Shown: one piece after another, positions 1 to 64,000 of the stretch | Layout: every line of letters starts with the position of its first letter | Position numbering within the stretch: position 1 is the first letter of the stretch | Assembly: GCF_008087345.1 (NCBI RefSeq) | Contig: NZ_VHIB01000001.1 | Coordinates: 992,001-1,056,000, forward strand | Direction: 5' to 3' | Source: Nocardioides caldifontis | Lineage (GTDB): Bacteria; Actinomycetota; Actinomycetes; Propionibacteriales; Nocardioidaceae | DNA length: 64,000 nucleotides | Program-made: the position numbers and the translations under genes | The notes under the pieces: model-generated | What the model saw: only the letters and a program-made list of their open reading frames with translations | Told to the model about the DNA's origin: nothing | The model's database searches: none

Positions 1-12
1 GAGGAGCAGACC

Positions 13-1422
13 ATGTCCACCAACACCCCGACCACCGCCACCACGACGAGCACCACCGCGCCGTACGACGAGCTGCGCGCCGTCCTCACCGGGACCGTGC
101 ACACCCCCGACGACCCGGCCTACGCGACCCTCTCGTCGCCGTGGCTGCTGACCGAGCCGATGCGCCCCGCGGCCGTCGTGGCCGTCCGCACCGCCGAGGA
201 CGTCGCCGAGACCGTCCGGTTCGCCCGTCGGCACGGCTGCACCGTCGGCGTCCAGGCCACCGGCCACGGCGCCGTCTCGTCGCTCGCCGGCCACCTCCTC
301 GTGGTGACCGCCGGCCTCGACGAGCTCACCGTGCACCCGCAGGGCTGGGCCCGCGTCGGCGCCGGCGTCAAGTGGAAGCCCGTCATCGAGGCGGCCGCGC
401 CCTTCGGCCTCGCGCCGCTGAACGGCTCGACGAGCGACGTCGGCGTCGTGGGCTACACGACCGGCGGGGGCGTGGGCCCGCTGGCCCGCACCCACGGCCT
501 CGCGGCCGACCGCGTGCGCGCCTTCGACGTCGTCACCGGCGACGGGGAGCTGCGCCGGGTCACCCCCGAGGAGCACCCCGACCTGTTCCGTGCGCTGCGC
601 GGCGGCAAGGGCGCCTCCGCGATCGTCACCGCCGTGGAGTTCGACATGGTGCACCTGCCGACGTTCTACGGCGGCGCGGTGTACTTCGACGCCCACGACG
701 CCGCGACCGTCATCTCCCGCTGGCGCACCTGGTCGCAGGAGCTGCCGGAGCAGGGGACGACGTCGTTCGCGCTCTTCCAGCTGCCCGACATGCCGGGCGT
801 CCCGCCGGCCCTGGCCGGGCGGATGACGCTGGCGGTCCGCTTCGCGTGGACCGGTGACGCGCAGGAGGGCCGCCGGCTGCTCGACCAGCTCCGCGCGACG
901 GGGCCGGTGGTGCTCGACGACGCCACGCTCCGGCCCTACACGGAGGTCGACGCCGTCCACGCCGACCCGGTCGACCCGATGCCGGTCGTCGACCCGGCGA
1001 TCCTGCTCGACGGGTTCCCCGAGGAGGCGATCGACACGCTGCTCGCGGTGGCCGGCCCGGACTCCGGCTCCCCGCAGCTGCTCGTGGAGCTCCGCCACCT
1101 CGGTGGCGCCTACGCGCGGCCGGCCGCGCACCCCGACGCCTTCTGCCACCGCGACGCGGCCTACAGCCTGCTCGCCGTGGGCTTCCCGGAGATGGGCGCC
1201 GCGGAGCACGCCGAGCAGATCTTCGCGGCGATGGCCGCGTGGGACAACGGGATGATCTGGCCGAACTTCGGCCCGGCGCACGACGAGCGCACCGCGCGTC
1301 GGGCGTACGACGAGGAGACGCTGGCGCACCTCGCCGAGGTCGTGCGGACCTACGACCCCGACGGTGTCCTGCAGATCGGCGGGTTCACCCGGCAGGTCGA
1401 CGGGGACGCCGCCGCGGCCTGA
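13..1422 (+). CDS. FAD-dependent oxidase (PCMH-type FAD-binding, BBE-like C-terminus)
   Basis: The 469-residue protein has the layout of berberine-bridge/6-hydroxynicotine-type flavin oxidases. The FAD-binding half (about residues 47-220) includes a TGHG segment at 83-86, whose His85 is where a histidyl-FAD link forms in this family, and a glycine-rich GYTTGGGVGP stretch at 148-157. The C-terminus (YDPDGVLQIGG) matches the short BBE segment. A GAGGAG ribosome site at bases 1-6 supports this start. There is no signal peptide, so it is probably cytosolic; the first ~16 residues are Thr-rich and likely disordered. The substrate cannot be read from sequence. A hairpin follows the stop, so it probably ends its own transcript. 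Confidence 0.85.
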   Translation: MSTNTPTTATTTSTTAPYDELRAVLTGTVHTPDDPAYATLSSPWLLTEPMRPAAVVAVRTAEDVAETVRFARRHGCTVGVQATGHGAVSSLAGHLLVVTAGLDELTVHPQGWARVGAGVKWKPVIEAAAPFGLAPLNGSTSDVGVVGYTTGGGVGPLARTHGLAADRVRAFDVVTGDGELRRVTPEEHPDLFRALRGGKGASAIVTAVEFDMVHLPTFYGGAVYFDAHDAATVISRWRTWSQELPEQGTTSFALFQLPDMPGVPPALAGRMTLAVRFAWTGDAQEGRRLLDQLRATGPVVLDDATLRPYTEVDAVHADPVDPMPVVDPAILLDGFPEEAIDTLLAVAGPDSGSPQLLVELRHLGGAYARPAAHPDAFCHRDAAYSLLAVGFPEMGAAEHAEQIFAAMAAWDNGMIWPNFGPAHDERTARRAYDEETLAHLAEVVRTYDPDGVLQIGGFTRQVDGDAAAA

Positions 1423-1434
1423 CCTGCACCGCGC

Positions 1435-1466
1435 GAGGGCCCCTGACCACCTGGTCGGGGGCCCTC
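1435..1466 (+). terminator. Rho-independent-like hairpin after the flavin oxidase
   Basis: A 14-bp stem (GAGGGCCCCTGACC with GGTCGGGGGCCCTC, one G-T wobble) closes a 4-nt loop, 12 nt after the stop codon. There is no clear T tract, which is usual for actinobacterial terminators. Confidence 0.65.
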
Positions 1467-1570
1467 AGCCGTGCTCCGGTGTGGGGGTGGTCACCACCCG
1501 GCTCGCGCGGCCCGACATCATGGCTGGCGCCGGTCGCCCGCGACCTGCCTGCGACGACAGGAGCGATGAG

Positions 1571-2776
1571 ATGGACTTCGAGCCGACCCCACGCGCGTCC
1601 GAGACGCTGGAGAAGTTCTGGGACTTCATGCGCGAGCACGTCTTCCCGGCCGAGCCGGCGTGGGCCGAGCACCTCCGCGTGCACGGCGAGCACACCTACC
1701 CGCCGGTGATGGAGGAGCTCAAGGCCGAGGCGCGCCGGCGCGGGCTCTGGAACCTCTTCCTGCCGTCGCTGTCCGGGATGACCAACCTCGAGTACGCCGC
1801 GGTGGCGGAGGCGTCCGGCTGGTCGCCCGTCATCGCCCCCGAGGCGATCAACTGCCAGGCCCCGGACACCGGGAACATGGAGCTGCTGCACATGTTCGGC
1901 ACCGACGAGCAGAGGAAGCAGTGGCTCGAGCCGCTGCTCGAGGGCGAGATCCGGTCGGCCTTCGCGATGACCGAGCCGCAGGTGGCCTCCTCGGACGCGA
2001 CCAACGTCGAGACCTCGATCGTCCGCGACGGCGACGAGTACGTCATCAACGGCCGCAAGTGGTGGATCACCGGGGTGGCCGACGAGCGCTGCTCGATCTT
2101 CATCGTCATGGGCAAGTCCGACACCGCGGCGCCGACCCACCGCCAGCAGTCGATGGTGCTGGTGCCGCGGGACACCCCGGGCCTCGAGATCGTCCGGCAC
2201 CTGCCGGTCTTCGGCTACCAGGACCAGCACGGCCACTCCGAGCTCCGGTTCACCGACGTGCGGGTGCCGGCCTCGAACCTCCTCGGCGAGGAGGGCGGCG
2301 GCTTCGCGCTCGCGCAGGCACGGCTCGGCCCGGGCCGCATCCACCACGCCATGCGCGCGATCGGGATGGCCGAGCGCGCACTGGCGCTGATGGTCCAGCG
2401 GTCGCAGGACCGGGTGGCCTTCGGCCGGCCGCTCGCCGACCAGGGCGTCGTCCGCGAGCTGATCGCGAACTCGCGGATCGAGATCGACCAGGCCCGGCTG
2501 CTGGTGCAGAAGACCGCCTGGCTGATCGACAAGCACGGCGCCAAGGGCGCTAAGACCGAGATCTCGGCGATCAAGGTGGCGGCTCCTGCCGTCGCCTGCG
2601 CGGTGATCGACCGGGCGATCGAGGTCTTCGGGGCCGCGGGGGTCAGCGACGACACGCCGCTGGCGTACTTCTACTCCTGGGCTCGCGTGCTGCGGATCGT
2701 CGACGGCCCCGACGCCGTCCACCGCCGCTCGATCGCCCGGGAGGAGCTCCGCCGCCCCCGCCCGTACGTCGGCTGA
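1571..2776 (+). CDS. Acyl-CoA dehydrogenase, ACAD10/11-like
   Basis: This 401-residue FAD flavoenzyme of the acyl-CoA dehydrogenase superfamily contains FAMTEPQVASSDATN near residues 130-145, the flavin-contact loop in the form typical of the ACAD10/ACAD11-like branch. The C-terminal helical domain ends with DGPDAVHRRSIAREEL. An in-frame upstream extension exists, but ATG 1571 has AGGAG nine bases ahead and begins at the family's usual N-terminus. The next gene, 16 nt downstream, is an APH-fold kinase. The same two domains are fused in animal ACAD10/ACAD11 and separate in the Pseudomonas levulinate pathway (LvaC/LvaA), so a role in 4-hydroxyacyl-CoA catabolism is plausible. Membership is clear; substrate is inference. 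Confidence 0.9.
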   Translation: MDFEPTPRASETLEKFWDFMREHVFPAEPAWAEHLRVHGEHTYPPVMEELKAEARRRGLWNLFLPSLSGMTNLEYAAVAEASGWSPVIAPEAINCQAPDTGNMELLHMFGTDEQRKQWLEPLLEGEIRSAFAMTEPQVASSDATNVETSIVRDGDEYVINGRKWWITGVADERCSIFIVMGKSDTAAPTHRQQSMVLVPRDTPGLEIVRHLPVFGYQDQHGHSELRFTDVRVPASNLLGEEGGGFALAQARLGPGRIHHAMRAIGMAERALALMVQRSQDRVAFGRPLADQGVVRELIANSRIEIDQARLLVQKTAWLIDKHGAKGAKTEISAIKVAAPAVACAVIDRAIEVFGAAGVSDDTPLAYFYSWARVLRIVDGPDAVHRRSIAREELRRPRPYVG

Positions 2777-2792
2777 CCCGAAGGAGCACGGG

Positions 2793-3821
2793 ATGGACGT
2801 CGAGATCGCCGGTGTCGTGCCGGGAGCGTTCGAACGGTGGCTGGCCGAGCAGGCACCGCAGGTGGCGCAGCCCCTGACGACGAGCCTGCTGACCGGCGGG
2901 CGCTCGAACCTGACCTACCGGCTCGACGCGGCCGACGGCGCCCGCTACGCGCTCCGACGACCGCCGGTGAGCTCGGTGCTGCAGACCGCGCACGACATGG
3001 CGCGCGAGTGGCGGTTCCTCCGGGCGCTGGCCGGCACCGCCGTACCCGTCGCGGAGCCGGTCGCCTGGTGCGACGACCGGTCGGTCGCCGACGCCGACTT
3101 CTACGTCATGGGGTTCGTCGAGGGCCGGATCCTCGACGCGCCCGGCTCCGCGGACCACCTCGACCGCGCGGCCCGCCGTCGCGTCGGTGAGCAGCTCGTG
3201 GAGGTGCTCGCCGCGCTGCACCGGCTCGACGCCGTCGGGCTCGGCCTCGGCACCGAGGAGCGGGCCCGGGGGTACGTCGCCCGCCAGCTCCGCCGGTGGT
3301 CCGCGCAGGTCTCCGCCGTCGAGCCGCCCGAGCTCGACACGTTGCTGCGCGGGGCGGAGCTGCTCGCCGCCCGGGCTCCCGAGCAGCGGACCGGCATCGT
3401 CCACGGCGACTACCGGCTGGGCAACGTCGCGGTCGACGACGAGGGGACGGTCCGCGCGGTCTTCGACTGGGAGCTGGCGACGGTGGGCGACGTCCATGCC
3501 GACCTCGGCTGGCTGCTGGCCACCTGGTCCGAGCCGGGCGACAACGTGCTGCCGTCGATCACCGGCCCCACCGCGGACGGCGGGTTCGCCACCCGCGCCG
3601 AGCTCGCGGCGCGCTACCAGGAGCTCGCCGGCGTCGAGGTGCCCGACCTGCCGTTCTACGTCGCGTTCGCGCACTGGCGGCTGTGCTGCATCTCCGTCGG
3701 CGTCCGCCACCGCTACCTCAGCGGCGCGATGGCCGACGACGGGTTCGACGCCCGCGCGCTGGACGACCAGATCGGCTGGTGGGCCCAGCACGTCGTGGAC
3801 ACGATGGCCGAGCCACGCTGA
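2793..3821 (+). CDS. APH-family phosphotransferase (ACAD-associated kinase)
   Basis: The 342-residue protein has an aminoglycoside-phosphotransferase/choline-kinase fold. The catalytic loop HGDYRLGN is near residue 204 and the metal-binding FDWE near residue 225; an N-terminal GGRSNLTYRL acts as the nucleotide loop. It lies 16 nt behind an acyl-CoA dehydrogenase and has a strong AAGGAG site before its ATG. In this context such proteins are not antibiotic kinases. The closest characterised roles are the kinase half of ACAD10/11 and LvaA, which phosphorylate the 4-hydroxyl of acyl-CoAs so that the dehydrogenase partner can remove it. That assignment is inference from pairing and family. Confidence 0.85.
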   Translation: MDVEIAGVVPGAFERWLAEQAPQVAQPLTTSLLTGGRSNLTYRLDAADGARYALRRPPVSSVLQTAHDMAREWRFLRALAGTAVPVAEPVAWCDDRSVADADFYVMGFVEGRILDAPGSADHLDRAARRRVGEQLVEVLAALHRLDAVGLGLGTEERARGYVARQLRRWSAQVSAVEPPELDTLLRGAELLAARAPEQRTGIVHGDYRLGNVAVDDEGTVRAVFDWELATVGDVHADLGWLLATWSEPGDNVLPSITGPTADGGFATRAELAARYQELAGVEVPDLPFYVAFAHWRLCCISVGVRHRYLSGAMADDGFDARALDDQIGWWAQHVVDTMAEPR

Positions 3822-3857
3822 CTGCCCGGGACGGTGCGTTCGCCTGGCACACCCCCG

Positions 3858-5249
3858 TCAGGCGCGTGACGCCTCCGGCTCGGAGTCCCCGAGCGTCCTC
3901 TCCGATCCCGCGTCACGGCCGCCGAGGAAGGTGACCACGACGAAGAACACCGCGCTGGTCGTCAGCCCCCAGTAGATCGGGGTGTTGGCGAGCATCCCGT
4001 CGCGGACCATGAAGAAGGTGACCACGAGGCTGCCGGACACGATGGCCGCGAGGGCCGCACGGGCGGTGGCCCGCCGCCAGACCAGCGCGCCGATGATCGG
4101 CACCAACAGCCCGCCGACGAGCAGGTTGTAGGCGATCGTCAGTCCGGCGACGACGTCCTGCACCAGGAGGGCGACGACGATCACCGCGGTGCCGACGGCC
4201 AGGATCGACAGCCGCTGGGTGCGCAGCGACTCCTCGCCCTTGCCGATCACGTCGGTGGTCAGGATCGTCGAGGCGGCGAGGGTGCACGCGCTGGCGGTCG
4301 ACATCACCGCGGCGAGCGCCGCCGCGAGGACGAGGCCGCTGACCCCGGTGGGGAGCACCTCCTTGGCCACCGTGGCGAACGCGTTGTCCGGCACCGACAG
4401 GTCCGGGAGGAGCGCCTTGGCGGCCATCCCGATCACGGCCCCTGCGACGGCGTACGCCACGCAGTAGAGGCCGGCCCCGAGCCCGGCGCGCTGCGCGACC
4501 TTGTGGTCGCGCGCGGTGAAGACCCGCTGCCAGACGTCCTGGCCGATGATGATGCCGAAGAAGTAGATGAGGAAGTACGTGATGATCGTGTCCGTGCCGA
4601 TCGCGCCCACGTCGAAGTAGGAGTCGGGCAGGGACGCGCGGAGCCCGTCCCAGCCGCCGGCGTCGGAGACCGACATCGGCAGCAGGACGAAGAAGATGCC
4701 GACGGTCATGATCACGAACTGCAGCACGTCGGTGAGGGTGATCGACCACATGCCGCCGAGCGCCGAGTAGGCCACGACGAGGCCGCCGCCGATGAGGATC
4801 GCCGGCACCCGCGGGATGCCGAGCATGACGTCGAAGACGGTGCCGATCGCCAGCGTCGCGGTGACCGCGACCATCAGGTCGTAGGCGACCATCACGAGCC
4901 CGCCGATCAGCTTCGGCGGGACGCCGAACCGCTGCCCGAGCACCTGCGAGACGGTGTAGACCTCGAGCGAGGTCAGCCGCTTGGCGAAGAAGACGCTGAG
5001 CGTCACGATGCCGAGCCCGAGCATGACGACGAGCCACATCCCGGAGATGCCGTAGAGGTAGCCGAGGCGGACCCCGCCGATCGTCGAGGCGCCGCCGAGC
5101 ACCACGGCGGCCAGCGTCCCGGCGTAGAAGCCGTAGCCGAGGCGGCGTCCGGCGACGAGGAAGTCGTCCTCGGTCCGTGCCTTGCGCATGCCGTAGATCC
5201 CGGCCCCGACCATCAGGGCGAAGTAGACGGCGACGACTGCGTGGTCCAT
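3858..5249 (-). CDS. Sodium:solute symporter (SSS family)
   Basis: This 463-residue integral membrane protein has about 13 hydrophobic helices. The start (DHAVVAVYFALMVGAGIYG) and the early RRLGYGFYAGTLAAVVLGGAS segment are typical of the SSS/LeuT-fold family, in which GAS/GG residues line the Na+ site. Its ATG shares one base with the stop of the upstream ureohydrolase (TGATG), so the two are translationally coupled. The coupling suggests it imports the ureohydrolase substrate, such as agmatine, guanidinobutyrate or another guanidino compound, or a related polyamine. The C-terminal tail is acidic and soluble. Substrate assignment is contextual only. Confidence 0.85.
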   Translation of the reverse strand: MDHAVVAVYFALMVGAGIYGMRKARTEDDFLVAGRRLGYGFYAGTLAAVVLGGASTIGGVRLGYLYGISGMWLVVMLGLGIVTLSVFFAKRLTSLEVYTVSQVLGQRFGVPPKLIGGLVMVAYDLMVAVTATLAIGTVFDVMLGIPRVPAILIGGGLVVAYSALGGMWSITLTDVLQFVIMTVGIFFVLLPMSVSDAGGWDGLRASLPDSYFDVGAIGTDTIITYFLIYFFGIIIGQDVWQRVFTARDHKVAQRAGLGAGLYCVAYAVAGAVIGMAAKALLPDLSVPDNAFATVAKEVLPTGVSGLVLAAALAAVMSTASACTLAASTILTTDVIGKGEESLRTQRLSILAVGTAVIVVALLVQDVVAGLTIAYNLLVGGLLVPIIGALVWRRATARAALAAIVSGSLVVTFFMVRDGMLANTPIYWGLTTSAVFFVVVTFLGGRDAGSERTLGDSEPEASRA

Positions 5250-6214
5250 CAGGAGGTGGCCTTCCCGTGGGTGAGCGCCATCGCCGAGATCAGCTCGTAG
5301 ACGACGTGGCTGGCGGCGATGCCGGTGAGCTCGGCGTGGTCGTACGCCGGGGAGACCTCGACGACGTCCGCGCCGACCACGTTGCGCGGGGGCAGGGCGC
5401 GGATCATCTCCAGGAGCTCGCGGCTGGTGAGCCCGCCGGCCTCGGGGGTCCCGGTCCCGGGCGCGTGCGCCGGGTCGAGGACGTCGATGTCGATCGAGAC
5501 GTAGACCGGGCGGTCGCCGAGCCGGTCGAGCATCCGCTCGATCAGCCCGTCGAGCGAGTCACGGGCGAACTGCCGGCTGCTGAGGATCCGGAACCCGGCA
5601 GCGGCGTCGTCCTCGAGGTCAGCGCGGTCGTAGAGCGGTCCGCGGATCCCGACGTGCATGCTCGCGGAGTGGTCGACGAGCCCCTCCTCGGAGGCACGGC
5701 GGAACGGCGTCCCGTGGGTGTACGGCGCGCCGAAGTAGGTGTCCCAGGTGTCGAGGTGGGCGTCGAAGTGGAGCACCGCGACCGGGCCGTGCTCCAGGGT
5801 CACCGTCCGCAGCAGCGGCAGCGCGAGCGTGTGGTCGCCGCCGAGCGTGACGAGCCGCGTGCCGTTGTCGACGTACGGCGCGGCCTGCTCGCGGACCTGG
5901 CCGATCGCCTCCTCGATGTCGAACGGGTTGATCACCATGTCCCCGGCGTCGGCCACCTGGAGGGCGGCGAACGGCGACACGTCCTGGGCCGAGTTGTACG
6001 GGCGGAGCAGCCGCGAGGACTGACGGATGTGGGCCGGTCCGAAGCGGGCGCCGGGGCGGTAGCTCACGCCGGTGTCGAAGGGTGCGCCGATCACCGCGAC
6101 GTCGACCTTCTCGACCTGGTCGACGCGCGGGAGCCGGGCGAACGTCGAGGGGCCCGCGTAGCGGGGGACCTCGGTGCCGGACAGGGGCCCGACGGGGGAG
6201 GGGTGCTGGCTCAT
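5249..6214 (-). CDS. speB: Agmatinase/ureohydrolase family enzyme
   Basis: This is a binuclear manganese ureohydrolase of the arginase-agmatinase superfamily, which hydrolyses a guanidino compound to urea and an amine. All metal motifs are present: [13 protein letters not shown], and [19 protein letters not shown] with the downstream GG. The length (about 321 residues) is normal. ATG 6214 is preferred; an in-frame GTG lies three codons upstream. It is the first gene of a two-gene operon with a sodium symporter and diverges from a PucR-type regulator across 83 bp. Agmatinase is the default name, but guanidinobutyrase and guanidinopropionase share these motifs and cannot be separated by eye. 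Confidence 0.85.
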
Positions 6215-6285
6215 GGGCTCCACCGTGCGTCCCGACCTCCAGCGGGGGAAGTCGCAGTTTCGTCGAGTTCTCAGGGAGTGGCTGC

Positions 6286-6297
6286 CACTATGTCGAG
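6286..6297 (+). promoter_or_regulatory. Probable -10 of the leaderless PucR gene in the divergent region
   Basis: CACTAT at 6286-6291 places a start point about seven bases later, at the GTG 6298 start codon, so the transcript would have no leader. No convincing ribosome-binding site lies at the right distance. The 83 bp between the divergent starts must also carry the ureohydrolase promoter; I see no clear dyad operator in it. Confidence 0.4.
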
Positions 6298-7764
6298 GTG
6301 CAGCTGCAGGCCCTGGCGGACGACGCGGAGCTCGACCTCACCCTCCTGGTGCCCCCGCCCGACGGCGAGCAGGTCGTGGTGCGGTGGGTGCACACCAGCG
6401 ACATCGTCGACCCGCGGCCGTGGCTCGAGGGCGGCGAGCTGCTGCTGACCACGGGCGCCGGGCTCCTCGCCTCGCCCCAGGGCACGAGCGCCTACGTCCG
6501 CCGCCTCCGGGACGCCGGCGTCGCGGCCCTCGGGTTCGGTGTCCGCCCGTACCACCGCGAGGCGCCGGCGGCGCTCCGCCGGGCCTGCGCCCGCTGGGGG
6601 CTCCCGCTGCTCGAGGTGCCGGGGTCCACGCCGTTCATCGCCGTCTCCCGGACGGTGGGGCGGTGGTGGTCGGAGCAGCAGAACCGCGAGCTCGGGGAGG
6701 CGATCTCCGCCCAGCGACGGCTGGCCCGGGCCGCGCTCCACCCCTCACCGCTCGCCGCGCTGGTCGACCGGCTCGCCGCCGAGCTCGGCTGCTGGGTCGT
6801 CGTGCGCAGGCCCGACGGCGACACCGTCGCCGGCAGGGTGCCGGAGGAGGTCCGTGTCCGGGTGGCGGCGCTGACCGACGGCGGCACCGGCGCGACCGGG
6901 TCCACCGAGGTGGCGGGCGAGAGCGTGCTCGTGCGGCGGCTGCCGGGAGGCTCCGACGCCACGCTCGTCGTCGGACGGTCGTCCCGGCTGTCGTCGATGG
7001 AGCGGGCCGTGCTGCTGGTCGCCGAGGACCTTCTCGCCGTGACGACCTCCGACGACCGGCGGCCGGTCGACCGGGACGCGGTCGGCGAGGTCGTGCTGCG
7101 GGCCTTCGAGGACGGCGACGTCGACCTCGGCGGCCAGCTGGCGAGGGCCCTCGGCGCCTCGCCCCGGCCGGGCGAGCCGTGGCGGGTCGTCGTGGCACGC
7201 GGCCGCCACCCCGCCCCCTCGGAGCTGTCGACCCGGCTGGTCCGGCACCGCGGTGTCATCGCCCACGGCGGTCCCACCACCTGGACCGTGCTCACCGCCG
7301 AGGGGTCGCTGCAGCCGGTTCTCGACGAGCTGGTCGCGGCCGGGTGGAGCTGCGGCCACAGCGGCCCCGCACCGGACGGGCGGCTGCCGCGGGCGTTCGT
7401 CGAGGCGCGGGCGGCGCTGGGCGTGGCGACGAGGACCGGGCCCGGCGCGCGGGTCGTCGGCCCCGGCGACGTCCGAGGGCCGCTCTCGACCGTGACCGCG
7501 GAGCAGACCGAGGCGGCACGGCTCCACCTCGAGCCGCTGCTGGCCGACCCGCGAGCGGAGCTCCTGGTCGGCACCGTGCGGACGTGGCTCGACGCCCACG
7601 GGCACTGGGACCGGGCGGCCCAGGCCCTCGGGGTCCACCGGCACACCGTCAAGAGCCGCGTCGGGCAGGTCTTCGAGCTCCTCGGGATCTCACCGGAGAG
7701 CGCCCGGGACCGGTTCGAGCTCTGGTTCGCCCTCCAGGCCGTCGACCCCGCACCGGACGGGTGA
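6298..7764 (+). CDS. PucR/CdaR-family transcriptional regulator
   Basis: The 488-residue protein starts [17 protein letters not shown] and continues with [15 protein letters not shown] and GGELLLTTG, the signature of the PucR N-terminal sensory domain (about residues 1-125). A middle region (about 130-400) is CdaR/GGDEF-like, and the C-terminus (about 430-485) carries the PucR helix-turn-helix, [22 protein letters not shown] 6298 is chosen because it begins exactly at the domain edge; a longer upstream open frame has no family match. It diverges from the ureohydrolase-symporter operon and is most likely its regulator, probably responding to a nitrogen compound as PucR proteins for purines do. 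Confidence 0.85.
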
Positions 7765-7842
7765 CGCCGACACGGTGGCCCGCGCAACGGTCCTTCACCA
7801 CCGGCCCGCCATGATGTGCCAACACCGCTGAGAGGGGTTGGC

Positions 7843-8994
7843 ATGCAGCTGGAGCTGTCCGCGGAGGACCAGGCGTTCCGCGAGGAGATGCGCACGTTCT
7901 TCACCACCCAGGTGCCGCAGTCGATCCGGGACACGGTGGCCAACGGGCGCGAGCTCACCAAGGAGCAGTTCGTCGAGAACCAGCGGATCCTCAACGCCGC
8001 CGGTCTCGCCGTCCCGCACTGGCCCGAGGAGTGGGGCGGGCGCGGTTGGAGCGACCTGCGGCGCCACCTCTGGCTCGAGGAGATGCAGCGGGCCTACGTC
8101 CCCGCGCCGCTGGCGTTCAACGCCAACATGATCGGTCCGGTGATCGCCCACTTCGGCACAAGTTCGCAGAAGGAGCGGTTCCTCCCCGCGACGGCCAACC
8201 TCGACATCTGGTGGTCGCAGGGGTTCAGCGAGCCCGACGCCGGGTCCGACCTCGCGAGCCTCCGCACCACCGCGGTCCGCGACGGCGACCACTTCGTCGT
8301 CAACGGGCAGAAGACGTGGACGACGCTCGGTCAGCACGGTGACTGGATCTTCACGCTGGTCCGCACCGACCCCGACGTGAAGAAGCAGGCCGGCATCTCG
8401 ATGCTGCTCATCGACATGACCTCGCCGGGGCTCGAGGTCCGCCCGATCGAGCTGATCGACGGCAGCCACGAGGTCAACGAGGTGTGGTTCGAGGACGTGC
8501 GCGTGCCGGCCGACCTGTTGGTCGGGGAGCTCAACGGTGGCTGGACGATCGCCAAGTTCCTCCTCGGCAACGAGCGCGTCGGCGTCGCGCCGGTGGGCGC
8601 GATCAAGCGGGCCCTCGGCCGCGCGAAGGAGCTCGCCGGGCCGCTGCTCGACGACCCGCTCACCCGGGCGCGCGTCGCCGGGCTCGAGAACGAGCTGCTC
8701 GCCCTCGAGCTCACCGCGCTCCGGGTGGCCGCCCACTCCAGCGAGGGGGCGCCGCACCCCGCGAGCTCGGTGCTGAAGCTCAAGGGCACCGAGCTCCAGC
8801 AGGCGGTGAGCGAGCTGGTCCTCGACCTCGCAGGCCCGCGCGCGCTCGGCGCCGCCGACGCCACCGGCTCCGACCTGCCCGAGTGGGCGCGCCGCTCCGC
8901 GCCGACGTACCTGAACTTGCGCAAGGCCTCGATCTACGGCGGCTCCAACGAGATCCAGCGCCAGATCATCGCCCGCACGATCCTGGGACTCTGA
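7843..8994 (+). CDS. Acyl-CoA dehydrogenase (first of a tandem pair)
   Basis: This 383-residue protein has standard acyl-CoA dehydrogenase segments: SQGFSEPDAGSDLASL near residues 124-140, FVVNGQKTWTT, and the C-terminal YGGSNEIQRQIIARTIL. ATG 7843 begins MQLELSAEDQAFREEMR and has AGAGGGG upstream; the earlier in-frame ATG adds nine unlikely residues. The next gene, 10 nt downstream, is a second, more diverged dehydrogenase. Adjacent unequal pairs of this type form alpha2beta2 heterotetramers in actinobacterial steroid and side-chain catabolism (FadE pairs), where one subunit carries most catalytic residues. This member looks like the canonical catalytic partner. Confidence 0.9.
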   Translation: MQLELSAEDQAFREEMRTFFTTQVPQSIRDTVANGRELTKEQFVENQRILNAAGLAVPHWPEEWGGRGWSDLRRHLWLEEMQRAYVPAPLAFNANMIGPVIAHFGTSSQKERFLPATANLDIWWSQGFSEPDAGSDLASLRTTAVRDGDHFVVNGQKTWTTLGQHGDWIFTLVRTDPDVKKQAGISMLLIDMTSPGLEVRPIELIDGSHEVNEVWFEDVRVPADLLVGELNGGWTIAKFLLGNERVGVAPVGAIKRALGRAKELAGPLLDDPLTRARVAGLENELLALELTALRVAAHSSEGAPHPASSVLKLKGTELQQAVSELVLDLAGPRALGAADATGSDLPEWARRSAPTYLNLRKASIYGGSNEIQRQIIARTILGL

Positions 8995-9004
8995 GGGGAC
9001 ACCG

Positions 9005-10156
9005 ATGGACTTCACCTACGACGACGAGCAGGTCGCCCTCCGCGACGCGGTGCGCGGCCTGGTGCGGAAGGCGTACGGCGACTTCGAGGAGCGCCGGCGC
9101 ACGACCCGGGAGGACCCCGGGTTCAGCGAGAAGCTCTGGGCGCAGCTCGCCGAGATGGGGCTGCTCGGGCTGCCGTTCTCCGAGGATGACGGTGGCGTCG
9201 GCGCCGGACCGGTCGAGGTCGGGATCGTGGCCCACGAGCTCGGCCGGGTGCTCGCCCCCGAGCCGTACCTCGCCTCGGTGGTCCTCGCCGGCGGTCTCGT
9301 CGCCGCGACCGGCACCCCGGAGCAGCGGGCCGAGCTCCTCGGCGCGCTCTCGGCGGGGGAGGTGCTGCTCGCGCTCGCCCACCAGGAGCCGGGCAGCCGC
9401 TGGGCTCCGGCCGCCTCGGCGGTGACCGCCCGCGAGGAGGGCGGCTCCTGGACCCTGACCGGCGTCAAGGAGCCGGTGGCGCACGGTGCCCGCGCTGACG
9501 TGCTGGTGGTGACCGCCGCGCTGCCGGACGGGGGCACCGGTGCGTTCGTCGTCGCCCCGGACGCCGACGGAGTGACCCGCGAGGGGTACCCGACCTACGA
9601 CGGGGGCCGCGCGGCCCGCCTCTCCCTCTCCGGTACGCCGGCGACGCCGCTGGGCGAGCCCGGTGCCGACGTCACCGACAGCATCGCCGCGGTGCTCGAC
9701 ACGGCGCGGGTCGTGGCGGGCCACGAGGCGCTCGGGGCGATGGAGGTCGCGCTCGCCACGACGACGGAGTACCTCAAGAACCGCAAGCAGTTCGGGGTCC
9801 CGCTGAACACCTTCCAGGCGCTGAACTTCCGGGCGGCCGACATGTACGTCTCGCTCGAGCTCGCCCAGAGCGTCGTGCACTGGGCGACGATGGTGCTGGC
9901 CACCGGCGACGGTGACCGGTCGGCGGACGCGGCGGCCCGGGCGGGGCTTCAGGTGAGCCGCGCCGGCCGGCACATCGGCCAGGAGGCGATCCAGCTGCAC
10001 GGCGGCATCGCGATGACCGCGGAGTACTCCGTCGGCAGCTACACCGCCCACCTGCACGTCCTGGAGCAGCTCCTCGGCGACGGCCAGCACCACCTGGCCG
10101 CGCTGGCGGGCACGGTCGCGGACCACGAGGTCCTCGACCCGCTGGCGGCATCCTGA
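9005..10156 (+). CDS. Acyl-CoA dehydrogenase (second, diverged member of the pair)
   Basis: At 383 residues, it starts DFTYDDEQVALRDAVRGLV. The mid-domain flavin loop is degenerate (LALAHQEPGSRWAPAASAV), lacking the usual FSEPDAGSD. The C-terminal domain keeps KNRKQFGVPLNTFQALNFRAADMYV and QLHGGIAMTAEYSVGSY. This conserved C-terminal half with an eroded central motif is what is seen in the less catalytic subunit of heteromeric actinobacterial acyl-CoA dehydrogenases. It follows its partner by 10 nt with a GAGGGGA ribosome site. After its stop come short imperfect direct repeats of a CCGGTCGGGCTGA unit, about three copies. Confidence 0.85.
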   Translation: MDFTYDDEQVALRDAVRGLVRKAYGDFEERRRTTREDPGFSEKLWAQLAEMGLLGLPFSEDDGGVGAGPVEVGIVAHELGRVLAPEPYLASVVLAGGLVAATGTPEQRAELLGALSAGEVLLALAHQEPGSRWAPAASAVTAREEGGSWTLTGVKEPVAHGARADVLVVTAALPDGGTGAFVVAPDADGVTREGYPTYDGGRAARLSLSGTPATPLGEPGADVTDSIAAVLDTARVVAGHEALGAMEVALATTTEYLKNRKQFGVPLNTFQALNFRAADMYVSLELAQSVVHWATMVLATGDGDRSADAAARAGLQVSRAGRHIGQEAIQLHGGIAMTAEYSVGSYTAHLHVLEQLLGDGQHHLAALAGTVADHEVLDPLAAS

Positions 10157-10194
10157 CCCGGTCGGGCTGACCGGTCGGGCTGACCCGTCGGGGC

Positions 10195-11259
10195 TCAGCC
10201 GCTGACCGCGAGCTGCACCACGCCGTAGCCGTCCAGCTGGCGCAGCGGCCGCACCAGCCCGTCCCGGCGGGCGAGCGCCGCCGCCGCGGCCCGGTTGGCG
10301 CACCCTGTCTTGCGGAGCACGCTGTCCACGTGGGTGTGCACCGTGCGTGCCGAGATGCCGAGCGTGCCCGCGACCTGGGCGTTGGTGAGCCCCACGGCGA
10401 CGCAGGTCAGCACCTCGAGCTCGCGGGCGGTCAGGTGGTGCGGCGGCTCGACCTCGAGGGTGTGCAGCAGCACCCGGCCCTCGTGGCGCGGCCCGACCGG
10501 CTGCACCACGAACGAGCACCAGCCGTCCCGGGTCGGCCAGAGCCCGGCGAGCCGGCGGTCGTGCGGGTCGTGTCCCCGGTCGCGGCGGGCCCCGCCGTGG
10601 TGCAGCGCGCGGACGACGTCGCGGAACTCCTCCTCGCCCAGCAGCTCCGGCAACGGGTGGCCGTCGACCTCGACGGCTGCGTCGCCGGTGAGCACCGCCG
10701 CAGCCGAGCCTTCGGGGAGCCGCGGCTCCACCGCGAGCCGCGCCTGCGGGTCCAGCAACCGGGCCAGCGCCGGCAGGACGGAGGCGAGGAGCTGCTGCGC
10801 GGTGCGGTCGAAGCACTCGTCGGTCGCGCTGAGGTGCACGAAGCCGACGCGCCGTCGACGGTGGCGGAGCTCGGCGGACATGCCGTCACGGAACCCGTGC
10901 GGCGCGAGCTGGGTGGTGAACAGCTCGCCCGTGCGGAACCGCTGCCCCGGCTCGGTCGAGATCGAGGGCGGCAGCGGTGCGCCGATGACCTGCTCCATGT
11001 GCGGGCCGCGCAGGAACGGTCCGGCCAGCGCCCGACGCGCCGGCTCGGGGTAGTGGCGCACCCCCACCTCGGTGCAGGCGAGGTCGCCGTCGACCACGGT
11101 GTGCAACGTCGAGGCGTCGCTGCGCACGACCCGGTCGAGCAGCTCGAGCGCGGCGTCGTGCTCGCCCGGCTCGGGCTGGGCTGTGGCGAGCAGCCCGAGC
11201 TCCGTGGCCGCGGCGACGCTCGCGGCGAGGTCGGACCCCATGACGGACGCCTGGACCAT
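10195..11259 (-). CDS. LuxR-type transcriptional regulator
   Basis: The 354-residue regulator has a C-terminal LuxR helix-turn-helix at about residues 275-335 (LTARELEVLTCVAVGLTNAQ followed by GISARTVHTHVDSVLRKTG). The upstream ~250 residues are a GAF-like or otherwise unassigned sensory region. ATG 11259 is preferred over the longer open frame because GAGGAGA sits just ahead. It diverges from an amidohydrolase gene across a 200-bp region with three inverted repeats, and probably controls that gene and itself. No receiver domain is seen, so it is not a two-component response regulator. Confidence 0.8.
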   Translation of the reverse strand: MVQASVMGSDLAASVAAATELGLLATAQPEPGEHDAALELLDRVVRSDASTLHTVVDGDLACTEVGVRHYPEPARRALAGPFLRGPHMEQVIGAPLPPSISTEPGQRFRTGELFTTQLAPHGFRDGMSAELRHRRRRVGFVHLSATDECFDRTAQQLLASVLPALARLLDPQARLAVEPRLPEGSAAAVLTGDAAVEVDGHPLPELLGEEEFRDVVRALHHGGARRDRGHDPHDRRLAGLWPTRDGWCSFVVQPVGPRHEGRVLLHTLEVEPPHHLTARELEVLTCVAVGLTNAQVAGTLGISARTVHTHVDSVLRKTGCANRAAAAALARRDGLVRPLRQLDGYGVVQLAVSG

Positions 11260-11299
11260 GCGCGTCTCCTCGGAGCTTGCACGGCCGCCGCCGGGGGTG

Positions 11300-11319
11300 A
11301 CCGTTCGTGCCCGAACGGT
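11300..11319. promoter_or_regulatory. Palindromic operator candidate
   Basis: Perfect 8-bp arms ACCGTTCG and CGAACGGT flank a 4-bp centre. It lies 40 bp ahead of the LuxR start, the usual place for autoregulation. Confidence 0.55.
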
Positions 11320-11347
11320 AACGCCGTCGTGGCACGGAGACAACGGG

Positions 11348-11363
11348 TCCGTACTTCTACGGA
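11348..11363. promoter_or_regulatory. Small inverted repeat in the LuxR-amidohydrolase intergenic region
   Basis: Arms TCCGTA and TACGGA with a CTTC centre, midway between the divergent genes. It could be a second regulator site; this is weaker than the 11300 palindrome. Confidence 0.35.
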
Positions 11364-11389
11364 TGCCGCCGCGTTCCCGTTCTGCTGCA

Positions 11390-11417
11390 CTGGGCCCCCA
11401 CTGCTGTGGGGGCCCAG
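11390..11417 (+). promoter_or_regulatory. Strong leader hairpin ahead of the amidohydrolase
   Basis: Perfect 11-bp arms CTGGGCCCCCA and TGGGGGCCCAG enclose CTGCTG. It ends about 43 bp before the GTG start, so it could be an operator, an attenuator or an mRNA 5' stabiliser. Confidence 0.5.
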
Positions 11418-11459
11418 CCGCCACCGCCGCACCCCGCCGTCCGACCTCGAGGAGCTACC

Positions 11460-13145
11460 GTGACCACGTCCGCCTCCGATGCCGCGAGCCGCGGCCCCGC
11501 CGACCTCGTCCTCACCCACGGACGGATCTGGACCCAGGACCACGACCAGCCCTGGGCGGAGGCCGTCGCGGTCGCCGACGGCCGGATCGTGGCCGTGGGC
11601 AGCGCCGACGACGTCGCCCCACTGATCGGTGACGCGACGACCGTCGAGGAGCTCGACGGCGCGTTCGTCATGCCCGGGCTCGTCGACGGCCACGTGCACC
11701 TCAACCTCGCCGGCGCGCAGGCGAAGTTCGAGCTCCCGCTGCTGCCGACCGACGGGATCGACGAGATCCTCGCCAAGGTCCGTGAGTGGGCCGACCGGCT
11801 CGGCCCCGACGAGTGGGTCGTGGGCGGCATCGTCGGCAGCACCGTGATGGACACGATCCTCGACGCCGGACCGATCGCCCGGCTCGACGAGGCCGCCGGC
11901 GGCCGCGCGGTCCTGCTCCGCGACGACTCGATGCACAACCGTTGGGTCAGCTCGCGGGCGCTGGAGCTGATGGGCGTCGAGGAGGGCACGCCGCACCCGG
12001 AGGGCGGCCACTACGGGCGCGACGCCGACGGACGGCTGACCGGGGTGCTGCAGGAGCTGGCCTCCGCCGTGGCCGAGGGCGCCTTCCAGCGGTCGGTCAC
12101 CGACCCGGCGGCGCGGGTGCGCGCGTCGGTCGCCAAGGCGCTGCGGATCATGAACGGCTACGGCATCACCTCGGTGCAGGACGCCGCCACGATGGCCCCG
12201 GCCGCCGAGGCGCTCGCCTCCCTCTCCGACGCCGGCGAGCTGACCGCGCGCGTCGTCGTGTCGACGCCGGTCCGTCCGTTCATCGAGGAGGGCACGGTCG
12301 GGACCGAGCTCGCGGAGATCGTGGCGCCGCTGCGCCGCGACGACGTGCGCCCGGACTTCGTCAAGGTGGTCCTCGACGGCGTGCCGATGACCCGGACCAC
12401 GGCGCTGCTCGAGCCCTACATCTGCCACCACGCCGGCCAGGAGCACGAGGTCGGCGAGGTCTACTGGAAGCTCGACGACCTCGTCGCCGAGCTCGACGAC
12501 TGCGTCCGCCGCGGGCTGCACGCCAAGCTGCACGCCACCGGCGACGCCTCCGTGCGCCGGGTGCTCGACGCCGTCGAGGTGATCCGGGAGCGGCACGGCG
12601 ACGCGGCGAGGTTCCAGATCGCACACACCGAGTACGTCCACCCCGACGACGTCCCCCGGTTCGCCACCCTCGGCGTGGTCGCCGACTTGTCGCCGTACAT
12701 CTGGTACCCCAGCGTCATCCAGGAGTCGATCGCGGCGCAGGTCCCCGCCGAGCTGGTGGAGCGCAGCTGGCCGGTCCGCGACCTCGTCGACGCCGGCGCG
12801 CTCGTCGCGGCCGGCTCCGACTGGCCCTGCGCGGCGCCGTCGCCCGACCCGTGGACCGGGCTGCAGACCCTGGTGACCCGGCGCAGCCCCGACGGCAGCT
12901 ACCCGGGCGCGCTCAACCCGGGCCAGGCGCTCACCGTGGAGGAGGCGGTCTCCGCGTTCACCACCAACCCGGCCCAGGCCGCCGGCCTCGGCGACACGGC
13001 CGGCCGCATCGCCGTCGGCTGCTCCGCCGACCTCGTGAAGCTCGACCGCGACCTCTTCCAGGTCGACGTCGAGGAGATCTACCGCACCCGGGCGCTGAAG
13101 ACCTGGTACGCCGGACGGGTCGTCCACGAGGTCGCCTCGGCCTGA
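11460..13145 (+). CDS. YtcJ-type metal-dependent amidohydrolase
   Basis: The 561-residue amidohydrolase of the TIM-barrel superfamily (amidohydrolase_3/YtcJ branch) has an N-terminal beta-sandwich (DLVLTHGRIWT), then the metal motif DGHVHL near residues 76-81, a mid-barrel FVKVVLDGVPMTRT, a HATGDASVRRVLDA segment and the C-terminal AGSDWP near residue 453. GTG 11460 follows a CGAGGAG site. The branch includes N-substituted formamide deformylases and many uncharacterised exo-enzymes; the substrate is unknown. A divergent LuxR regulator and three dyads lie upstream. A paralogue lies 0.4 kb downstream (13564-15207). Confidence 0.85.
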   Translation: MTTSASDAASRGPADLVLTHGRIWTQDHDQPWAEAVAVADGRIVAVGSADDVAPLIGDATTVEELDGAFVMPGLVDGHVHLNLAGAQAKFELPLLPTDGIDEILAKVREWADRLGPDEWVVGGIVGSTVMDTILDAGPIARLDEAAGGRAVLLRDDSMHNRWVSSRALELMGVEEGTPHPEGGHYGRDADGRLTGVLQELASAVAEGAFQRSVTDPAARVRASVAKALRIMNGYGITSVQDAATMAPAAEALASLSDAGELTARVVVSTPVRPFIEEGTVGTELAEIVAPLRRDDVRPDFVKVVLDGVPMTRTTALLEPYICHHAGQEHEVGEVYWKLDDLVAELDDCVRRGLHAKLHATGDASVRRVLDAVEVIRERHGDAARFQIAHTEYVHPDDVPRFATLGVVADLSPYIWYPSVIQESIAAQVPAELVERSWPVRDLVDAGALVAAGSDWPCAAPSPDPWTGLQTLVTRRSPDGSYPGALNPGQALTVEEAVSAFTTNPAQAAGLGDTAGRIAVGCSADLVKLDRDLFQVDVEEIYRTRALKTWYAGRVVHEVASA

Positions 13146-13165
13146 CCCGGACGGGGTCGAGCGGC

Positions 13166-13483
13166 TCAGCGCCCCGGCGCCGCGACCGGACCGTCGATCC
13201 GGACGATCTCGCGGACCGGGGTGCTGCGCCGCAGCGTGAGCGAGCCGGAGGAGCGTTCGAGCACCAGCACCAGCGGCTGCCCGAGCGCCGCGAGCGCCAC
13301 GGACCGGAGCCGCACCGGCTCCCGGTCGCCGCGGATCGCCGGGACCCGGACCGTCCTGGGGGTGCGGGTGGCGGTGCCCGCGTCGAGGTCGACCACGTAG
13401 GTCGACGTGGCGGTGCTGACCCGCCACCGCCCGGTGGCGCCGATCGTGGTCCGGGGTCGCGTCACCTGCAGCGTCGTCGTCAT
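13166..13483 (-). CDS. Hypothetical 105-residue protein
   Basis: A small basic protein beginning MTTTLQVTRPRTT, with alternating hydrophobic beta-like strands (STYVVDLDAGTATRTPRTV, QPLVLVLERSSGSLTLRRS). It has no transmembrane segment or signal peptide. Coding-type third-position GC and its placement between two amidohydrolases without overlap support a real gene, but I do not recognise the family. ATG 13483 is chosen; an upstream in-frame TTG is less likely. Confidence 0.5.
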   Translation of the reverse strand: MTTTLQVTRPRTTIGATGRWRVSTATSTYVVDLDAGTATRTPRTVRVPAIRGDREPVRLRSVALAALGQPLVLVLERSSGSLTLRRSTPVREIVRIDGPVAAPGR

Positions 13484-13563
13484 GCCCGCGAGCGTGGCGG
13501 ACGGCTCCGACAATTCCGGGAGGGTGCGCGCCCGCCGGGGGCGACCTGCGGTAGAACCACGTC

Positions 13564-15207
13564 GTGCTGAACGACGACCGTGACGACCTGCTCCTGCGCG
13601 GAGCGCCCGTCTACGACACCGGCCGGTGGGCGGGCGACTGCCTGCTCGTCCGGGACGGCCGCATCGCTGCCCGCGGCACCCACGACGACGTCGCGCACCT
13701 GGTCGGGCCGGCCACCCGCGAGGTCGACCTCAGCGGCACGTGGGTGCTGCCGGCGTTCCACGACGCGCACGCCCACCCGGTCTCCGCGGGGCTGGAGATG
13801 GAGCAGTGCGACCTGACCGGCGAGTCGACCGTGGAGGGGTACCTCGCCCGCGTCGTCGAGCACGCGGAGCGCCACCCCGAGCGGCCGTGGATCACCGGCG
13901 GCGGCTGGTCGATGGGGTCGTTCCCGCGGGGCGTCCCGTCGGCCCGGCTGCTCGACGAGGTCTGTCCCGACCGGCCCGTCTACCTGCCCAACCGCGACCA
14001 CCACTCCGCCTGGGTCAACACCCGGGCGATGGAGCTCGCCGGCATCACGTCGGCCACCCCGGACCCTGCCGACGGGCGCATCGAGCGGGACGCGGACGGG
14101 GCGCCTGTCGGTGCGCTGCACGAGGGCGCGATGGGGCTGGTCGCCGCGCTCCTGCCGGTTCCCGACGAGGACGACCTGCTCCGCGGGCTCCTCACCGCGC
14201 AGGCGCACCTGCACTCGTTGGGGATCGTCGGGTGGCAGGACGCGCTCGTGGGCCAGGGGCTCGGGATGCGCGACTCCCTCCCGGCGTACCTCCGGGCGGT
14301 GCGCGAGGGGCTGCTCACCGCGAAGGTGGTGGGCGCGCTGTGGTGGGACCGCGACCGCGGCGCGGACCAGGTCGACGGGCTCGTGGAGCGCCGCGGCCTG
14401 GCGCGTGAGGCGGGGTTCCGGGCGACGACCGTCAAGATCATGCAGGACGGGGTCTGCGAGACGCTGACCGCGGCGGTCCTCGAGCCGTACCTCGACGGGG
14501 CCGGCCGTCCCACCCACCGGCACGGCCTGTCGTTCATCGAGCCCGAGGCGCTGTGCGAGCACGTCGCCCGGCTCGACGCCCTCGACTTCCAGGTGCACGT
14601 GCACGCGCTCGGCGACCGGGCGGTGCGCGAGGCGCTCGACGCGGTCGAGCACGCGGTCGGGGTGAACGGCCGCCGCGGCAACCGGCACCACCTGGCCCAC
14701 CTGCAGATCGTCCACCCCGACGACGTGCCGCGTTTCGCGGAGCTCGACGTGGTGGCCAACGTCCAGCCGCTGTGGGCCTGCCGCGACGACGAGATGGTCG
14801 AGCTGACGCTGCCCTTCCTCGGCGAGACGGCGCGCCAGCAGCAGTACGTCTTCCGCTCGCTGCTCTCGGCGGGTGCGCGGCTCGCGTTCGGCAGCGACTG
14901 GCCGGTCTCGACCCCCGACCCGTTCGACTGCATGCACGTCGCGGTGAACCGCCGCGAGCCCGGGGCGGACGGAGCCGAACCGCTGCTCGAGCACGAGCGG
15001 CTCACCGTGGTGGAGGCGCTGCGCGCCTACACGCAGGGCAGCGCCTACGTGAACGGGCTCGAGGGCTCGACCGGCGCCCTCGAGGTGGGGATGGCCGCGG
15101 ACCTGGTGGCGGTCGACCAGGACGTGCTCGCGGCCCCGCCCGCGGAGCTCCACGCGACGGAGGTGCGGCACACCTTCGTGGACGGCGTCCTCGTGCACGG
15201 AGGCTGA
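13564..15207 (+). CDS. YtcJ-type metal-dependent amidohydrolase (second copy)
   Basis: The 547-residue paralogue of the gene at 11460 has DDLLLRGAPVYDTG at the N-terminus, the metal motif HDAHAHP near residues 65-71, a TVKIMQDGVCETLT barrel strand, HVHALGDRAVREALDAVE and the C-terminal FGSDWPVSTPDPF. Start GTG 13564 lacks a good ribosome site, so it may be leaderless or start slightly differently. The enzyme should be a cytosolic hydrolase of an amide or ester bond; the two copies have diverged enough to suggest different substrates. Confidence 0.82.
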   Translation: MLNDDRDDLLLRGAPVYDTGRWAGDCLLVRDGRIAARGTHDDVAHLVGPATREVDLSGTWVLPAFHDAHAHPVSAGLEMEQCDLTGESTVEGYLARVVEHAERHPERPWITGGGWSMGSFPRGVPSARLLDEVCPDRPVYLPNRDHHSAWVNTRAMELAGITSATPDPADGRIERDADGAPVGALHEGAMGLVAALLPVPDEDDLLRGLLTAQAHLHSLGIVGWQDALVGQGLGMRDSLPAYLRAVREGLLTAKVVGALWWDRDRGADQVDGLVERRGLAREAGFRATTVKIMQDGVCETLTAAVLEPYLDGAGRPTHRHGLSFIEPEALCEHVARLDALDFQVHVHALGDRAVREALDAVEHAVGVNGRRGNRHHLAHLQIVHPDDVPRFAELDVVANVQPLWACRDDEMVELTLPFLGETARQQQYVFRSLLSAGARLAFGSDWPVSTPDPFDCMHVAVNRREPGADGAEPLLEHERLTVVEALRAYTQGSAYVNGLEGSTGALEVGMAADLVAVDQDVLAAPPAELHATEVRHTFVDGVLVHGG

Positions 15208-15233
15208 GGGTGGGGCGGGGTTAGGGTGGCGCG

Positions 15234-15920
15234 ATGGACGACCACGGGATCCTGGAGGCGCTCGAGCGGCTGTCGAGCCGGCTGACCCCGGGAGACCTCG
15301 ACGCGACGCTGGAACGGGTCACCGCCGCGGCCGTCGAGCTGCTGCCCCAGGTGGACTACGCCAGCATCTCGGTCAAGCACGCCGAGGGACGGCTGGAGAC
15401 GGTGGCACCGACCGACGGGCTGCTGCTCGACGTCGACGCCGCGCAGTACCGCCTCCAGGAAGGGCCCTGCTACGAGGCGGCCGCCGAGAGCGGCCACGTG
15501 GTCGCCCCGGACCTCGCCGACGACGCCAGGTTCCCCCGCTACGCCCGCGTCGCGCTCGAGCACGGGATCCGTTCCCAGGTAGGCGTGCGGCTCTTCGACG
15601 CACCTCGGTCACAGGGTGCGCTGAACCTGTACTCGACGCAGGCGGGGGCCTTCGAGGACTTCTCCACCGTGAGCCGGCTCTTCGCCCACCAGGCCGCCAC
15701 CGCGATCTCCTACGCCCACGAGATCACCCAGCTCAAGGAGGCGATCCAGACCCGCGGCACGATCGGGCAGGCGGTCGGCATCCTCATGGAGCGCTACGCG
15801 CTCAACGACCAGCGGGCGTTCTCGCTGCTGACCCGGCTGTCGCAGGACCGCAACGTCAAGCTGCGCACCATCGCGGACGAGGTCGTCGCCTCGCCCGACT
15901 GGAGCCCCGAGCGGAGCTGA
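15234..15920 (+). CDS. GAF and ANTAR domain protein (RNA-binding antiterminator type)
   Basis: The 228-residue protein has an N-terminal GAF domain (about 20-160; GPCYEAAAESGHVVAPDLAD is typical) and a C-terminal ANTAR domain (about 165-222; IGQAVGILMERYALNDQRAF). ANTAR domains bind paired hexanucleotide-loop RNA hairpins and prevent transcription termination; the GAF domain presumably senses a small ligand or redox state. It is one of a widespread actinobacterial group usually not linked to one target. No ANTAR two-hairpin RNA was recognised nearby. Confidence 0.88.
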   Translation: MDDHGILEALERLSSRLTPGDLDATLERVTAAAVELLPQVDYASISVKHAEGRLETVAPTDGLLLDVDAAQYRLQEGPCYEAAAESGHVVAPDLADDARFPRYARVALEHGIRSQVGVRLFDAPRSQGALNLYSTQAGAFEDFSTVSRLFAHQAATAISYAHEITQLKEAIQTRGTIGQAVGILMERYALNDQRAFSLLTRLSQDRNVKLRTIADEVVASPDWSPERS

Positions 15921-15927
15921 CCGCCGC

Positions 15928-16521
15928 TCAGGCCGGGGGCCGCCAAGCGGGGTCGCGGCCGGTCAGCCCGAGCAGCCGGTCGAGCGCCGGCGCGTCCTCC
16001 GGTACGGCGACCACCGGCCCGAACAGGCCGGGCGTGCCCTCCGGACGCTCCGCAGCGGTGGGTGCCACGAACCCCATCGCGGCCTCCACGGCATCGACCG
16101 GCGGGTCGTACGGCTGACCGGTTGCCACCGCCAGGTCCCACCCGTGGACGACCACCTCGTCGAGCGCCACCAGCCCGGCCACCTCGCCCGGCATCTCGAC
16201 GCCACCGGCCTCGCTCATGCCCGTCCACGCCTGCGGGTCGCGCCAGGCCACGGCGAGCTCCGCCAGCGCGGCCGGGACGGTGTCGCGGAACTCCGGGTCG
16301 AGCCGTGAGCCGTCGACGACGGGCGGGCCGTCAGGACCGGGCTCGTGGCGCGCGGCCGTCGTGAACGCCAGTGCCAGCCCACCGAGGTGGTCGAGGAGCC
16401 CGGCGACGTCGGTGCCGGGGCACGGCGTGGGGCGGCCGAGGTCGTCGTCGCTGGTGCAGCGGACCAGGGCGGCGACGGCCTCGGTGGCTCCGCCCAGGTC
16501 GGGACGCCCGTCGCCGGTCAC
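15928..16521 (-). CDS. TIGR03086-like mycothiol-dependent/DinB-fold metalloprotein
   Basis: The 197-residue protein has [19 protein letters not shown] near the N-terminus (a metal histidine in DHL) and [18 protein letters not shown] near residues 120-138, both hallmarks of the TIGR03086 branch of the DinB/mycothiol maleylpyruvate isomerase superfamily. These are four-helix metal enzymes, some acting with mycothiol. Its ATG overlaps the stop of the DUF1905 gene by four bases, so the two are co-translated. The exact reaction is unknown. Confidence 0.8.
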
Positions 16522-16835
16522 CGTGCGGTCCCGGCGGCCGCTGCCGATGCGGACCGATCGGTGCGCTCGGTGAGGAGCACCTCGACCTCCTCACCGGCCG
16601 CCTTGCCGATCCGCGCGCGCACCGCGGCGGCGACCGGGAGCATGTGGGTGCCGTCGCCGAGCGCCATGAACGAGGTCGCGAACGGCACCCCGTCCACCTC
16701 CCCGCGCACCTTCACGCGGCCGTGCGTACCGAAGAAGTCGACCGACTCCGACCAGCGCACGAAGGTCCACCCGCCCTTGCTCGGGCTCTTCTCGAGGGTC
16801 GCCCGGAACGTGACCGGGAGCTGTTGGGACGACAT
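16518..16835 (-). CDS. DUF1905 domain protein
   Basis: The 105-residue protein starts [16 protein letters not shown] and contains [20 protein letters not shown] and [20 protein letters not shown], matching the small beta-barrel DUF1905 family, here without the YdeI/OmpD partner domain sometimes fused to it. It is first in a two-gene operon with the TIGR03086 protein and diverges from a sigma factor gene. Function unknown; linkage hints at a stress-response role. Confidence 0.8.
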
Positions 16836-16899
16836 CGGTGCTCCTCTCCGCGGCCGGTCTGCGGCCGCCTCGCTCCTTCCGACGTACGCCGGTCGTGGA

Positions 16900-16924
16900 A
16901 CTCATCGCCGGACGACCGATGAGT
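16900..16924. promoter_or_regulatory. Inverted repeat between DUF1905 operon and ECF sigma gene
   Basis: Perfect 8-bp arms ACTCATCG and CGATGAGT with a 9-bp centre. It lies 65 bp upstream of the DUF1905 start and 120 bp upstream of the sigma factor, so it is a candidate operator for the divergent promoters. Confidence 0.45.
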
Positions 16925-17046
16925 CTTCTCCTGGCGGGACGTCTCCACCCCGTGACGTCGACGAGGGCTGTCCTTCCCTGTGGTTCCCTGTCGCCAGCGC
17001 GGCGCGGGCGACCTACAGTGGCGGCGAAGGATCGAAGGGAGCGGGT

Positions 17047-18027
17047 GTGACCGCACAGCTCGACGAACGCGACCTGGCCGGACTCACGCAGTACCGCCCC
17101 GAGCTGACCGGTCACTGCTACCGGATGCTCGGGTCGGCGCAGGACGCCGAGGACGCGGTGCAGGAGACGATGGTCCGCGCGTGGCAGGCGTGGGACTCCT
17201 TCGAGGGCCGTTCGTCGGTCCGCTCGTGGCTCTACCGCATCGCCACCAACGTCTGCCTCGACGCGCTGCGTGCCCGCAACCGCCGCGCGATGCCGATGGA
17301 CCTGTCCTCGCCGGTGCCGGCGCAGACGCAGCCCGGTGCGCCGCTGCCGGAGACGACGTGGGTCGGCCCGATCACCGACGAGCGCGTCGGGCTCGGCGCC
17401 CCCACCGCCGACCCGGCCGAGGAGGCGGTGCTCCGCGACAGCATCCGGCTCGCGTTCGTCGCCGCGCTGCAGCACCTGCCGGCGCGCCAGCGGGCCGTGC
17501 TGCTGCTGCGTGAGGTGCTGCGCTGGTCGGCCGCCGACGTCGCCGAGCTGCTCGACACCACCGTCGCCTCGGTCAACAGCGCGCTCCAGCGCGCCCGGGC
17601 CACCATGGCCACGCTCGACCCGGAGCGGCCGCAGGGCCACCAGCTCGGTGAGGAGGAGCGTGAGCTGCTCGGGCGCTACGTGCAGGCCTTCGAGGCGTAC
17701 GACGTCGAGGCGCTCGTCCGGCTGATGCGCGACGACGCCGTCATGTCGATGCCGCCGCTGGCCCTGTGGTTGCGCGGCCACGAGGACATGAAGGGGTGGT
17801 ACCTCGGCCACGGCGCGGGGTGCCGAGGCTCCCGGCTGGTGCCGCTCCAGGTCAACGGCTCGCCCGGGTTCGCGCAGTACCGCGCCGACCTCGAGGGTGG
17901 CCACACGGCGTGGTCGGTGCAGGTGCTCGAGGTCGTCGACGGGCGCATCGCCGAGGTCCACCACTTCCTGCAGGAGTTCGGCGGTCGCAGCTTCGAGCAC
18001 CTCGGACTGCCGCTGCGCCTGCCCTGA
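17047..18027 (+). CDS. ECF RNA polymerase sigma factor, SigG/TIGR02960-like with SnoaL-type C-terminus
   Basis: The 326-residue protein has a sigma-70 region 2 (HCYRMLGSAQDAEDAVQETM, SVRSWLYRIATNVCLDAL) and region 4 (LPARQRAVLLLREVLRWSAA), followed by a ~120-residue SnoaL-like domain (ERELLGRYVQAFEAYDVEAL onward). This is the domain order of the SigG-type ECF group, where the C-terminal domain modulates activity in place of a classic anti-sigma partner. GTG 17047 follows a GAAGGGAGCGG site. No anti-sigma gene is adjacent. A TACAGT -10-like element lies about 30 bp upstream. Confidence 0.88.
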   Translation: MTAQLDERDLAGLTQYRPELTGHCYRMLGSAQDAEDAVQETMVRAWQAWDSFEGRSSVRSWLYRIATNVCLDALRARNRRAMPMDLSSPVPAQTQPGAPLPETTWVGPITDERVGLGAPTADPAEEAVLRDSIRLAFVAALQHLPARQRAVLLLREVLRWSAADVAELLDTTVASVNSALQRARATMATLDPERPQGHQLGEEERELLGRYVQAFEAYDVEALVRLMRDDAVMSMPPLALWLRGHEDMKGWYLGHGAGCRGSRLVPLQVNGSPGFAQYRADLEGGHTAWSVQVLEVVDGRIAEVHHFLQEFGGRSFEHLGLPLRLP

Positions 18028-18070
18028 CGGCAGTCCTGGCGGCTGTCCTGACGGCTGTCCTGACGGGTCG

Positions 18071-18379
18071 TCAGTCGTCGAGCAGGTCGGTCAGCCCGGC
18101 GAGCTCGAGCAGCGCCCGGAACCCCTCGTCCTCGACGCGCACCTCGAACGTGACGTCGAGCCGCCGGGCTGCCAGCCGGAGCCCGGCGAGCGTCTCGACC
18201 GCCCGCATCCCGCACCGCCGGCAGCCGACCACGAAGGTCACCGGCGTGCCCGCCTCGAGGAGCGCGCGGGCCCGGGCCGCGGCGCGCGCGAGGTCCGCCG
18301 CCATCGCGAGTACCTCGACCGGCGGCGGCGAGGGCGTGTGGTCCACGCAGTGATGACGACCGGAGGGGGCCGCACTCAT
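18071..18379 (-). CDS. Hypothetical protein with STAS-like C-terminal half and a CxxC
   Basis: This 102-residue protein has GTPVTFVVGCRRCGMRAVETL at residues ~46-66, a possible CxxC metal or redox site, and a tail LAARRLDVTFEVRVEDEGFR then ALLELAGLTDLLDD that resembles the last strand and helix of STAS domains. It diverges from the ArsR operon, and its start lies 12 bp from that promoter's -35. The family assignment is tentative. Three near-identical 13-bp repeats (GGCTGTCCTGAC-like) separate its stop from the sigma factor gene. Confidence 0.6.
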   Translation of the reverse strand: MSAAPSGRHHCVDHTPSPPPVEVLAMAADLARAAARARALLEAGTPVTFVVGCRRCGMRAVETLAGLRLAARRLDVTFEVRVEDEGFRALLELAGLTDLLDD

Positions 18380-18390
18380 CGCCGGACCCC

Positions 18391-18420
18391 TTGACGCAAT
18401 GCGTAACCATACGGTTACCT
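18391..18420 (+). promoter_or_regulatory. ArsR promoter with overlapping operator
   Basis: TTGACG (18391-18396) and TTACCT (18415-18420) are 18 bp apart and predict a start at the GTG 18427, giving a leaderless mRNA. A perfect dyad, GTAACC and GGTTAC around ATAC (18403-18418), covers the spacer and -10, as expected for autorepression by the encoded ArsR protein. Confidence 0.65.
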
Positions 18421-18426
18421 TTTCGC

Positions 18427-18795
18427 GTGGACGTCTTCGAAGCGCTGGCCGACCCGGTCCGCAGGGAGCTCCTGCTCCGGCTCGGAGAGGGCCCGGCCCG
18501 CGTCGCCGACCTCGCGTCGGAGCACCCGATCAGCCGGCCGGCAGTGAGCAGGCACCTGCGCGTGCTCCGGGAGGCGGGGCTCGTCGCGGCCACGGCATCG
18601 GGTCGCGAACGGCCCCACGCGCTGGCGCGCGAGGGGCTGGAGCCGTTGCGGGCCTACCTCGCCGCCCTGGATGCCGCTGCAGCCACACTCACGCCTCCGG
18701 TCGCCGAGCACCAGCTCGACGCGCTCGAGCTCGAGCTGAGGCGGAGCGGGCGCCGCCGTACCTCCGGTTCCACCAGCGAAGGAGAGACCGCATGA
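18427..18795 (+). CDS. ArsR/SmtB-family repressor
   Basis: The 122-residue winged-helix protein begins VDVFEALADPVRRELLLRLG, with recognition helix ISRPAVSRHLRVLREAGLV at about residues 37-55. There are no ArsR-type metal cysteines, so it is not a metal sensor; it belongs to the group paired with AHSA1/SRPBCC proteins. The start codon is GTG 18427 because the family N-terminus begins there and the promoter geometry predicts a leaderless transcript. Its stop overlaps the next gene's ATG (ATGA). Confidence 0.85.
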   Translation: MDVFEALADPVRRELLLRLGEGPARVADLASEHPISRPAVSRHLRVLREAGLVAATASGRERPHALAREGLEPLRAYLAALDAAAATLTPPVAEHQLDALELELRRSGRRRTSGSTSEGETA

Positions 18796-19325
18796 AGCCT
18801 GTCGCCACGGGCCGCAGGGACCGGCACGACCCGTCGCGGGTAGTCTTCACGCGCACGTTCCGGAGCCCCGTCGTGGAGGTGTGGGCCGCGGTCACCGAGC
18901 CGGAGGCGCTCAGCCGCTGGATCGGCACGTGGGAGGGCGACCCGGCCAGCGGGGAGGTGTCGTTCACCATGACGGCCGAGGGCGACGCGGCGGCGCCGGA
19001 ACCCTGCCGCATCGACGCGTGTGACCCACCGACCCTGCTGCAGGTCACGCTCGGGGAGCAGGGGTGGACCCTGCGGCTCGAGCTCAGCGAGGCGGCGGGC
19101 GTCACGAGGCTCGACCTCTCCCAGCAGCTCGCCGACCCCGAGCTCGCTGCCTCGGTGGGGCCCGGGTGGGACTACTACCTCGACCGGCTCGTCGCGGCGG
19201 CCGGCGGGGACGACGTCGCGGCGGTCGACTGGGACGGCTACTACCCGGCGCTCGGCGACCACTACCGGCGGCTGCTGGCTCCGGGCGACGGTCAGTCGTC
19301 GGAGGCGGAGCGCCCCCCGACGTAG
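18792..19325 (+). CDS. AHSA1/SRPBCC domain protein
   Basis: This 177-residue START-fold protein includes VVFTRTFRSPVVEVWAAVTE, PEALSRWIGTWEG and the C-terminal GWDYYLDRLVAAAGG, the classic AHSA1-like pattern with a hydrophobic ligand cavity. It is translationally coupled to the ArsR repressor. ArsR-SRPBCC pairs are common in actinobacteria; the SRPBCC partner may bind a lipid-like ligand, but its role is not established. The last 34 bases overlap the convergent small gene at 19292. Confidence 0.8.
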   Translation: MKPVATGRRDRHDPSRVVFTRTFRSPVVEVWAAVTEPEALSRWIGTWEGDPASGEVSFTMTAEGDAAAPEPCRIDACDPPTLLQVTLGEQGWTLRLELSEAAGVTRLDLSQQLADPELAASVGPGWDYYLDRLVAAAGGDDVAAVDWDGYYPALGDHYRRLLAPGDGQSSEAERPPT

Positions 19326-19486
19326 GAGCGCAGCTCTTCGTCATCGGAGGTGACCCGGGACATCTCCTCGCCGCCGTCGCAGGTGACCAGCGAGAGCGTC
19401 AGCCGCGCGCCGTCGTCCGAGAGCACCCGCCAGTGGCCGCCCGAGCGCTCCCAGCGCCGGACGAGCTCGACGGGTTCGTCGCTCAC
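19292..19486 (-). CDS. Conserved small actinobacterial protein (64 aa)
   Basis: The 64-residue protein begins SDEPVELVRRWERSGGHWRV and contains TLSLVTCDGGEEMSRVTSDD, a pattern I associate with short conserved actinobacterial hypothetical proteins. GTG 19486 overlaps the rhodanese stop by four bases (GTGA), supporting co-translation. Function unknown. Its 3' end overlaps the convergent SRPBCC gene by 34 bases. Confidence 0.65.
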   Translation of the reverse strand: MSDEPVELVRRWERSGGHWRVLSDDGARLTLSLVTCDGGEEMSRVTSDDEELRSYVGGRSASDD

Positions 19487-19800
19487 GGCCCGGTCTCGAC
19501 CGGGTGCCCCGCCTGCATCCAGCCGTAGGTCCCACCCGCGACGGAGTGGGCCTCGAACCCGGCGCGCACCAGGAAGTCGGCGACCGCGAGGCTGCGCTGG
19601 CCGACCGCGCAGATCACGTACAGCGGACGGTCCCGGGGGAGCTCGTCGAGCCGTTGGGTGATCTCGCTCATCGGCACCAGCCGGGCGCCGGGCACGTGCC
19701 CGGCGGCGTACTCGTCCGCCTCGCGCACGTCGATCAGCTCGGCGTCGTACGGCCGGGTGAGGGTGGTGAGGTCGACCTCGGAGACGTGGTCGTGGTGCAC
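19483..19800 (-). CDS. Single-domain rhodanese-like sulfurtransferase
   Basis: The 105-residue rhodanese fold shows LIDVREADEYAAGHVPGARL and the active loop CAVGQRS near residue 63, with the catalytic cysteine present. The six-residue loop fits sulfur transfer rather than phosphatase activity. GTG 19800 is preceded by AGGAAGGA. It is the first gene of a two-gene operon with the 64-residue protein. The sulfur acceptor is unknown. Confidence 0.88.
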   Translation of the reverse strand: MHHDHVSEVDLTTLTRPYDAELIDVREADEYAAGHVPGARLVPMSEITQRLDELPRDRPLYVICAVGQRSLAVADFLVRAGFEAHSVAGGTYGWMQAGHPVETGP

Positions 19801-19924
19801 GGGCGTCCTTCCTGCGGTTTGCCTGCGAGGCTAGCCCAGGAGGTGTCAGCGGGCTCCCGTCACGGCTGTCCCCAGGTCTAGAACACCCGTTCGAACCGTC
19901 GGTGCCGGTCCCTAGCGTCGTCCC

Positions 19925-21271
19925 ATGGCAGCAGAGGTCGACCCGTCACCTGTGGGTGAGCCCGACGACCCGTCGGGGCGCACGCCGGTGGCCGCGCGAG
20001 CAGACCGGGTGCACTGGTTCGTGGGTCGCCTGCACGAGGTCCTCGACGACCTGACCGCCGGTGGGGTGGCGGTGGCGACGATGAGCCAGGAAGCGTCCGC
20101 GGAGACCGTCGAAGACCTGCTGGGCGCCGCAGAGCGGGTCAAGGCCCTCGCGCTCCAGGTGCTGGCGCACGCGGACCGGATCGACGTCGCCGAGCTGACC
20201 GGTGCGACCAGCACCCACGCCTGGCTCGCGCAGACGAGCCGGCTCTCCCTGGGCGAGGCCAAGCGGCTGGTCCGGCTCGCGCGGCGGCTCGACACGGCCG
20301 CCTTCGACACCACGGCCTCGGCGACGCTCGCCGGTCGGGTCGACCTGGCCCAGGCGCAGGTGGTCGTGGACGCCGTCGTCGGGCTGCCCGCGGGGGTCGG
20401 CGCCAACGACCGGGCCAGGGCGGAGCGCCACCTCCTCGCCCTCGCCGCGCACCACCACGCCAAGGAGCTGAAGCTCCTCGGCAGGCACCTCCACCAGGTC
20501 GTCGACCCCGACGGCGCCGACGAAGAGCTCGCCCGAGAGCTCGAGCGCGAGGAGGCAGAGGCGGCACGCAGGACGGTGCTGCGGATCGGTGACGACGGGC
20601 AGGGGAGCTGCCACGGCCAGTTCCGCATCCCCACCGTGTACGGCGCGATGCTGGTCTCGGCCCTGCAGGCGCTCGCCTCCCCGAAGCGTCCGGATCCGAT
20701 CCGCCGCGAGGCGCCGGCCGGCGAGGGCGGCGAGGGCGGCGAGGAGGTCGTGGTCGAGCAGCGTGGCACCCCCGAGGTGATGGGGGAGGCGTTCTGCCAG
20801 CTGCTGAGCCGGTTCCCGACCAAGCGGCTTCCGAAGGCCGGGCGGATGAACGCGACCGTCGTGGTCACCATGGAGCTCGACACGCTGCTCGGCGGGCTGC
20901 GACCGGCCGTGCTGTCGACCGGGCAGGAGCTCTCCGCGTCCCAGGCGCGGCTGCTGGCCTGCCAGGCCGGCGTCGTCCCCGCTGTGCTCGGTGGCGACGG
21001 CCAGCTCCTCGACCTGGGACGCAGGCGGTACTTCAGCTCCACCCAGTCGCTCGCCCTCGCCGTCCGTGACCGTGGCTGCACCGTGCACGGCTGCACGGTC
21101 CCGGCCGCCTGGTGCCACGCCCACCACGACGTCCCCTGGTCGCAGGGCGGCGCCACCGACCTGGCGAACGGTCGACTGCTCTGCCCGCGGCACCACACCC
21201 GGGTGCACTCCGGCCGCTACGACCTCGAGAAGGCCGGCACGAGGACGATCCGGCTCGTCAGGCGCCTATAG
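19925..21271 (+). CDS. DUF222 and HNH-nuclease domain protein (13E12-like)
   Basis: The 448-residue protein has a long helical DUF222 region (about 30-330; includes WLAQTSRLSLGEAKRLVRLA) followed by an HNH domain near residues 375-430: RDRGCTVHGCTVPAAWCHAH, then HDVPWSQGGATDLANGRLLC and HHTRVH. Cysteines and histidines of the zinc ribbon and the HNH catalytic residues are intact. The family is multi-copy in mycobacteria and other actinobacteria, often near repeats, and its role is unresolved. No flanking repeats or attachment sites are visible here. Confidence 0.88.
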   Translation: MAAEVDPSPVGEPDDPSGRTPVAARADRVHWFVGRLHEVLDDLTAGGVAVATMSQEASAETVEDLLGAAERVKALALQVLAHADRIDVAELTGATSTHAWLAQTSRLSLGEAKRLVRLARRLDTAAFDTTASATLAGRVDLAQAQVVVDAVVGLPAGVGANDRARAERHLLALAAHHHAKELKLLGRHLHQVVDPDGADEELARELEREEAEAARRTVLRIGDDGQGSCHGQFRIPTVYGAMLVSALQALASPKRPDPIRREAPAGEGGEGGEEVVVEQRGTPEVMGEAFCQLLSRFPTKRLPKAGRMNATVVVTMELDTLLGGLRPAVLSTGQELSASQARLLACQAGVVPAVLGGDGQLLDLGRRRYFSSTQSLALAVRDRGCTVHGCTVPAAWCHAHHDVPWSQGGATDLANGRLLCPRHHTRVHSGRYDLEKAGTRTIRLVRRL

Positions 21272-21332
21272 GAGCCGGGGAGGAGCGCGCCCGGCGGTCG
21301 TGGGTGCCCCGGTGGTCGGTACGTTGCAGGGC

Positions 21333-22115
21333 GTGGAGACCGACGAGCTGCTAGCCGTTCTCAAGGACGTCGCCGAGGAGGTCATCAATCCCCGGTTCCG
21401 GACGCTCGCCGCCGAGCAGATCCACGAGAAGAACCCGGGCGACCTGGTCACGGTGGCGGACCGCGAGGCCGAGGTGCGGCTCACCGAGGTGCTGACGGCG
21501 GCGTACCCGGACGCCCTCGTGCTCGGCGAGGAGGCGACGGCGGCCGACGCGTCGTTGCTGGACCGGTTCCAGGAGGTCGAGCACGCGTTCACGGTCGACC
21601 CGGTCGACGGGACCAAGAACTTCGTCAAGGGCTCACGCGACCACGCGGTCATGGTCGCCGAGCTGCGCGGCGGGGCGGTCGTGAGGTGCTGGATCTGGCA
21701 GCCGCAGCACGAGAAGGCGTACGTCGCCGAGCGCGGCGCCGGTGCGTGGTGCAACGGCGAACGGCTCGTGCGGCCCCCGCTCGGTGACGAGCTGCGCGGC
21801 GTGACCGCCAAGCGGGGGTGGATTGGCCGCGCGATCGGGACGCTACGGGCCCTCGACCTGACCTGGGTCTGCTGCGGGGTGGACTACCCGAAGCTGGTCG
21901 AGGGGGCCGCGGACTACGCGCTCTACCGGCGCGGCAAGCCTTGGGACCACGCTCCGGGGTCGCTGCTGCTCGAGGAGGCCGGCGGCTACGTCGGCACCTT
22001 CGGCGGAGCGCCGTACCGCCCGCAGCAGGAGCCCCCGCTGGGGTTGGTCGCCGCCGCGGACCGGGAGACGTACGACGTGGTCCAGCGGCTGGTCCACGCG
22101 CTCCCCGGGCTCTGA
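21333..22115 (+). CDS. Inositol monophosphatase-family phosphatase
   Basis: The 260-residue protein carries the Li+-sensitive phosphatase motifs: LVLGEEA near residue 60, FTVDPVDGTKNFVKGS near 84-99 and PWDHAPGSLLLEEAGG near 204-219. Metal-binding Glu and Asp residues are all present. Family members dephosphorylate inositol-1-phosphate, histidinol phosphate or other phosphate esters; the specific substrate is not evident. GTG 21333 is chosen from its position just before the conserved region; a TTG nine bases earlier is an alternative. Confidence 0.82.
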   Translation: METDELLAVLKDVAEEVINPRFRTLAAEQIHEKNPGDLVTVADREAEVRLTEVLTAAYPDALVLGEEATAADASLLDRFQEVEHAFTVDPVDGTKNFVKGSRDHAVMVAELRGGAVVRCWIWQPQHEKAYVAERGAGAWCNGERLVRPPLGDELRGVTAKRGWIGRAIGTLRALDLTWVCCGVDYPKLVEGAADYALYRRGKPWDHAPGSLLLEEAGGYVGTFGGAPYRPQQEPPLGLVAAADRETYDVVQRLVHALPGL

Positions 22116-22144
22116 GCAACGGGGCGAGCACCGGGGGCCCACGG

Positions 22145-23098
22145 TCACCCCAGGTCGAGCACCTTGATCGTGCGCGCTGCCATCTTCCGCTCGCCGAGCG
22201 CGTTGGGGTGCACCACGACCGGGTTGGTCGTCCCCAGCACCGGCTCGACCCAGCGCACCCCGACGGGCTGGCAGGCGTCGTGCCCCTCGGAAACCCGGTT
22301 GAGGTTCACGTAGATGCTCCTGGTCGCCTTCGCGGCGCGACGGACGGCGTTGTTGAGCGTCGCCTGGAGCGAGCGGAGGTACGGCACGTCGCCGCGGGCC
22401 ACTGGCATCTTGCCGAAGCAGCCGCCCTTCGGCGGCAGGATCCACGGGTAGCCGAGGATCGCGACGGTCGCCCGCGGTGCCCGCCGGTGGACCGCGCGCA
22501 GCGTCTTCACCAGTGCCGGGTAGGTGACCTGCCGGACCGCCCGCTCGAAGGACTGGCCGTACTGGTCCTTGCACGGGCTGCCCTTCCCGAGCGTCGACAA
22601 CCCGGCCACACCGCACGACAGGATCGCGCCGATGAAGGTGTTGTTGTCATTGCCACCAATAGTCATCGTGACCAGCTTTGTGCGCTTGCGGAGGGCGTCG
22701 AGCTGGGGCGCGACGCCCGGGTACTGCTCGCTGAAGAAGTCGCCGGTCTCCGCGGCTCCGCAGGTCACGTCGGTGAGCCTCGCGCCGGTGCGCGCCGCGA
22801 TCACGTGCGGATAGTTGCGGGTCGACCGGAGGCACTGCAGCGGCGCGGTCGGGTCGGGCGGCAGCACTCCGGAGGCAGCGCTGTAGGAGTCACCGAGCGC
22901 GACGTAACGCAGCGGCCCGACAGCCTTCGACCCGGCAGCCTTCGACCCGGCAGCCTCCGACCCGGCAGCCTTCGAGCCGGCAGTGGCAGCCACGGTGCCG
23001 GTGGAGGTGTCGCGGGGGGCCGCCTGCGACGGCAGTGCGGGCACGAGGACGGCGGCGAGCAGCGCGGAGCAGGCCGACAGGGCGGTACGACGGAGCAT
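22145..23098 (-). CDS. Secreted SGNH-hydrolase esterase/lipase
   Basis: The 317-residue precursor has a signal peptide (RRTALSACSALLAAVLVPAL followed by PSQA) and SGNH blocks: ALGDSYSAASG (nucleophile Ser), TIGGNDNNTF, and a C-terminal VHPNALGE with the catalytic His. Six cysteines suggest three disulfides, as in Streptomyces lipase/phospholipase relatives. Between signal peptide and catalytic domain lies a short linker of five AAGSK-like repeats encoded by a 15-bp tandem repeat. Expected to act outside the cell on esters or phospholipids. Confidence 0.88.
   Translation of the reverse strand: MLRRTALSACSALLAAVLVPALPSQAAPRDTSTGTVAATAGSKAAGSEAAGSKAAGSKAVGPLRYVALGDSYSAASGVLPPDPTAPLQCLRSTRNYPHVIAARTGARLTDVTCGAAETGDFFSEQYPGVAPQLDALRKRTKLVTMTIGGNDNNTFIGAILSCGVAGLSTLGKGSPCKDQYGQSFERAVRQVTYPALVKTLRAVHRRAPRATVAILGYPWILPPKGGCFGKMPVARGDVPYLRSLQATLNNAVRRAAKATRSIYVNLNRVSEGHDACQPVGVRWVEPVLGTTNPVVVHPNALGERKMAARTIKVLDLG
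22921..22980. repeat. 4 x 15-bp tandem repeat encoding the esterase linker
   Basis: Four copies of CAGCCTTCGACCCGG (two with one change) encode in-frame AAGSK/E units between signal peptide and catalytic domain. Such a unit can change copy number by slippage without a frameshift, altering linker length. Confidence 0.85.
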
Positions 23099-23261
23099 GG
23101 CGGGTCCCTCCCGGGGCACGACGGGTTGCAGACCCCAACGATCCACCGGGCGGGAGGTGATGGCCAGGGCACGGCGGCGGGCCGACCGCAGGAACCTCGG
23201 TGGCGCAGCCCACGACCGCGGACCAGGCGTCCGGACGGCGCTCCTGGGTAGGAGTGCCGGC

Positions 23262-24257
23262 ATGACCGAGGCGACCCCCGAGCGCGACCTGACCGTGGCC
23301 GTCACCGGCCCCACCGGCACCTTCGGCTTCGGGCTGATCCCGCTGCTCGAGCGGGACGACCGGGTGAAGGAGGTCGTCGGGATCGCCCGGCGCCCGTTCG
23401 ACCCGGTCGAGCACGGGTGGAGCAAGCTGGAGTACCGCCGCGGCGACGTCCGCGACCCCGACGCGTTGCGGCAGGCGTTCGCGGCGGCCGACGTCGTGGT
23501 GCACCTGGCGTTCCTGATCGTCGGCGGCAACAAGGAGACGACCCGCGCGATCAACATAGAGGGGACGCTCAACGCGTTCCGGGCCGCGGCGGAGGCCGGG
23601 GCCCGCCGGTTCGTCTACGCGAGCTCCGTCGCGGCGTACGGCTTCCACCGCGACAACCCGGTCGGCATGACCGAGGAGTGGGAGACGCGCCCCGCGGACC
23701 GGCTCTTCTACGCCCAGGAGAAGGCCGAGCTCGAGGAGCTGCTCCGGCAAGAGGCGACGCACCACCCGCAGCTCGAGCTGTACCTCCTCCGTCCGCCGAT
23801 CGTCGCCGGCCCCGACGCCGTGGGCGGCAAGGTCGAGCTCCCCGGCCACCTCGCGCCGCTGCTCCGGGCGCTCCGCTCCGGCATCGGGATGCTGCCGCTG
23901 CCCGTGCCGGTCCCCGCCGTGACGCTCCAGCTGGTCCACCAGGACGACGTCGGCGAGGCGCTGCACCTGTGCGTGCTCGGCGCGGGCCCGCCGGGGGCGT
24001 ACAACATCGCGGCCGACGACGTCATCACGTTCGCCGACGTGGTGGAGGAGCTCGGCGTCTCCACGATCCCGCTGCCCGAGCGTCCCGTCCGGGAGGTCGC
24101 CCGGCTCATCGCGCAGGTGCCGCTGCTGCCGTCGGTGGCGCAGTGGGTCGAGGCGGTCAGCCACCCCGCGATCATGGACACCTCACGAGCCCGCGAGGAG
24201 CTCGGTTGGAAGCCGCTCTGGACCGCGCGCGAGGCGCTCGCCGACACCTTGCGCTGA
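23262..24257 (+). CDS. NAD-dependent epimerase/dehydratase (extended SDR)
   Basis: The 331-residue Rossmann enzyme has TGPTGTFGFGLIPLL (the GxxGxxG dinucleotide loop) near residues 15-29, DVVVHLAF, an FVYASSVAAYGF strand and a YAQEK active-site pair in place of the usual YxxxK spacing. ATG 23262 follows GGTAGGAG. The fold is clear; sugar-nucleotide, steroid or other substrates are all possible in this superfamily. Confidence 0.85.
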   Translation: MTEATPERDLTVAVTGPTGTFGFGLIPLLERDDRVKEVVGIARRPFDPVEHGWSKLEYRRGDVRDPDALRQAFAAADVVVHLAFLIVGGNKETTRAINIEGTLNAFRAAAEAGARRFVYASSVAAYGFHRDNPVGMTEEWETRPADRLFYAQEKAELEELLRQEATHHPQLELYLLRPPIVAGPDAVGGKVELPGHLAPLLRALRSGIGMLPLPVPVPAVTLQLVHQDDVGEALHLCVLGAGPPGAYNIAADDVITFADVVEELGVSTIPLPERPVREVARLIAQVPLLPSVAQWVEAVSHPAIMDTSRAREELGWKPLWTAREALADTLR

Positions 24258-24349
24258 TCCGGGGCCGCGGCCCGGATGAGTAGGCCACGGCGCCCGACTG
24301 AGTACATCGACGCATGTGGCGCCCCGCCTTCGCCGACCAGGGTCGGGCC

Positions 24350-24679
24350 ATGGCGACCGACACCGAACCCGCCCGAGGCATGAACGCGCTCGCCGGGCTC
24401 AGCGCCCTCGGTTTCGTCGTCCTGGTCGTGCTCGCCGGGATCGCCGTGCACGGCTACCACGCCTACACCGGCGACGACCCACTGATCGGGCTGTCGATGT
24501 TGTTCGCCTTCGCGGCAGGCGGCATCGCGCTGCTGGGCGGCTCCCTCACGCTGGCCGGCTGGCTGCTCCGGCGTCGCCGCCCCTCGCTCGCGCAGGGGCT
24601 GGCGATCGCCGGCACGGTCGTCCTCGTGCTGCCGTTCGCGGGCAGCGGGCTGAGCGTGGTGCTCGGCCCGTTCCTGTGA
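24350..24679 (+). CDS. Small membrane protein, three predicted helices
   Basis: The protein is about 109 residues with three hydrophobic segments (LSALGFVVLVVLAGIAV; LSMLFAFAAGGIALLGGSL; GLAIAGTVVLVLPFAGSGL) and an RRRR cluster between the second and third. I do not recognise a family. An ATG at 24314 would add 12 residues; neither start has a strong ribosome site. It converges on the BCCT transporter gene. Confidence 0.55.
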   Translation: MATDTEPARGMNALAGLSALGFVVLVVLAGIAVHGYHAYTGDDPLIGLSMLFAFAAGGIALLGGSLTLAGWLLRRRRPSLAQGLAIAGTVVLVLPFAGSGLSVVLGPFL

Positions 24680-24694
24680 GCCGCGGCGCTAGGG

Positions 24695-26506
24695 CTAGGC
24701 CTGGTCCGATACGGCCCGCTCGGAGCTCCTGCCGTCGGGGCTCGTCCCGTCCGTCTCCGCCCCCGTGGACGTCGCCGACGAGTCGGAGCTGCTGTCGACG
24801 GGCCCCACTCCCTGGCCGGGCTCGGTCGGCTCGACGGTGAGCGAGAAGTCGTCCCCGTGCTGGGTGACACCCGCCACCACGGCGTTCTCGACCGCCTGCA
24901 CGGCGTACTTCCGGCGCACGACGATCGGGTCGGACTGGAGGTCGCGGACGAGCCCCCAGGCGATGCCGACCATCACCAGGGCGAAGGGCAGGGCCGCCAC
25001 GATCGTGATGTTCTGCAACCCCGTCAGCGCGTCGTCGCCACCGACGAGCAGCATCACGGCGCTCGCCGCACCGGTCGCGACACCCCAGAAGATCACCGGT
25101 CCACGCCCGGGGTGCAGGTTGCCGCGCTGCGAGAGCGAGCCCATGACGACCGAGGCGGCGTCCGCACCGGAGACGAAGAAGATCGCCACCAGCACCATGA
25201 CCACGACGCTGGTGATGCCCGTCCACGGCAGGTGCTCGAGCATCGCGAACAGCTGGCTCTCGGGAGCGGCGGGGTCGCCCATGTCGCGGCCGTCCTGCTG
25301 CATCCTGATCGCGGAGCCGCCGAAGATCGCGAACCACACGAGGCTGACCAGGCTCGGCACGAGCAGCACGCCGGTGACGAACTGGCGGATCGTGCGGCCG
25401 CGCGAGATCCGCGCGATGAAGACGCCGACGAACGGTGTCCACGACAGCCACCAGGCCCAGTAGAAGACCGTCCAGCCGGAGAGCCACGCGGCCATCCCCT
25501 CGCCGCCGGCGGCCTCGGTGCGGGCCGACATCATCGCGAGGTCCTGGAAGTAGCTGCCGATCGCGGTCGGGACGAGGTCGAGCACGAAGACCGTCGGGCC
25601 GGCCACGAAGACGAACAGCGCGAGCGCGACCGCGAGGACCATGTTGATGTTCGAGAGCCACTGGATGCCGCGCGCGACGCCGGAGACCGCGGAGACCACG
25701 AACCCGACGGTGAGCAGCGCGATGATCCCGACCAGCAGGCCGTTGCCGACCTCGCCGATGCCGGAGACGATCTCCAGCCCGCTGGCGATCTGCAGGGCGC
25801 CGAGGCCGAGCGAGGCTGCGGAGCCGAAGAGGGTGGCGAAGATCGCGAGCACGTCGATGACCTGCCCAGCGCCGCCGTTCGCGCGGCGTTCGCCGATGAG
25901 GGGGGCGAACGCCGAGCTGATCAGCTGCGAGCGGCCGCGGCGGTAGACGCCGTACGCGACGGCCAGGCCGACGACCGCGTAGATCGCCCACGGGTGGAGC
26001 GTCCAGTGGAAGAGCGTCGTCGCCATCGCGGTCTGGACGGCGGCGTCGTTGCCGGGCTCGCCGGTGCCGGGTGGCGGGGTGACGAGGTGCGCCAGCGGCT
26101 CCGCGACCCCCCAGAAGACCAGCCCGATCCCCATGCCGGCGCTGAACATCATCGCGATCCACGACGAGGTGCGGAACTCCGGCTCCTCGTCGTCGCGGCC
26201 GAGCGGGATGCGGCCGTACTTCCCGACGGCCAGCCAGATCACGAACACCACGAACGCCGAGGCCACGAGGACGAAGAGCCACCCGGTGTTGTGCACGGTC
26301 CAGCCGAGCGCCTCGGTCGAGGCGGTGCTCAGGCTGTCGGTGCTGATCACGCCCCAGGCGACGAAGGCGAGCGCCACGGCCGCGGCGACGCCGAAGACGA
26401 CCTTGTCGAGCCGCCCCTCGCCCCTGAGTGCCACCGGTTCGAAGGTCTGGTCCAGCGCCGGGTGGAGCTCCTCCGGCTCTGGGGTCCGTGTCGTGGGTTC
26501 GCGCAT
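24695..26506 (-). CDS. BCCT-family (betaine/carnitine/choline) transporter
   Basis: This roughly 603-residue transporter has 12 predicted helices. The family signature is clear: SAGMGIGLVFWGVAEPLAHL early and GWTVFYWAWWLSWTPFVGVF then IARISRGRTIRQF in the middle, with the tryptophans that coordinate the quaternary ammonium. The last ~75 residues are a Ser/Thr/Asp-rich soluble tail; C-terminal tails act as osmosensors in BetP-like members. ATG 26506 is preferred to an upstream TTG. Likely imports a compatible solute. A repeat cluster occupies its upstream region. Confidence 0.9.
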   Translation of the reverse strand: MREPTTRTPEPEELHPALDQTFEPVALRGEGRLDKVVFGVAAAVALAFVAWGVISTDSLSTASTEALGWTVHNTGWLFVLVASAFVVFVIWLAVGKYGRIPLGRDDEEPEFRTSSWIAMMFSAGMGIGLVFWGVAEPLAHLVTPPPGTGEPGNDAAVQTAMATTLFHWTLHPWAIYAVVGLAVAYGVYRRGRSQLISSAFAPLIGERRANGGAGQVIDVLAIFATLFGSAASLGLGALQIASGLEIVSGIGEVGNGLLVGIIALLTVGFVVSAVSGVARGIQWLSNINMVLAVALALFVFVAGPTVFVLDLVPTAIGSYFQDLAMMSARTEAAGGEGMAAWLSGWTVFYWAWWLSWTPFVGVFIARISRGRTIRQFVTGVLLVPSLVSLVWFAIFGGSAIRMQQDGRDMGDPAAPESQLFAMLEHLPWTGITSVVVMVLVAIFFVSGADAASVVMGSLSQRGNLHPGRGPVIFWGVATGAASAVMLLVGGDDALTGLQNITIVAALPFALVMVGIAWGLVRDLQSDPIVVRRKYAVQAVENAVVAGVTQHGDDFSLTVEPTEPGQGVGPVDSSSDSSATSTGAETDGTSPDGRSSERAVSDQA

Positions 26507-26631
26507 CAAGTCAGCCACAGGTTCCAACGGCGTGCGGGGACGCCTCCTCCTCGGGTGCGATCAGGGAGCCGGTCAGCGTTTCCGGACGATCATCCACCCC
26601 AGTACCCCGGGCGAAACGCGTGAAAGCTCAC

Positions 26632-26717
26632 GTTCCGACACGCCAGGAGGGGCGGTTCAACGGCTCCGCAGAGACCATAAGGGGCGGTTCAACACGCCAC
26701 GAGGGGCGGGTCGACAC
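26632..26717. repeat. Intergenic GGGCGG-TTCAACAC repeat cluster A
   Basis: Three direct copies of GGGGCGGTTCAACAC (variants TTCAACGG and GTCGACAC) at 26649, 26681 and 26703, with CACGCCACGA-like connectors and a partial copy at 26632. First-to-second spacing is 32 bp and second-to-third is 22 bp. It fills most of the gap between the acyl-CoA dehydrogenase stop and the BCCT start. The same unit recurs at 32681-32746. Confidence 0.75.
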
Positions 26718-26755
26718 ATGCCAGGACGCGAGGTCATCGGGAGGTCAGCGGGAGG

Positions 26756-28006
26756 TCATCGCAGGGGCATCCCGGAGATGGTGCGCGCGATCACCAGCCG
26801 CTGGATCTCGGAGGTGCCCTCGAAGATCGTGTAGATCCGGGCGTCGCGGGCCATCCGCTCGACCGGGTACTCCCGCGTGAAGCCGTTGCCGCCGAGGATC
26901 TGCATCGCCTGGCCGGTAACCTTCACCGCGGTCTCGCCGGCGTAGAGCTTCGACATCGACCCCTCGGCGGCGTCGAACCGCTTGCCGTTGCTCGCCATCC
27001 AGGCCGCCCGCCAGACCAGCAGCCGCGCGGCGTCGATCGAGGTCCGCATGTCGGCGAGGGTGAACGCGATCGCCTGGTTCTCGATGATCGGGCGGCCGAA
27101 CTGCACGCGCTCCTTGGCGTAGTCGAGAGCGTGCTCGTACGCCGCCCGTGCGATCCCGACCGCCTGTGCGCCGACGGCCGGGCGGGTCCGCTCGAAGGTC
27201 GCCATCGAGGGCTGGCTGCGCGTCCCCTGCGCGGTTCCTGAGGAGGCGGCGGAGGAGCCGTCTCGAAGGGCGCGCGCCTTGGCCAGCCGCGCGTCGAGCT
27301 TCTCCTTGCCCCCCAAAAGGCAGCGCCCCGGCACGCGGCAGCCGTCGAGGACCACCTCCGCGGTGTGCGAGGCGCGGATGCCGTGCTTGCCGAACTTCTG
27401 GCCCTGCGAGAGCCCCTTCGTCCCCGGAGGTACGACGAAGCTCGCCTGTCCCCGCGCCCGCAGCTCGGGGTCGACGACGGCCGTGACGACGTGCACGTCG
27501 GCGATCCCGCCGTTGGTGGCCCACGTCTTCGTCCCGTCCAGGACCCACTCGTCGTTGGCCTCGTCGTACACCGCCCGGGTGCGCATCGCGCCCACGTCCG
27601 AGCCGGCGTCGGGCTCCGAGGAGCAGAACGCGGCGAGCCTGAGGTCGCCGGGGGTGCCGAACATCTGCGGCACCCACTCACCGACCTGCTCGTCGGTGCC
27701 GTTCGCCCGCACGCTGGCGGCCGCGAGCGTGGTGCCGACGATCGAGAGCCCGAGCCCTGCGTCTCCCCAGAACAGCTCCTCCATCGTCACCGGGATGCCG
27801 AGCCCGGTCTGGTCGAAGCTCTGGGTGGCGAAGAAGTCCAGCGAGTAGAGCCCGATCCGCGCCGCCTCCTCCAGCACCGGCCACGGGAACTCCTCGCGCT
27901 CGTCCCACTCGGGGGCGGCGGGGCGGAGCACGTCGCGGGCGAAGGTGCGCACCCACTGCTGGAGCTCGAGGTGGTCGGGGCCGAGCTCGAAGGAGGGCGT
28001 CGTCAT
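26756..28006 (-). CDS. Acyl-CoA dehydrogenase
   Basis: The 416-residue member has AAFCSSEPDAGSDVGAMRTR near residues 129-148, WATNGGIADVHVVTA, KERVQFGRPIIENQAIAFTL and the C-terminal IYTIFEGTSEIQRLVIARTI. Between two conserved segments (about residues 245-265) is a Ser/Ala-rich insertion, RDGSSAASSGTAQGTRSQ, that most relatives lack; its DNA (about 27232-27275) looks like a short inserted repeat that kept the frame. ATG 28006. Probably acts on short or branched acyl-CoAs; substrate unknown. Confidence 0.88.
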   Translation of the reverse strand: MTTPSFELGPDHLELQQWVRTFARDVLRPAAPEWDEREEFPWPVLEEAARIGLYSLDFFATQSFDQTGLGIPVTMEELFWGDAGLGLSIVGTTLAAASVRANGTDEQVGEWVPQMFGTPGDLRLAAFCSSEPDAGSDVGAMRTRAVYDEANDEWVLDGTKTWATNGGIADVHVVTAVVDPELRARGQASFVVPPGTKGLSQGQKFGKHGIRASHTAEVVLDGCRVPGRCLLGGKEKLDARLAKARALRDGSSAASSGTAQGTRSQPSMATFERTRPAVGAQAVGIARAAYEHALDYAKERVQFGRPIIENQAIAFTLADMRTSIDAARLLVWRAAWMASNGKRFDAAEGSMSKLYAGETAVKVTGQAMQILGGNGFTREYPVERMARDARIYTIFEGTSEIQRLVIARTISGMPLR

Positions 28007-28124
28007 GCGCAGAACCTAGCCAGCCACCCCCGCCGGCCTGGGAGGGACGCCCGATCATGCCCGGTTCTGCCCGGATCCCCGATCCGTGGAGCCCGTATCC
28101 GTGGTTTTCGGCAGGCGGTGACCC

Positions 28125-28154
28125 TTGACACAACATAAACGCAGGGCATACAAA
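28125..28154 (+). promoter_or_regulatory. Sigma-70-type promoter of the hexitol PTS operon
   Basis: TTGACA (28125-28130) is a perfect -35, followed after 18 bp by TACAAA (28149-28154). The stretch is unusually AT-rich for this genome. Predicted start near 28161, leaving a leader of about 70 nt. Confidence 0.6.
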
Positions 28155-28169
28155 CGAGATCACAGGTTG

Positions 28170-28185
28170 CGTGACACCGGTCACA
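28170..28185. promoter_or_regulatory. CRP/GlxR-like site
   Basis: CGTGA-N6-TCACA matches the CRP-family consensus TGTGA-N6-TCACA in nine of ten positions. It sits just downstream of the predicted start, where binding would repress or serve another promoter. Confidence 0.5.
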
Positions 28186-28230
28186 ACGACCGGCCGGCCC
28201 CGCCGTGCGGGGAGAAGGAGAGGGTGCGCG

Positions 28231-29337
28231 ATGGTCATGCCAGACGCGACGGTCAACAAGAATCTCGAGGGCACCGGGGCCCGGGCCCGGGTGCAGAAGT
28301 TCGGCGGCTACCTCGCCGGCATGATCATGCCGAACATCGCCGCGTTCATCGCCTGGGGGCTGCTCACGGCGCTCTTCATCCCGGACGGCTGGCTGCCGAA
28401 CGAGAAGCTCGCCGCGCTCGTCGGCCCGACGATCACCTTCCTGCTGCCGCTGCTGATCGGCTACACCGGCGGCCGGATGGTCCACGGGCAGCGCGGCGCG
28501 GTCGTCGGCGCGGTCGCCACGATGGGCGTCATCGTCGGCACCGACGTCCCGATGTTCCTCGGCGCGATGATCATGGGGCCGCTCGCGGCGTACGTCATCA
28601 AGCTCGTCGACAGGTCGATCGAGGACAAGGTGCCGTCCGGCTTCGAGATGTTGATCGACAACTTCTCCGCCGGCATCGTCGGCGGCCTGGGCGCCATCGG
28701 CGGTGTGTACGCCGTCGGGCCGGTCGTCGAGCGGCTCGTGAACTGGCTCGGTGACGGCGTCGAGACGCTGGTCGACAACAACCTGCTCCCGCTCGCGTCG
28801 ATCCTCGTCGAGCCCGCGAAGGTGCTCTTCCTCAACAACGCGATCAACCACGGCGTGCTGTCGCCGCTCGGCGCCGTCGAGGCCGAGGAGGCCGGCAAGT
28901 CGATCCTCTTCATGGTCGAGTCGAACCCCGGCCCGGGACTCGGCATCCTGCTGGCGTTCCTGTTCTTCGGGCCGCGGGCGATGCGCCCCACCGCGCCGGG
29001 CGCGATCATCATCCACTTCCTCGGCGGGATCCACGAGATCTACTTCCCGTACATCCTGATGAAGCCGGTCCTCATCCTGGCCGCCGTCGCCGGGGGTGCC
29101 GCCGGGCTGCTGACCGGCACGATCCTCGACGCCGGTCTGGTCTCGCCGGCCTCGCCCGGCAGCATCTTCGCCTACCTCGCCGTCACCCCGAAGGGTGGCT
29201 ACTTCCCCGTGCTCGCGGCCATCGTGGTGGCTGCAGCGGTGTCGTTCGTCGTCGCATCGCTCCTCATGGGGTTCGGCCGCGGCACCAAGGAAGAGGAGCT
29301 GCACCGCCCCGAGGACGAGGTCGTCGTCGGCGACTGA
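28231..29337 (+). CDS. mtlA: PTS mannitol-type permease, EIIC component
   Basis: The 368-residue EIIC begins [20 protein letters not shown], then [36 protein letters not shown] and the [13 protein letters not shown] loop that contacts sugar in mannitol EIIs. About 8-10 helices. Unlike E. coli MtlA, the IIB and IIA domains are separate downstream genes. ATG 28231 has GGAGAAGGAG upstream. It imports and phosphorylates a hexitol, mannitol most likely, to its 1-phosphate; no EI or HPr gene is in the window, so it depends on general PTS proteins elsewhere. Confidence 0.9.
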
Positions 29338-29379
29338 CCGACACCAACCGCTCCAGAACCAACCCACGAGGAGGGCCCG

Positions 29380-29688
29380 ATGCCCACAGTGAACGGATCC
29401 GACGTCAAGAAGGTCGTCATCGCCTGCGACGCCGGGATGGGCAGCAGCGTCATGGTCGCGAGCACCATGAAGAAGAAGCTGAAGAAGTACGACGTCACCG
29501 TCGAGCACACGCCGGTGAACAACATCCCGCCCGACACCCAGGTGGTGCTCTGCCACGCCGGCCTGGCCGAGCGCGCCAAGGGGATCGCCCCGGAGGCCGT
29601 GATCGTCCCCTTCCAGGTGTTCATGGGCGACCCGGCCTTCGCGAAGGTCGAGTCGGCGATCAAGGACGGTGGGACCCTTGAGTCCTGA
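29380..29688 (+). CDS. PTS EIIB component, mannitol type
   Basis: The 102-residue IIB protein has VVIACDAGMGSSVMVASTMK near residues 11-30; the Cys in CDAGMGSS is the phosphocysteine. It takes phosphate from IIA and passes it to sugar bound in EIIC. Spacing of 42 nt after IIC, with a GAGGAGGG ribosome site, and close linkage to IIA show one operon. Confidence 0.9.
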   Translation: MPTVNGSDVKKVVIACDAGMGSSVMVASTMKKKLKKYDVTVEHTPVNNIPPDTQVVLCHAGLAERAKGIAPEAVIVPFQVFMGDPAFAKVESAIKDGGTLES

Positions 29689-29698
29689 GGCCCCCGAG

Positions 29699-30148
29699 GT
29701 GGCGACCGAGATCCTGTCCGCCGACGCGGTGCGGCTGGGGCTGACCGCCCGCGACAAGGAGGACGCCCTCCGCCAGTGCGGCGCGGTGCTCGTCGAGATC
29801 GGCGCGGCCGACCCGGCGTACGCCGAGGCGATCCTCGAGCGCGAGAGGTCGGTGTCGACCTACATGGGGGAGGGCGTCGCCATCCCGCACGGCACCGACG
29901 AGAGCCGCGACCACATCAAGCGGGGGGCGCTGGCGTTCCTCCAGTTCCCCGACGGGGTCGACTGGAACGGCAAGACCGCCCACGTCTGCATCGCGATCGC
30001 GTCGCGGAGCGACGAGCACATCGGGATCCTGCAGTCGCTGGCGATGGTGCTCAGCGACAAGGAGAGCGCCCGCCGGCTGCGGGAGACCACCAGCGTGGAC
30101 GAGGTGCTCGAGCTCCTCGCCCCGACCGACGAGGAGGACGACGACTGA
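29699..30148 (+). CDS. PTS EIIA component, mannitol/fructose type
   Basis: The 149-residue IIA protein has MGEGVAIPHGTDESRDHIKR near residues 53-72 (phosphorylated His in IPHG) and the typical N-terminus EILSADAVRLGLTARDKEDA. GTG 29699 has GAGG eight bases ahead and gives the usual IIA start; an in-frame TTG 29678 and GTG 29669 inside the IIB 3' end are alternatives. It accepts phosphate from HPr. Its stop shares one base with the next ATG. Confidence 0.85.
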   Translation: MATEILSADAVRLGLTARDKEDALRQCGAVLVEIGAADPAYAEAILERERSVSTYMGEGVAIPHGTDESRDHIKRGALAFLQFPDGVDWNGKTAHVCIAIASRSDEHIGILQSLAMVLSDKESARRLRETTSVDEVLELLAPTDEEDDD

Positions 30149-31191
30149 TGAAGGTGGTGCGCTTCTACGCGCCCGAGGACGTGCGGATCGAGGACGCGCC
30201 GGAGCCCGAGTGCGGCCCCGACGAGGTGAAGCTGCGGGTGCGCAACTGCTCCACCTGCGGCACCGACGTCAAGATCCTGCACAACGGCCACCAGAACCTC
30301 AGCCCGCCGCGGGTGATCGGCCACGAGATCGCCGGCGAGGTGGTCGAGGTCGGCGCGAACGTCCCCGGGTGGTCGGTCGGCGACCGCGCGCAGGTGATCG
30401 CGGCGGTCCCCTGCGGCGAGTGCTACGAGTGCCGCAAGGGGTGGATGGCGGTCTGCGAGAACCAGACCAGCATGGGCTACCAGTACGACGGCGGGTTCGC
30501 GGAGTACATGGTGGTGCCCCGCCAGGTGCTCGAGGTCGACGGGCTCAACCGGATCCCGGAGAACGTCGGGTTCGACGAGGCCTCCGCCGCCGAGCCGCTG
30601 GCCTGCGCGATCAACGCCCAGGAGCTGCTCGGGATCGAGGAGGGCGACACCGTCGTCGTCTTCGGGGCCGGCCCCATCGGCTGCATGCACATCCGGGTCG
30701 CCCGCGGCGTCTGGAAGGCCGGACCCGTCTACCTCGTCGACGTCAACGCCGAGCGGCTGAAGATGTCGGCCGACGCGGTGCAGCCCGACGAGACGATCGA
30801 CGCCTCGCACGTCGACGTCGTCGAGCGGGTCCGCGAGCTCACCGGCGGGCGCGGCGCGGACGTGGTGATCACCGCGACCGCGGCGAACGTCACGCAGGAG
30901 CAGGCGATCGCGATGGCCGCCCGCAACGGCCGCATCTCGTTCTTCGGTGGGCTGCCGAAGAACAATCCGACGATCACCTGCGACTCCAACGTCGTCCACT
31001 ACCGCCAGCTGCACATCCACGGCGCGAACGGCTCGGCGCCCGAGCACAACAAGCGGGCGCTGGAGTACATCTCCACCGGCCAGGTCCCGGTCAAGGACCT
31101 CATCACCGTGCACCTGCCGCTGGAGCGCGCGATGGAGGCGTTTGACATCGTGGCCAAGGGAGAGGCCATCAAGGTCACCGTCGAGCCCTGA
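30148..31191 (+). CDS. Zinc-dependent medium-chain dehydrogenase, probable hexitol-phosphate dehydrogenase
   Basis: The 347-residue MDR-family enzyme has catalytic-zinc residues in CSTCGTDVKIL and GHEIAGEVVEVG, the structural-zinc cysteines in CGECYECRKGWMAVC and the NAD loop VVFGAGPIGCMHIRVAR. It is TGATG-coupled to EIIA, so it should oxidise the imported hexitol phosphate to a ketose or aldose phosphate. This is not the classical MtlD family, which is normally linked to mannitol PTS; it more resembles sorbitol or galactitol-phosphate dehydrogenases. The operon's true sugar may therefore be sorbitol, galactitol or mannitol. Confidence 0.85.
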   Translation: MKVVRFYAPEDVRIEDAPEPECGPDEVKLRVRNCSTCGTDVKILHNGHQNLSPPRVIGHEIAGEVVEVGANVPGWSVGDRAQVIAAVPCGECYECRKGWMAVCENQTSMGYQYDGGFAEYMVVPRQVLEVDGLNRIPENVGFDEASAAEPLACAINAQELLGIEEGDTVVVFGAGPIGCMHIRVARGVWKAGPVYLVDVNAERLKMSADAVQPDETIDASHVDVVERVRELTGGRGADVVITATAANVTQEQAIAMAARNGRISFFGGLPKNNPTITCDSNVVHYRQLHIHGANGSAPEHNKRALEYISTGQVPVKDLITVHLPLERAMEAFDIVAKGEAIKVTVEP

Positions 31192-31230
31192 CGCGGGCGC
31201 TCCGCGGGGCCTTCTGGGGAGGAGGTCCCG

Positions 31231-31968
31231 GTGGAGCTGCTGCGGCTGACCGGCGTCGAGGTGCGGTACGGCGGGTTCGCGGCCCTCGACGGCGTCGACC
31301 TCGAGGTCGGTCCCCGGCAGGTCGTGGGCGTCGTCGGCACCAACGGCGCCGGCAAGTCCACGCTCTGCGACGTGGTCAGCGGCTACGTCCGCCCCGCCGC
31401 CGGTGAGGTCTGCTGGCAGGGGCGGGACGTCACCGGGCTCGGCCCCCGCGAGCGGCACCGGCTCGGGGTCGGGCGGACGCTCCAGGGGCTCGGGCTGCTC
31501 GAGGACGTCACGGTCCGCACCAACGTCGAGCTCGGGGCGTCCCGGCACGCCCGCGAGGGGCGAGGGCTGCTCTCCCGGGTGACCACGGTCGACCGTGAGG
31601 TCACCGCCCGCGTGGACGCCGTGCTGAGCGACCTGCGGATCACCGAGCACGCCGAGGCGCTCCCGCCCTCCCTCCCGCACGCCGTGCGCGCCCGAGTGGC
31701 GCTGGCCCGCGCCCTTGTCGGCCTTCCCAGCCTCCTGGTGCTCGACGAGCCGACCACCGGGCTGTCGGTCGAGGAGGCCACGAGGTTCGGCACGCTGCTG
31801 CGCCGGATCGCCGGCCGCACGTCGGTGCTGCTCGTCGACCACCACCTCGAGCTGCTGACCTCGGTGAGCGACGAGCTCGTCGTGCTCGACGCCGGACGGG
31901 TGGTCGCACGGACCACGCCCGACGAGGTCGCGGCGAGGCCGGAGCTGCTGGCGCCGTACACCTCCTGA
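31231..31968 (+). CDS. ABC transporter ATPase, LivG-like, with eroded signature motif
   Basis: The 245-residue ATPase has Walker A GTNGAGKST near residues 37-45, Walker B LLVLDEPTTGL near 169 and a VDHHLELL H-loop. The signature normally written LSxGQ is replaced by PPSLPHAVRARVALARAL, keeping only the ARAL part. The closest layout is the branched-chain amino acid group (ring of V/L, DVVSGYVRPAAGEV). No permease or binding protein is nearby. GTG start with GAGGAGG. It may be a non-transport or regulatory ATPase, or a relic. Confidence 0.82.
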   Translation: MELLRLTGVEVRYGGFAALDGVDLEVGPRQVVGVVGTNGAGKSTLCDVVSGYVRPAAGEVCWQGRDVTGLGPRERHRLGVGRTLQGLGLLEDVTVRTNVELGASRHAREGRGLLSRVTTVDREVTARVDAVLSDLRITEHAEALPPSLPHAVRARVALARALVGLPSLLVLDEPTTGLSVEEATRFGTLLRRIAGRTSVLLVDHHLELLTSVSDELVVLDAGRVVARTTPDEVAARPELLAPYTS

Positions 31969-31979
31969 TCTGGCTGATC

Positions 31980-32018
31980 GGGGAGTCCGTGGTGCACCGG
32001 GTGCGTCACGGGCTCCCC
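31980..32018. terminator. Bidirectional terminator hairpin
   Basis: Arms GGGGAGTCCGTG and CACGGGCTCCCC (one wobble) enclose a 15-nt loop with its own GCAC/GTGC. It lies between the convergent ABC ATPase and TetR genes, so it can serve both strands. Confidence 0.65.
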
Positions 32019-32020
32019 GG

Positions 32021-32650
32021 TCAGAGCCAGCCGTCCGAGGGCCGGGTGCCGAGCAGGACCTCGAGCGCCCGCCGCCACCGGGAGAGGAGCAGCTCGACCT
32101 GACCGCCGCGGTCGGTGAGCATCGTGCTCATCGCGATTCCGGTGAGCGCGTCGATCGTCAGCTCGACGAGGGTGTGGGCGCGGGGGTCGTCACCGGCGCT
32201 GCCGAGCACCTCGAACAGCCCGTCGTGGAGCGCCCGGAACAGCCGCTCCTGCACCGGCAGTAGCGTCGCCCGTAGCTCGGCGTCGGTCCGCGCCGCCACC
32301 CACAGCTCGAGCGCGGTGAAGAACGAGGGCCCGGCGAGGTCAGCCCACGCCAGGTCGACGACCGCCGCCAGCCGGTCCGCCCCGGCCGGTATGTCGGCCG
32401 CCTCGGTGCGGAACCGCTCGATCCGCTCCAGCGCGAGGTGCTCGGTCGCGGCCACCATCAGCTCGGCCTTCGCGGGGAAGTGGTGGAGCAGCGTGCCTCG
32501 GGCCACGCCGGCCCGCTCCTGCACCTCGGTCACCGTCGTCGCGGCGTACCCCTTCTCCTGCAGACACGCGACGGCCGCCTCGAGCAGCCGGCGGCGCATC
32601 CGCGAGCGCCGCTCCTCCTGGGTCAGCCGAAGGGCTCGTGCCGTCTCCAC
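32021..32650 (-). CDS. TetR-family repressor
   Basis: The 209-residue protein has an N-terminal helix-turn-helix, LLEAAVACLQEKGYAATTVT and VARGTLLHHFPAKAELMVAA, and a TetR_C-like ligand domain. GTG 32650 is preferred: an 18-bp palindrome and a TACTGT -10 lie immediately upstream, predicting a leaderless, self-repressed transcript. It diverges from the SRPBCC-thiolase-crotonase gene, so it probably senses an acyl-CoA or fatty-acid-like ligand of that enzyme. Confidence 0.85.
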   Translation of the reverse strand: METARALRLTQEERRSRMRRRLLEAAVACLQEKGYAATTVTEVQERAGVARGTLLHHFPAKAELMVAATEHLALERIERFRTEAADIPAGADRLAAVVDLAWADLAGPSFFTALELWVAARTDAELRATLLPVQERLFRALHDGLFEVLGSAGDDPRAHTLVELTIDALTGIAMSTMLTDRGGQVELLLSRWRRALEVLLGTRPSDGWL

Positions 32651-32657
32651 ACCAGAT

Positions 32658-32675
32658 ACAGTACGCCCGTACTGT
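32658..32675. promoter_or_regulatory. TetR operator palindrome
   Basis: Perfect 8-bp arms ACAGTACG and CGTACTGT with a 2-bp centre. It overlaps the TetR gene's predicted -10 (TACTGT on the minus strand, 32663-32658) and would also block the divergent gene. Confidence 0.7.
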
Positions 32676-32680
32676 TTTTC

Positions 32681-32746
32681 GTCGAACCGCCCCTTCTGGT
32701 GTGTCGAGCCGCCCTTCGTGGCGCGCCACGAAGGGCGGCTCAACAC
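32681..32746. repeat. Intergenic GGGCGG-TTCAACAC repeat cluster B with a near-perfect 46-bp palindrome
   Basis: Two inverted copies (GTCGAACCGCCCC at 32681; GTGTCGAGCCGCCC at 32701) face one forward copy (GGGCGGCTCAACAC at 32733). The central palindrome has perfect 18-bp inner arms GAGCCGCCCTTCGTGGCG and CGCCACGAAGGGCGGCTC, with one mismatch over 23 bp per arm. It lies within the divergent promoter region, and its TTCGAC end sits where the TetR gene's -35 would be. Confidence 0.8.
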
Positions 32747-32767
32747 GCGGCCGACGTCAGGAGCCCG

Positions 32768-35563
32768 ATGACCGACCTCCAGCCCCCCGCGCAGCTGACG
32801 GCGTACGAGCGGGCGGTCACCGCCGAGCTCCCGGTGCCGGTCGCCGCCGCCACCGCACGGCGGGTCCTCGGAGACCTGTCCCGGATCCCCGACTGGCTCG
32901 CGCTGCACGCCCGGTGGCGGGGCACGCCACCGGCGGGTGCCGCGGTGGGCGTCGAGTTCGGCGAGCAGGTCACGCTGATGGGGATCCCGGCCGACATCGC
33001 CTGGGAGGTCGTCGAGGTGTCCGAGCACCGGGTCGGGCTGAGCGGCACCGGGCCGATGCAGCTCACGCTCGGGCTGTGGTTCACCACGTCGGAGGACGGT
33101 GGCGGGACGCTCGTGCGGATCGACGCCGGTGTCGGCGGCGACCCGGTCGTCGGACCGATGGGCGCCACCGTGATGAAGAGCCTCGAGGAGGCGCTCCAGG
33201 AGTCGCTGCAGCGGCTGGCGAGGGTGCTGGGCGAGGGCCGCGAGGAGCAGGCCGCCGCCGCACCCGTCCGCCACGAGCGGACCGGCAAGCTCCTCGATCC
33301 CCGGACGCCGGTGCTCGTCGGCGTCGGCCAGGTGGTCCGCCGCACCCCGGACCTCGACCAGCCTGCCGACCCGGCGACGCTCGCCGCCGAGGCCGCGCGC
33401 GTCGCGGAGGCGGACAGCGGGGCGGCGCTCCTCGCGCGGCTCGACGAGGTGCACGCGGTGGCCAGCGCGTCCTGGTCCTACCGCGACCTCGGACGGGCGG
33501 TCGCCGAGCAGCTCGGTGCGGAGCCGTCGCGCACGGTCATGTCCGCGAGGTACGGCGGTGACGCCGGCCAGCTCCTCGTCAACGCGGCCGGCCAGGCGGT
33601 CGCCGACGGCCGGGCCTCCGTGGTGCTGGTCTGCGGCGCGGAGGCGGGGAGCACGCTGGCCGCCGCGCAGAAGGCCGGCCGCGACCTCGGCTGGCCGGAG
33701 CAGCCCGCCGACGTCCGGCCCGACGAGGTGGTCGGGAGCGAGCGGGAGCCGAACAACGCCGCGGAGACCGGGGCCGGGCTGAGCGTCCCGGTCTACAGCT
33801 ACGCGCTGATGGAGGCTGCGCTCCGGCACCGCACAGGGAAGACCCAGGAGGAGCACCTGCGGACCATCACCGAGCTGTGGTCGCGGTTCTCCGAGGTGGC
33901 CGCGGAGAACGAGCACGCGTGGATGCCGGAGGCGCAGTCCGCCGAGCGGCTGGCCCGGGCCGACGCGGACAACCGGATGGTCACCACGCCGTACACGAAG
34001 CTGCTCTGCGCGAACCTCCAGGTCGACCTGGCCGCCGCGGTCATCGTCACCAGCGTCGCCGCCGCCGAGGAGGCCGGTGTCCCGCAGGACCGGTGGGTGT
34101 TCCTGCACGCCGGCGCCGCGGCGTACGACGAGTGGTTCGTCTCCGAGCGCGGCGACCTGGCGTCGTCCCCGGCGATCCGCACCATCGGGGCCGCCGCCCT
34201 CGACCACGCCGGGCTCACCGTCGACAGGATCGCCCACGTCGACCTGTACTCCTGCTTCCCCGCGGCCGTGCAGATCGCGGCCCACGAGCTCGGGTTGCCG
34301 GTCGACGACCCGAAGCGGCCGCTGACGGTGACCGGCGGGCTCACGTTCGCCGGCGGGCCCGGCAACAACTACGGCACGCACGCGGTGGCCACGCTGGTCC
34401 AGCGGCTGCGTGAGGAGCCGACGAGCTACGGGCTGGCGACGTCGCTGGGGTGGTACGCCACCAAGCACGCCATCGGGATCTACTCCGCCGAGCCCCCGGA
34501 GAGGGCGTACCGCTCGCTCCACCCGGCGCTCGAGCCGGTGCCCAGCCGCCCGGTGGTCACCTCGTACACCGGCCCCGCGGTCCTCGAGACGTTCACCGTG
34601 CAGCACGAGCGCGACGGGTCCCCCTCCGCGGTGATCGTCACGGCCCTCACGCCGGAGGGCGGCCGGGTGCTGGTGCGCAGCCGGCGGCCGGAGGTCGTGG
34701 CCGCGGCGCTCGACGAGGACCCGCTCGGCTGGCCGGTCGAGGTGGCCGGCGGCGACCTGACCTTCGCCGGTCGGGACCGCCAGACGCTGTCGCCCCCGCC
34801 GCCGATGCCGGTCCTGCTGGAGAAGCGCGGTGCAGTTGCCGTAGTGACGATAAATCGGCCGGAGCGACGCAACGCGGTCGACGTGAGGACCGCCGAGCTG
34901 CTCGAGCAGGTCGTCGACCACGTCGAGGCCGACCCGTCCGTGCGGGTCGCGGTGATCACCGGCGCGGGCGGCTCGTTCTGCGCCGGCATGGACCTCAAGG
35001 CGGCCGCGGCGGGCCAGTTCGCCATGACGGAGCGTGGTGGGCCGCTCGGCATCACCGCCCGGCCGATGCGGAAGCCGCTGATCGCCGCCGTCGAGGGGCA
35101 CGCGCTGGCCGGCGGGTTCGAGCTCGCCCTCGTCGCGGACCTCGTCGTCGCCAGCACCGACTCGCAGTTCGGGCTGCCCGAGCCGAAGCGCGGCCTGGTC
35201 GCCGCTGCCGGCGGGGTGCTCCGGAGCTCCCAGCGGCTGCCGCGCAACGTCGCCATGGAGCTGGCGCTCACCGGCAACCCGATGCCGGCGACCCGGATGG
35301 CCGAGCTCGGGCTGGTCAACCGGCTCGCCGAGCCGGGCGCGGTGCTCGACGCCGCACTGGCGCTCGCCGAGGAGATCACCGCCAACGCGCCGCTCTCCGT
35401 CGAGGTGAGCAAGCGGATCGTCGAGGAGTCGCCGGACTGGCCGGTCGACCAGGCGTTCGCACGGCAGAGCGACCTGGCCGCGGTGGCCGTGCTCTCCGAG
35501 GACGCCGCCGAGGGAGTCGCCGCCTTCGCCGAGAAGCGCGCGCCGGTCTGGAAGGGGCGCTAG
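32768..35563 (+). CDS. SRPBCC - thiolase-like - crotonase fusion protein
   Basis: This 931-residue single frame has three domains. Residues ~8-155 are an SRPBCC domain (TAYERAVTAELPVPVAAATA). Residues ~175-665 form a thiolase-like acetyl-CoA acetyltransferase of the SCP-x type (DPRTPVLVGVGQVVRRTPDL, AHVDLYSCFPAAVQIAAHEL, TGGLTFAGGPGNNYGTHAV). Residues ~678-931 are an enoyl-CoA hydratase/isomerase (VAVVTINRPERRNAVDV, SFCAGMDLKAAA, GHALAGGFELALVADLV). An internal ATG at 34806 begins the crotonase precisely where free-standing homologues start, after an SPPPP linker. Beta-oxidation of an unusual acyl-CoA is likely. The divergent TetR presumably controls it. Confidence 0.85.
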   Translation: MTDLQPPAQLTAYERAVTAELPVPVAAATARRVLGDLSRIPDWLALHARWRGTPPAGAAVGVEFGEQVTLMGIPADIAWEVVEVSEHRVGLSGTGPMQLTLGLWFTTSEDGGGTLVRIDAGVGGDPVVGPMGATVMKSLEEALQESLQRLARVLGEGREEQAAAAPVRHERTGKLLDPRTPVLVGVGQVVRRTPDLDQPADPATLAAEAARVAEADSGAALLARLDEVHAVASASWSYRDLGRAVAEQLGAEPSRTVMSARYGGDAGQLLVNAAGQAVADGRASVVLVCGAEAGSTLAAAQKAGRDLGWPEQPADVRPDEVVGSEREPNNAAETGAGLSVPVYSYALMEAALRHRTGKTQEEHLRTITELWSRFSEVAAENEHAWMPEAQSAERLARADADNRMVTTPYTKLLCANLQVDLAAAVIVTSVAAAEEAGVPQDRWVFLHAGAAAYDEWFVSERGDLASSPAIRTIGAAALDHAGLTVDRIAHVDLYSCFPAAVQIAAHELGLPVDDPKRPLTVTGGLTFAGGPGNNYGTHAVATLVQRLREEPTSYGLATSLGWYATKHAIGIYSAEPPERAYRSLHPALEPVPSRPVVTSYTGPAVLETFTVQHERDGSPSAVIVTALTPEGGRVLVRSRRPEVVAAALDEDPLGWPVEVAGGDLTFAGRDRQTLSPPPPMPVLLEKRGAVAVVTINRPERRNAVDVRTAELLEQVVDHVEADPSVRVAVITGAGGSFCAGMDLKAAAAGQFAMTERGGPLGITARPMRKPLIAAVEGHALAGGFELALVADLVVASTDSQFGLPEPKRGLVAAAGGVLRSSQRLPRNVAMELALTGNPMPATRMAELGLVNRLAEPGAVLDAALALAEEITANAPLSVEVSKRIVEESPDWPVDQAFARQSDLAAVAVLSEDAAEGVAAFAEKRAPVWKGR

Positions 35564-35630
35564 CCGGTCAGCGGCCGGGCAGCGTCGGGGAAGCCCGCGG
35601 GAAGGCCGGTCGTCCACCGTCGTCACCCCC

Positions 35631-35647
35631 AGCCCCGATCGGGGGCT
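35631..35647. terminator. Small hairpin between fusion gene and methyltransferase
   Basis: Arms AGCCCC and GGGGCT around GATCG, 68 nt after the fusion gene stop and 17 nt before the next ATG. It may end upstream transcripts or act as a leader structure. Confidence 0.3.
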
Positions 35648-35663
35648 CGACGACGGAGGCCCG

Positions 35664-36815
35664 ATGACCCTCACCGACCAGCACCCCGCCCACCAGCCCT
35701 CCACCGACCAGCAGGACGTCGACCAGCAGGACGTCGACCAGCAGGTCGTCGACCAGCAAGACGCCGCGCCGGACCTCGCCCGGGTCAAGGAGTTCGCCGA
35801 CAAGGTCCACGCCGACACCGCGGTCGCGGTCAACAGCGTGCTGACCTACCTCGGCGACCGGCTCGGCCTCTGGCGCGCCCTCGCGTCCGGGGAGCCGGTG
35901 ACGAGCACGGAGCTCGCCGCCCGGACCGGGCTCGCGGAGCGGTACCTCCGCGAGTGGCTCGCGGCCCAGGCCGCCGCCGGCTACCTCCTGCACGACGGCG
36001 GCAGGTTCCGGCTGCCCTTCGAGCACGCGCTGGTGCTCGCCGACGACGACAGCCCCGCGGCGTCGGCCGGCGGGCTGGAGTTCACCGCGGCCGCGTGGAG
36101 CGGCGTGGACCGGCTCGCCGACGCCTTCACCACCGGCGAGGGGATCGCCTGGGGCGAGCAGGACGACCGGCTCGCGACGTCCGTCGAGCGGTTCTTCCGG
36201 CCGCTCTACCGGGGCGCGCTGCTCCCGGTCTGGGTGCCGGCGGTCGACGGGCTGCAGGAGCGGCTCGAGGCCGGCGCGGCGGTGCTCGACGTCGGCTGCG
36301 GGCTCGGGACGGCCACGCGGATGCTCGCCGCGGCGTTCCCCGCCTCACGGTTCGTCGGGGTCGACAGCCACGAGCCGTCCGTACGCCGGGCACGCGAGGC
36401 GGCCGCCGAGGCCGGTGTCGCCGACCGGGTCTCGTTCCGGATCGGCGACGCGGCGGACGGGGCCGACGAGCGGTTCGACGTGGTCTGCTTCTTCGACGTC
36501 CTCCACGACCTCGGCGACCCGGTCGGGGCCCTGCGGGCGGCGCGGTCCCGGCTCGTCGACGGCGGACTCCTGATGGTGGTCGAGCCGCACGCCGAGGACG
36601 CGCTCGACGACAACCTGCACGCCCGCGGGCTCGCGTGGTTCACCGCCAGCGCCGTCGCGTGCGTGCCCGGGAGCCTCGCGCAGCACGGTCAGGCCGCGCT
36701 CGGCGCCCAGGCCGGCCCGGCTCGCACGCTGGAGGTGCTCACCGCCGCCGGGTTCGACTCCGCACGGGTGGCCGTCGCGACCGACTACAACCTCGTCTAC
36801 GAGGCCCGCCGCTGA
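35664..36815 (+). CDS. SAM-dependent methyltransferase with N-terminal winged helix
   Basis: The 383-residue protein has a disordered N-terminus with VDQQD tandem repeats (about 14-33), then a winged-helix dimerisation region (VTSTELAARTGLAERYLREW) and a class I Rossmann domain with VLDVGCGLGTATRMLA near residues 208-223, FVGVDSHEP and DVVCFFDVLHDLGDP. This is the layout of plant-type O-methyltransferases and related small-molecule methylases. ATG follows GGAGG. Its 3' end overlaps the convergent membrane gene by 19 bp. Substrate unknown. Confidence 0.85.
   Translation: MTLTDQHPAHQPSTDQQDVDQQDVDQQVVDQQDAAPDLARVKEFADKVHADTAVAVNSVLTYLGDRLGLWRALASGEPVTSTELAARTGLAERYLREWLAAQAAAGYLLHDGGRFRLPFEHALVLADDDSPAASAGGLEFTAAAWSGVDRLADAFTTGEGIAWGEQDDRLATSVERFFRPLYRGALLPVWVPAVDGLQERLEAGAAVLDVGCGLGTATRMLAAAFPASRFVGVDSHEPSVRRAREAAAEAGVADRVSFRIGDAADGADERFDVVCFFDVLHDLGDPVGALRAARSRLVDGGLLMVVEPHAEDALDDNLHARGLAWFTASAVACVPGSLAQHGQAALGAQAGPARTLEVLTAAGFDSARVAVATDYNLVYEARR
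35706..35765. repeat. 4 x 15-bp tandem repeat in the methyltransferase N-terminus
   Basis: Four copies of GACCAGCAGGACGTC (last two with small changes) encode in-frame DQQDV units. Like the 22921-22980 tract, a multiple of three bases keeps the frame if copy number changes. Confidence 0.85.
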
Positions 36816-37342
36816 AGATCGTCGCCGCCGCCGTCGTCCTCGTCCTCCTCCCGTTCCCCGCCGAACAGCGGGACCACCAGCCAGAGCGTGACGAGGACGA
36901 CGGCGGCGACGGCCGCGGCGATGGTGGCCGCGACGTGGCCGACCACGCGGCCGAAGACCAGGAACACCGCGCCGGTCATCGTCACCGCCATGAGAGCGAG
37001 CCCGGCGCGAGCCGTCGCGTCGGCGGCGTGGATCAGCCACTCCTTCTCGCTCTTGCCGAACAGCACCCGGTGGAAGGCGACCGGCGCGATGATCAGCCCG
37101 GCCGACAGGATCGACGAGCACACCGTCACCAGGTAGGCGACCTCGTCGGCCGTCGTGAGCTCCTCGAACCCGTCCGAGAACGGGATCGTCAGCAGGAACC
37201 CGGTGATGATCTGGATGCCGGTCTGGGCGACCCGCAGCTCCTGCAGCATCTCGTTCCACTTGCGGGTGGTGCGCTCCTTGGGCGTCTCCTGCTCCGAGCC
37301 CGTCGTCCCGCCTGCCGTGCCGCCCAGCGCGTCGCTGCTCAC
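36797..37342 (-). CDS. DUF6328-like membrane protein
   Basis: The 181-residue protein has RKWNEMLQELRVAQTGIQII then TGFLLTIPF, an opening seen in DUF6328 proteins, four transmembrane helices, and an FHRVLFGKSEKEWLIHAAD loop between helices 2 and 3. The C-terminus is acidic (EREEDEDDGGGDD). GTG 37342 is chosen because GAGAGAGG lies upstream and the extra upstream residues are Arg-rich and unlike the family. Function unknown. Confidence 0.75.
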   Translation of the reverse strand: MSSDALGGTAGGTTGSEQETPKERTTRKWNEMLQELRVAQTGIQIITGFLLTIPFSDGFEELTTADEVAYLVTVCSSILSAGLIIAPVAFHRVLFGKSEKEWLIHAADATARAGLALMAVTMTGAVFLVFGRVVGHVAATIAAAVAAVVLVTLWLVVPLFGGEREEDEDDGGGDDLQRRAS

Positions 37343-37443
37343 CCCGACCACCTCTCTCGCCCCACGGGACCGGTTCCCGTCGACCGCCCGCCTCATGCCG
37401 GGACGCTGGTTCGTGCCGGCACGGCGGGGGGTACAACCGAGCC

Positions 37444-37767
37444 ATGAGCCAGTCGACGCCCGACCAGCAGACCCAGAACGACGAGCCGCAGCGGGACAAC
37501 CCGAGCCCGGCCGGCCAGGGCTCCGCGCCCGCGGCGGAGGGCGACACCGCCCCCACGGAAGTCGCCCCCACCGACGGCTCCTCGTCGAGCGGCACCGCCG
37601 ACGGCGGGGCGACCGGCCACCTCGAGGACGGCGGGGTCGGGATCTCCGACGAGCAGCTCCCCGAGGACCTCCAGCCGACCGACGACAACCCGCTCGCGCA
37701 GCCGCCCGACGAGGACGACGACAGCGAGGGCGGCATCAGCCTCGGCCCCGACGGTCCGCAGGCCTAG
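37444..37767 (+). CDS. Disordered acidic small protein
   Basis: The 107-residue protein is rich in Asp, Glu, Gly, Pro, Ser and Thr and has no hydrophobic core. The C-terminal third, LPEDLQPTDDNPLAQPPDED, looks more conserved than the rest, resembling a recurring LPEDLQPxxDNPLA motif of small actinobacterial proteins. It diverges from the DUF6328 gene. Likely an intrinsically disordered cytosolic protein of unknown role. Confidence 0.65.
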   Translation: MSQSTPDQQTQNDEPQRDNPSPAGQGSAPAAEGDTAPTEVAPTDGSSSSGTADGGATGHLEDGGVGISDEQLPEDLQPTDDNPLAQPPDEDDDSEGGISLGPDGPQA

Positions 37768-37793
37768 GGGCAGCCGTGGCAGGGAGGGGACGG

Positions 37794-38123
37794 GTGCGCG
37801 CAGCCGGGGCCTCGGCGGCGCTGCTCCTCGGGGTGGTGCTCGGCGGCTGCTCGGAGGACGCGGCGGACCGCGCGGTGGACGACGCCGCCGACCGGGCCTC
37901 GGAGCTCGCCGGCCAGGCGTCCGAGGAGGTCGGTCGCCAGCTCGAGGACGCCGAGCTGCCGAAGGTCGACTGGAGCAGGTACGGCGACCAGCTCCGCACC
38001 CGGCTGGACCAGCTCGCCGAGCAGGCGGACTGCCAGGGGCTGCGTGAGGAGCTGACGAAGGTCGAGAAGAACGACACCCGGCTCACGCGGTACATCAAGC
38101 GGCAGATCGCCCAGGTCTGCTGA
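37794..38123 (+). CDS. Small lipoprotein
   Basis: The 109-residue precursor has a signal peptide with lipobox LGGC (ALLLGVVLGGCSED) near residue 20, so the mature protein should be a lipid-anchored exported protein. The remainder is charged and helical, with two cysteines (ADCQGL and a C-terminal Cys) that could pair. GTG 37794 follows GGGAGGGG; GTG 37776 is a possible earlier start. It follows the disordered protein by 26 nt. Function unknown. Confidence 0.7.
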   Translation: MRAAGASAALLLGVVLGGCSEDAADRAVDDAADRASELAGQASEEVGRQLEDAELPKVDWSRYGDQLRTRLDQLAEQADCQGLREELTKVEKNDTRLTRYIKRQIAQVC

Positions 38124-38200
38124 GCGGTCTGCCAAGCGGTCTGCTGGCGGCCTGCTGAGCGGTCTAGCACCCGGGCGGCACCTCGCACATGGCCCGAGTT

Positions 38201-38235
38201 GGTCACTTGACCGAGTCCGATCTGTCCCGCATTGT
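38201..38235 (+). promoter_or_regulatory. Promoter of the PLP enzyme gene, with a dyad over the -35
   Basis: TTGACC (38207-38212) and CATTGT (38230-38235) are 17 bp apart, predicting a start at the ATG 38242 and a leaderless mRNA. GGTCA-CT-TGACC (38201-38212) forms a small dyad over the -35. Confidence 0.55.
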
Positions 38236-38241
38236 GAAGTC

Positions 38242-39423
38242 ATGCACCGGGCCGAGCCGCTCCTCGAGGCGACGCGACACCTCGATCCGCCGTTCGGTGT
38301 GGTCGACCTCGACGCGTTCGAGCGCAACGCCCGGTCCCTCGAGCAACGGGCGGGCGGCACCCCGCTCCGGGTGGCCACCAAGTCGTTGCGGGTCCGCGAC
38401 CTGGTCGACCGGGCGCTGGCCCGCCCGGGGTTCTGCGGCGCGCTCGCGTTCACGCTGCCCGAGGCGCTGTGGCTGTCGGAGCAGCACGACGGCATCTGCG
38501 TCGGCTACCCGACCGCGGACCGCGGTGCGCTGCGGGCGCTGGCCGCCGACGACCGGGCCCGCGAGCGGGTCGCGATCATGGTCGACTCCGTCGAGCACCT
38601 CGACTTCGTCCAGGGCGTGGTCGGCACGGACGGCCCGCCGATCCGGGCCTGCCTCGACCTCGACGCCTCGCTGAGGCTGCTCCGCGGCACGGTCCACCTG
38701 GGGCCGCGGCGCTCCCCGCTGCACGCCCCCGACGAGCTCCGGGCGCTGGCCGAGGCGGTCGCGGCGCGCTCGCGCTTCGCGCTGGTCGGGGTCATGTGCT
38801 ACGAGGGGCAGATCGCCGGGATCCCCGACGAGGCGGGCTCGCTGCCCCGTCGTACGGCGGTGCGGCTGGTGCAGCGGCGCTCGGCCGAGGAGCTCCGCGA
38901 GCGGCGTGCGGAGGCGATCCGCCGGGTGCGCGAGGTGGCCGACCTGGAGTTCGTCAACGGTGGGGGCACCGGCAGCGTGGAGAGCACCGCCCAGGGGGCC
39001 GAGATCACCGACGTCGCCGCCGGCTCGGGGCTGCTGTGCCCCACGCTCTTCGACCACTACTCGTCGTTCCGTGCCGAGCCGGCGGCGTTCTTCGCGCTCA
39101 GCGTGGTGCGCCGGCCCGGGCCCGACCACGCCACCGTGCTCGGCGGCGGCTGGGTCGCCTCCGGACCGCCCGGGCGCGACCGGCTCCCGAGCCCGTGGTG
39201 GCCGGAGAGGCTGAGGATGGTCGCCGCCGAGGGCGCGGGCGAGGTGCAGACCCCGCTGACCGGCCCGGGCGCCAGGCGGCTCGCGATCGGGGACCGGGTG
39301 CTCTTCCGGCACGCGAAGTCCGGTGAGCTCGCCGAGCACCTCGAGACGGTGCACCTGGTCTCCGGCGGGGAGCTCGTCGGGTCGGTTCCGACCTATCGTG
39401 GTGAGGGTCGGACGTTCCTCTGA
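38242..39423 (+). CDS. Fold-type III PLP enzyme (amino acid deaminase/aldolase-like)
   Basis: The 393-residue protein has an alanine racemase-like N-terminal barrel: [20 protein letters not shown] then [13 protein letters not shown], where the Lys of ATKS is the PLP-binding residue; [14 protein letters not shown] is the phosphate-binding loop. The C-terminal half is the D-threonine aldolase/D-serine dehydratase-like metal domain. It probably acts on a beta-hydroxy D-amino acid. A TetR gene follows 28 nt downstream in the same direction. Confidence 0.82.
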
Positions 39424-39450
39424 GCAGCTCGGGGCGGGAAGGGGCGTGAC

Positions 39451-40062
39451 GTGACGAGGATGTCGTCGGAGGAGCGCCGGGCGAGGCTCGTCGACGCGGC
39501 CATCCGTGTGATGACCCGCGACGGCGTCGCCCGCGCGACCACGCGTGCGATCACGGCCGAGGCGGAGATGCCGCTGGGCGTCTTCCACTACGCCTTCCAC
39601 GACAAGGCCGAGCTGATGGCAATGGTCACCCAGACAATTTCTCGCCGGTCGAAGGCGGACATCGACGAGGCGGTGCTCTCCAGCGAGCCCGGCGAGGAGT
39701 GGGTCGCGATCGCCCTCGCGGGCTTGGTCGCCTACTTCGACCACGTCGTCGCGCACCCCGACGAGCACCTGGTCACCTACGAGCTGTCGGTGTCGGCGCT
39801 GCGCGACCCGGAGCTGCAGGACGCCGCGCGGCGGCAGTACGAGTACTACCTCACGGAGAACGAGAAGCTGCTGGTCGCCGCTGCCGAGCTCTTCGACGTC
39901 GAGTACGCCGTGCCGACCTCGGTGCTCACCCGGCTGATGTTCTCGCTCATGGACGGGCTGGCGCTCAACTGGCTGGCGAAGGGAGACGAGGAGGAGGCCC
40001 GGCAGGTCGTCGACCTCGCTGCCGAGCTGCTGGTGAGCCAGGTGCGGCCGAAGGCCGGCTGA
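39451..40062 (+). CDS. TetR-family regulator
   Basis: The 203-residue protein has a helix-turn-helix at about residues 10-55 ([40 protein letters not shown]). The tail resembles BetI-like TetR_C domains. GTG 39451 follows GGGAAGGGG. It converges on the broken GMC oxidoreductase; in other genomes TetR genes next to choline-dehydrogenase-like GMC enzymes regulate them, so its natural target may be the decayed gene. A KstR-like motif at 41550 is one candidate binding site. Confidence 0.85.
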
Positions 40063-41540
40063 GCCCGACCCCTCGAGCACCAGCTCCGCGCACCGCTCGC
40101 CGATCATGATCGCCGGCGCGTTGGTGTTGCCGCCGGTCACCGACGGCATGATCGAGGCGTCGGCGACCCGGAGCCCGTCGACGCCCCGCACCTTCAGCTC
40201 GGGATCGACCACCGCGCGCTCGTCGACCCCCAACCGGCAGGTGCCGACGGGGTGGTAGACCGAGTGCACGTAGTTCGGCAGCTCGCGCCGCATCGCCGCG
40301 TCGCTGAAGTACCTCGGCCCGGCCCGATCTCCGGACCGTCCCGCGGGACTCGGGATGGATCAGCGTCGGGAAGACGCTGCACCCCGGGGCCTTGGTCGGC
40401 GGGTCCACCCGCTTCGTGGTGTCGTCCTGGTTGGGCACCGGGTAGACCCAGTAGAGCTGGTGCAGCTGCAGGTCCGGGATCTCCCCGGCGTACGACGTGC
40501 GCACGAACGCCACCGACTCGAACGACGACCCCGCCGCCCAGGTCGAGCCCCGGCGCGCGCTCGCGCGCGAGGTTGCTGAGGAAGTAGGACGGCGTGGGGC
40601 GGCGCACCGCCGAGGCCATCCGGAACGAGACCGGCACGAACAGGTGGTCGTGAAGGTTGTCGCCGACCGGAAGGTCCGCGACGACGTCGACTCCGATCTC
40701 GCGGAGGTGCTCGGCCGGGCCGATGCCGGAGAGCATCAGCAGCTGCGGCGAGCCGTAGACGCCGCCGCAGACGATCACCTCGCGGTCGGCGCGCAAGAGC
40801 TCGGGCCCGTCCTCGCCGAGCAGCGCGACGCCCGTCGCCCGCGAGCCCTCGGTGACGACGCGGCTGACCAGCGCGTGGGTGACGACCGTGAGGTTGGGGG
40901 AGCCCGCCGTCGTGGAGGTACCCCTTCGACGTGGAGTAACGGGTGCCCCGGCCGACGGTCTGCTGGACGATCGAGACGCCTTCCTGGCTCGCGCCGTTGT
41001 AGTCGTCGTTGACCGGCGCGCCGAGCTTCTCCGACGTGGCCTGCATGAACGAGCGCGCCGCCTCGGTGAGGTTGCGCTGGCGTGTCACGTTCAGCGGCCC
41101 GTTCGACCCCCGGAGCTCGCTCGCGCCGTCCTCCCAGTCCTCGAGCTTCCGGAACGCCGGGAGCACGTCCTCGAACGCCCACCCCTTGCACCCTCGGCGG
41201 CCCAGTCGTCGAAGTTCTTCCGGTTGCCGCGGACGAACAGCATCCCGTTGACCGAGCTCGACCCGCCGAGCACCTTGCCGCGGGTCTGGGGGACGACCCG
41301 GTTCCACGCCTTCTCCTGCGGGACGGTCCTGAACCCCCAGTCGAACAACGGCTTCAGCTGCGGCGTCGAGTGCATGATCGCCACCGCGCCGGGGATCTCG
41401 AAGAGCAGCTTCGCCAGCCCCTTGCGGTCCGTCCCGCCGGCCTCGAGCAGGATCACGCTCGCACCGCTCTCGGCCAGCCGACGGGCGACCGCGCACCCTG
41501 CGCTGCCCGCTCCGACGACGACGTAGTCCGCAGCTCTCAT
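40063..41540 (-). pseudogene. Decayed GMC-family (choline dehydrogenase-like) oxidoreductase
   Basis: Starting MRAADYVVVGAGSAGCAVAR (FAD loop) at 41540, GMC homology runs to [22 protein letters not shown] and [20 protein letters not shown] near 40070, but in five successive pieces. The frame changes near 41190 (WAAEG/CKGWAFEDV), near 40910 (a run of five C inside GLPNLTVVTHAL), near 40545 (before SSFESVAFVRTSYAG) and near 40320. At the last break roughly 80-100 residues expected between HPESRGTVR and [12 protein letters not shown] are missing. No stop is found in the last frame, which runs into the convergent TetR gene. This is most likely a pseudogene; errors at homopolymers could explain some breaks but not the deletion. 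Confidence 0.85.
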
Positions 41541-41549
41541 GCCGCGGAA

Positions 41550-41563
41550 TATAACGTGTTCTA
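41550..41563. promoter_or_regulatory. KstR-like TetR operator
   Basis: TATAACGTGTTCTA matches the TnnAACnnGTTnnA consensus of KstR, the TetR repressor of actinobacterial sterol catabolism. It lies 10 bp upstream of the GMC pseudogene ATG and 54 bp from the CidA start. Related TetR proteins bind similar sites, so the true binder may be the TetR at 39451. Confidence 0.55.
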
Positions 41564-41616
41564 GTTTCGCTGACCATCCGCGCGGCTCGGCCGGGGCTCG
41601 GTCCTATCCTGGGCCG

Positions 41617-41976
41617 GTGATCCGCGGGCTGCTCGTGCTGCTCGGCTGCCAGCTCGTCGGTGAGCTCCTGGCGGCCCTGCTCGGGCTCCACGTCCCCGGG
41701 CCGGTGCTCGGGATGGTGCTGCTGCTCGGGCTGCTGACGTGGCGACGTCCCGGTCCTGCCTCAGGCGTGGTCCGCGTCTCCGAGGGGCTCCTGCGCCACC
41801 TGCAGCTGCTCTTCGTCCCTGCGGGTGCAGGGGTCTTCTCCTCGCTCACGCTCATCGGCGCGTCCGCCGTACCTCTGGTCGCGGGGCTCGTCCTCTCATG
41901 GGGCGCCGCACTGCTCACCGCCGCCGGAGTGGCGCTCCTGCTGCTGCGTTGGCGTCCGGCGAAGGAGGGCGCGTGA
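41617..41976 (+). CDS. CidA/LrgA-family holin-like membrane protein
   Basis: The 119-residue protein has four predicted helices and contains GCQLVGELLAALLGLHVPGP then VLGMVLLLGLL and LRHLQLLFVPAGAGVFSSLT, typical of CidA/LrgA. These proteins form membrane oligomers linked to murein hydrolase control, and in some bacteria to pyruvate transport with the LrgB partner. GTG start. It overlaps the LrgB start by four bases (GTGA). Confidence 0.85.
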   Translation: MIRGLLVLLGCQLVGELLAALLGLHVPGPVLGMVLLLGLLTWRRPGPASGVVRVSEGLLRHLQLLFVPAGAGVFSSLTLIGASAVPLVAGLVLSWGAALLTAAGVALLLLRWRPAKEGA

Positions 41977-42704
41977 CCCTCGACCCCGGCGCTGCCTGGG
42001 ACGCCGCCACCGGTTCGCCGGTCTTCGGCGTCCTGCTCACGCTGGCGGCCTACCAGGCCGGCCGCACCGCGTGGCACCGCACCGGCCGGCACCCGTTGGT
42101 GAACCCGGTGCTGGTCGCGGTGCTCCTCGTCGGCGTGGTGCTGTGGGCGACGCGGGTCGACTACGCGGAGTACCTCGAGGGCGGCCGGCTGGTCGCCCTC
42201 CTCCTCGGGCCGGCCACGGTCGCGCTGGCCTGGCCCTTGCACCAGGAGCTGCCGCTCGTACGCCGGGCCGCCGTCCCCGTCCTCGGCGCCGTCGTCGTCG
42301 GCTCGGGGATCGCTGTCGCGAGCGCCGTCGTGGTGACCGGGCTCCTCGGCGGCGGTGAGCTGCTCGCGCTGACCATGGCGCCGAAGTCCGCGACCACGCC
42401 GGTGTCGATCGCCCTCGCGGAGGACAACGGCGGGCTGCCGGCGCTCTCGGCGGTGCTCACGATCGTCGCGGGCATCCTCGGGGCGGTCACCGGGCCGTGG
42501 TTCCTGAGCCGGCTGCGGGTCGAGGACGCACGGGTGAGGGGGCTCGCGGTAGGGCTGGCCTCGCACGGGATCGGCACCGCCCAGATGCTCCACGAGAGCC
42601 GCACGGCGGGTGCCTTCGCCGGGTTGTCGATGGGGCTCACGGCGCTCGCCACGTCGATCTGGGTGCCGCTCCTGGTCCCGGTGCTGGTGCCGCTGGTGAC
42701 CTGA
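41973..42704 (+). CDS. LrgB-family membrane protein
   Basis: The 243-residue protein has about six to eight helices; MAPKSATTPVSIALAEDNGG near residues 135-154 and GLASHGIGTAQMLHES near 190 are the LrgB/CidB hallmarks. It is translationally coupled to the CidA-like gene and forms the usual two-component membrane module for cell-wall or pyruvate-related control. A cyclic-nucleotide-binding protein gene follows, but with a 146-bp gap. Confidence 0.88.
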   Translation: MTLDPGAAWDAATGSPVFGVLLTLAAYQAGRTAWHRTGRHPLVNPVLVAVLLVGVVLWATRVDYAEYLEGGRLVALLLGPATVALAWPLHQELPLVRRAAVPVLGAVVVGSGIAVASAVVVTGLLGGGELLALTMAPKSATTPVSIALAEDNGGLPALSAVLTIVAGILGAVTGPWFLSRLRVEDARVRGLAVGLASHGIGTAQMLHESRTAGAFAGLSMGLTALATSIWVPLLVPVLVPLVT

Positions 42705-42850
42705 CGGGCTGCTCGTCGGAGCGGTGTGACGCGCGCTTCGCGTAACGCCGAGGGCCGGTGTGGCGTTGCCTGGACAGGGCACAGTGCGACCGGAAGGATC
42801 GTCCGGACGGCGCCGTGTGCCCGGCGTGACCACAGGAGAGGAGCACCCCC

Positions 42851-43252
42851 GTGCCCGAGTCCGTGAGCCTGGACCACATCGACCGGTTCTCGAACCTCAG
42901 TGACGACGAGGTCGCGAAGATCGCCCGGGTCGGCACCTACGTCACCGTCCCGGCCGACTGGGCGCTGATGGGGGAGGGGACCTCCGCGGACAAGGCCTAC
43001 CTGCTGATCAGCGGCGAGGTCTCCGTCCGCCAGCACGGCAAGGAGATCGCCCGGCTCGGCCCCGGTGACGTCTTCGGCGAGATGGGGATCGTCGGCCACC
43101 GGCTGCGCACCGCGACGGTCGTGTCGCTGAGCCGGCTGGAGTGCCTGCACTTCACCCGCGAGAAGGTCGAGCAGCTCGCGGACGAGATCCCCGAGTTCCG
43201 CAAGGCCCTCGAGGTCGCCGCGGCCGAGAGGTCGATGCGGGAGCCGTCCTAG
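42851..43252 (+). CDS. Single cyclic-nucleotide-binding domain protein
   Basis: The 133-residue protein is a stand-alone CRP-type cNMP-binding domain: LSDDEVAKIARVGTYVTVPA, LISGEVSVRQHGKEIARLGP and the phosphate cassette GDVFGEMGIVGHRLRTATVV with Glu and Arg placed to contact cyclic phosphate. There is no helix-turn-helix, so it is not a transcription factor by itself. It is followed 29 nt later by a class III cyclase, suggesting sensing of that enzyme's product. GTG with GAGAGGAG. Confidence 0.85.
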   Translation: MPESVSLDHIDRFSNLSDDEVAKIARVGTYVTVPADWALMGEGTSADKAYLLISGEVSVRQHGKEIARLGPGDVFGEMGIVGHRLRTATVVSLSRLECLHFTREKVEQLADEIPEFRKALEVAAAERSMREPS

Positions 43253-43281
43253 CCGGCGCCCACGGCTCGGGACGTGGCGGC

Positions 43282-44361
43282 GTGAGCCCGGAGCAGGAGC
43301 CCTCCGAGGAGCGGCCGGGGTTCGACCCCGAGGCGCTCTACGAGGAGATCGAGCGTGCGGTGCTCGGCAGCGCACGGAGGCTCAACCGGGTGGAGGTCGC
43401 CGAGGCGGCCGACGTCCCGCTCGAGCGGGCGGTGGAGCTCTGGCGTGCCCTCGGCTTCCCGGGCACCAGCAGCGACGACGAGGTGCTGTTCGTGGAGCGC
43501 GACGTCGAGGCATTGCGGCTGGTGACCTGGTTGGTGGAGTCGGGGTTCCTCGAGCGCGAGTTCGAGCTCACCTTGACCCGGAGCCTGGGGCGCAGCTTCG
43601 CCCGGCTCGCGGAGTGGGAGGTCACCGAGCTGGCGTCCGCGGCGATGTCCCGCTCGATGCTCACCGACAGCGGCCGGCTCGAGGAGATGCTCTCGCGGCT
43701 GCTCCCCGTCGTCGAGGACGTGCAGAACTACGTCTGGCGCCGCCACGTCGCCAGCGCCGCCGGCCGGATCCTCCTGCACCCCGGGTCGGAGGGCGGCACC
43801 CGGATGGCCGTCGGGTTCGCCGACATCGTCGGGTTCACCCGGCGCAGCCGCGGGATGAGCCACTCCCAGCTCAGCGAGCTGATCGAGGTCTTCGAGGCCA
43901 CCGCCGCCCGCGTGGTCACCGAGCACCGGGGCCGGACGATCAAGACCATCGGCGACGAGGTGCTGTTCGTCGCCGACGACGTGCTCGACGCCGCCCGCAT
44001 CGCGCTGGCGCTGGTCGAGGCCTCCGCCGACGAGGTCGCCTTTCCCGAGGTCCGTGTCGGCCTGGCGTACGGCGAGGTGGTGAGCCGGCTCGGCGACGTC
44101 TTCGGCCCGGTGGTCAACATCGCCTCCCGGCTGACCTCCCTGGCCAGGCCCGGACGGATCCTCGTCGACCGCGAGATGCACGAGCGGCTCGGGCCCCACG
44201 CCGACGAGGTGCGGGTGAAGCGGAGCCGGACCACGAGCGTGCGAGGCTACTCGCGGCTGGACACGTGGACCCTCAAGCGGCCGCGGCAGCGGGACGACAC
44301 GAACGACGGCAAGCAGGGAAAGCGCAGCGGACGGCACCGGAAGGACAGCGAGGACGGGTGA
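43282..44361 (+). CDS. Class III adenylyl cyclase with N-terminal regulatory domain
   Basis: The 359-residue protein has an N-terminal helical region (~15-160; VEVAEAADVPLERAVELWRA) resembling the regulatory domain of Rv1264-type cyclases, then a catalytic domain from ~170: AVGFADIVGFTRRSRGMS (metal Asp), IKTIGDEVLFVADDVL (ATP-specifying Lys, second metal Asp) and GDVFGPVVNIASRLTSL (Asp, Asn and Arg for purine and transition state). All key residues are present, so it should make cAMP. The tail is basic. It is soluble, with no membrane helices. The next gene overlaps its stop by four bases. Confidence 0.88.
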   Translation: MSPEQEPSEERPGFDPEALYEEIERAVLGSARRLNRVEVAEAADVPLERAVELWRALGFPGTSSDDEVLFVERDVEALRLVTWLVESGFLEREFELTLTRSLGRSFARLAEWEVTELASAAMSRSMLTDSGRLEEMLSRLLPVVEDVQNYVWRRHVASAAGRILLHPGSEGGTRMAVGFADIVGFTRRSRGMSHSQLSELIEVFEATAARVVTEHRGRTIKTIGDEVLFVADDVLDAARIALALVEASADEVAFPEVRVGLAYGEVVSRLGDVFGPVVNIASRLTSLARPGRILVDREMHERLGPHADEVRVKRSRTTSVRGYSRLDTWTLKRPRQRDDTNDGKQGKRSGRHRKDSEDG

Positions 44362-45575
44362 GGACGGGTCGTGGGGTGGTCGCCGCCGGCGTGCTCGCCG
44401 TGGCGCTGGTGGCGCCGGTGGTCCCCACGGCGACGGGGGCGCCCCCGGGGGCGGACCGTGACCGCGACCGGTGGCTGCACAGCAGCGACGGGGCGTCCGG
44501 GGCGCTCGCCGGCCCACGCACCCGGGACGGCCGGCTGCGCGTCACCACGAAGGCGACGGGCACCCGCAAGGTCGCCCCGGGGCTCTGGTTCCGGCGGTGG
44601 GACCAGCCCGACGCCCGCGGTCGCACGGTCCGGGTCCACCTCCTCGACGCCCGGCTCGCGGCGCCCCGGCTGCGGCTGAGGTACGCCAGCACCACCCGGG
44701 TCGCCGACCGCGCCCCGCTGACCTCGTTCCTCCTGCCGCGCGCGGTCGGCGCGGTCAACGGCGACTTCTTCGACATCGGCGACACCGGGGCGCCTCGCGG
44801 CGTGGGTGTCGACCAGGGGGCGGTGCGCCAGGGGCCCCGCAGCGGCCGCAACGTCACCCTCACCGTCGTCGGCCGCAACCGGGTGCACGTCGGCGAGACC
44901 CCGCTCGTCGCGCGCGTCGTCGGCCGGCCCGACCTGGTCGTCACCAACGTCAACTCGCCCGTGCTGCCGCCGGACGGGATCGGCGTCTACACCCCGGCGT
45001 GGGGGCCGTCCCCCGGCCGGGCTGTCACCGACGAGACCGGGCAGCGGCGCGTCCGCGAGGTCGTCGTACGACGCGGGCGAGTGGTGTCCAACGCCCGGCC
45101 GGCGAAGGGGCATCGGATCGAGGGGCGGCTGCTGGTCGGCGTCGGACGTGGCGCGCGGCAGCTCCAGGACGGGCTTCCCGTCGGCACCCGGGTCCGGCTC
45201 CGGGTCCGGGCGGTCGGTGACCCGAGGATCGCCATCGGCGGCAGCACGCTGCTGCTCCAGGACGGCAGGGTGACGGTCCTCGATGACGCGGTGAAGCACC
45301 CGCGGACTGCGGTCGGCGTCGACCGGGACACCGGCCGGCTGCTGCTCGTCGTCGCCGACGGCCGGCAGCGCACCAGCGTCGGGTTGACCCTGCGCGAGCT
45401 CGCGGAGCTGTTGCTGTCGCTCGGAGCCGAGGACGCGATCAACCTCGACGGCGGCGGCTCCTCGACGATCGTCGCGCGGCGCCCGAACGGCCGGCGCGGC
45501 GTGATGAACTCGCCGTCCGACGGGGCCCAGCGGCCGGTGCCGAACGGGCTCCAGCTGGTGCTCGCCAAGAAGTGA
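44358..45575 (+). CDS. Exported phosphodiester glycosidase family (NAGPA-like) protein
   Basis: The 405-residue precursor has an N-terminal signal (VVAAGVLAVALVAPVVPTAT) and an exopolysaccharide/NAGPA domain with VGAVNGDFFDIGDTGAPRGV near residue 133 and the family landmark AINLDGGGSSTIVARR near 362. These enzymes cleave sugar-phosphodiester links, for example uncovering GlcNAc-1-phosphodiesters; bacterial members act on envelope polymers. GTG 44358 overlaps the cyclase stop, so it is translated with the signalling genes. Confidence 0.82.
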   Translation: MRTGRGVVAAGVLAVALVAPVVPTATGAPPGADRDRDRWLHSSDGASGALAGPRTRDGRLRVTTKATGTRKVAPGLWFRRWDQPDARGRTVRVHLLDARLAAPRLRLRYASTTRVADRAPLTSFLLPRAVGAVNGDFFDIGDTGAPRGVGVDQGAVRQGPRSGRNVTLTVVGRNRVHVGETPLVARVVGRPDLVVTNVNSPVLPPDGIGVYTPAWGPSPGRAVTDETGQRRVREVVVRRGRVVSNARPAKGHRIEGRLLVGVGRGARQLQDGLPVGTRVRLRVRAVGDPRIAIGGSTLLLQDGRVTVLDDAVKHPRTAVGVDRDTGRLLLVVADGRQRTSVGLTLRELAELLLSLGAEDAINLDGGGSSTIVARRPNGRRGVMNSPSDGAQRPVPNGLQLVLAKK

Positions 45576-45585
45576 CCTCGGGGGC

Positions 45586-46788
45586 TCAGGCCAGCGCGAG
45601 CGTCAGCCGGAGCACCCACGCCGGGTCCTCCAGCCGGTCGCCGTACAGCTCCCGCAGCTGCTGCATCCGGTAGCGCACCGTCTGCGGGTGCACGAACAGC
45701 TCCGCCGCGACCTCCTCGCGTCGCCCCTGGTGGAGCAGCCAGCTGCGCAGCGTGTCCTTGAGCTTCTCGGCCACCGCGGGCCGGAGGGCGTCGAGCGGCG
45801 CCAGCACCTGGAGCCGCAGGTCCTCGATCGCGTGCGGGTCCGCGCCGAGGATCAGCTCCGGCAGGTGCTGCTCGGTGTCGACGGCCTCGGGCGCCTGCCG
45901 CTCCAGCCCGAGCCGCACCACCCGGGCCGCCCGGTCGAACGACGACGCCGCCTGGAGCCACGGCCGCGCCGGCCCGACGACCGCCTCGCGACCCACGAGC
46001 CGGCGCATCAGCGTGGCCCGCGACCGGTTGGTCGAGCTCGGCACCAGCAGCACGGTGAGGTCGGGCCGGTCCTCCAGGCCGGGCACCTGCTCGGTGGGCT
46101 GGAGGGTCTGGGCGTCGACCTGCTGCAGCACCCCGCGAGAGCGTGACTCGGGGAGGATGACCGCGGTCAGCAGCCGCGGCGGCGTCCACTCGGCCCGCTC
46201 CGCCGCGGCCTCGAGGGCGTCGGGGGAGGAGCCGCGGAGGAGGTTCTGGGTGAGCCGCTCGAGGTACCGCTGGCGGACCCTCCCCGTGGTGGCCAGCTCG
46301 TCGGCGTGGCCGGCGGCGCTCGCGGCGGAGAGCTCGTCGATGTAGTCGAAGACCAGCTCGGCGAACTCCGCGACGGTCGGCGACGGCAGCCCCGCGCGCA
46401 CCCCGGCGCCGCTCATGTCGCGCCAGGCGACCCGCGCGCCCACCCGGTAGGCGCTGAGCAGGGCATCCATCGAGCGGCCGCTGCGCGCCTCACCCCGGCC
46501 CAGCCCGTACGCCGCGTCGTAGACCTGCTCGTAGGACGCTCCCGCCCCCTCCGCGGCCCCGGACGCGATCGCCAGGAAGCCACCCAGCGCGAGCCGGACT
46601 GCGTTCTCGATGTTGCGCCCCATCTCGCCCTTGAACGGGTCGGCGTAGCTGGGCACCTCGGCCCGGATCGCGTCGACTACCTGGACCGCGACGGTCGGCA
46701 GCTCGGCGCGCATCGCGTCGACGGCGTCCGGAGGGAGGTCCAACGAGGCGGCAGGCTCGTCCGGACGCCACCGTCTGCGGTTGCTCAA
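45586..46788 (-). CDS. CdaR/PucR-family regulator divergent from the desaturase operon
   Basis: The 400-residue regulator has a C-terminal PucR-type helix-turn-helix (LLHQGRREEVAAELFVHPQT followed by VRYRMQQLRELYG) and a central region with the N-terminal helical DRLLTAYRVG-like segment, here SMDALLSAYRVGARVAWRDM. TTG 46788 is chosen because AAAGGAG sits six bases ahead; longer open sequence upstream is antisense to other genes. It diverges from ferredoxin reductase and fatty-acid desaturase and probably tunes membrane unsaturation. Confidence 0.82.
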   Translation of the reverse strand: MSNRRRWRPDEPAASLDLPPDAVDAMRAELPTVAVQVVDAIRAEVPSYADPFKGEMGRNIENAVRLALGGFLAIASGAAEGAGASYEQVYDAAYGLGRGEARSGRSMDALLSAYRVGARVAWRDMSGAGVRAGLPSPTVAEFAELVFDYIDELSAASAAGHADELATTGRVRQRYLERLTQNLLRGSSPDALEAAAERAEWTPPRLLTAVILPESRSRGVLQQVDAQTLQPTEQVPGLEDRPDLTVLLVPSSTNRSRATLMRRLVGREAVVGPARPWLQAASSFDRAARVVRLGLERQAPEAVDTEQHLPELILGADPHAIEDLRLQVLAPLDALRPAVAEKLKDTLRSWLLHQGRREEVAAELFVHPQTVRYRMQQLRELYGDRLEDPAWVLRLTLALA

Positions 46789-46881
46789 CGACGGCTCCTT
46801 TGTTCGCGGGGAACAATAGTGCCACCGATTTTCACGTGAGGCCGTCATGTGATTACCCGCGAAAGCGGGGAGATTGGGTCC

Positions 46882-48003
46882 ATGAGCGCCACCACCTCCC
46901 CCCGCCAGCGCCGTCGCCCGACGTCGCTGCGCACCTGGGCCTGGCGGGTGGCCGAGTTCGCGACCACCCCGCTGGTCCCCGCCGACTACCTCGACCTCTT
47001 CGACCCGCTGCGCCCGGGCGCCGAGCTCCGCGGCAGGATCGAGGAGATCCACCCCGAGACCGCCGACGCCGCGACGATCGTCATCCGCCCCGGCGCCGAC
47101 TGGGCCGGCCACGTGCCGGGCCAGTTCGTCCGGATCGGCATCGACGTCGACGGCGTCCGACTGTGGCGGGCCTACTCGCTCACCCACGGCCCGCGCGCCG
47201 ACGGCCGGATCTCGGTCACCGTCAAGGCGGTCCCGGACGGCAAGGTGAGCAACCACCTCGTCCACCGCGCCAAGGCCGGCACGCTGGTCCATCTCGAGCA
47301 GGCCGCCGGCGAGTTCGTGCTCCCCACGGGCGGCGGCAAGTTCCTCTTCGTCACCGCCGGCTCGGGGATCACCCCCGTGATCGGGATGCTGCGCAACCTG
47401 TTCCCGGTCACCGACTCCGGGGCGGTGCACCTGCCCCGCAGCGCCGGCTACGACATCACCGTCGTGCACGTCGCGCCCAGCGAGCCGCAGTCGATCTTCC
47501 TCGACAACCTCCGCGAGCTCGACCGGGCCGGGCTGATCAACCTGGTCGCCCGCTACGACGACGAGCACGGCGTGCTCGACGTCGCCTCGCTGGGCGACCT
47601 CGTCCCCGACCTCGACGAGCGGGTCACCTTCGCTTGCGGCCCCGCCGGGCTGCTCGAGGCGATCGAGGCCCACCACACCGCCCGCGGGCTGCCGCTGCAG
47701 GTCGAGCAGTTCCGGGTGACCACGATCGTCGCCGGCGAGGGCGGCAAGGTCACCTTCGAGAAGGCCGGCACCACCGTCGACGCCGACGGCTCCACGCCGC
47801 TGCTCGACGCCGGCGAGAACGCCGGCGTGCTGATGCCCTCCGGATGCCGGATGGGCGTCTGCTTCGGCTGCGTCGTACCGCTGACGGAGGGGGCTGTCCG
47901 CGACCTCCGCGACGGCGCGCTGACCACCGCCGTCGAGGGCGACAACGTCCAGATCCAGACCTGCATCAACGCGGCGGCAGGCCCCTGCCGCATCGAACTC
48001 TGA
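46882..48003 (+). CDS. Ferredoxin reductase with C-terminal 2Fe-2S domain (desaturase electron donor)
   Basis: The 373-residue protein has an FAD domain with RAYSLTHGP near residues 96-104, an NAD(P)H domain with FVTAGSGITPVIGMLRNLF near 165, and a C-terminal plant-type ferredoxin with CRMGVCFGC near 325 and a last cysteine in QTCINAAAG. This order matches Rv3230c, which passes electrons from NADPH to the DesA3 stearoyl-CoA desaturase. The desaturase gene follows 49 nt downstream. ATG 46882 preceded by GGGGAGA. Confidence 0.9.
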   Translation: MSATTSPRQRRRPTSLRTWAWRVAEFATTPLVPADYLDLFDPLRPGAELRGRIEEIHPETADAATIVIRPGADWAGHVPGQFVRIGIDVDGVRLWRAYSLTHGPRADGRISVTVKAVPDGKVSNHLVHRAKAGTLVHLEQAAGEFVLPTGGGKFLFVTAGSGITPVIGMLRNLFPVTDSGAVHLPRSAGYDITVVHVAPSEPQSIFLDNLRELDRAGLINLVARYDDEHGVLDVASLGDLVPDLDERVTFACGPAGLLEAIEAHHTARGLPLQVEQFRVTTIVAGEGGKVTFEKAGTTVDADGSTPLLDAGENAGVLMPSGCRMGVCFGCVVPLTEGAVRDLRDGALTTAVEGDNVQIQTCINAAAGPCRIEL

Positions 48004-48052
48004 CCCTGACCCGCCGGCCTTGCCGAGCGAACCGCAACACCGAAGGAGCACG

Positions 48053-49228
48053 ATGACCGTCCTGCAGAAGAAGCCCGTCAGCCCGATCGCCCACCTCACC
48101 GACGAGGACATCGAGACGATCGGCAAGGAGCTCGACGCGATCCGTGACGAGGTCCTGCGCGAGCGCGGCGAGCGCGACGCGGCGTACATCCGCAAGGTGA
48201 TCGACGTGCAGCGCAAGCTCGAGCTCGGCAGCCGTGCGGTGCTGCTGGTCTCGATGTTCCCGCCGGCCTGGATCGCCGGGACGATCGGGCTCAGCGTGGC
48301 GAAGATCCTCGAGAACATGGAGATCGGCCACAACGTCATGCACGGCCAGTGGGACTGGATGCGTGACCCGAAGATCCACTCGACCGCGTGGGAGTGGGAC
48401 AACGTCTCGCCGTCGGAGCAGTGGAAGCACTCGCACAACGAGCTCCACCACACGTACACGAACGTCGTCGGCAAGGACAACGACCTCGGCTACGGCATCA
48501 TGCGCGTCGACGAGGACCAGCGCTGGGTGCCGTTCTACCTCGCGCAGCCGCTGTGGAACTTCGTCAACGCCTGCTTCTTCGAGTACGGCATCGCGGCCTA
48601 CGACCTCGAGCTCGGCAAGAACCTCAAGAAGGGGCGCTGGAAGAACCCGGAGTTCAAGCGGCGCGCCAAGCAGGTCGGGGTGAAGATCCGTCGACAGATC
48701 GCGAAGGACTACGTCGTGCACCCGCTGCTCTCCGGACCGTCGGCGCTGCACACCCTCGCCGCGACCTTCACCGCGAACCTGGTCCGCAACCTGTGGACCC
48801 ACTCGGTGATCATGTGCGGCCACTTCCCCAGCGGGGTGGAGACCTTCGAGCGCCGCTCGATCGTCGGGGAGACCCGCGGTGAGTGGTACCTGCGCCAGAT
48901 GCTCGGCTCGGCCAACATCTCCGGCAGCAAGGCGATGCACATCATGACCGGGAACCTCTCGTACCAGATCGAGCACCACCTGTTCCCGGACCTGCCGTCG
49001 AACCGCTACCAGGAGATCGCCCCGAAGGTGAAGGAGATCTTCGACCGCTACGGGCTGAAGTACACGACCGGCCCGCTCCCGGTGCAGGTCGCCTCGGCCT
49101 GGGGGAAGATCATCCGGCTCTCGCTCCCCAACGACTTCATGAAGAAGAACGTGGCCCCGGTGATCGGTCTGGTCCGCCGCGACCGTCGGGGGAGCGCGGC
49201 GGAGACTCCCGCCACCAGCGCCGCCTGA
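48053..49228 (+). CDS. Membrane acyl-CoA delta-9 desaturase (DesA3-like)
   Basis: The 391-residue membrane di-iron enzyme has the three histidine boxes: EIGHNVMHGQWDW near residues 96-108, HSHNELHHTYTN near 126, and the third, SYQIEHHLFPDLPSNRY, near 305. It should introduce a double bond into stearoyl- or palmitoyl-CoA using electrons from the preceding reductase. ATG 48053 follows GAAGGAG. Downstream lies the large inverted repeat array, not a normal terminator. Confidence 0.92.
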   Translation: MTVLQKKPVSPIAHLTDEDIETIGKELDAIRDEVLRERGERDAAYIRKVIDVQRKLELGSRAVLLVSMFPPAWIAGTIGLSVAKILENMEIGHNVMHGQWDWMRDPKIHSTAWEWDNVSPSEQWKHSHNELHHTYTNVVGKDNDLGYGIMRVDEDQRWVPFYLAQPLWNFVNACFFEYGIAAYDLELGKNLKKGRWKNPEFKRRAKQVGVKIRRQIAKDYVVHPLLSGPSALHTLAATFTANLVRNLWTHSVIMCGHFPSGVETFERRSIVGETRGEWYLRQMLGSANISGSKAMHIMTGNLSYQIEHHLFPDLPSNRYQEIAPKVKEIFDRYGLKYTTGPLPVQVASAWGKIIRLSLPNDFMKKNVAPVIGLVRRDRRGSAAETPATSAA

Positions 49229-49248
49229 CCTTCTCTGCTCCACGGTCC

Positions 49249-49595
49249 CGCGAGCCGTCGCATCTTCACGCGGTCCAGGTGCCGAGTCGTCGCATCTTCA
49301 CGCGAGATGAGTGCCGAGTCGTCGCATCTTCACGCGAGATGAGTGCCGACCCGGCGCATCTTCACGCGAGATGAGTGCCGACCCGGCGCGTCCTGCCTCT
49401 GATCGACCGCCGAGTCGGCGCGTCCTGCCGGGATACGGCGGAAGGATGCGCCGGCTCGACCGTCGTACGGCGCGAAGATGCGACGGCTCGGCACTGTCCG
49501 GCGTGAAGATGCGACGGCTCGGCACTGTCCAGCCGTGAAGATGCGACGGCTCGCGCCCCTTCAGCGGTGAAGATGCGACGGCTCGGCAGCGTGCG
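49249..49595. repeat. 32-bp-periodic palindromic repeat array between convergent genes
   Basis: The left half holds six forward units of the type GCCGAGTCGTCGCATCTTCA followed by CGCGAGATGAGT, starting at about 49249, 49281, 49313, 49345, 49377 and 49409; spacing is exactly 32 bp. The right half holds five reverse-complement units (CTCGGC ends at 49455, 49487, 49518, 49550 and 49582; spacing 32, 31, 32, 32). The dyad centre is near 49430-49440, flanked by CGGCGCGTCCTGCCG and CGGCGGAAGGATGCGCCG. Inner units have diverged together (GCGCGTCCTGCC). The array fills the entire 369-bp gap between the desaturase and thioesterase stops. Confidence 0.9.
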
Positions 49596-49597
49596 GG

Positions 49598-49993
49598 TCA
49601 GGCGAGGTTCTGGACCCTCAGCTGGCCGCGAGAGACGAGCCGGCCCTCGGTGTCGCGGGTCTCGACGACCCACACCTGCTGCGAGCGGCCCTGGTGGATC
49701 GGCGTGCCGGTCGACACCAGCTCGCCCTCGCTGACCGCACGATAGAAGTCGGTGCTGTTGCTGACACCGACGCACTTCCCCTTGTCGCCCAGCCAGGCGG
49801 CGGAGCCCATGCTGCCGAGGGTCTCGACGACGCTGGCGTGCACCCCGCCGTGCACGATCCCGTAGGGCTGGTGGTGCCGCTCGCCGGCGGTCCACCGGGC
49901 GACGACCTTCGCGCCGGAGACCTCGGTGAACTCCAGCCCGATGTGGCGCACGAACGGCCCGGCGGCGTCGCCGTTGACCAGCGACAAGTCCAT
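49598..49993 (-). CDS. Hotdog-fold thioesterase (PaaI-like)
   Basis: The 131-residue protein has HHQPYGIVHGGVHASVVETL at about residues 42-61, the PaaI-family motif in which the Gly-Gly and neighbouring acidic residue serve acyl-CoA hydrolysis. ATG 49993 shares one base with the phosphoglycerate mutase stop (TGATG). It likely hydrolyses aromatic or medium-chain acyl-CoAs, releasing CoA. It is the last gene before the repeat array. Confidence 0.85.
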   Translation of the reverse strand: MDLSLVNGDAAGPFVRHIGLEFTEVSGAKVVARWTAGERHHQPYGIVHGGVHASVVETLGSMGSAAWLGDKGKCVGVSNSTDFYRAVSEGELVSTGTPIHQGRSQQVWVVETRDTEGRLVSRGQLRVQNLA

Positions 49994-50754
49994 CAGCGGC
50001 CCTGGTTGGCGACGGCCTGGATGGCCTCGGCGGCAGCCTCGGGGTCGAGGTACTCCCCGCCGCGCTGCACCGGGCGCAGCTCCTCGTCGAGCCGGTAGAC
50101 GAGCGGGATCCCGGTCGGGATGTTCAGTCCCACGACGGCGTCCTCGCTCATGTCGTCGAGGTGCTTCACCAGCGCCCGGAGGCTGTTGCCGTGGGCGGCC
50201 ACGCAGACGGTCTGGCCGCGACGGAGGTCGGGGACGATCGCGTCGTACCAGTAGGGGAGCATCCGCGCGACGACGTCCTTGAGGCACTCGGTGCGGGGCA
50301 TGACCTCGGGCGGCAGGTCGGCGTACTTCGCGTCGCCCACCTGGGAGTACTCGTCGCCGTCCTCGATCGGCGGCGGCGGGGTGTCGTACGAGCGGCGCCA
50401 GAGCATGAACTGCTCCTCGCCGTACTGCTCCTTGGTCTGCTTCTTGTCCTTGCCCTGCAGGGCTCCGTAGTGGCGCTCGTTGAGCCGCCACGAACGTTTC
50501 ACGGGAATCCACAGCCGGTCGGCGGCGTCGAGCGCGAGCTGGGCGGTGACGATGGCGCGCCGCAGGAGGCTCGTGTGCAGCACGTCGGGGAGGTAGCCGG
50601 CCTCGGCCATCAGCGTCCCGCCGCGCGCGGCCTCGGTGCGCCCCTTGTCGGTCAGGGGCACGTCGACCCAGCCGGTGAAGAGGTTCTTCGCGTTCCAGTC
50701 GCTCTCGCCGTGGCGGAGCAGGACCAGGGTGTACGGCGCAGCCGCAGCAGCCAT
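49993..50754 (-). CDS. gpmA: 2,3-bisphosphoglycerate-dependent phosphoglycerate mutase
   Basis: The 253-residue glycolytic enzyme has [20 protein letters not shown] (phosphorylated His near residue 13), [20 protein letters not shown] and [20 protein letters not shown] (second catalytic His). It interconverts 3- and 2-phosphoglycerate. ATG 50754 has GAGGAG 11 bases ahead; a GTG at 50766 overlapping the upstream stop is an alternative coupled start. It is coupled to the thioesterase and follows a lipoprotein gene. Confidence 0.93.
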
Positions 50755-50762
50755 GGGGCGGC

Positions 50763-51335
50763 TCACTCCTCGGGCGACTCGGTGGACGACTCGGTGGGCG
50801 TGTCCGTCGCGGAGGCGGTGGCCTCGGCGTCCGGGATCTCGACGTCCTCGTAGTCCTCGTTCTGCGCGAGGACAGGAACGTTGACGGTGACGTCGTCGGC
50901 GGTCTGGAACTGGAGGGTCAGCCGCAGGAACTTGCCGGGGAGGACCGACTCCTCGTCGCCGGTCACGGAGACCACCGCGGCGTCGTCGCCGGCGAGGTTC
51001 AGCAGCTCGCCGGCCGGGATGGTGGTCTCGCCGTCGCCCAGCTCGAAGGTGACCGGACTGCCGTCACCAGCGGCGACCACACCGGTGAGCTCGTCGTCCT
51101 CGTCGGTGTTGTTCACGAGCCCGACGACCAGCCGCCCGCTGCCCGGCGTGGCGCTCACCACCAGCGCGTTGAGGACGTCGATCGCACCGCTGCGGTCGAT
51201 GACACCGTCGCCCGGCTGGTAGGGCTGGTCGGTCGCGGCGCCGAAGCTGACGCCGCAGGCGGACAGGGCGGGGACGGCCAGGAGCGCGGCAACGGCGGCC
51301 GCGACGGTCCGGCGCCGGGTTCGGGTGGCGTTCAC
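50763..51335 (-). CDS. Exported lipoprotein
   Basis: The 190-residue precursor has an RRR-rich signal peptide and lipobox LSAC ([13 protein letters not shown]) near residue 26. The mature part is beta-rich ([40 protein letters not shown]), resembling an Ig-like or PCuAC-like fold without clear copper ligands. The C-terminal ~25 residues are Thr/Ser/Glu-rich. GTG 51335. It is directly upstream of gpmA, almost overlapping. Confidence 0.75.
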
Positions 51336-51393
51336 GCGCCCGAGTCTAGGGGACGGGCAGGTCGGGACGACGGGGGCCACGAGGGGCGTGCGG

Positions 51394-52110
51394 CTACCGC
51401 TCCAGCCCGACGGTGAGCGCCGCGACGACGAGCCCGACGGTGACCGCGGCGAGGTAGAGCGAGGTGAGCAGCAGCAGCCGCGGCGCCCCCGTCCTGAGGG
51501 CGACCACGAGCGGGAGGCTGCGCACCTTGTTGCGGTTGTCGCCGACGAGGTCCGGGAGCGAGACCAGGAAGTGGACGCCGATCCCGAGCAGCGCGGCCAG
51601 CGCGGTCATCAGCGGCTCGGCCGGCCCGCCGTGGACGCCGCCGCCCCAGCCGCCGTACGACAGGAACGTCGGGTAGAGCCCGAAGCTGACCGCCCAGGGC
51701 AGCCACGACAGCGGGGTGGTCTTGATCCGGGTGTTGTAGACCCAGGCCGCCCCGACGGACAGCAGGTGGGCGACGCCGGCGACGGTGCCGTTGGAGATCG
51801 AGAGCGGGACGAGGAGGCAGGTGGCGCAGGCGACGGTGAAGGTGACCGTGCCGGGGTGGAGCCAGTCGCGGACGAGGGGTTTGTCGAGCCGCTCGACGGC
51901 GATGTCCCGTTCGCGGTCGGCCACGTCGTTGAGCCAGCCGGCGGTGGCGCGGCCGACGACGACGGTCACGAGGACCAGCAACACCTCGCGCGAGCTGCGG
52001 CCGGAGAGCGCCGCGGCGGCGGCCACCCCGATCGCGATCGCCAGCGTCAGCGCGGGGTGCGCGGCGAGCACCAGGGCGACCGCGGTGCCGGGGTTCCTCC
52101 TCAGCTGCAT
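51394..52110 (-). CDS. UbiA-family prenyltransferase
   Basis: The 238-residue membrane enzyme has seven to eight helices with the first aspartate-rich motif WLNDVADRERD near residues 59-69 and a second, LPDLVGDNRNK, near 185, where Mg2+-diphosphate binds. UbiA enzymes prenylate aromatics or other acceptors; the short actinobacterial members of this kind are not assigned to menaquinone synthesis. ATG 52110 is used; GTG 52128 would add six residues. Confidence 0.85.
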   Translation of the reverse strand: MQLRRNPGTAVALVLAAHPALTLAIAIGVAAAAALSGRSSREVLLVLVTVVVGRATAGWLNDVADRERDIAVERLDKPLVRDWLHPGTVTFTVACATCLLVPLSISNGTVAGVAHLLSVGAAWVYNTRIKTTPLSWLPWAVSFGLYPTFLSYGGWGGGVHGGPAEPLMTALAALLGIGVHFLVSLPDLVGDNRNKVRSLPLVVALRTGAPRLLLLTSLYLAAVTVGLVVAALTVGLER

Positions 52111-52181
52111 CCGTGCAGTATCGGCCACGGGAGCTGTCAGCAGGCGGACCTCAGGGGCGGTTCCCAGGGTGCCGACTGCAC

Positions 52182-52198
52182 ACAGCAGCGTCTGCTGT
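52182..52198. promoter_or_regulatory. Inverted repeat upstream of carD
   Basis: ACAGCAG and CTGCTGT around CGT, about 60 bp upstream of the carD -10. A possible regulator site shared with the divergent prenyltransferase. Confidence 0.35.
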
Positions 52199-52256
52199 CA
52201 AGTCCCCATGTGGCCTCTGACCTGGGCAAACGACCGATCCGGCCGGTTCGGGACGT

Positions 52257-52264
52257 GTTAGACT
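52257..52264 (+). promoter_or_regulatory. Extended -10 promoter of carD
   Basis: TGTTAGACT at 52256-52264 includes -10 TAGACT; no good -35 is seen 17 bp upstream. A GGAAGGGG ribosome site precedes the ATG. This TAnnnT -10 without a -35 is typical of strong actinobacterial housekeeping promoters. Confidence 0.5.
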
Positions 52265-52291
52265 AGTCACCTAGGAAGGGGTACTTCACAT

Positions 52292-52777
52292 ATGACTTTC
52301 ACCGTCGGCGAAACGGTTGTCTACCCGAACCACGGCGCTGCCGTGATCGAGAACATCGAGACCCGCACCATCAAGGGCGAGGACAAGCTCTACCTGGTCC
52401 TCCGCATCGTCGCCCAGCAGGACCTGGTCGTCCGCGTCCCGGCCTGCAACCTCGACCTCGTCGGCGTCCGCGACGTCGTCGACAAGGAGGGGCTCGACCG
52501 CGTCTTCGACGTGCTGCGCGCGCCGCACACCGAGGAGCCCACCAACTGGTCGCGTCGTTACAAGGCGAACCTCGAGAAGCTGCACTCGGGCGACGTCATG
52601 AAGGTGGCTGAGGTCGTCCGCGACCTCTGGCGCCGCGAGCGTGACCGCGGGCTGTCGGCCGGCGAGAAGCGGATGCTGGCGAAGGCCCGCCAGATCCTCG
52701 TCTCGGAGCTGGCGCTCGCCGAGCGCACCAACGAGGACAAGGCGGAGACGCTGCTCGACGAGGTGCTCGCCTCCTGA
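52292..52777 (+). CDS. carD: CarD-family RNA polymerase-binding regulator
   Basis: The 161-residue protein has an RNA polymerase interaction domain ([20 protein letters not shown], then the [13 protein letters not shown] strand) and a helical DNA-binding domain ([40 protein letters not shown]), with the conserved Trp (RDLWRRE) that wedges the -10 upstream edge. It stabilises open complexes at rRNA and other promoters. In mycobacteria it is followed by ispD-ispF-cysS; here it is followed by a strong terminator and unrelated genes. Confidence 0.95.
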
Positions 52778-52797
52778 GCGCTCGTCGCTGAACGGAG

Positions 52798-52835
52798 CAG
52801 AAGCCCCCTCGACCACCCGGTCGAGGGGGCTTCTG
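52798..52835. terminator. Strong bidirectional terminator after carD
   Basis: Perfect 17-bp arms CAGAAGCCCCCTCGACC and GGTCGAGGGGGCTTCTG with an ACCC loop, lying between convergent carD and the hydrolase gene. Confidence 0.85.
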
Positions 52836-52840
52836 CCGTG

Positions 52841-53770
52841 TCAGGGGTGCGTCGTCGAGGCTGTGAGCTCAGCGGGCGACGCGGGTACCTGGGCGGCGAG
52901 TGCGTCCGCGACCAGCTGCTCGAGCGCCGCGGAGACGTGCCGGTCGCGCTCGAGCGGCAGCATGTGCCCTGCTCCGGGAGAGATCAGCAACCGGGCGCCC
53001 GGGATCGCCGCGGCGAGCCGGCGCGCGTGGGACAGCGGCGTCAGCGCGTCCCGGTCGCCGGCGAGGACGATCGTCGGGATCCCGGTGAGCGCTGGGCCGA
53101 GCGGCTCGAGGCGGTCGTGGCGCATCAGGTCCTCGAAGAAGCCGGTCATCGACTCCGCCGGCGTGTTCACCAGCGCCTCGACCGCGAGCATGTGGTCGCG
53201 CAGCCGCATCTCGTCGCCGAAGAGGAACCGGCGCACCACCACCGACTCGGTCACCGGCGCCTTCAGTCGGCGGCGCCTGCTGAGCCGCTTGGCCCGGAAC
53301 GCCAGCAGGTAGGGGATCAGGTCCTTGCCCCGGTCCCCGAGGTCCGGGAGCCCGAGCGTGACGGTGCGCAGGTCGCCGCCGGAGGTGGCCACCAGGCAGA
53401 CACCGCGGACCCGCTCCGCGAAGAGCTCCGGGCGGCGCGCGGCGAGCTCCATCAGCGTCATCCCGCCGATGCTGTGGCCGGCGAGGACGAGGTCGCCGCG
53501 CGGCGCGTGGCGGTCGATCAGGTCGGAGAGGTCACGGCTGAGGTTCTCGATCGTCGCCGTCTCGCGCGAGGTCCGCTCCGAGGAGCCGTGGCCGCGGTGG
53601 TCGTAGGTGACGATCCGGATCGTGTGGCCGAAGGCGGCCCGGAGGTCGCGCACCTGGTAGCGCCAGGCGTCGTGGTCGGCGGTCCAGCAGTGGGAGAGCA
53701 CCACGGTGAGCGGCGCGTCGTCCGGGCCTTCCACGCGCACGTGCAGCTCGAGCCCGTCGTGGGTGCGCAT
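52841..53770 (-). CDS. Alpha/beta-hydrolase
   Basis: The 309-residue hydrolase has VTYDHRGHGSSERTS, the nucleophile elbow GHSIGGMTL near residue 105, the acid strand TIVLAGDRDALTPLSHA and the C-terminal histidine in GAGHMLPLERD. It could be an esterase, epoxide hydrolase or haloperoxidase-like enzyme. ATG 53770 shares one base with the preceding membrane protein stop (TGATG), so the pair is co-translated, probably under the divergent MerR regulator. Confidence 0.85.
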   Translation of the reverse strand: MRTHDGLELHVRVEGPDDAPLTVVLSHCWTADHDAWRYQVRDLRAAFGHTIRIVTYDHRGHGSSERTSRETATIENLSRDLSDLIDRHAPRGDLVLAGHSIGGMTLMELAARRPELFAERVRGVCLVATSGGDLRTVTLGLPDLGDRGKDLIPYLLAFRAKRLSRRRRLKAPVTESVVVRRFLFGDEMRLRDHMLAVEALVNTPAESMTGFFEDLMRHDRLEPLGPALTGIPTIVLAGDRDALTPLSHARRLAAAIPGARLLISPGAGHMLPLERDRHVSAALEQLVADALAAQVPASPAELTASTTHP

Positions 53771-55611
53771 CAGCGGACCTCCTCCAGCCCGCGCTCGCGC
53801 GCCTCCACCGGAGCGGTCGCGGTGCGGCGGCCGGCGACGGTGTAGCCGGCGGCCACGACGGCGAGGAGCGCGGCGAAGACCAGGCCGACGCTCAGGTAGC
53901 CGGCACCCCAGAGCCATGCGGGGACGTCGCCGACGCGCTCGCGCTGCAGGATCTCGTGCTCGGCGACGAAGGCGCGGGGTCCGTTACGGGGTTCGTACGC
54001 CGGGGCGGGAATGGCCGGGTCCTCGGGCAGGTACACCGGCGCGGCGACCATCGTGTGCAGCCCGGTGTGCAGCCGCACCAGCGACTTCCACGAGCCGTCC
54101 ACCGGCACGGGACCGTCCGTGCGGTAGTGCCCGGCAGCGACGCGTTCGAGCTCGTTGCGGACCATCCCGTCGGCGGTGCCGCCGCCCTGCCAGGACAGGA
54201 CCTGGAACCAGGTGGCGTCCTCGACCACCGCCTCGTCCACGCGTACGTCGAGCACCGCGCGGCCGCCTTCCACCGGACCGACCGTGACGTCCACCTCCGC
54301 CTCGACGTCGTCGCGCGGCGGGACGTTCCAGGCGAACACCGCGACGACCGCCAGCAGCCCGGCGAGCGCCACGACGCCGGGAACCGGCCGGCTCGTGGGA
54401 CGGGACCCGGCTCGCCGCGGGGCGGGCACGGTCCCGCCCTCGACCCCGGCCTCGACTCCGAGCAGCTTCCCGTGCAGCCAGGTCGCCACCACGCCGGTGC
54501 CGGCGCCGACCACCACGCCGAGGGCGATCGCCCACGGGAGCAGCTCCGCCGGCCACTCGACCGGACGGAACCCGTTGGTCCACAACGGCTCCAGGCCGAC
54601 CGTGGCGCCGCCGACGAGGGCGCCGGCCACCACGCCGTACGCCGTGGTGGGGCGGGCGGAGCGGGCGAGCAGCAGCCCGACGAGCAGCCCGCCGGCGGCG
54701 AGCGGGAAGCGCGGCGAGAGTGCGTTCCACACCTGCTCGTTGACGACGAGCAGCACGGTCTGGAACCCCACGTAGAACAGCCACACCGCGCCGACCATCA
54801 GGGCGCCGCGGTGGGCGGCCATCACGAAGGCGGCGGTGGTGCCGACGGTGAGCACGACCGCGTCCATGACGAGCGGGAACTGCGGGACGCCGAAGGCGAA
54901 CTCGAGCAGGAAGGCGACCGGCCCGATGAGCAGGTAGGCCAGCGAGACGAAGGTGACCAGCGGCGCGGCGAGGGTGCGGCCGACCTGACGGGCCTCGGCC
55001 GCGGCGAGGAGCAGGCCGTAGGGGAGCATCACGGTGCCGCCGATCATCAGCACGTGGGTCGGCCCCCACTCGGTGACGTCCTGGCCGAAGAGCCGGTGCC
55101 ACACGTCGTCGAGCGGGAAACCGGCGAGCGCGCAGAGCGAGACCCCCGTGACCACCGCGGGGCCCAGCGGCGTCCGCCAGGTGCGGGTCACCCGGAGCGT
55201 GCGGCGGGGGAGGCCGTCGTTCGCCAGCGCCATCCCGAGGGCGCCGCCGAAGAAGATCGCGAGCAGCCCGAGGAAGATCAGGTAGTGCGACGGGTTCGCC
55301 AGCGGCCCCTCGTCGCGCCCCTCGGTGATGTGGTAGCTGACGTCCCAGTAGACCCCGACCGCACCGGACACGGCGCCGAGCAGGCAGATCACCGTCGGCA
55401 GCGCGAACCAGCGCGGCCCGCCCTCGACCGATGCCACGAGGTCGGCGGCCCGGCCGACGAGCGTGGCGCGCCCGCGGCGCTCGTGGAGGATCACCCAGGC
55501 CAGCACCAGGTAGGCGAGCCCGGTGAAGCCGCAGACCACCAGCAGCTGGTCGGTCGGCGCTCCGCCGGCGGACGGCGTGGTCGCGGCGGTGGCGAGGAGG
55601 GTGCGGGGCAT
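53770..55611 (-). CDS. Large polytopic membrane protein with extracytoplasmic C-terminal domain
   Basis: The 613-residue protein has about 12 predicted helices in its first ~440 residues, several with conserved-looking His/Asp: DVSYHITEGRDEGPLANPSH, FPLDDVWHRLFGQDVTEWGP, THVLMIGGTVMLP. Next comes a ~130-residue soluble beta-rich region (VDVTVGPVEGGRAVLDVRVD), then a final transmembrane helix and basic tail. The histidine-rich loops hint at metal or heme handling, but I do not recognise the family. ATG 55611 is preceded by AGGAGC. First gene of the operon with the hydrolase; a MerR operator lies upstream. Confidence 0.75.
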   Translation of the reverse strand: MPRTLLATAATTPSAGGAPTDQLLVVCGFTGLAYLVLAWVILHERRGRATLVGRAADLVASVEGGPRWFALPTVICLLGAVSGAVGVYWDVSYHITEGRDEGPLANPSHYLIFLGLLAIFFGGALGMALANDGLPRRTLRVTRTWRTPLGPAVVTGVSLCALAGFPLDDVWHRLFGQDVTEWGPTHVLMIGGTVMLPYGLLLAAAEARQVGRTLAAPLVTFVSLAYLLIGPVAFLLEFAFGVPQFPLVMDAVVLTVGTTAAFVMAAHRGALMVGAVWLFYVGFQTVLLVVNEQVWNALSPRFPLAAGGLLVGLLLARSARPTTAYGVVAGALVGGATVGLEPLWTNGFRPVEWPAELLPWAIALGVVVGAGTGVVATWLHGKLLGVEAGVEGGTVPAPRRAGSRPTSRPVPGVVALAGLLAVVAVFAWNVPPRDDVEAEVDVTVGPVEGGRAVLDVRVDEAVVEDATWFQVLSWQGGGTADGMVRNELERVAAGHYRTDGPVPVDGSWKSLVRLHTGLHTMVAAPVYLPEDPAIPAPAYEPRNGPRAFVAEHEILQRERVGDVPAWLWGAGYLSVGLVFAALLAVVAAGYTVAGRRTATAPVEARERGLEEVR

Positions 55612-55641
55612 CGGGTGCTCCTGACGGGTGCGACGGGAGGA

Positions 55642-55662
55642 TGTGACATCAACGATGTAACA
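55642..55662. promoter_or_regulatory. MerR-type operator
   Basis: Near-perfect dyad TGTGACATC and GATGTAACA with an AAC centre (one mismatch in nine), placed between the membrane protein start and the MerR gene, 31 bp from the former and 49 bp from the latter. Confidence 0.65.
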
Positions 55663-55710
55663 TCGAGAATGGCACATGGCTGGTGGCGCATGTCAAGGGA
55701 GGAGGCGCTG

Positions 55711-56466
55711 GTGTCGGCTGGGACACTCGGCGGTGTGGAGGAGCTGACCATCGACCGGCTCGCGGCGGCCGCGAACATGACGGTCCGCAACGTCCGGGCG
55801 TACGCCGGACGCGGGCTCCTGCCTCCGCCGAGGCTGGTCGGGCGCACCGGCTACTACTCGCAGGAGCACGTCGACCGGCTGCTGCTCATCCGCGACCTGC
55901 AGGAGCGCGGCTACACGCTGGGCGCCATCGAGGACGCCCTCCAGCGCAACGCCGGCGTCAGCCCGTCCCACGCCCTCGACCTGCTCCAGGTGCTCAACGA
56001 CCCGCGGTCGCCGCAGCAGCCGGAGCGGATGACCCGCGCCGAGCTCGCCCGGCTGGCGGCGGTGGAGCAGGACAGCGACTTCGTCGACCGGCTCGCCGAG
56101 CTCGGGCTGGTCGAGGTGGCCGACGACGGCGAGCTGCTGCTCCTCGAGCCGGCGATCGTCCGGGCCGGTGCGCAGGCGGTGGCCCTCGGGCTGAGCCGGG
56201 AGTCGGTGCTCGGGCTGCTGCCGTTCATCGCCACCCGGATGGCCGAGGTGGCCAAGAAGTTCGTCGACGAGGTGCGCGCCCAGGTGTGGCAGCCGTTCAC
56301 CGAGGCCGGGTTCCCCGAGGAGCAGTGGCCGGAGATGCTGCGGCTGATCGAGTCGCTGCTGCCGACGGCGGGCCAGGCCGTGGTCTCGGTGTTCCGGCGG
56401 GAGCTCAACGCGGCCATCGACGAGGCGCTCGGCGAGGAGATCGCCCGGCTGGGCAGCACGGACTGA
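55711..56466 (+). CDS. MerR-family regulator
   Basis: The 251-residue protein has an N-terminal winged helix (LTIDRLAAAANMTVRNVRAY then AGRGLLPPPRLVGRTGYYSQ), a linker helix (LLLIRDLQERGYTLGAIEDA) and a long C-terminal effector domain (about 90-250) with no metal cysteines. GTG 55711 is preferred because GGGAGGAGG lies six bases ahead; ATG 55690 and 55669 are in frame. It diverges from the membrane protein/hydrolase operon and a dyad lies between, so it is the likely regulator. Confidence 0.85.
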   Translation: MSAGTLGGVEELTIDRLAAAANMTVRNVRAYAGRGLLPPPRLVGRTGYYSQEHVDRLLLIRDLQERGYTLGAIEDALQRNAGVSPSHALDLLQVLNDPRSPQQPERMTRAELARLAAVEQDSDFVDRLAELGLVEVADDGELLLLEPAIVRAGAQAVALGLSRESVLGLLPFIATRMAEVAKKFVDEVRAQVWQPFTEAGFPEEQWPEMLRLIESLLPTAGQAVVSVFRRELNAAIDEALGEEIARLGSTD

Positions 56467-56559
56467 GCGGTCGCCCTCCCTCATCCGGTGCAGCCGGGTC
56501 CTCCCACGGCCGGATCGGAGCCCATCTGCACGGCATGAGAGTTCAGCCGGTTGGGACCA

Positions 56560-57042
56560 TCAGCCGGTCGGGACCACCAGTGCCGTCGCGATCGCCGCGA
56601 CCCCCTCGCCCCGGCCGGTGAGCCCGAGCCCGTCGGAGGTCGTGGCCGACACCGACACCGGGGCGCCGACCGCCTCGGAGAGCGCGGTCTGGGCCTCCGC
56701 GCGACGGGGACCGATCTTCGGCCGGTTGCCGACCACCTGCACGGCGACGTTGCCGATCTCGAACCCCGCCTCGCGCACCCGACGGGCCGCTTCCGCGAGC
56801 AGCGTCACCCCGGCGGCGCCCGCCCACCCCGGCTCGGCGGTGCCGAAGTGCGAGCCCAGGTCGCCGATCCCGGCCGCGGAGAAGAGCGCGTCGCAGGCCG
56901 CGTGGGCCGCCACGTCGGCGTCGGAGTGGCCGGCCAGACCGCGCGGCTCGTCGGGGAAGTGGAGCCCGGCCAGCCACATCGGGGCGCCGTCGGCGAAGGC
57001 GTGGACGTCGGTGCCGACACCGACCCGCGGAGTGGCGGTCAT
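56560..57042 (-). CDS. ispF: 2-C-methyl-D-erythritol 2,4-cyclodiphosphate synthase
   Basis: The 160-residue enzyme of the MEP isoprenoid pathway cyclises CDP-ME-2-phosphate. Key elements: [14 protein letters not shown] (zinc Asp and His), [20 protein letters not shown] and [12 protein letters not shown] (third zinc His in the GHSD part), and [19 protein letters not shown] at the C-terminus. Length is normal. Its usual upstream partner ispD is not present in this window. ATG 57042 is chosen over an ATG eight codons earlier. Confidence 0.93.
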
Positions 57043-57086
57043 GGTCCGCATCATCGCGCACGGCACGGACCAGGCACGATAGGGCC

Positions 57087-58589
57087 GTGACCACCGACCG
57101 TCCGCGGCTCCTGCTCGCGGCCGCCGGCGTGCTGACCGGCGTCGCGGGGCTCGCGGTGAGCCTCGCCACCGCGGCGGCCCTGCACGAGCGGCTCGACCCG
57201 CCGACCGCGGTGGCCGAGGCGGTCGTCGACGTGACCCCGGGACGGGCCGCCAAGGCTTTGATCGACCTCGTCGGCGACAACGACAAGCCGCTGCTGATCG
57301 CCGGCGTCGTCGTCGGTCTGCTGGCGCTGTCGGCCCTCGGCGGCGTGCTGACCGCCCGGGGACGGTGGCAGGGGTTCGCGGTGTTCGTCGGGATGGGGCT
57401 GGTCGCCGGCGTCGCCGTGGCCACCCGGCCGAACACCGGCACGGCGGCGCTGCTGCCGGTCGTCCTCGGCACGCTCACCTGGCTCGCGGTGCTGCCGCTC
57501 CTCATCCTCCCGCTGCGATCGTCCGACGCCGAGGGGCGGCGCCGGTTCCTCGTCCAGGCCGGCGTGGTCGCCGCGGGCGCGGCCGTCGTCGGGATCGGGA
57601 GCCGGTTCCTCGGTCGCCGCCGCCGCGTGGTGGAGGAGGCCCGCGCGGACCTGGAGCTGCCGGTGACCGACGGGGTGGTCCCGGAGGGCGCCGACCTCGA
57701 GGTCGCCGGGCTGGTGCCGTGGCGGGTGGCCAACGAGGACTTCTACCGGATCGACACCGCGCTGGTGGTCCCGGCCGTCGAGGTCGACACGTGGCGGCTG
57801 CGGGTCCACGGGATGGTCGAGCGCGAGCTCACCCTGACCTTCGACGACCTGCTCGACCGCCGGCTCACCGAGGCCTGGCTGACCCTCACCTGTGTCTCCA
57901 ACCCGGTCGGCCAGGACCTGATCGGCAACGCCTGGTGGAGCGGTGTCCGGGTCGCCGACGTGCTCGCCGAGGCCGGGCCGCTGCCCGGCGCGGACGCGGT
58001 CCTGCAGACCTCCGAGGACGGCTGGACCTGCGGGACCCCGCTCGAGGCGCTCACCGACGACCGCAACGCGCTGCTCGCGGTGGCGATGAACGGCGAGCCG
58101 CTCCCGCTCGAGCACGGGTTCCCCGTGCGGATGGTGGTGCCGGGGCTCTACGGCTACGTCTCGGCGACCAAGTGGCTGGTCGACCTCGAGGTCACCCGGT
58201 TCGACGACTTCGAGGCGTTCTGGACCGAGCGCGGGTGGTCGCCGCAGGGGCCGGTGAAGACCCAGTCGCGGATCGACGTACCGGTGGCGAACCACCGCGT
58301 GACCTCCGGGCCGGTGGTCGTCGCCGGGGTGGCGTGGGCGCAGCACACCGGTGTCGAGGCGGTCGAGGTCCGGCTCGACGGCGGGGCGTGGACCCCGGTG
58401 GAGCTCGGCCGGGTCCCGTCGGTGGACACCTGGGTGCAGTGGTCCGGGACCATCGAGGTGGAGCCCGGGGTGCACACCCTGGCGGTGCGGGCCACCGACC
58501 GCTCCGGCTACACCCAGACCGGCGTGCAGCGCGACGTCGTCCCGGACGGGGCGACCGGCTGGCACACCATCGAGTTCACCGCGGAGTGA
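57087..58589 (+). CDS. Membrane-anchored molybdopterin oxidoreductase (sulfite oxidase fold)
   Basis: The 500-residue protein has four to five N-terminal helices (~8-165) and then a sulfite-oxidase-type Mo-cofactor domain: [20 protein letters not shown], the Mo-binding Cys in [20 protein letters not shown], and [22 protein letters not shown]-terminal Mo-co dimerisation domain ([20 protein letters not shown]) completes it. The soluble part should face outward. Such proteins in actinobacteria are fused membrane forms of unknown substrate. GTG start. Confidence 0.88.
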
Positions 58590-58610
58590 GCCCGTCCGGT
58601 GACCCGCCCG

Positions 58611-59882
58611 TCACCAGGCGCCCTTGGCCCCCGGTGCGGGGAGCGGGTGCGCCTTGTCGTGGACGATGTAGGCGATGCCGCCCGAGCCGCCGGCGCTGCC
58701 GCGCTTGAGCCAGGCGTCCTCGAACTGCCCGCGGTCGTACGTCCGCCGGACCCCGCTCCGGGTCGGCGCCGCCGGGTCGTTGACGACCACGTCGCCGTTG
58801 CCCTTGAACCCGACGACCACCATCAGGTGGCCGTTCGTGGAGCTGATCGGGGCGCCGGTGAGCTGGCCGGAGGAGAACGCGACGGAGGTGACCACCGGGA
58901 TGCCGGCGGCGACGAACTTCTCCGCCTCGCGCAGGCTGCGGAGCCGGGTCACGAAGGCGTGCCCGGTGCGGCTCGCGGCGTACGCGGTGTTGAAGGGCCA
59001 GTTGCCGGTGCCGCCGAAGCCGTTGTCGTAGGTGCTCCGCGCGAGGTGCGCGACGACCCGGTCGGGGTAGTCCTTGCGGACCCAGCGGTACTGCGACGCC
59101 GGCGGGAGGGCCCCGTAGTAGCCGAGGACCATCGTCGTGGAGGTCGGCGAGCACCAGGCCGCGCCGCCCCCGTCGTACTGCTGGTAGTAGCCGCGGTGCG
59201 CCATCTGGCTGTACGACGGGACGGGAAGCACGGTCCCGCGCCGGCTGGCGACGCCGGGCTTCGAGGTGGTGACCCCGGTCGAGGACGGGACGCGGGAGAC
59301 CATCGCGCCGACCGCCTTGACCTTGGGGGTGGCGGCGGTGCCGGCCCGGCGCATCAGCGTGACCCGGAGCTGCCAGGAGCTGACCCCCGAGGTGACCCAG
59401 GTGTCCCAGGCGACCCGGCCGAGGTCGTCGCTCTGGCCGGAGTACGAGCGGCGCTTCACGGTGCGGTCGTCGAGCGCCCAGTTGGTGATCGCGTCCCAGG
59501 TCGACCGCTTGGGCCCCTTGCCGCGGACCTCGACGCGGACGTAGGTGTCGCCCGGCGTGGTCGCCGTCCACGACGGGACGAGCTCGGTGAGCGAGAACCC
59601 CTGCTTCACCCAGGGCGAGACCCACTGACCGTACTCGTAGCCGCCGGTGGTCCCGACCGGCTTGGTGATCCGCAGCGTCCCCTTGCGGGCCGAGAGGCCG
59701 CGCAGCGTGCCGGCCTTCATCTGGGCGCCGGTGGTGAACTCGCGGTAGTCGACGCGGCGCGGCTCCGCCTGCGCGGTGGAGGCGGCCTCCGAGGCGCCGG
59801 CGGTGAGCGGCAGCAGCGCGGCCGGCAGGGCCGCGGCGACGAGCGCGGTCAGGGTCCTGGTCATCAGTCGTGTGGTGCGCAC
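58611..59882 (-). CDS. Exported C39-like cysteine peptidase
   Basis: The roughly 423-residue precursor has a signal peptide (RTLTALVAAALPAALLPLTA). After a beta-rich N-terminal region (DTYVRVEVRGKGPKRSTWDA) lies a peptidase_C39-like domain from about residue 230: GGGAAWCSPTSTTMVLGYYG (catalytic Cys), TNGHLMVVVGFKGNGDVVVN (catalytic His) and NDPAAPTRSG. Secreted enzymes of this kind act on cell-wall or protein substrates. Start is uncertain among GTG 59930, GTG 59882 and ATG 59864. Confidence 0.82.
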   Translation of the reverse strand: MRTTRLMTRTLTALVAAALPAALLPLTAGASEAASTAQAEPRRVDYREFTTGAQMKAGTLRGLSARKGTLRITKPVGTTGGYEYGQWVSPWVKQGFSLTELVPSWTATTPGDTYVRVEVRGKGPKRSTWDAITNWALDDRTVKRRSYSGQSDDLGRVAWDTWVTSGVSSWQLRVTLMRRAGTAATPKVKAVGAMVSRVPSSTGVTTSKPGVASRRGTVLPVPSYSQMAHRGYYQQYDGGGAAWCSPTSTTMVLGYYGALPPASQYRWVRKDYPDRVVAHLARSTYDNGFGGTGNWPFNTAYAASRTGHAFVTRLRSLREAEKFVAAGIPVVTSVAFSSGQLTGAPISSTNGHLMVVVGFKGNGDVVVNDPAAPTRSGVRRTYDRGQFEDAWLKRGSAGGSGGIAYIVHDKAHPLPAPGAKGAW

Positions 59883-60001
59883 CCGTCCGACGGTAGGTGC
59901 CGTTCCGCCTCTTGTGTTCACTTTCGTCACATCCGTTACCGACCCTTGACCCTCGGGTACGGCGGTCAGCGGCGCGTCCTGCCGCCCGTAGGATCGACCC
60001 C

Positions 60002-61414
60002 GTGACGATCCGGCTGTACGACACCGTGTCCCGGGAGGTGCGACCCCTGACCCCGTTGGTCGAGGGGAAGGTGGGCATCTACCTGTGCGGGCTGACCGTG
60101 CAGTCCGAGCCGCACGTCGGCCACGTCCGGTCGGCGGTCAACTTCGACCTGCTGCGCCGCTGGCTCACCCACCGCGGGCTCGAGGTGACGCTGATCCGCA
60201 ACGTCACCGACATCGACGACAAGATCCTGGTGAAGTCGGCCGAGCAGGGGCGGCCCTGGTACAACCTCGCCTACGACATGGCGCGCGAGCTGACCCGGGC
60301 CTACGAGGCGCTCAACGTGCTGCCGCCCACCTACGAGCCGCTGGCCACCGGCCACGTGCCGGAGATGATCGCGCTGATCGAGGCGCTGGTCGAGCGGGGC
60401 CACGCCTATGCGGCCGCCGACGGGTCGGGCGACGTCTACTTCGACGTCCGGTCGTGGCCGGCGTACGGCGAGCTGAGCGGGCAGAAGATCGACGAGATGA
60501 GCCCGGCGGAGGACGCCGACCCGCGCGGCAAGCGGGACCCCCGCGACTTCGCGCTCTGGAAGGGGCGCAAGGCGAGCGAGCCGGAGTCGGCCTCGTGGCC
60601 CTCGCCGTGGGGCCCCGGTCGGCCGGGGTGGCACATCGAGTGCTCGGCGATGGCGCTGAAGTACCTAGGCGGTGCGTTCGACGTCCACGGTGGCGGCGTC
60701 GACCTGCGGTTCCCGCACCACGAGAACGAGATGGCGCAGTCGCGCGCGGCCGGCTACGACTTCGCCTCGACCTGGATGCACAACGCCTGGATCACGACCG
60801 CCGGCGAGAAGATGAGCAAGTCGCTGGGCAACAGCCTGACGATCCCGTCGGTGCTCGAGCGCAACCGGGCGATCGACCTGCGGTTCTACATGGTCTCGGC
60901 GCACTACCGCTCGACGGTGGAGTTCTCCTTCGAGGCGCTCGACGAGGCTGCGGCCGGGTTCCAGCGCATCGAGCACTTCCTCGAGCGGGCGGTGGCGTTG
61001 CTCGGCACCGTCGAGCCCGGCGAGGTGCCTCCTGCGTTCGCCGAGGCGATGGACGACGACCTCGGCGCACCGGCGGCGGTCGCGGTGCTCCACTCGACGG
61101 TCCGCGAGTGCAACAAGCTGCTCGGCGGTGCCCCCACCGACGAGCTGCGCGATCTCGCCGGCCAGGTGCGCGCGATGCTCGGCGTGCTCGGGGTCGACCC
61201 GCTCGACGAGCACTGGTCCGCGGGCAGCGGCTCGTCCGACGAGCAGCGGCTCCACGACGCCGTGGACGCGCTGGTCGCAGGGCTGCTCGAGCAGCGGCAG
61301 GAGGCCCGCAAGTCCAAGGACTTCGCCGCCGCCGACGCGATCCGCGACCGCATCAAGGCGGCCGGCATCGAGGTCGAGGACACCCCGTCCGGTCCGGTCT
61401 GGAGCCTGCGCTGA
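60002..61414 (+). CDS. cysS: Cysteinyl-tRNA synthetase
   Basis: The 470-residue class I synthetase has the zinc ligand region [20 protein letters not shown] with a HVGH signature near 38-41, [25 protein letters not shown] and the KMSKS loop ([11 protein letters not shown]) near residue 270. It charges tRNA-Cys. A paralogue, MshC, makes mycothiol, but full length, a conserved anticodon domain and the adjacent rlmB favour CysS. GTG 60002. Stop/start overlap (TGATG) with rlmB. Confidence 0.93.
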
Positions 61415-62358
61415 TGGCGGGCAACTCGTCGAGGCGCGGCGCGATCCGCAAGACCTCCAAGGGCAACCCCACCGCGGGCTCGGGCGGCCGGGTCCGCCGC
61501 GGGCTCGAGGGCAAGGGGCCGACGCCGAAGGCCGCGGAGCGCGAGGGGCACAAGGCCTACAAGGCGAAGAAGCGTGCGGAGAAGGCCGCGCCCAAGCCTC
61601 GGCGGAGCAAGAGCTCCGAGGTCGAGTGGGTGGCCGGCCGCAACTCGGTCGTCGAGGCGCTGCGGGCGGGGATGCCGGTCTCCGCGGTCTACGTCGCCGA
61701 GGGCGCCGAGCGCGACGGCCGGCTCCGCGAGGTCTTCCGGGTCGCCGCCGACCGGGGCATCGCGCTGCTCGAGGTCGCCCGCCCCGAGCTCGACCGGCTG
61801 ACCCAGGGGGCGGTGCACCAGGGGCTCGCGGCCAAGGTGCCGCCGTACGAGTACGCCCACCCCGACGACCTCCTTGAGCAGGCGTCCGCGGCCGGCGACC
61901 CGCCGCTGATCGTCGCGCTCGACTCGGTCACCGACCCGCGCAACCTCGGTGCGGTGGTCCGCAGCGCCTCCGGCTTCGGAGCGCACGGCGTGCTCATCCC
62001 CGAGCGGCGCGCCGCCGGGATGACCGCCTCGGCGTGGAAGACCTCGGCCGGGGCCGCGGCGCGCGTGCCGGTCGCGCAGGCGGTGAACCTCACCCGGCAG
62101 CTGAAGGCCTACCAGGACGCCGGCTGCATGGTGGTCGGACTGGCCGCCGACGGCGACGTCTCGCTGCCCGACCTCGACCTCGCCGACGGCCCGCTCGTCC
62201 TCGTCGTCGGCTCCGAGGGCGACGGGCTCTCCCGGCTCGTCGCCGAGACCTGCGACCAGCTGGTCTCGATCCCGATGGTCGACGACCTCGAGTCGCTGAA
62301 CGCCGGAGTCGCGGCCGGGATCGCGCTCTACGCGATCGCGGAGAAGCGCCGGGGCTGA
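61414..62358 (+). CDS. rlmB: 23S rRNA 2'-O-methyltransferase (RlmB/TrmH family)
   Basis: The 314-residue protein has a Lys/Arg-rich N-terminal extension (~1-70), a SpoU substrate-binding domain ([20 protein letters not shown]) and the trefoil-knot catalytic domain: [60 protein letters not shown]. It methylates a guanosine ribose, G2251 in E. coli numbering. The basic extension is common in actinobacterial copies. It is coupled to cysS as in mycobacteria. Confidence 0.93.
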
Positions 62359-62400
62359 GGCTGGGGCCGCAAAACCCCATGGTGCCCTGGGAAACCGGTG

Positions 62401-62448
62401 CTCCCCACAGGTCGCAGTCGATGGGAAGCACCAGGTTCCTGTGGGGAG
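62401..62448. other. Long-arm hairpin between rlmB and the acyl-CoA dehydrogenase
   Basis: Perfect 11-bp arms CTCCCCACAGG (62401-62411) and CCTGTGGGGAG (62438-62448) enclose 26 nt. A competing pairing, GGTGCT (62397-62402) with AGCACC (62427-62432), overlaps the first arm. It may be a terminator for the cysS-rlmB transcript or a regulatory leader; the two alternatives cannot be resolved by eye. Confidence 0.45.
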
Positions 62449-62513
62449 TGGCTCGCGTCACCGCCGGAACCGGTTCTCCAGCAGGCCGGTGAGGGTGATA
62501 CTGGGTCGCGTTC

Positions 62514-62527
62514 TTACCGACCGGTAA
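62514..62527. promoter_or_regulatory. Palindromic operator ahead of acyl-CoA dehydrogenase
   Basis: TTACCG and CGGTAA around AC, 17 bp before the ATG. It is placed to overlap the promoter; TetR-type regulators of fatty-acid genes bind such short dyads. No regulator gene is adjacent. Confidence 0.5.
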
Positions 62528-62543
62528 CCAGCGAGGTGTCCCC

Positions 62544-63689
62544 ATGCGGCGTTCGATCTACGACGAGGACCACGAGGCCTTCCGGAGCTCGGTTCGCGAG
62601 TTCCTGGAGCGCCAGGTCACCCCGCACCTCGAGGAGCACCAGCGGGAGAAGCAGATCCCGCGGGAGTTCTGGATCGAGGCCGGCAAGCAGGGGTTCCTCG
62701 GGCTCGAGATCCCCGAGCAGTACGGCGGCTCCGAGGCCGGTGACTACCGGTTCAACGCGGTCCTCACCGAGGAGCTCGCGAAGGTCAACATGGCGCTCCC
62801 GTCGTGCGTAGGGATCCACTCCGACATCGTGGCGCCCTACCTCGTGCACCTCACCACCGAGGAGCAGCGCGAGCGGTGGCTCCCCGGCTTCTGCTCCGGC
62901 GAGCTGCTGACCGCGATCGGGATGACCGAGCCCTCCGGCGGCTCCGACCTCGCGGCGCTGAAGACGACCGCGACGCAAGATGGGGGCGACTACGTCCTCA
63001 ACGGGTCGAAGACGTTCATCACCAACGGCTACTCCGCCGACCTCGTGGTCGTGGCCGCGCGTACCTCCCCGGAGAAGAAGGCGCGCGGCATCTCGCTCTT
63101 CGGCGTCGAGGCGACCATGGAGGGGTTCTCCCGCGGCCGCAAGCTCGACAAGGCCGGCCAGGACGAGTCCGACACCGCCGAGCTGTTCTTCGAGAACGTC
63201 CGGGTCCCGGCGGCCAACCTCATCGGCGAGCTCGACCAGGGGTTCATCCACATGATGACCTGGCTGCCGCAGGAGCGGCTCGGGTCGGCGATCACCAACA
63301 TCAGCCACGCGGCGCAGATCCTCGACGAGACGATCGCCTACATCAAGGAGCGCAAGGCGTTCGGACAGCCGGTCGGCTCCTTCCAGCACAACAAGTTCCT
63401 CGCCGCCGAGCTGGTCACCAAGGTGGAGATGGTGCAGTCGTACGTCGACGCCGCGGTCATGCAGCACACCGAGGGGAAGCTGACGCCGATCGACGCGGCG
63501 AAGGTCAAGTGGATCTCCGCCCAGGTGCAGAACGAGGTGCTCGACCACTGCGTGCAGCTGCACGGCGGCTACGGCTACATGAACGAGTACCGCGTCACCC
63601 GCGCCTGGCGCGACGCCCGCGTCACGAAGATCTGGGCCGGGTCCAACGAGATCATGAAGGAGCTCATCGGTCGCGACCTGGGACTCTGA
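62544..63689 (+). CDS. Acyl-CoA dehydrogenase
   Basis: The 381-residue protein has AIGMTEPSGGSDLAALKTTA near residues 127-146, the FAD/substrate motif YVLNGSKTFITNGYSADLVV, a KERKAFGQPVGSFQHNKFLA helix and a C-terminal KIWAGSNEIMKELIGRDLG with QLHGGYGYMNEYRVTRAWRD before it. It is canonical and probably active on medium or long acyl-CoAs. ATG 62544 lies 17 bp after a perfect 14-bp dyad. Its 3' end overlaps the convergent membrane gene by 26 bp. Confidence 0.9.
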   Translation: MRRSIYDEDHEAFRSSVREFLERQVTPHLEEHQREKQIPREFWIEAGKQGFLGLEIPEQYGGSEAGDYRFNAVLTEELAKVNMALPSCVGIHSDIVAPYLVHLTTEEQRERWLPGFCSGELLTAIGMTEPSGGSDLAALKTTATQDGGDYVLNGSKTFITNGYSADLVVVAARTSPEKKARGISLFGVEATMEGFSRGRKLDKAGQDESDTAELFFENVRVPAANLIGELDQGFIHMMTWLPQERLGSAITNISHAAQILDETIAYIKERKAFGQPVGSFQHNKFLAAELVTKVEMVQSYVDAAVMQHTEGKLTPIDAAKVKWISAQVQNEVLDHCVQLHGGYGYMNEYRVTRAWRDARVTKIWAGSNEIMKELIGRDLGL

Positions 63690-63996
63690 CCGCGTCCCAC
63701 GGGTCGCGCAGGGCCAGGGCGAGCACGGCCGCGGCGAGCACCAGCACCGCGACCCAGCGCAGCATCGTGGCCTCCCACGGCGGGCCCCACGGCTGGGCGT
63801 CGACGAGCACCCACCCGTGCGGCACCTGGCGGACGAGCACGGCGAGGACGACCACCCCGATCACCGCGGGGTACGCCGGCATGGCGAGCCCGCGTGCCCG
63901 GAGCACCGCCCCGAGCGTGGCGCCCAGCAGCGTGAACCCGAGGAGCTCGACGCCCAGCAGGGACAGCGGGAGCCACGGGTTCCGGTGGTCGGCCAC
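63664..63996 (-). CDS. Small membrane protein at the window edge
   Basis: The 110-residue protein has three to four hydrophobic segments (LLGVELLGFTLLGATLGAVL; YPAVIGVVVLAVLVRQVPH; MLRWVAVLVLAAAVLALALR). The GTG at 63996 is only four bases from the end of the window, so the gene may begin further upstream. I do not recognise a family. Confidence 0.55.
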   Translation of the reverse strand: MADHRNPWLPLSLLGVELLGFTLLGATLGAVLRARGLAMPAYPAVIGVVVLAVLVRQVPHGWVLVDAQPWGPPWEATMLRWVAVLVLAAAVLALALRDPWDAVRVPGRDR

Positions 63997-64000
63997 GAGC

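Follow-up and report, generated by a model that had tools for sequence, protein, structure and literature searches.

A mirror-image repeat array in Nocardioides caldifontis and its link to a family of AbiEi-like nuclease genes

The array described here lies in a stretch of 64,000 nucleotides from Nocardioides caldifontis (genome G000), which is referred to as the window. It is probably a non-coding copy of a dispersed element, the unit of which would be the cognate site of a protein encoded elsewhere in the same genome and composed of an AbiEi-like part and a Vsr/EDxHD homing-type nuclease. Units of this kind are dispersed, face inwards, are spaced at approximately whole helical turns and are linked to one gene family in many species. 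Together, the nuclease gene and its evenly spaced repeats, which are found again in other soil bacteria with another repeat sequence in each case, look like an unrecognised kind of genomic element. No description of such arrays around these genes was found in the open-licence literature, searched by titles and the beginnings of abstracts, with subscription papers and preprints mostly outside this search.

Structure of the array in the window

The array contains six forward units starting at 49249, 49281, 49313, 49345, 49377 and 49409, with a step of 32 bp, followed by five reverse units at 49441-49460, 49473-49492, 49504-49523, 49536-49555 and 49568-49587, with start steps of 32, 31, 32 and 32 bp, respectively. 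These coordinates confirm the dyad of six forward and five reverse units at steps of about 32 bp that the first-pass annotation had described. The repeat is far above chance, the 20-nt core having 8 matches in the window (up to 3 mismatches) vs 0.01 expected from 100 shuffles. The claim that the array fills the gap between the desaturase and thioesterase stops was borne out as well, as it extends from 20 bp past the first to 10 bp short of the second. The features are:

48053..49228, + strand: fatty-acid desaturase gene, stop borders the left arm (ORF call; PF00487, E 9e-28)
49249..49376, + strand: left arm, four outer-type units (GCCGAGYCGTCGCATCTTCA class) at 32-bp steps
49377..49440, + strand: left arm, two inner-type units (GCCGAGYCGGCGCGTCCTGC class) and central sequence
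49441..49460, - strand: right arm, innermost unit, inner type
49473..49587, - strand: right arm, four outer-type units at 31-32-bp steps
49598..49993, - strand: thioesterase gene, stop borders the right arm (ORF call; PF03061, E 1.8e-14)

The inner variant (GCGCGTCCTGC type) is common to both arms, which had been read as a joint change of the two. This reading was not supported, the inner variant being a genome-wide unit class with 27 matches at up to 2 mismatches. Among 28 long arms, this class took the innermost position in 15 and the outermost in 4; the predominant units of the genus-mate G004 are similar to it. Isolated close pairs of inner-type units were absent from G000 with the pattern used.

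As RNA the array, for which a stem of about 150 bp had been predicted, folds strongly (-256.5 kcal/mol; z -13.55 vs 100 shuffles). A search of the array for terminators with a U-tract or T run returned 0 terminator-like sites, and the Rfam search gave two matches, both far under the gathering score.

A dispersed family in the genome

In the G000 genome 137 copies of the 20-nt core were found at up to 3 mismatches, 75 forward and 62 reverse, while the reversed-pattern control had 1 match. All 137 copies fall within 35 loci, the window included, in agreement with the earlier suggestion of a palindromic element dispersed in the genome. A one-off duplication or an assembly artefact is excluded by these copies together with the unit pairs present in other genomes of the family. 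Two-arm arrays carry plus units on the left and minus units on the right, so that the arms face inwards; one-armed arrays are also present.

Between arrays the identity was 91.5% in the core and 44% in the 12-nt spacer (30.5% for self-shuffled spacers). Within one arm, 23 of 42 adjacent unit pairs differed at at least 4 of the 12 spacer positions, and these 23 pairs had a mean of 1.8 differences in the 20 core positions. The core is therefore maintained by selection or conversion, and the spacers drift. As the spacers of different arrays have diverged, nothing points to a recent burst of copying.

Some arms enclose one ordinary gene (loci L018, L024, L025, L047 and L201). By Pfam these genes are SnoaL-like, uracil-DNA glycosylase-like and dienelactone hydrolase; those of L047 and L201 were named by eye only.

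The linked AbiEi-nuclease gene

Outside the window, at G000:C6:187661-188632, a gene is enclosed by array arms of the same units. Its product has an AbiEi-like winged-helix DNA-binding part fused to a Vsr/EDxHD homing-type nuclease, and one protein family was found between the arms in G000, G003, G176, G218 and G305. Residues 1-204 match 6y8q and 1zel, and residues 205-322 have the Vsr/EDxHD (I-Bth0305I) fold. With Pfam, AbiEi_4 was above the cut-off in two of the five proteins and missing from the partial G003 call; REase_MTES_1575 gave E values of 2e-8 to 5e-4, under the curated cut-off in all five. NCBIfam gave one weak DUF559 match in one of six proteins, and a sequence-profile search of the PDB gave no match. 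The catalytic-type residues D, E, G, H and D are invariant in A2; the motif conservation in A3 is partly by construction, because the species scan was run with that peptide.

In the four elements first mapped (L026, L072, L079 and L041) the gene stands alone between the arms according to the ORF calls, and one arm lies directly upstream of it. The nuclease genes of G000 and G003 occupy the same locus; identity is 56-57% for these genes but 77% and 87% for those beside them.

These properties bear on the proposal that the gene is a defence or addiction module, the nuclease being held or guided by the arrays and acting on invading DNA. The PADLOC AbiEi models match the N-terminal part, and the literature places MTES_1575 among the Vsr-type nuclease domains that occur in conflict systems (PMC3710099). 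However, the gene is solitary in the four elements just named, phage records gave no match and plasmid records three weak ones, and hundreds of dispersed arrays would be left unexplained. We therefore regard a defence role as very unlikely.

Of 16 genomes searched with the profile, 14 bear arrays, and 13 of these have a copy scoring 290-549 bits. The fourteenth, G004, had a split copy of 186 bits. The array-free genomes scored 61 bits at best (G001) and 259 bits (G002). A locus was available for 17 of the 19 copies that reached 290 bits; GCCGA-type units were found beside 16 of these 17 vs none of 13 lower-scoring loci. With a unit-blind test in which some of the inverted matches are plain palindromes, inverted flanks of at least 18/20 were present at 14/17 high-scoring (control 1/17) and 7/13 low-scoring loci (control 2/13); at 17/20 or more the numbers were 16/17 (control 9) and 10/13 (control 4). 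At least one tandem arm was found at 6 of the 13 low-scoring loci. The G002 copy and a second G000 copy have tandem flanks of other sequence.

A restriction of flanking repeats to high-scoring copies was rejected, as inverted flanks at 7 of 13 low-scoring loci mean that such repeats are not special to the high-scoring group. The second G000 copy, L242 (G000:C7:31391-32224), is more distant and has 33-bp tandem repeats of other sequence on both sides. In G004 the nuclease gene appears as two pieces (L235, G004:C21:1426-2216), by decay or by an assembly fault.

Nuclease relatives and their units across species

Starting from the nuclease peptide, one genome per species was scanned in 84,980 species. 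Among the 102 relatives detected, the analysis covered the 80 best loci; they are mostly from Nocardioides, with some from Marmoricola, Pimelobacter, Kineosporia, Metallococcus, Gordonia and others. For 65 loci with both flanks and with controls about 2 kb away, we searched for a 20-mer common to the left and right flanks in inverted orientation. Such a 20-mer was present at 54/65 loci vs 2/65 controls at 18/20 or better and at 61/65 vs 9/65 at 17/20 or better; the threshold matters, with 63/65 vs 43/65 at 16/20 or better.

Of 154 arms 111 were tandem, vs 1 of 145 control stretches. The dominant period was 19-23 bp in 35 arms, 24-28 bp in 1, 29-34 bp in 56 and 40-44 bp in 14; none had 35-39 or 45-50 bp, and 5 arms lay beyond. 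The clusters at 21-22, 30-34 and 42-44 bp approximate whole helical turns, with the reservation that periods of 42-44 and 64 bp can be harmonics and that many 32-bp loci are of common ancestry. In the 15 loci read by eye the units were widely different. Metallococcus carri (Micrococcales) had 250 dispersed unit pairs at 21-bp spacing and 0 in the reversed-pattern control. In Gordonia (L327, L329) very long tandem flanks of units of about 21 bp lie on both sides of the nuclease gene.

Within the family, G305 carries three nuclease genes, mutually 56-58% identical and each with its own unit. In G263, which an identical protein suggests to be Nocardioides sp. CFH 31398, relatives 87% and 78% identical to two of these have the matching unit types. 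The unit thus differs between species and follows the nuclease rather than the host. Over 24 loci, unit and protein distances were correlated with a Mantel r of 0.43, a value confounded by common descent and obtained on related loci by simple permutation with one of the 24 consensus units (L257, Nocardioides alkalitolerans DSM 16699) out of register; the N-terminal part was not singled out (partial r -0.08).

Turnover of units among relatives

The G000 core had no match at one mismatch in four genus-mates. The prefix GCCGAGTCGGCGC occurring twice at 32 bp (up to 3 mismatches) gave 86 pair matches in G003 and 23 in G004, and none in G001 and G002. Pair positions are those among the matches listed per genome, with 45 loci taken in G003 and 12 in G004. 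The units of G003 mostly end in CTTGTGCA. Those of G004 mostly have the ending CGTCCTG plus one further base (A, C or G), which makes them similar to the G000 inner type. The unit type is switched wholesale between genus-mates.

At the orthologous desaturase-thioesterase gap, G003 has two units with its own suffix directly past the thioesterase stop, and in G001 and G002 the gap is short and without such units. Nine G000 arms (6 of the 35 loci) have their outer neighbour gene, at the same end, in common with arms of G003 or G004; by a rough estimate fewer than one would be expected by chance. The unit sequence can thus be replaced at an array place that persists.

A generic unit pair was present in 105 of 341 family genomes, with the reversed pattern at no more than 2 in any genome. 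The highest counts were found in G263 (254), G305 (222), G134 (175) and G330 (156), and the array number ranges from none to hundreds of pairs within this one family. With a stricter pair, 20 of 391 genomes of an order sample were positive, all from the own family. Spacings were mostly 32 bp, with a few of 30, 31 or 33 and with 21 in G203.

An alternative is that the AbiEi-nuclease is a domesticated chromosome-binding or silencing factor, with the arrays as its functional sites and nothing moving today. Conserved cores beside drifted spacers, the array places that species have in common and the same gene locus in G000 and G003 fit this. On the other hand, the catalytic-type residues are kept, genus-mates differ in their whole set of units, and the array number varies strongly within one family, and we consider domestication distinctly unlikely.

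In L169 and L175 of G003 the two arms of one array carry different unit types, one each. Because unit types can occupy opposite arms in G003, the rule that inner units are older is only a tendency of G000. In L059 (G203, 2899-3014) the GCCGAGTCGGC prefix recurs at a 21-bp and not a 32-bp step. The unit prefix is nearly palindromic, so the strand is sometimes misread (e.g. L228, L237 and L239).

Position at gene ends

All gene ends are from our own ORF calls. In G000, G003 and G004, 143 arms have an outer neighbour gene no more than 250 bp away; 99 of these face a 3' end (p 2.4e-6) and 44 a 5' end. At distances up to 15 bp, 81 arms lie at a 3' end vs 3 that do not. Random placement inside genes, considered earlier, is contradicted by these positions, since arms close to a gene lie almost always at its 3' end. 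Contact between the first unit and the stop codon is frequent, with TGAC or TGACC directly before the unit, or with TA and the first G of the unit forming TAG. Some arrays are located in co-directional or divergent gaps. An orientation always following the upstream gene was rejected in view of these divergent gaps and of the 44 arms at a 5' end.

In M. carri 12 of 13 distinct arms face a 3' end. These contacts come from 10 of 30 returned loci, with L349 and L351 overlapping and their arms counted once; four further loci or arms were left out because the nearest gene was too far away. In seven arms the overlap with the gene end is identical, at 16 bp (L333, L340, L341, L344, L356, L360 and L331), and the unit therefore seems to supply the last codons and the stop.

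Terminators also sit at stops, and the arrays might primarily be bidirectional terminators or RNA 3'-end hairpins, to which the nuclease link is secondary or historical. In favour are the 3'-end position (81/84 within 15 bp) and the strong RNA fold; a short hairpin-like stretch, read by eye, is also present at the orthologous gap of G001. Against it, no U-tract was found, and the co-directional and divergent gaps do not fit either. A hairpin fold is present as in an intrinsic terminator, but the T run is absent; a 5' end is faced by 44 of the 143 arms, and one-armed arrays lack a partner arm to fold onto. Moreover, termination requires neither a species-wide core nor a helical period nor a linked nuclease gene. 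We consider a primary terminator function unlikely.

Comparison with known systems

The closest parallel in logic is the REPtron or REPIN-RAYT system, in which non-coding repeats are dispersed in intergenic regions, the enzyme gene is flanked by its own repeat family and several enzyme-repeat pairs can share one genome, as described in PMC6006769, PMC3116915 and PMC3733652; all of this holds for the arrays here too. In contrast, the enzyme here is AbiEi-like with a Vsr/EDxHD-type nuclease, and the units are in tandem at helical spacing in inward arms rather than tagged hairpins. A GTAG tag was absent from the unit, and CGTC occurs only inside the G000 outer core, where most other species' units have GGCGC.

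The first-pass annotation had also suggested spread by a RAYT-like transposase. Dispersed, intergenic, palindromic and species-specific repeats, and the parallel just described (PMC6006769, PMC3116915), would suit a REPIN/BIME element mobilised by a RAYT (Y1 transposase). However, a search of 28 genomes, including 19 with 5 or more unit pairs, gave 0 matches to Y1_Tnp (PF01797); among the controls, 5 of 14 genomes were positive. A RAYT as the partner enzyme was thus rejected at Pfam sensitivity, and we regard this explanation as extremely unlikely. The element is best read as REPtron-like in logic with an unrelated enzyme, without the transposase by which a REPtron is recognised.

BIMEs differ by their regular alternation of orientation, which is absent here, where a run of one orientation is followed by a run of the other. 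Unlike in CRISPR arrays, the 12-nt spacers are often alike within an arm, and the arms are inverted. Insertion sequences and MITEs resemble the arrays in their terminal inverted repeats, present here as inward arms.

EDxHD homing endonucleases (I-Bth0305I) and Vsr share the fold of residues 205-322 and the E, D, H, D pattern. According to a review, the target on which I-Bth0305I forms a dimer spans nearly 60 bp (PMC3943268). Here, in contrast, the gene is free-standing between repeat arrays and includes an AbiEi-like DNA-binding part, and homing would be an inferred activity. AbiE type IV toxin-antitoxin systems are similar in residues 1-204. AbiEi is described as binding its own promoter at two inverted repeats of 23 bp (PMC7319586), and here one arm lies directly upstream of the gene. 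The AbiE systems differ in that an AbiEii nucleotidyltransferase toxin gene is not adjacent in L026, L072, L079 and L041, a nuclease domain is added and the sites are dispersed through the genome.

Proposed mechanism

Under the explanation that we prefer, molecules of the AbiEi-nuclease protein would occupy neighbouring units along a single face of the helix, and the whole-turn spacing speaks for protein molecules on one DNA face. The nuclease domain might then nick or cut DNA at or beside the arrays, and repair from another array could copy units to new places and keep the units of a genome alike. Three features suggest such spread and homogenisation by cutting and repair: the type of nuclease, the dispersed units and their turnover. 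At convergent gene ends the arrays may stand in for an ordinary terminator. Against this explanation stand the weakness of the two Pfam matches, the confounded distance correlation, the diverged spacers, the split gene in the array-bearing G004 and the inverted flanks of lower-scoring paralogues.

A wider interpretation, offered tentatively as a serious possibility, is that of a separate repeat class: helically phased AbiEi-EDxHD site arrays that homing-like break repair would spread, homogenise and deliver to gene 3' ends in a number of actinobacterial orders. In such a class enzyme and site would co-evolve, and each genome would rewrite its arrays in place. If true, this would be a second, independent solution to the role of RAYT and REPIN, with a homing-type nuclease as its basis. 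A group of actinobacterial genes for which models offer no name beyond AbiEi-like or DUF559-like would thereby gain a role. Enzyme-unit pairs are available in dozens of loci and therefore form a ready-made set for studying how DNA specificity changes. What keeps dispersed bacterial repeats alike would become a directly testable question.

A motif upstream of the nuclease genes

The motif TCCACAG was present in the 160 bp upstream of the nuclease gene in 40 of 63 loci (L251-L330), in 28 of them at 56-59 bp before the start. Downstream of the gene it was found in 0/63 loci, and in control windows in 10/723. It could be read as a fixed-distance promoter or a replication-linked element. The longer form TTRTCCACA, which we take to be the actinobacterial DnaA box, was read in 14 of the 63 upstream regions.
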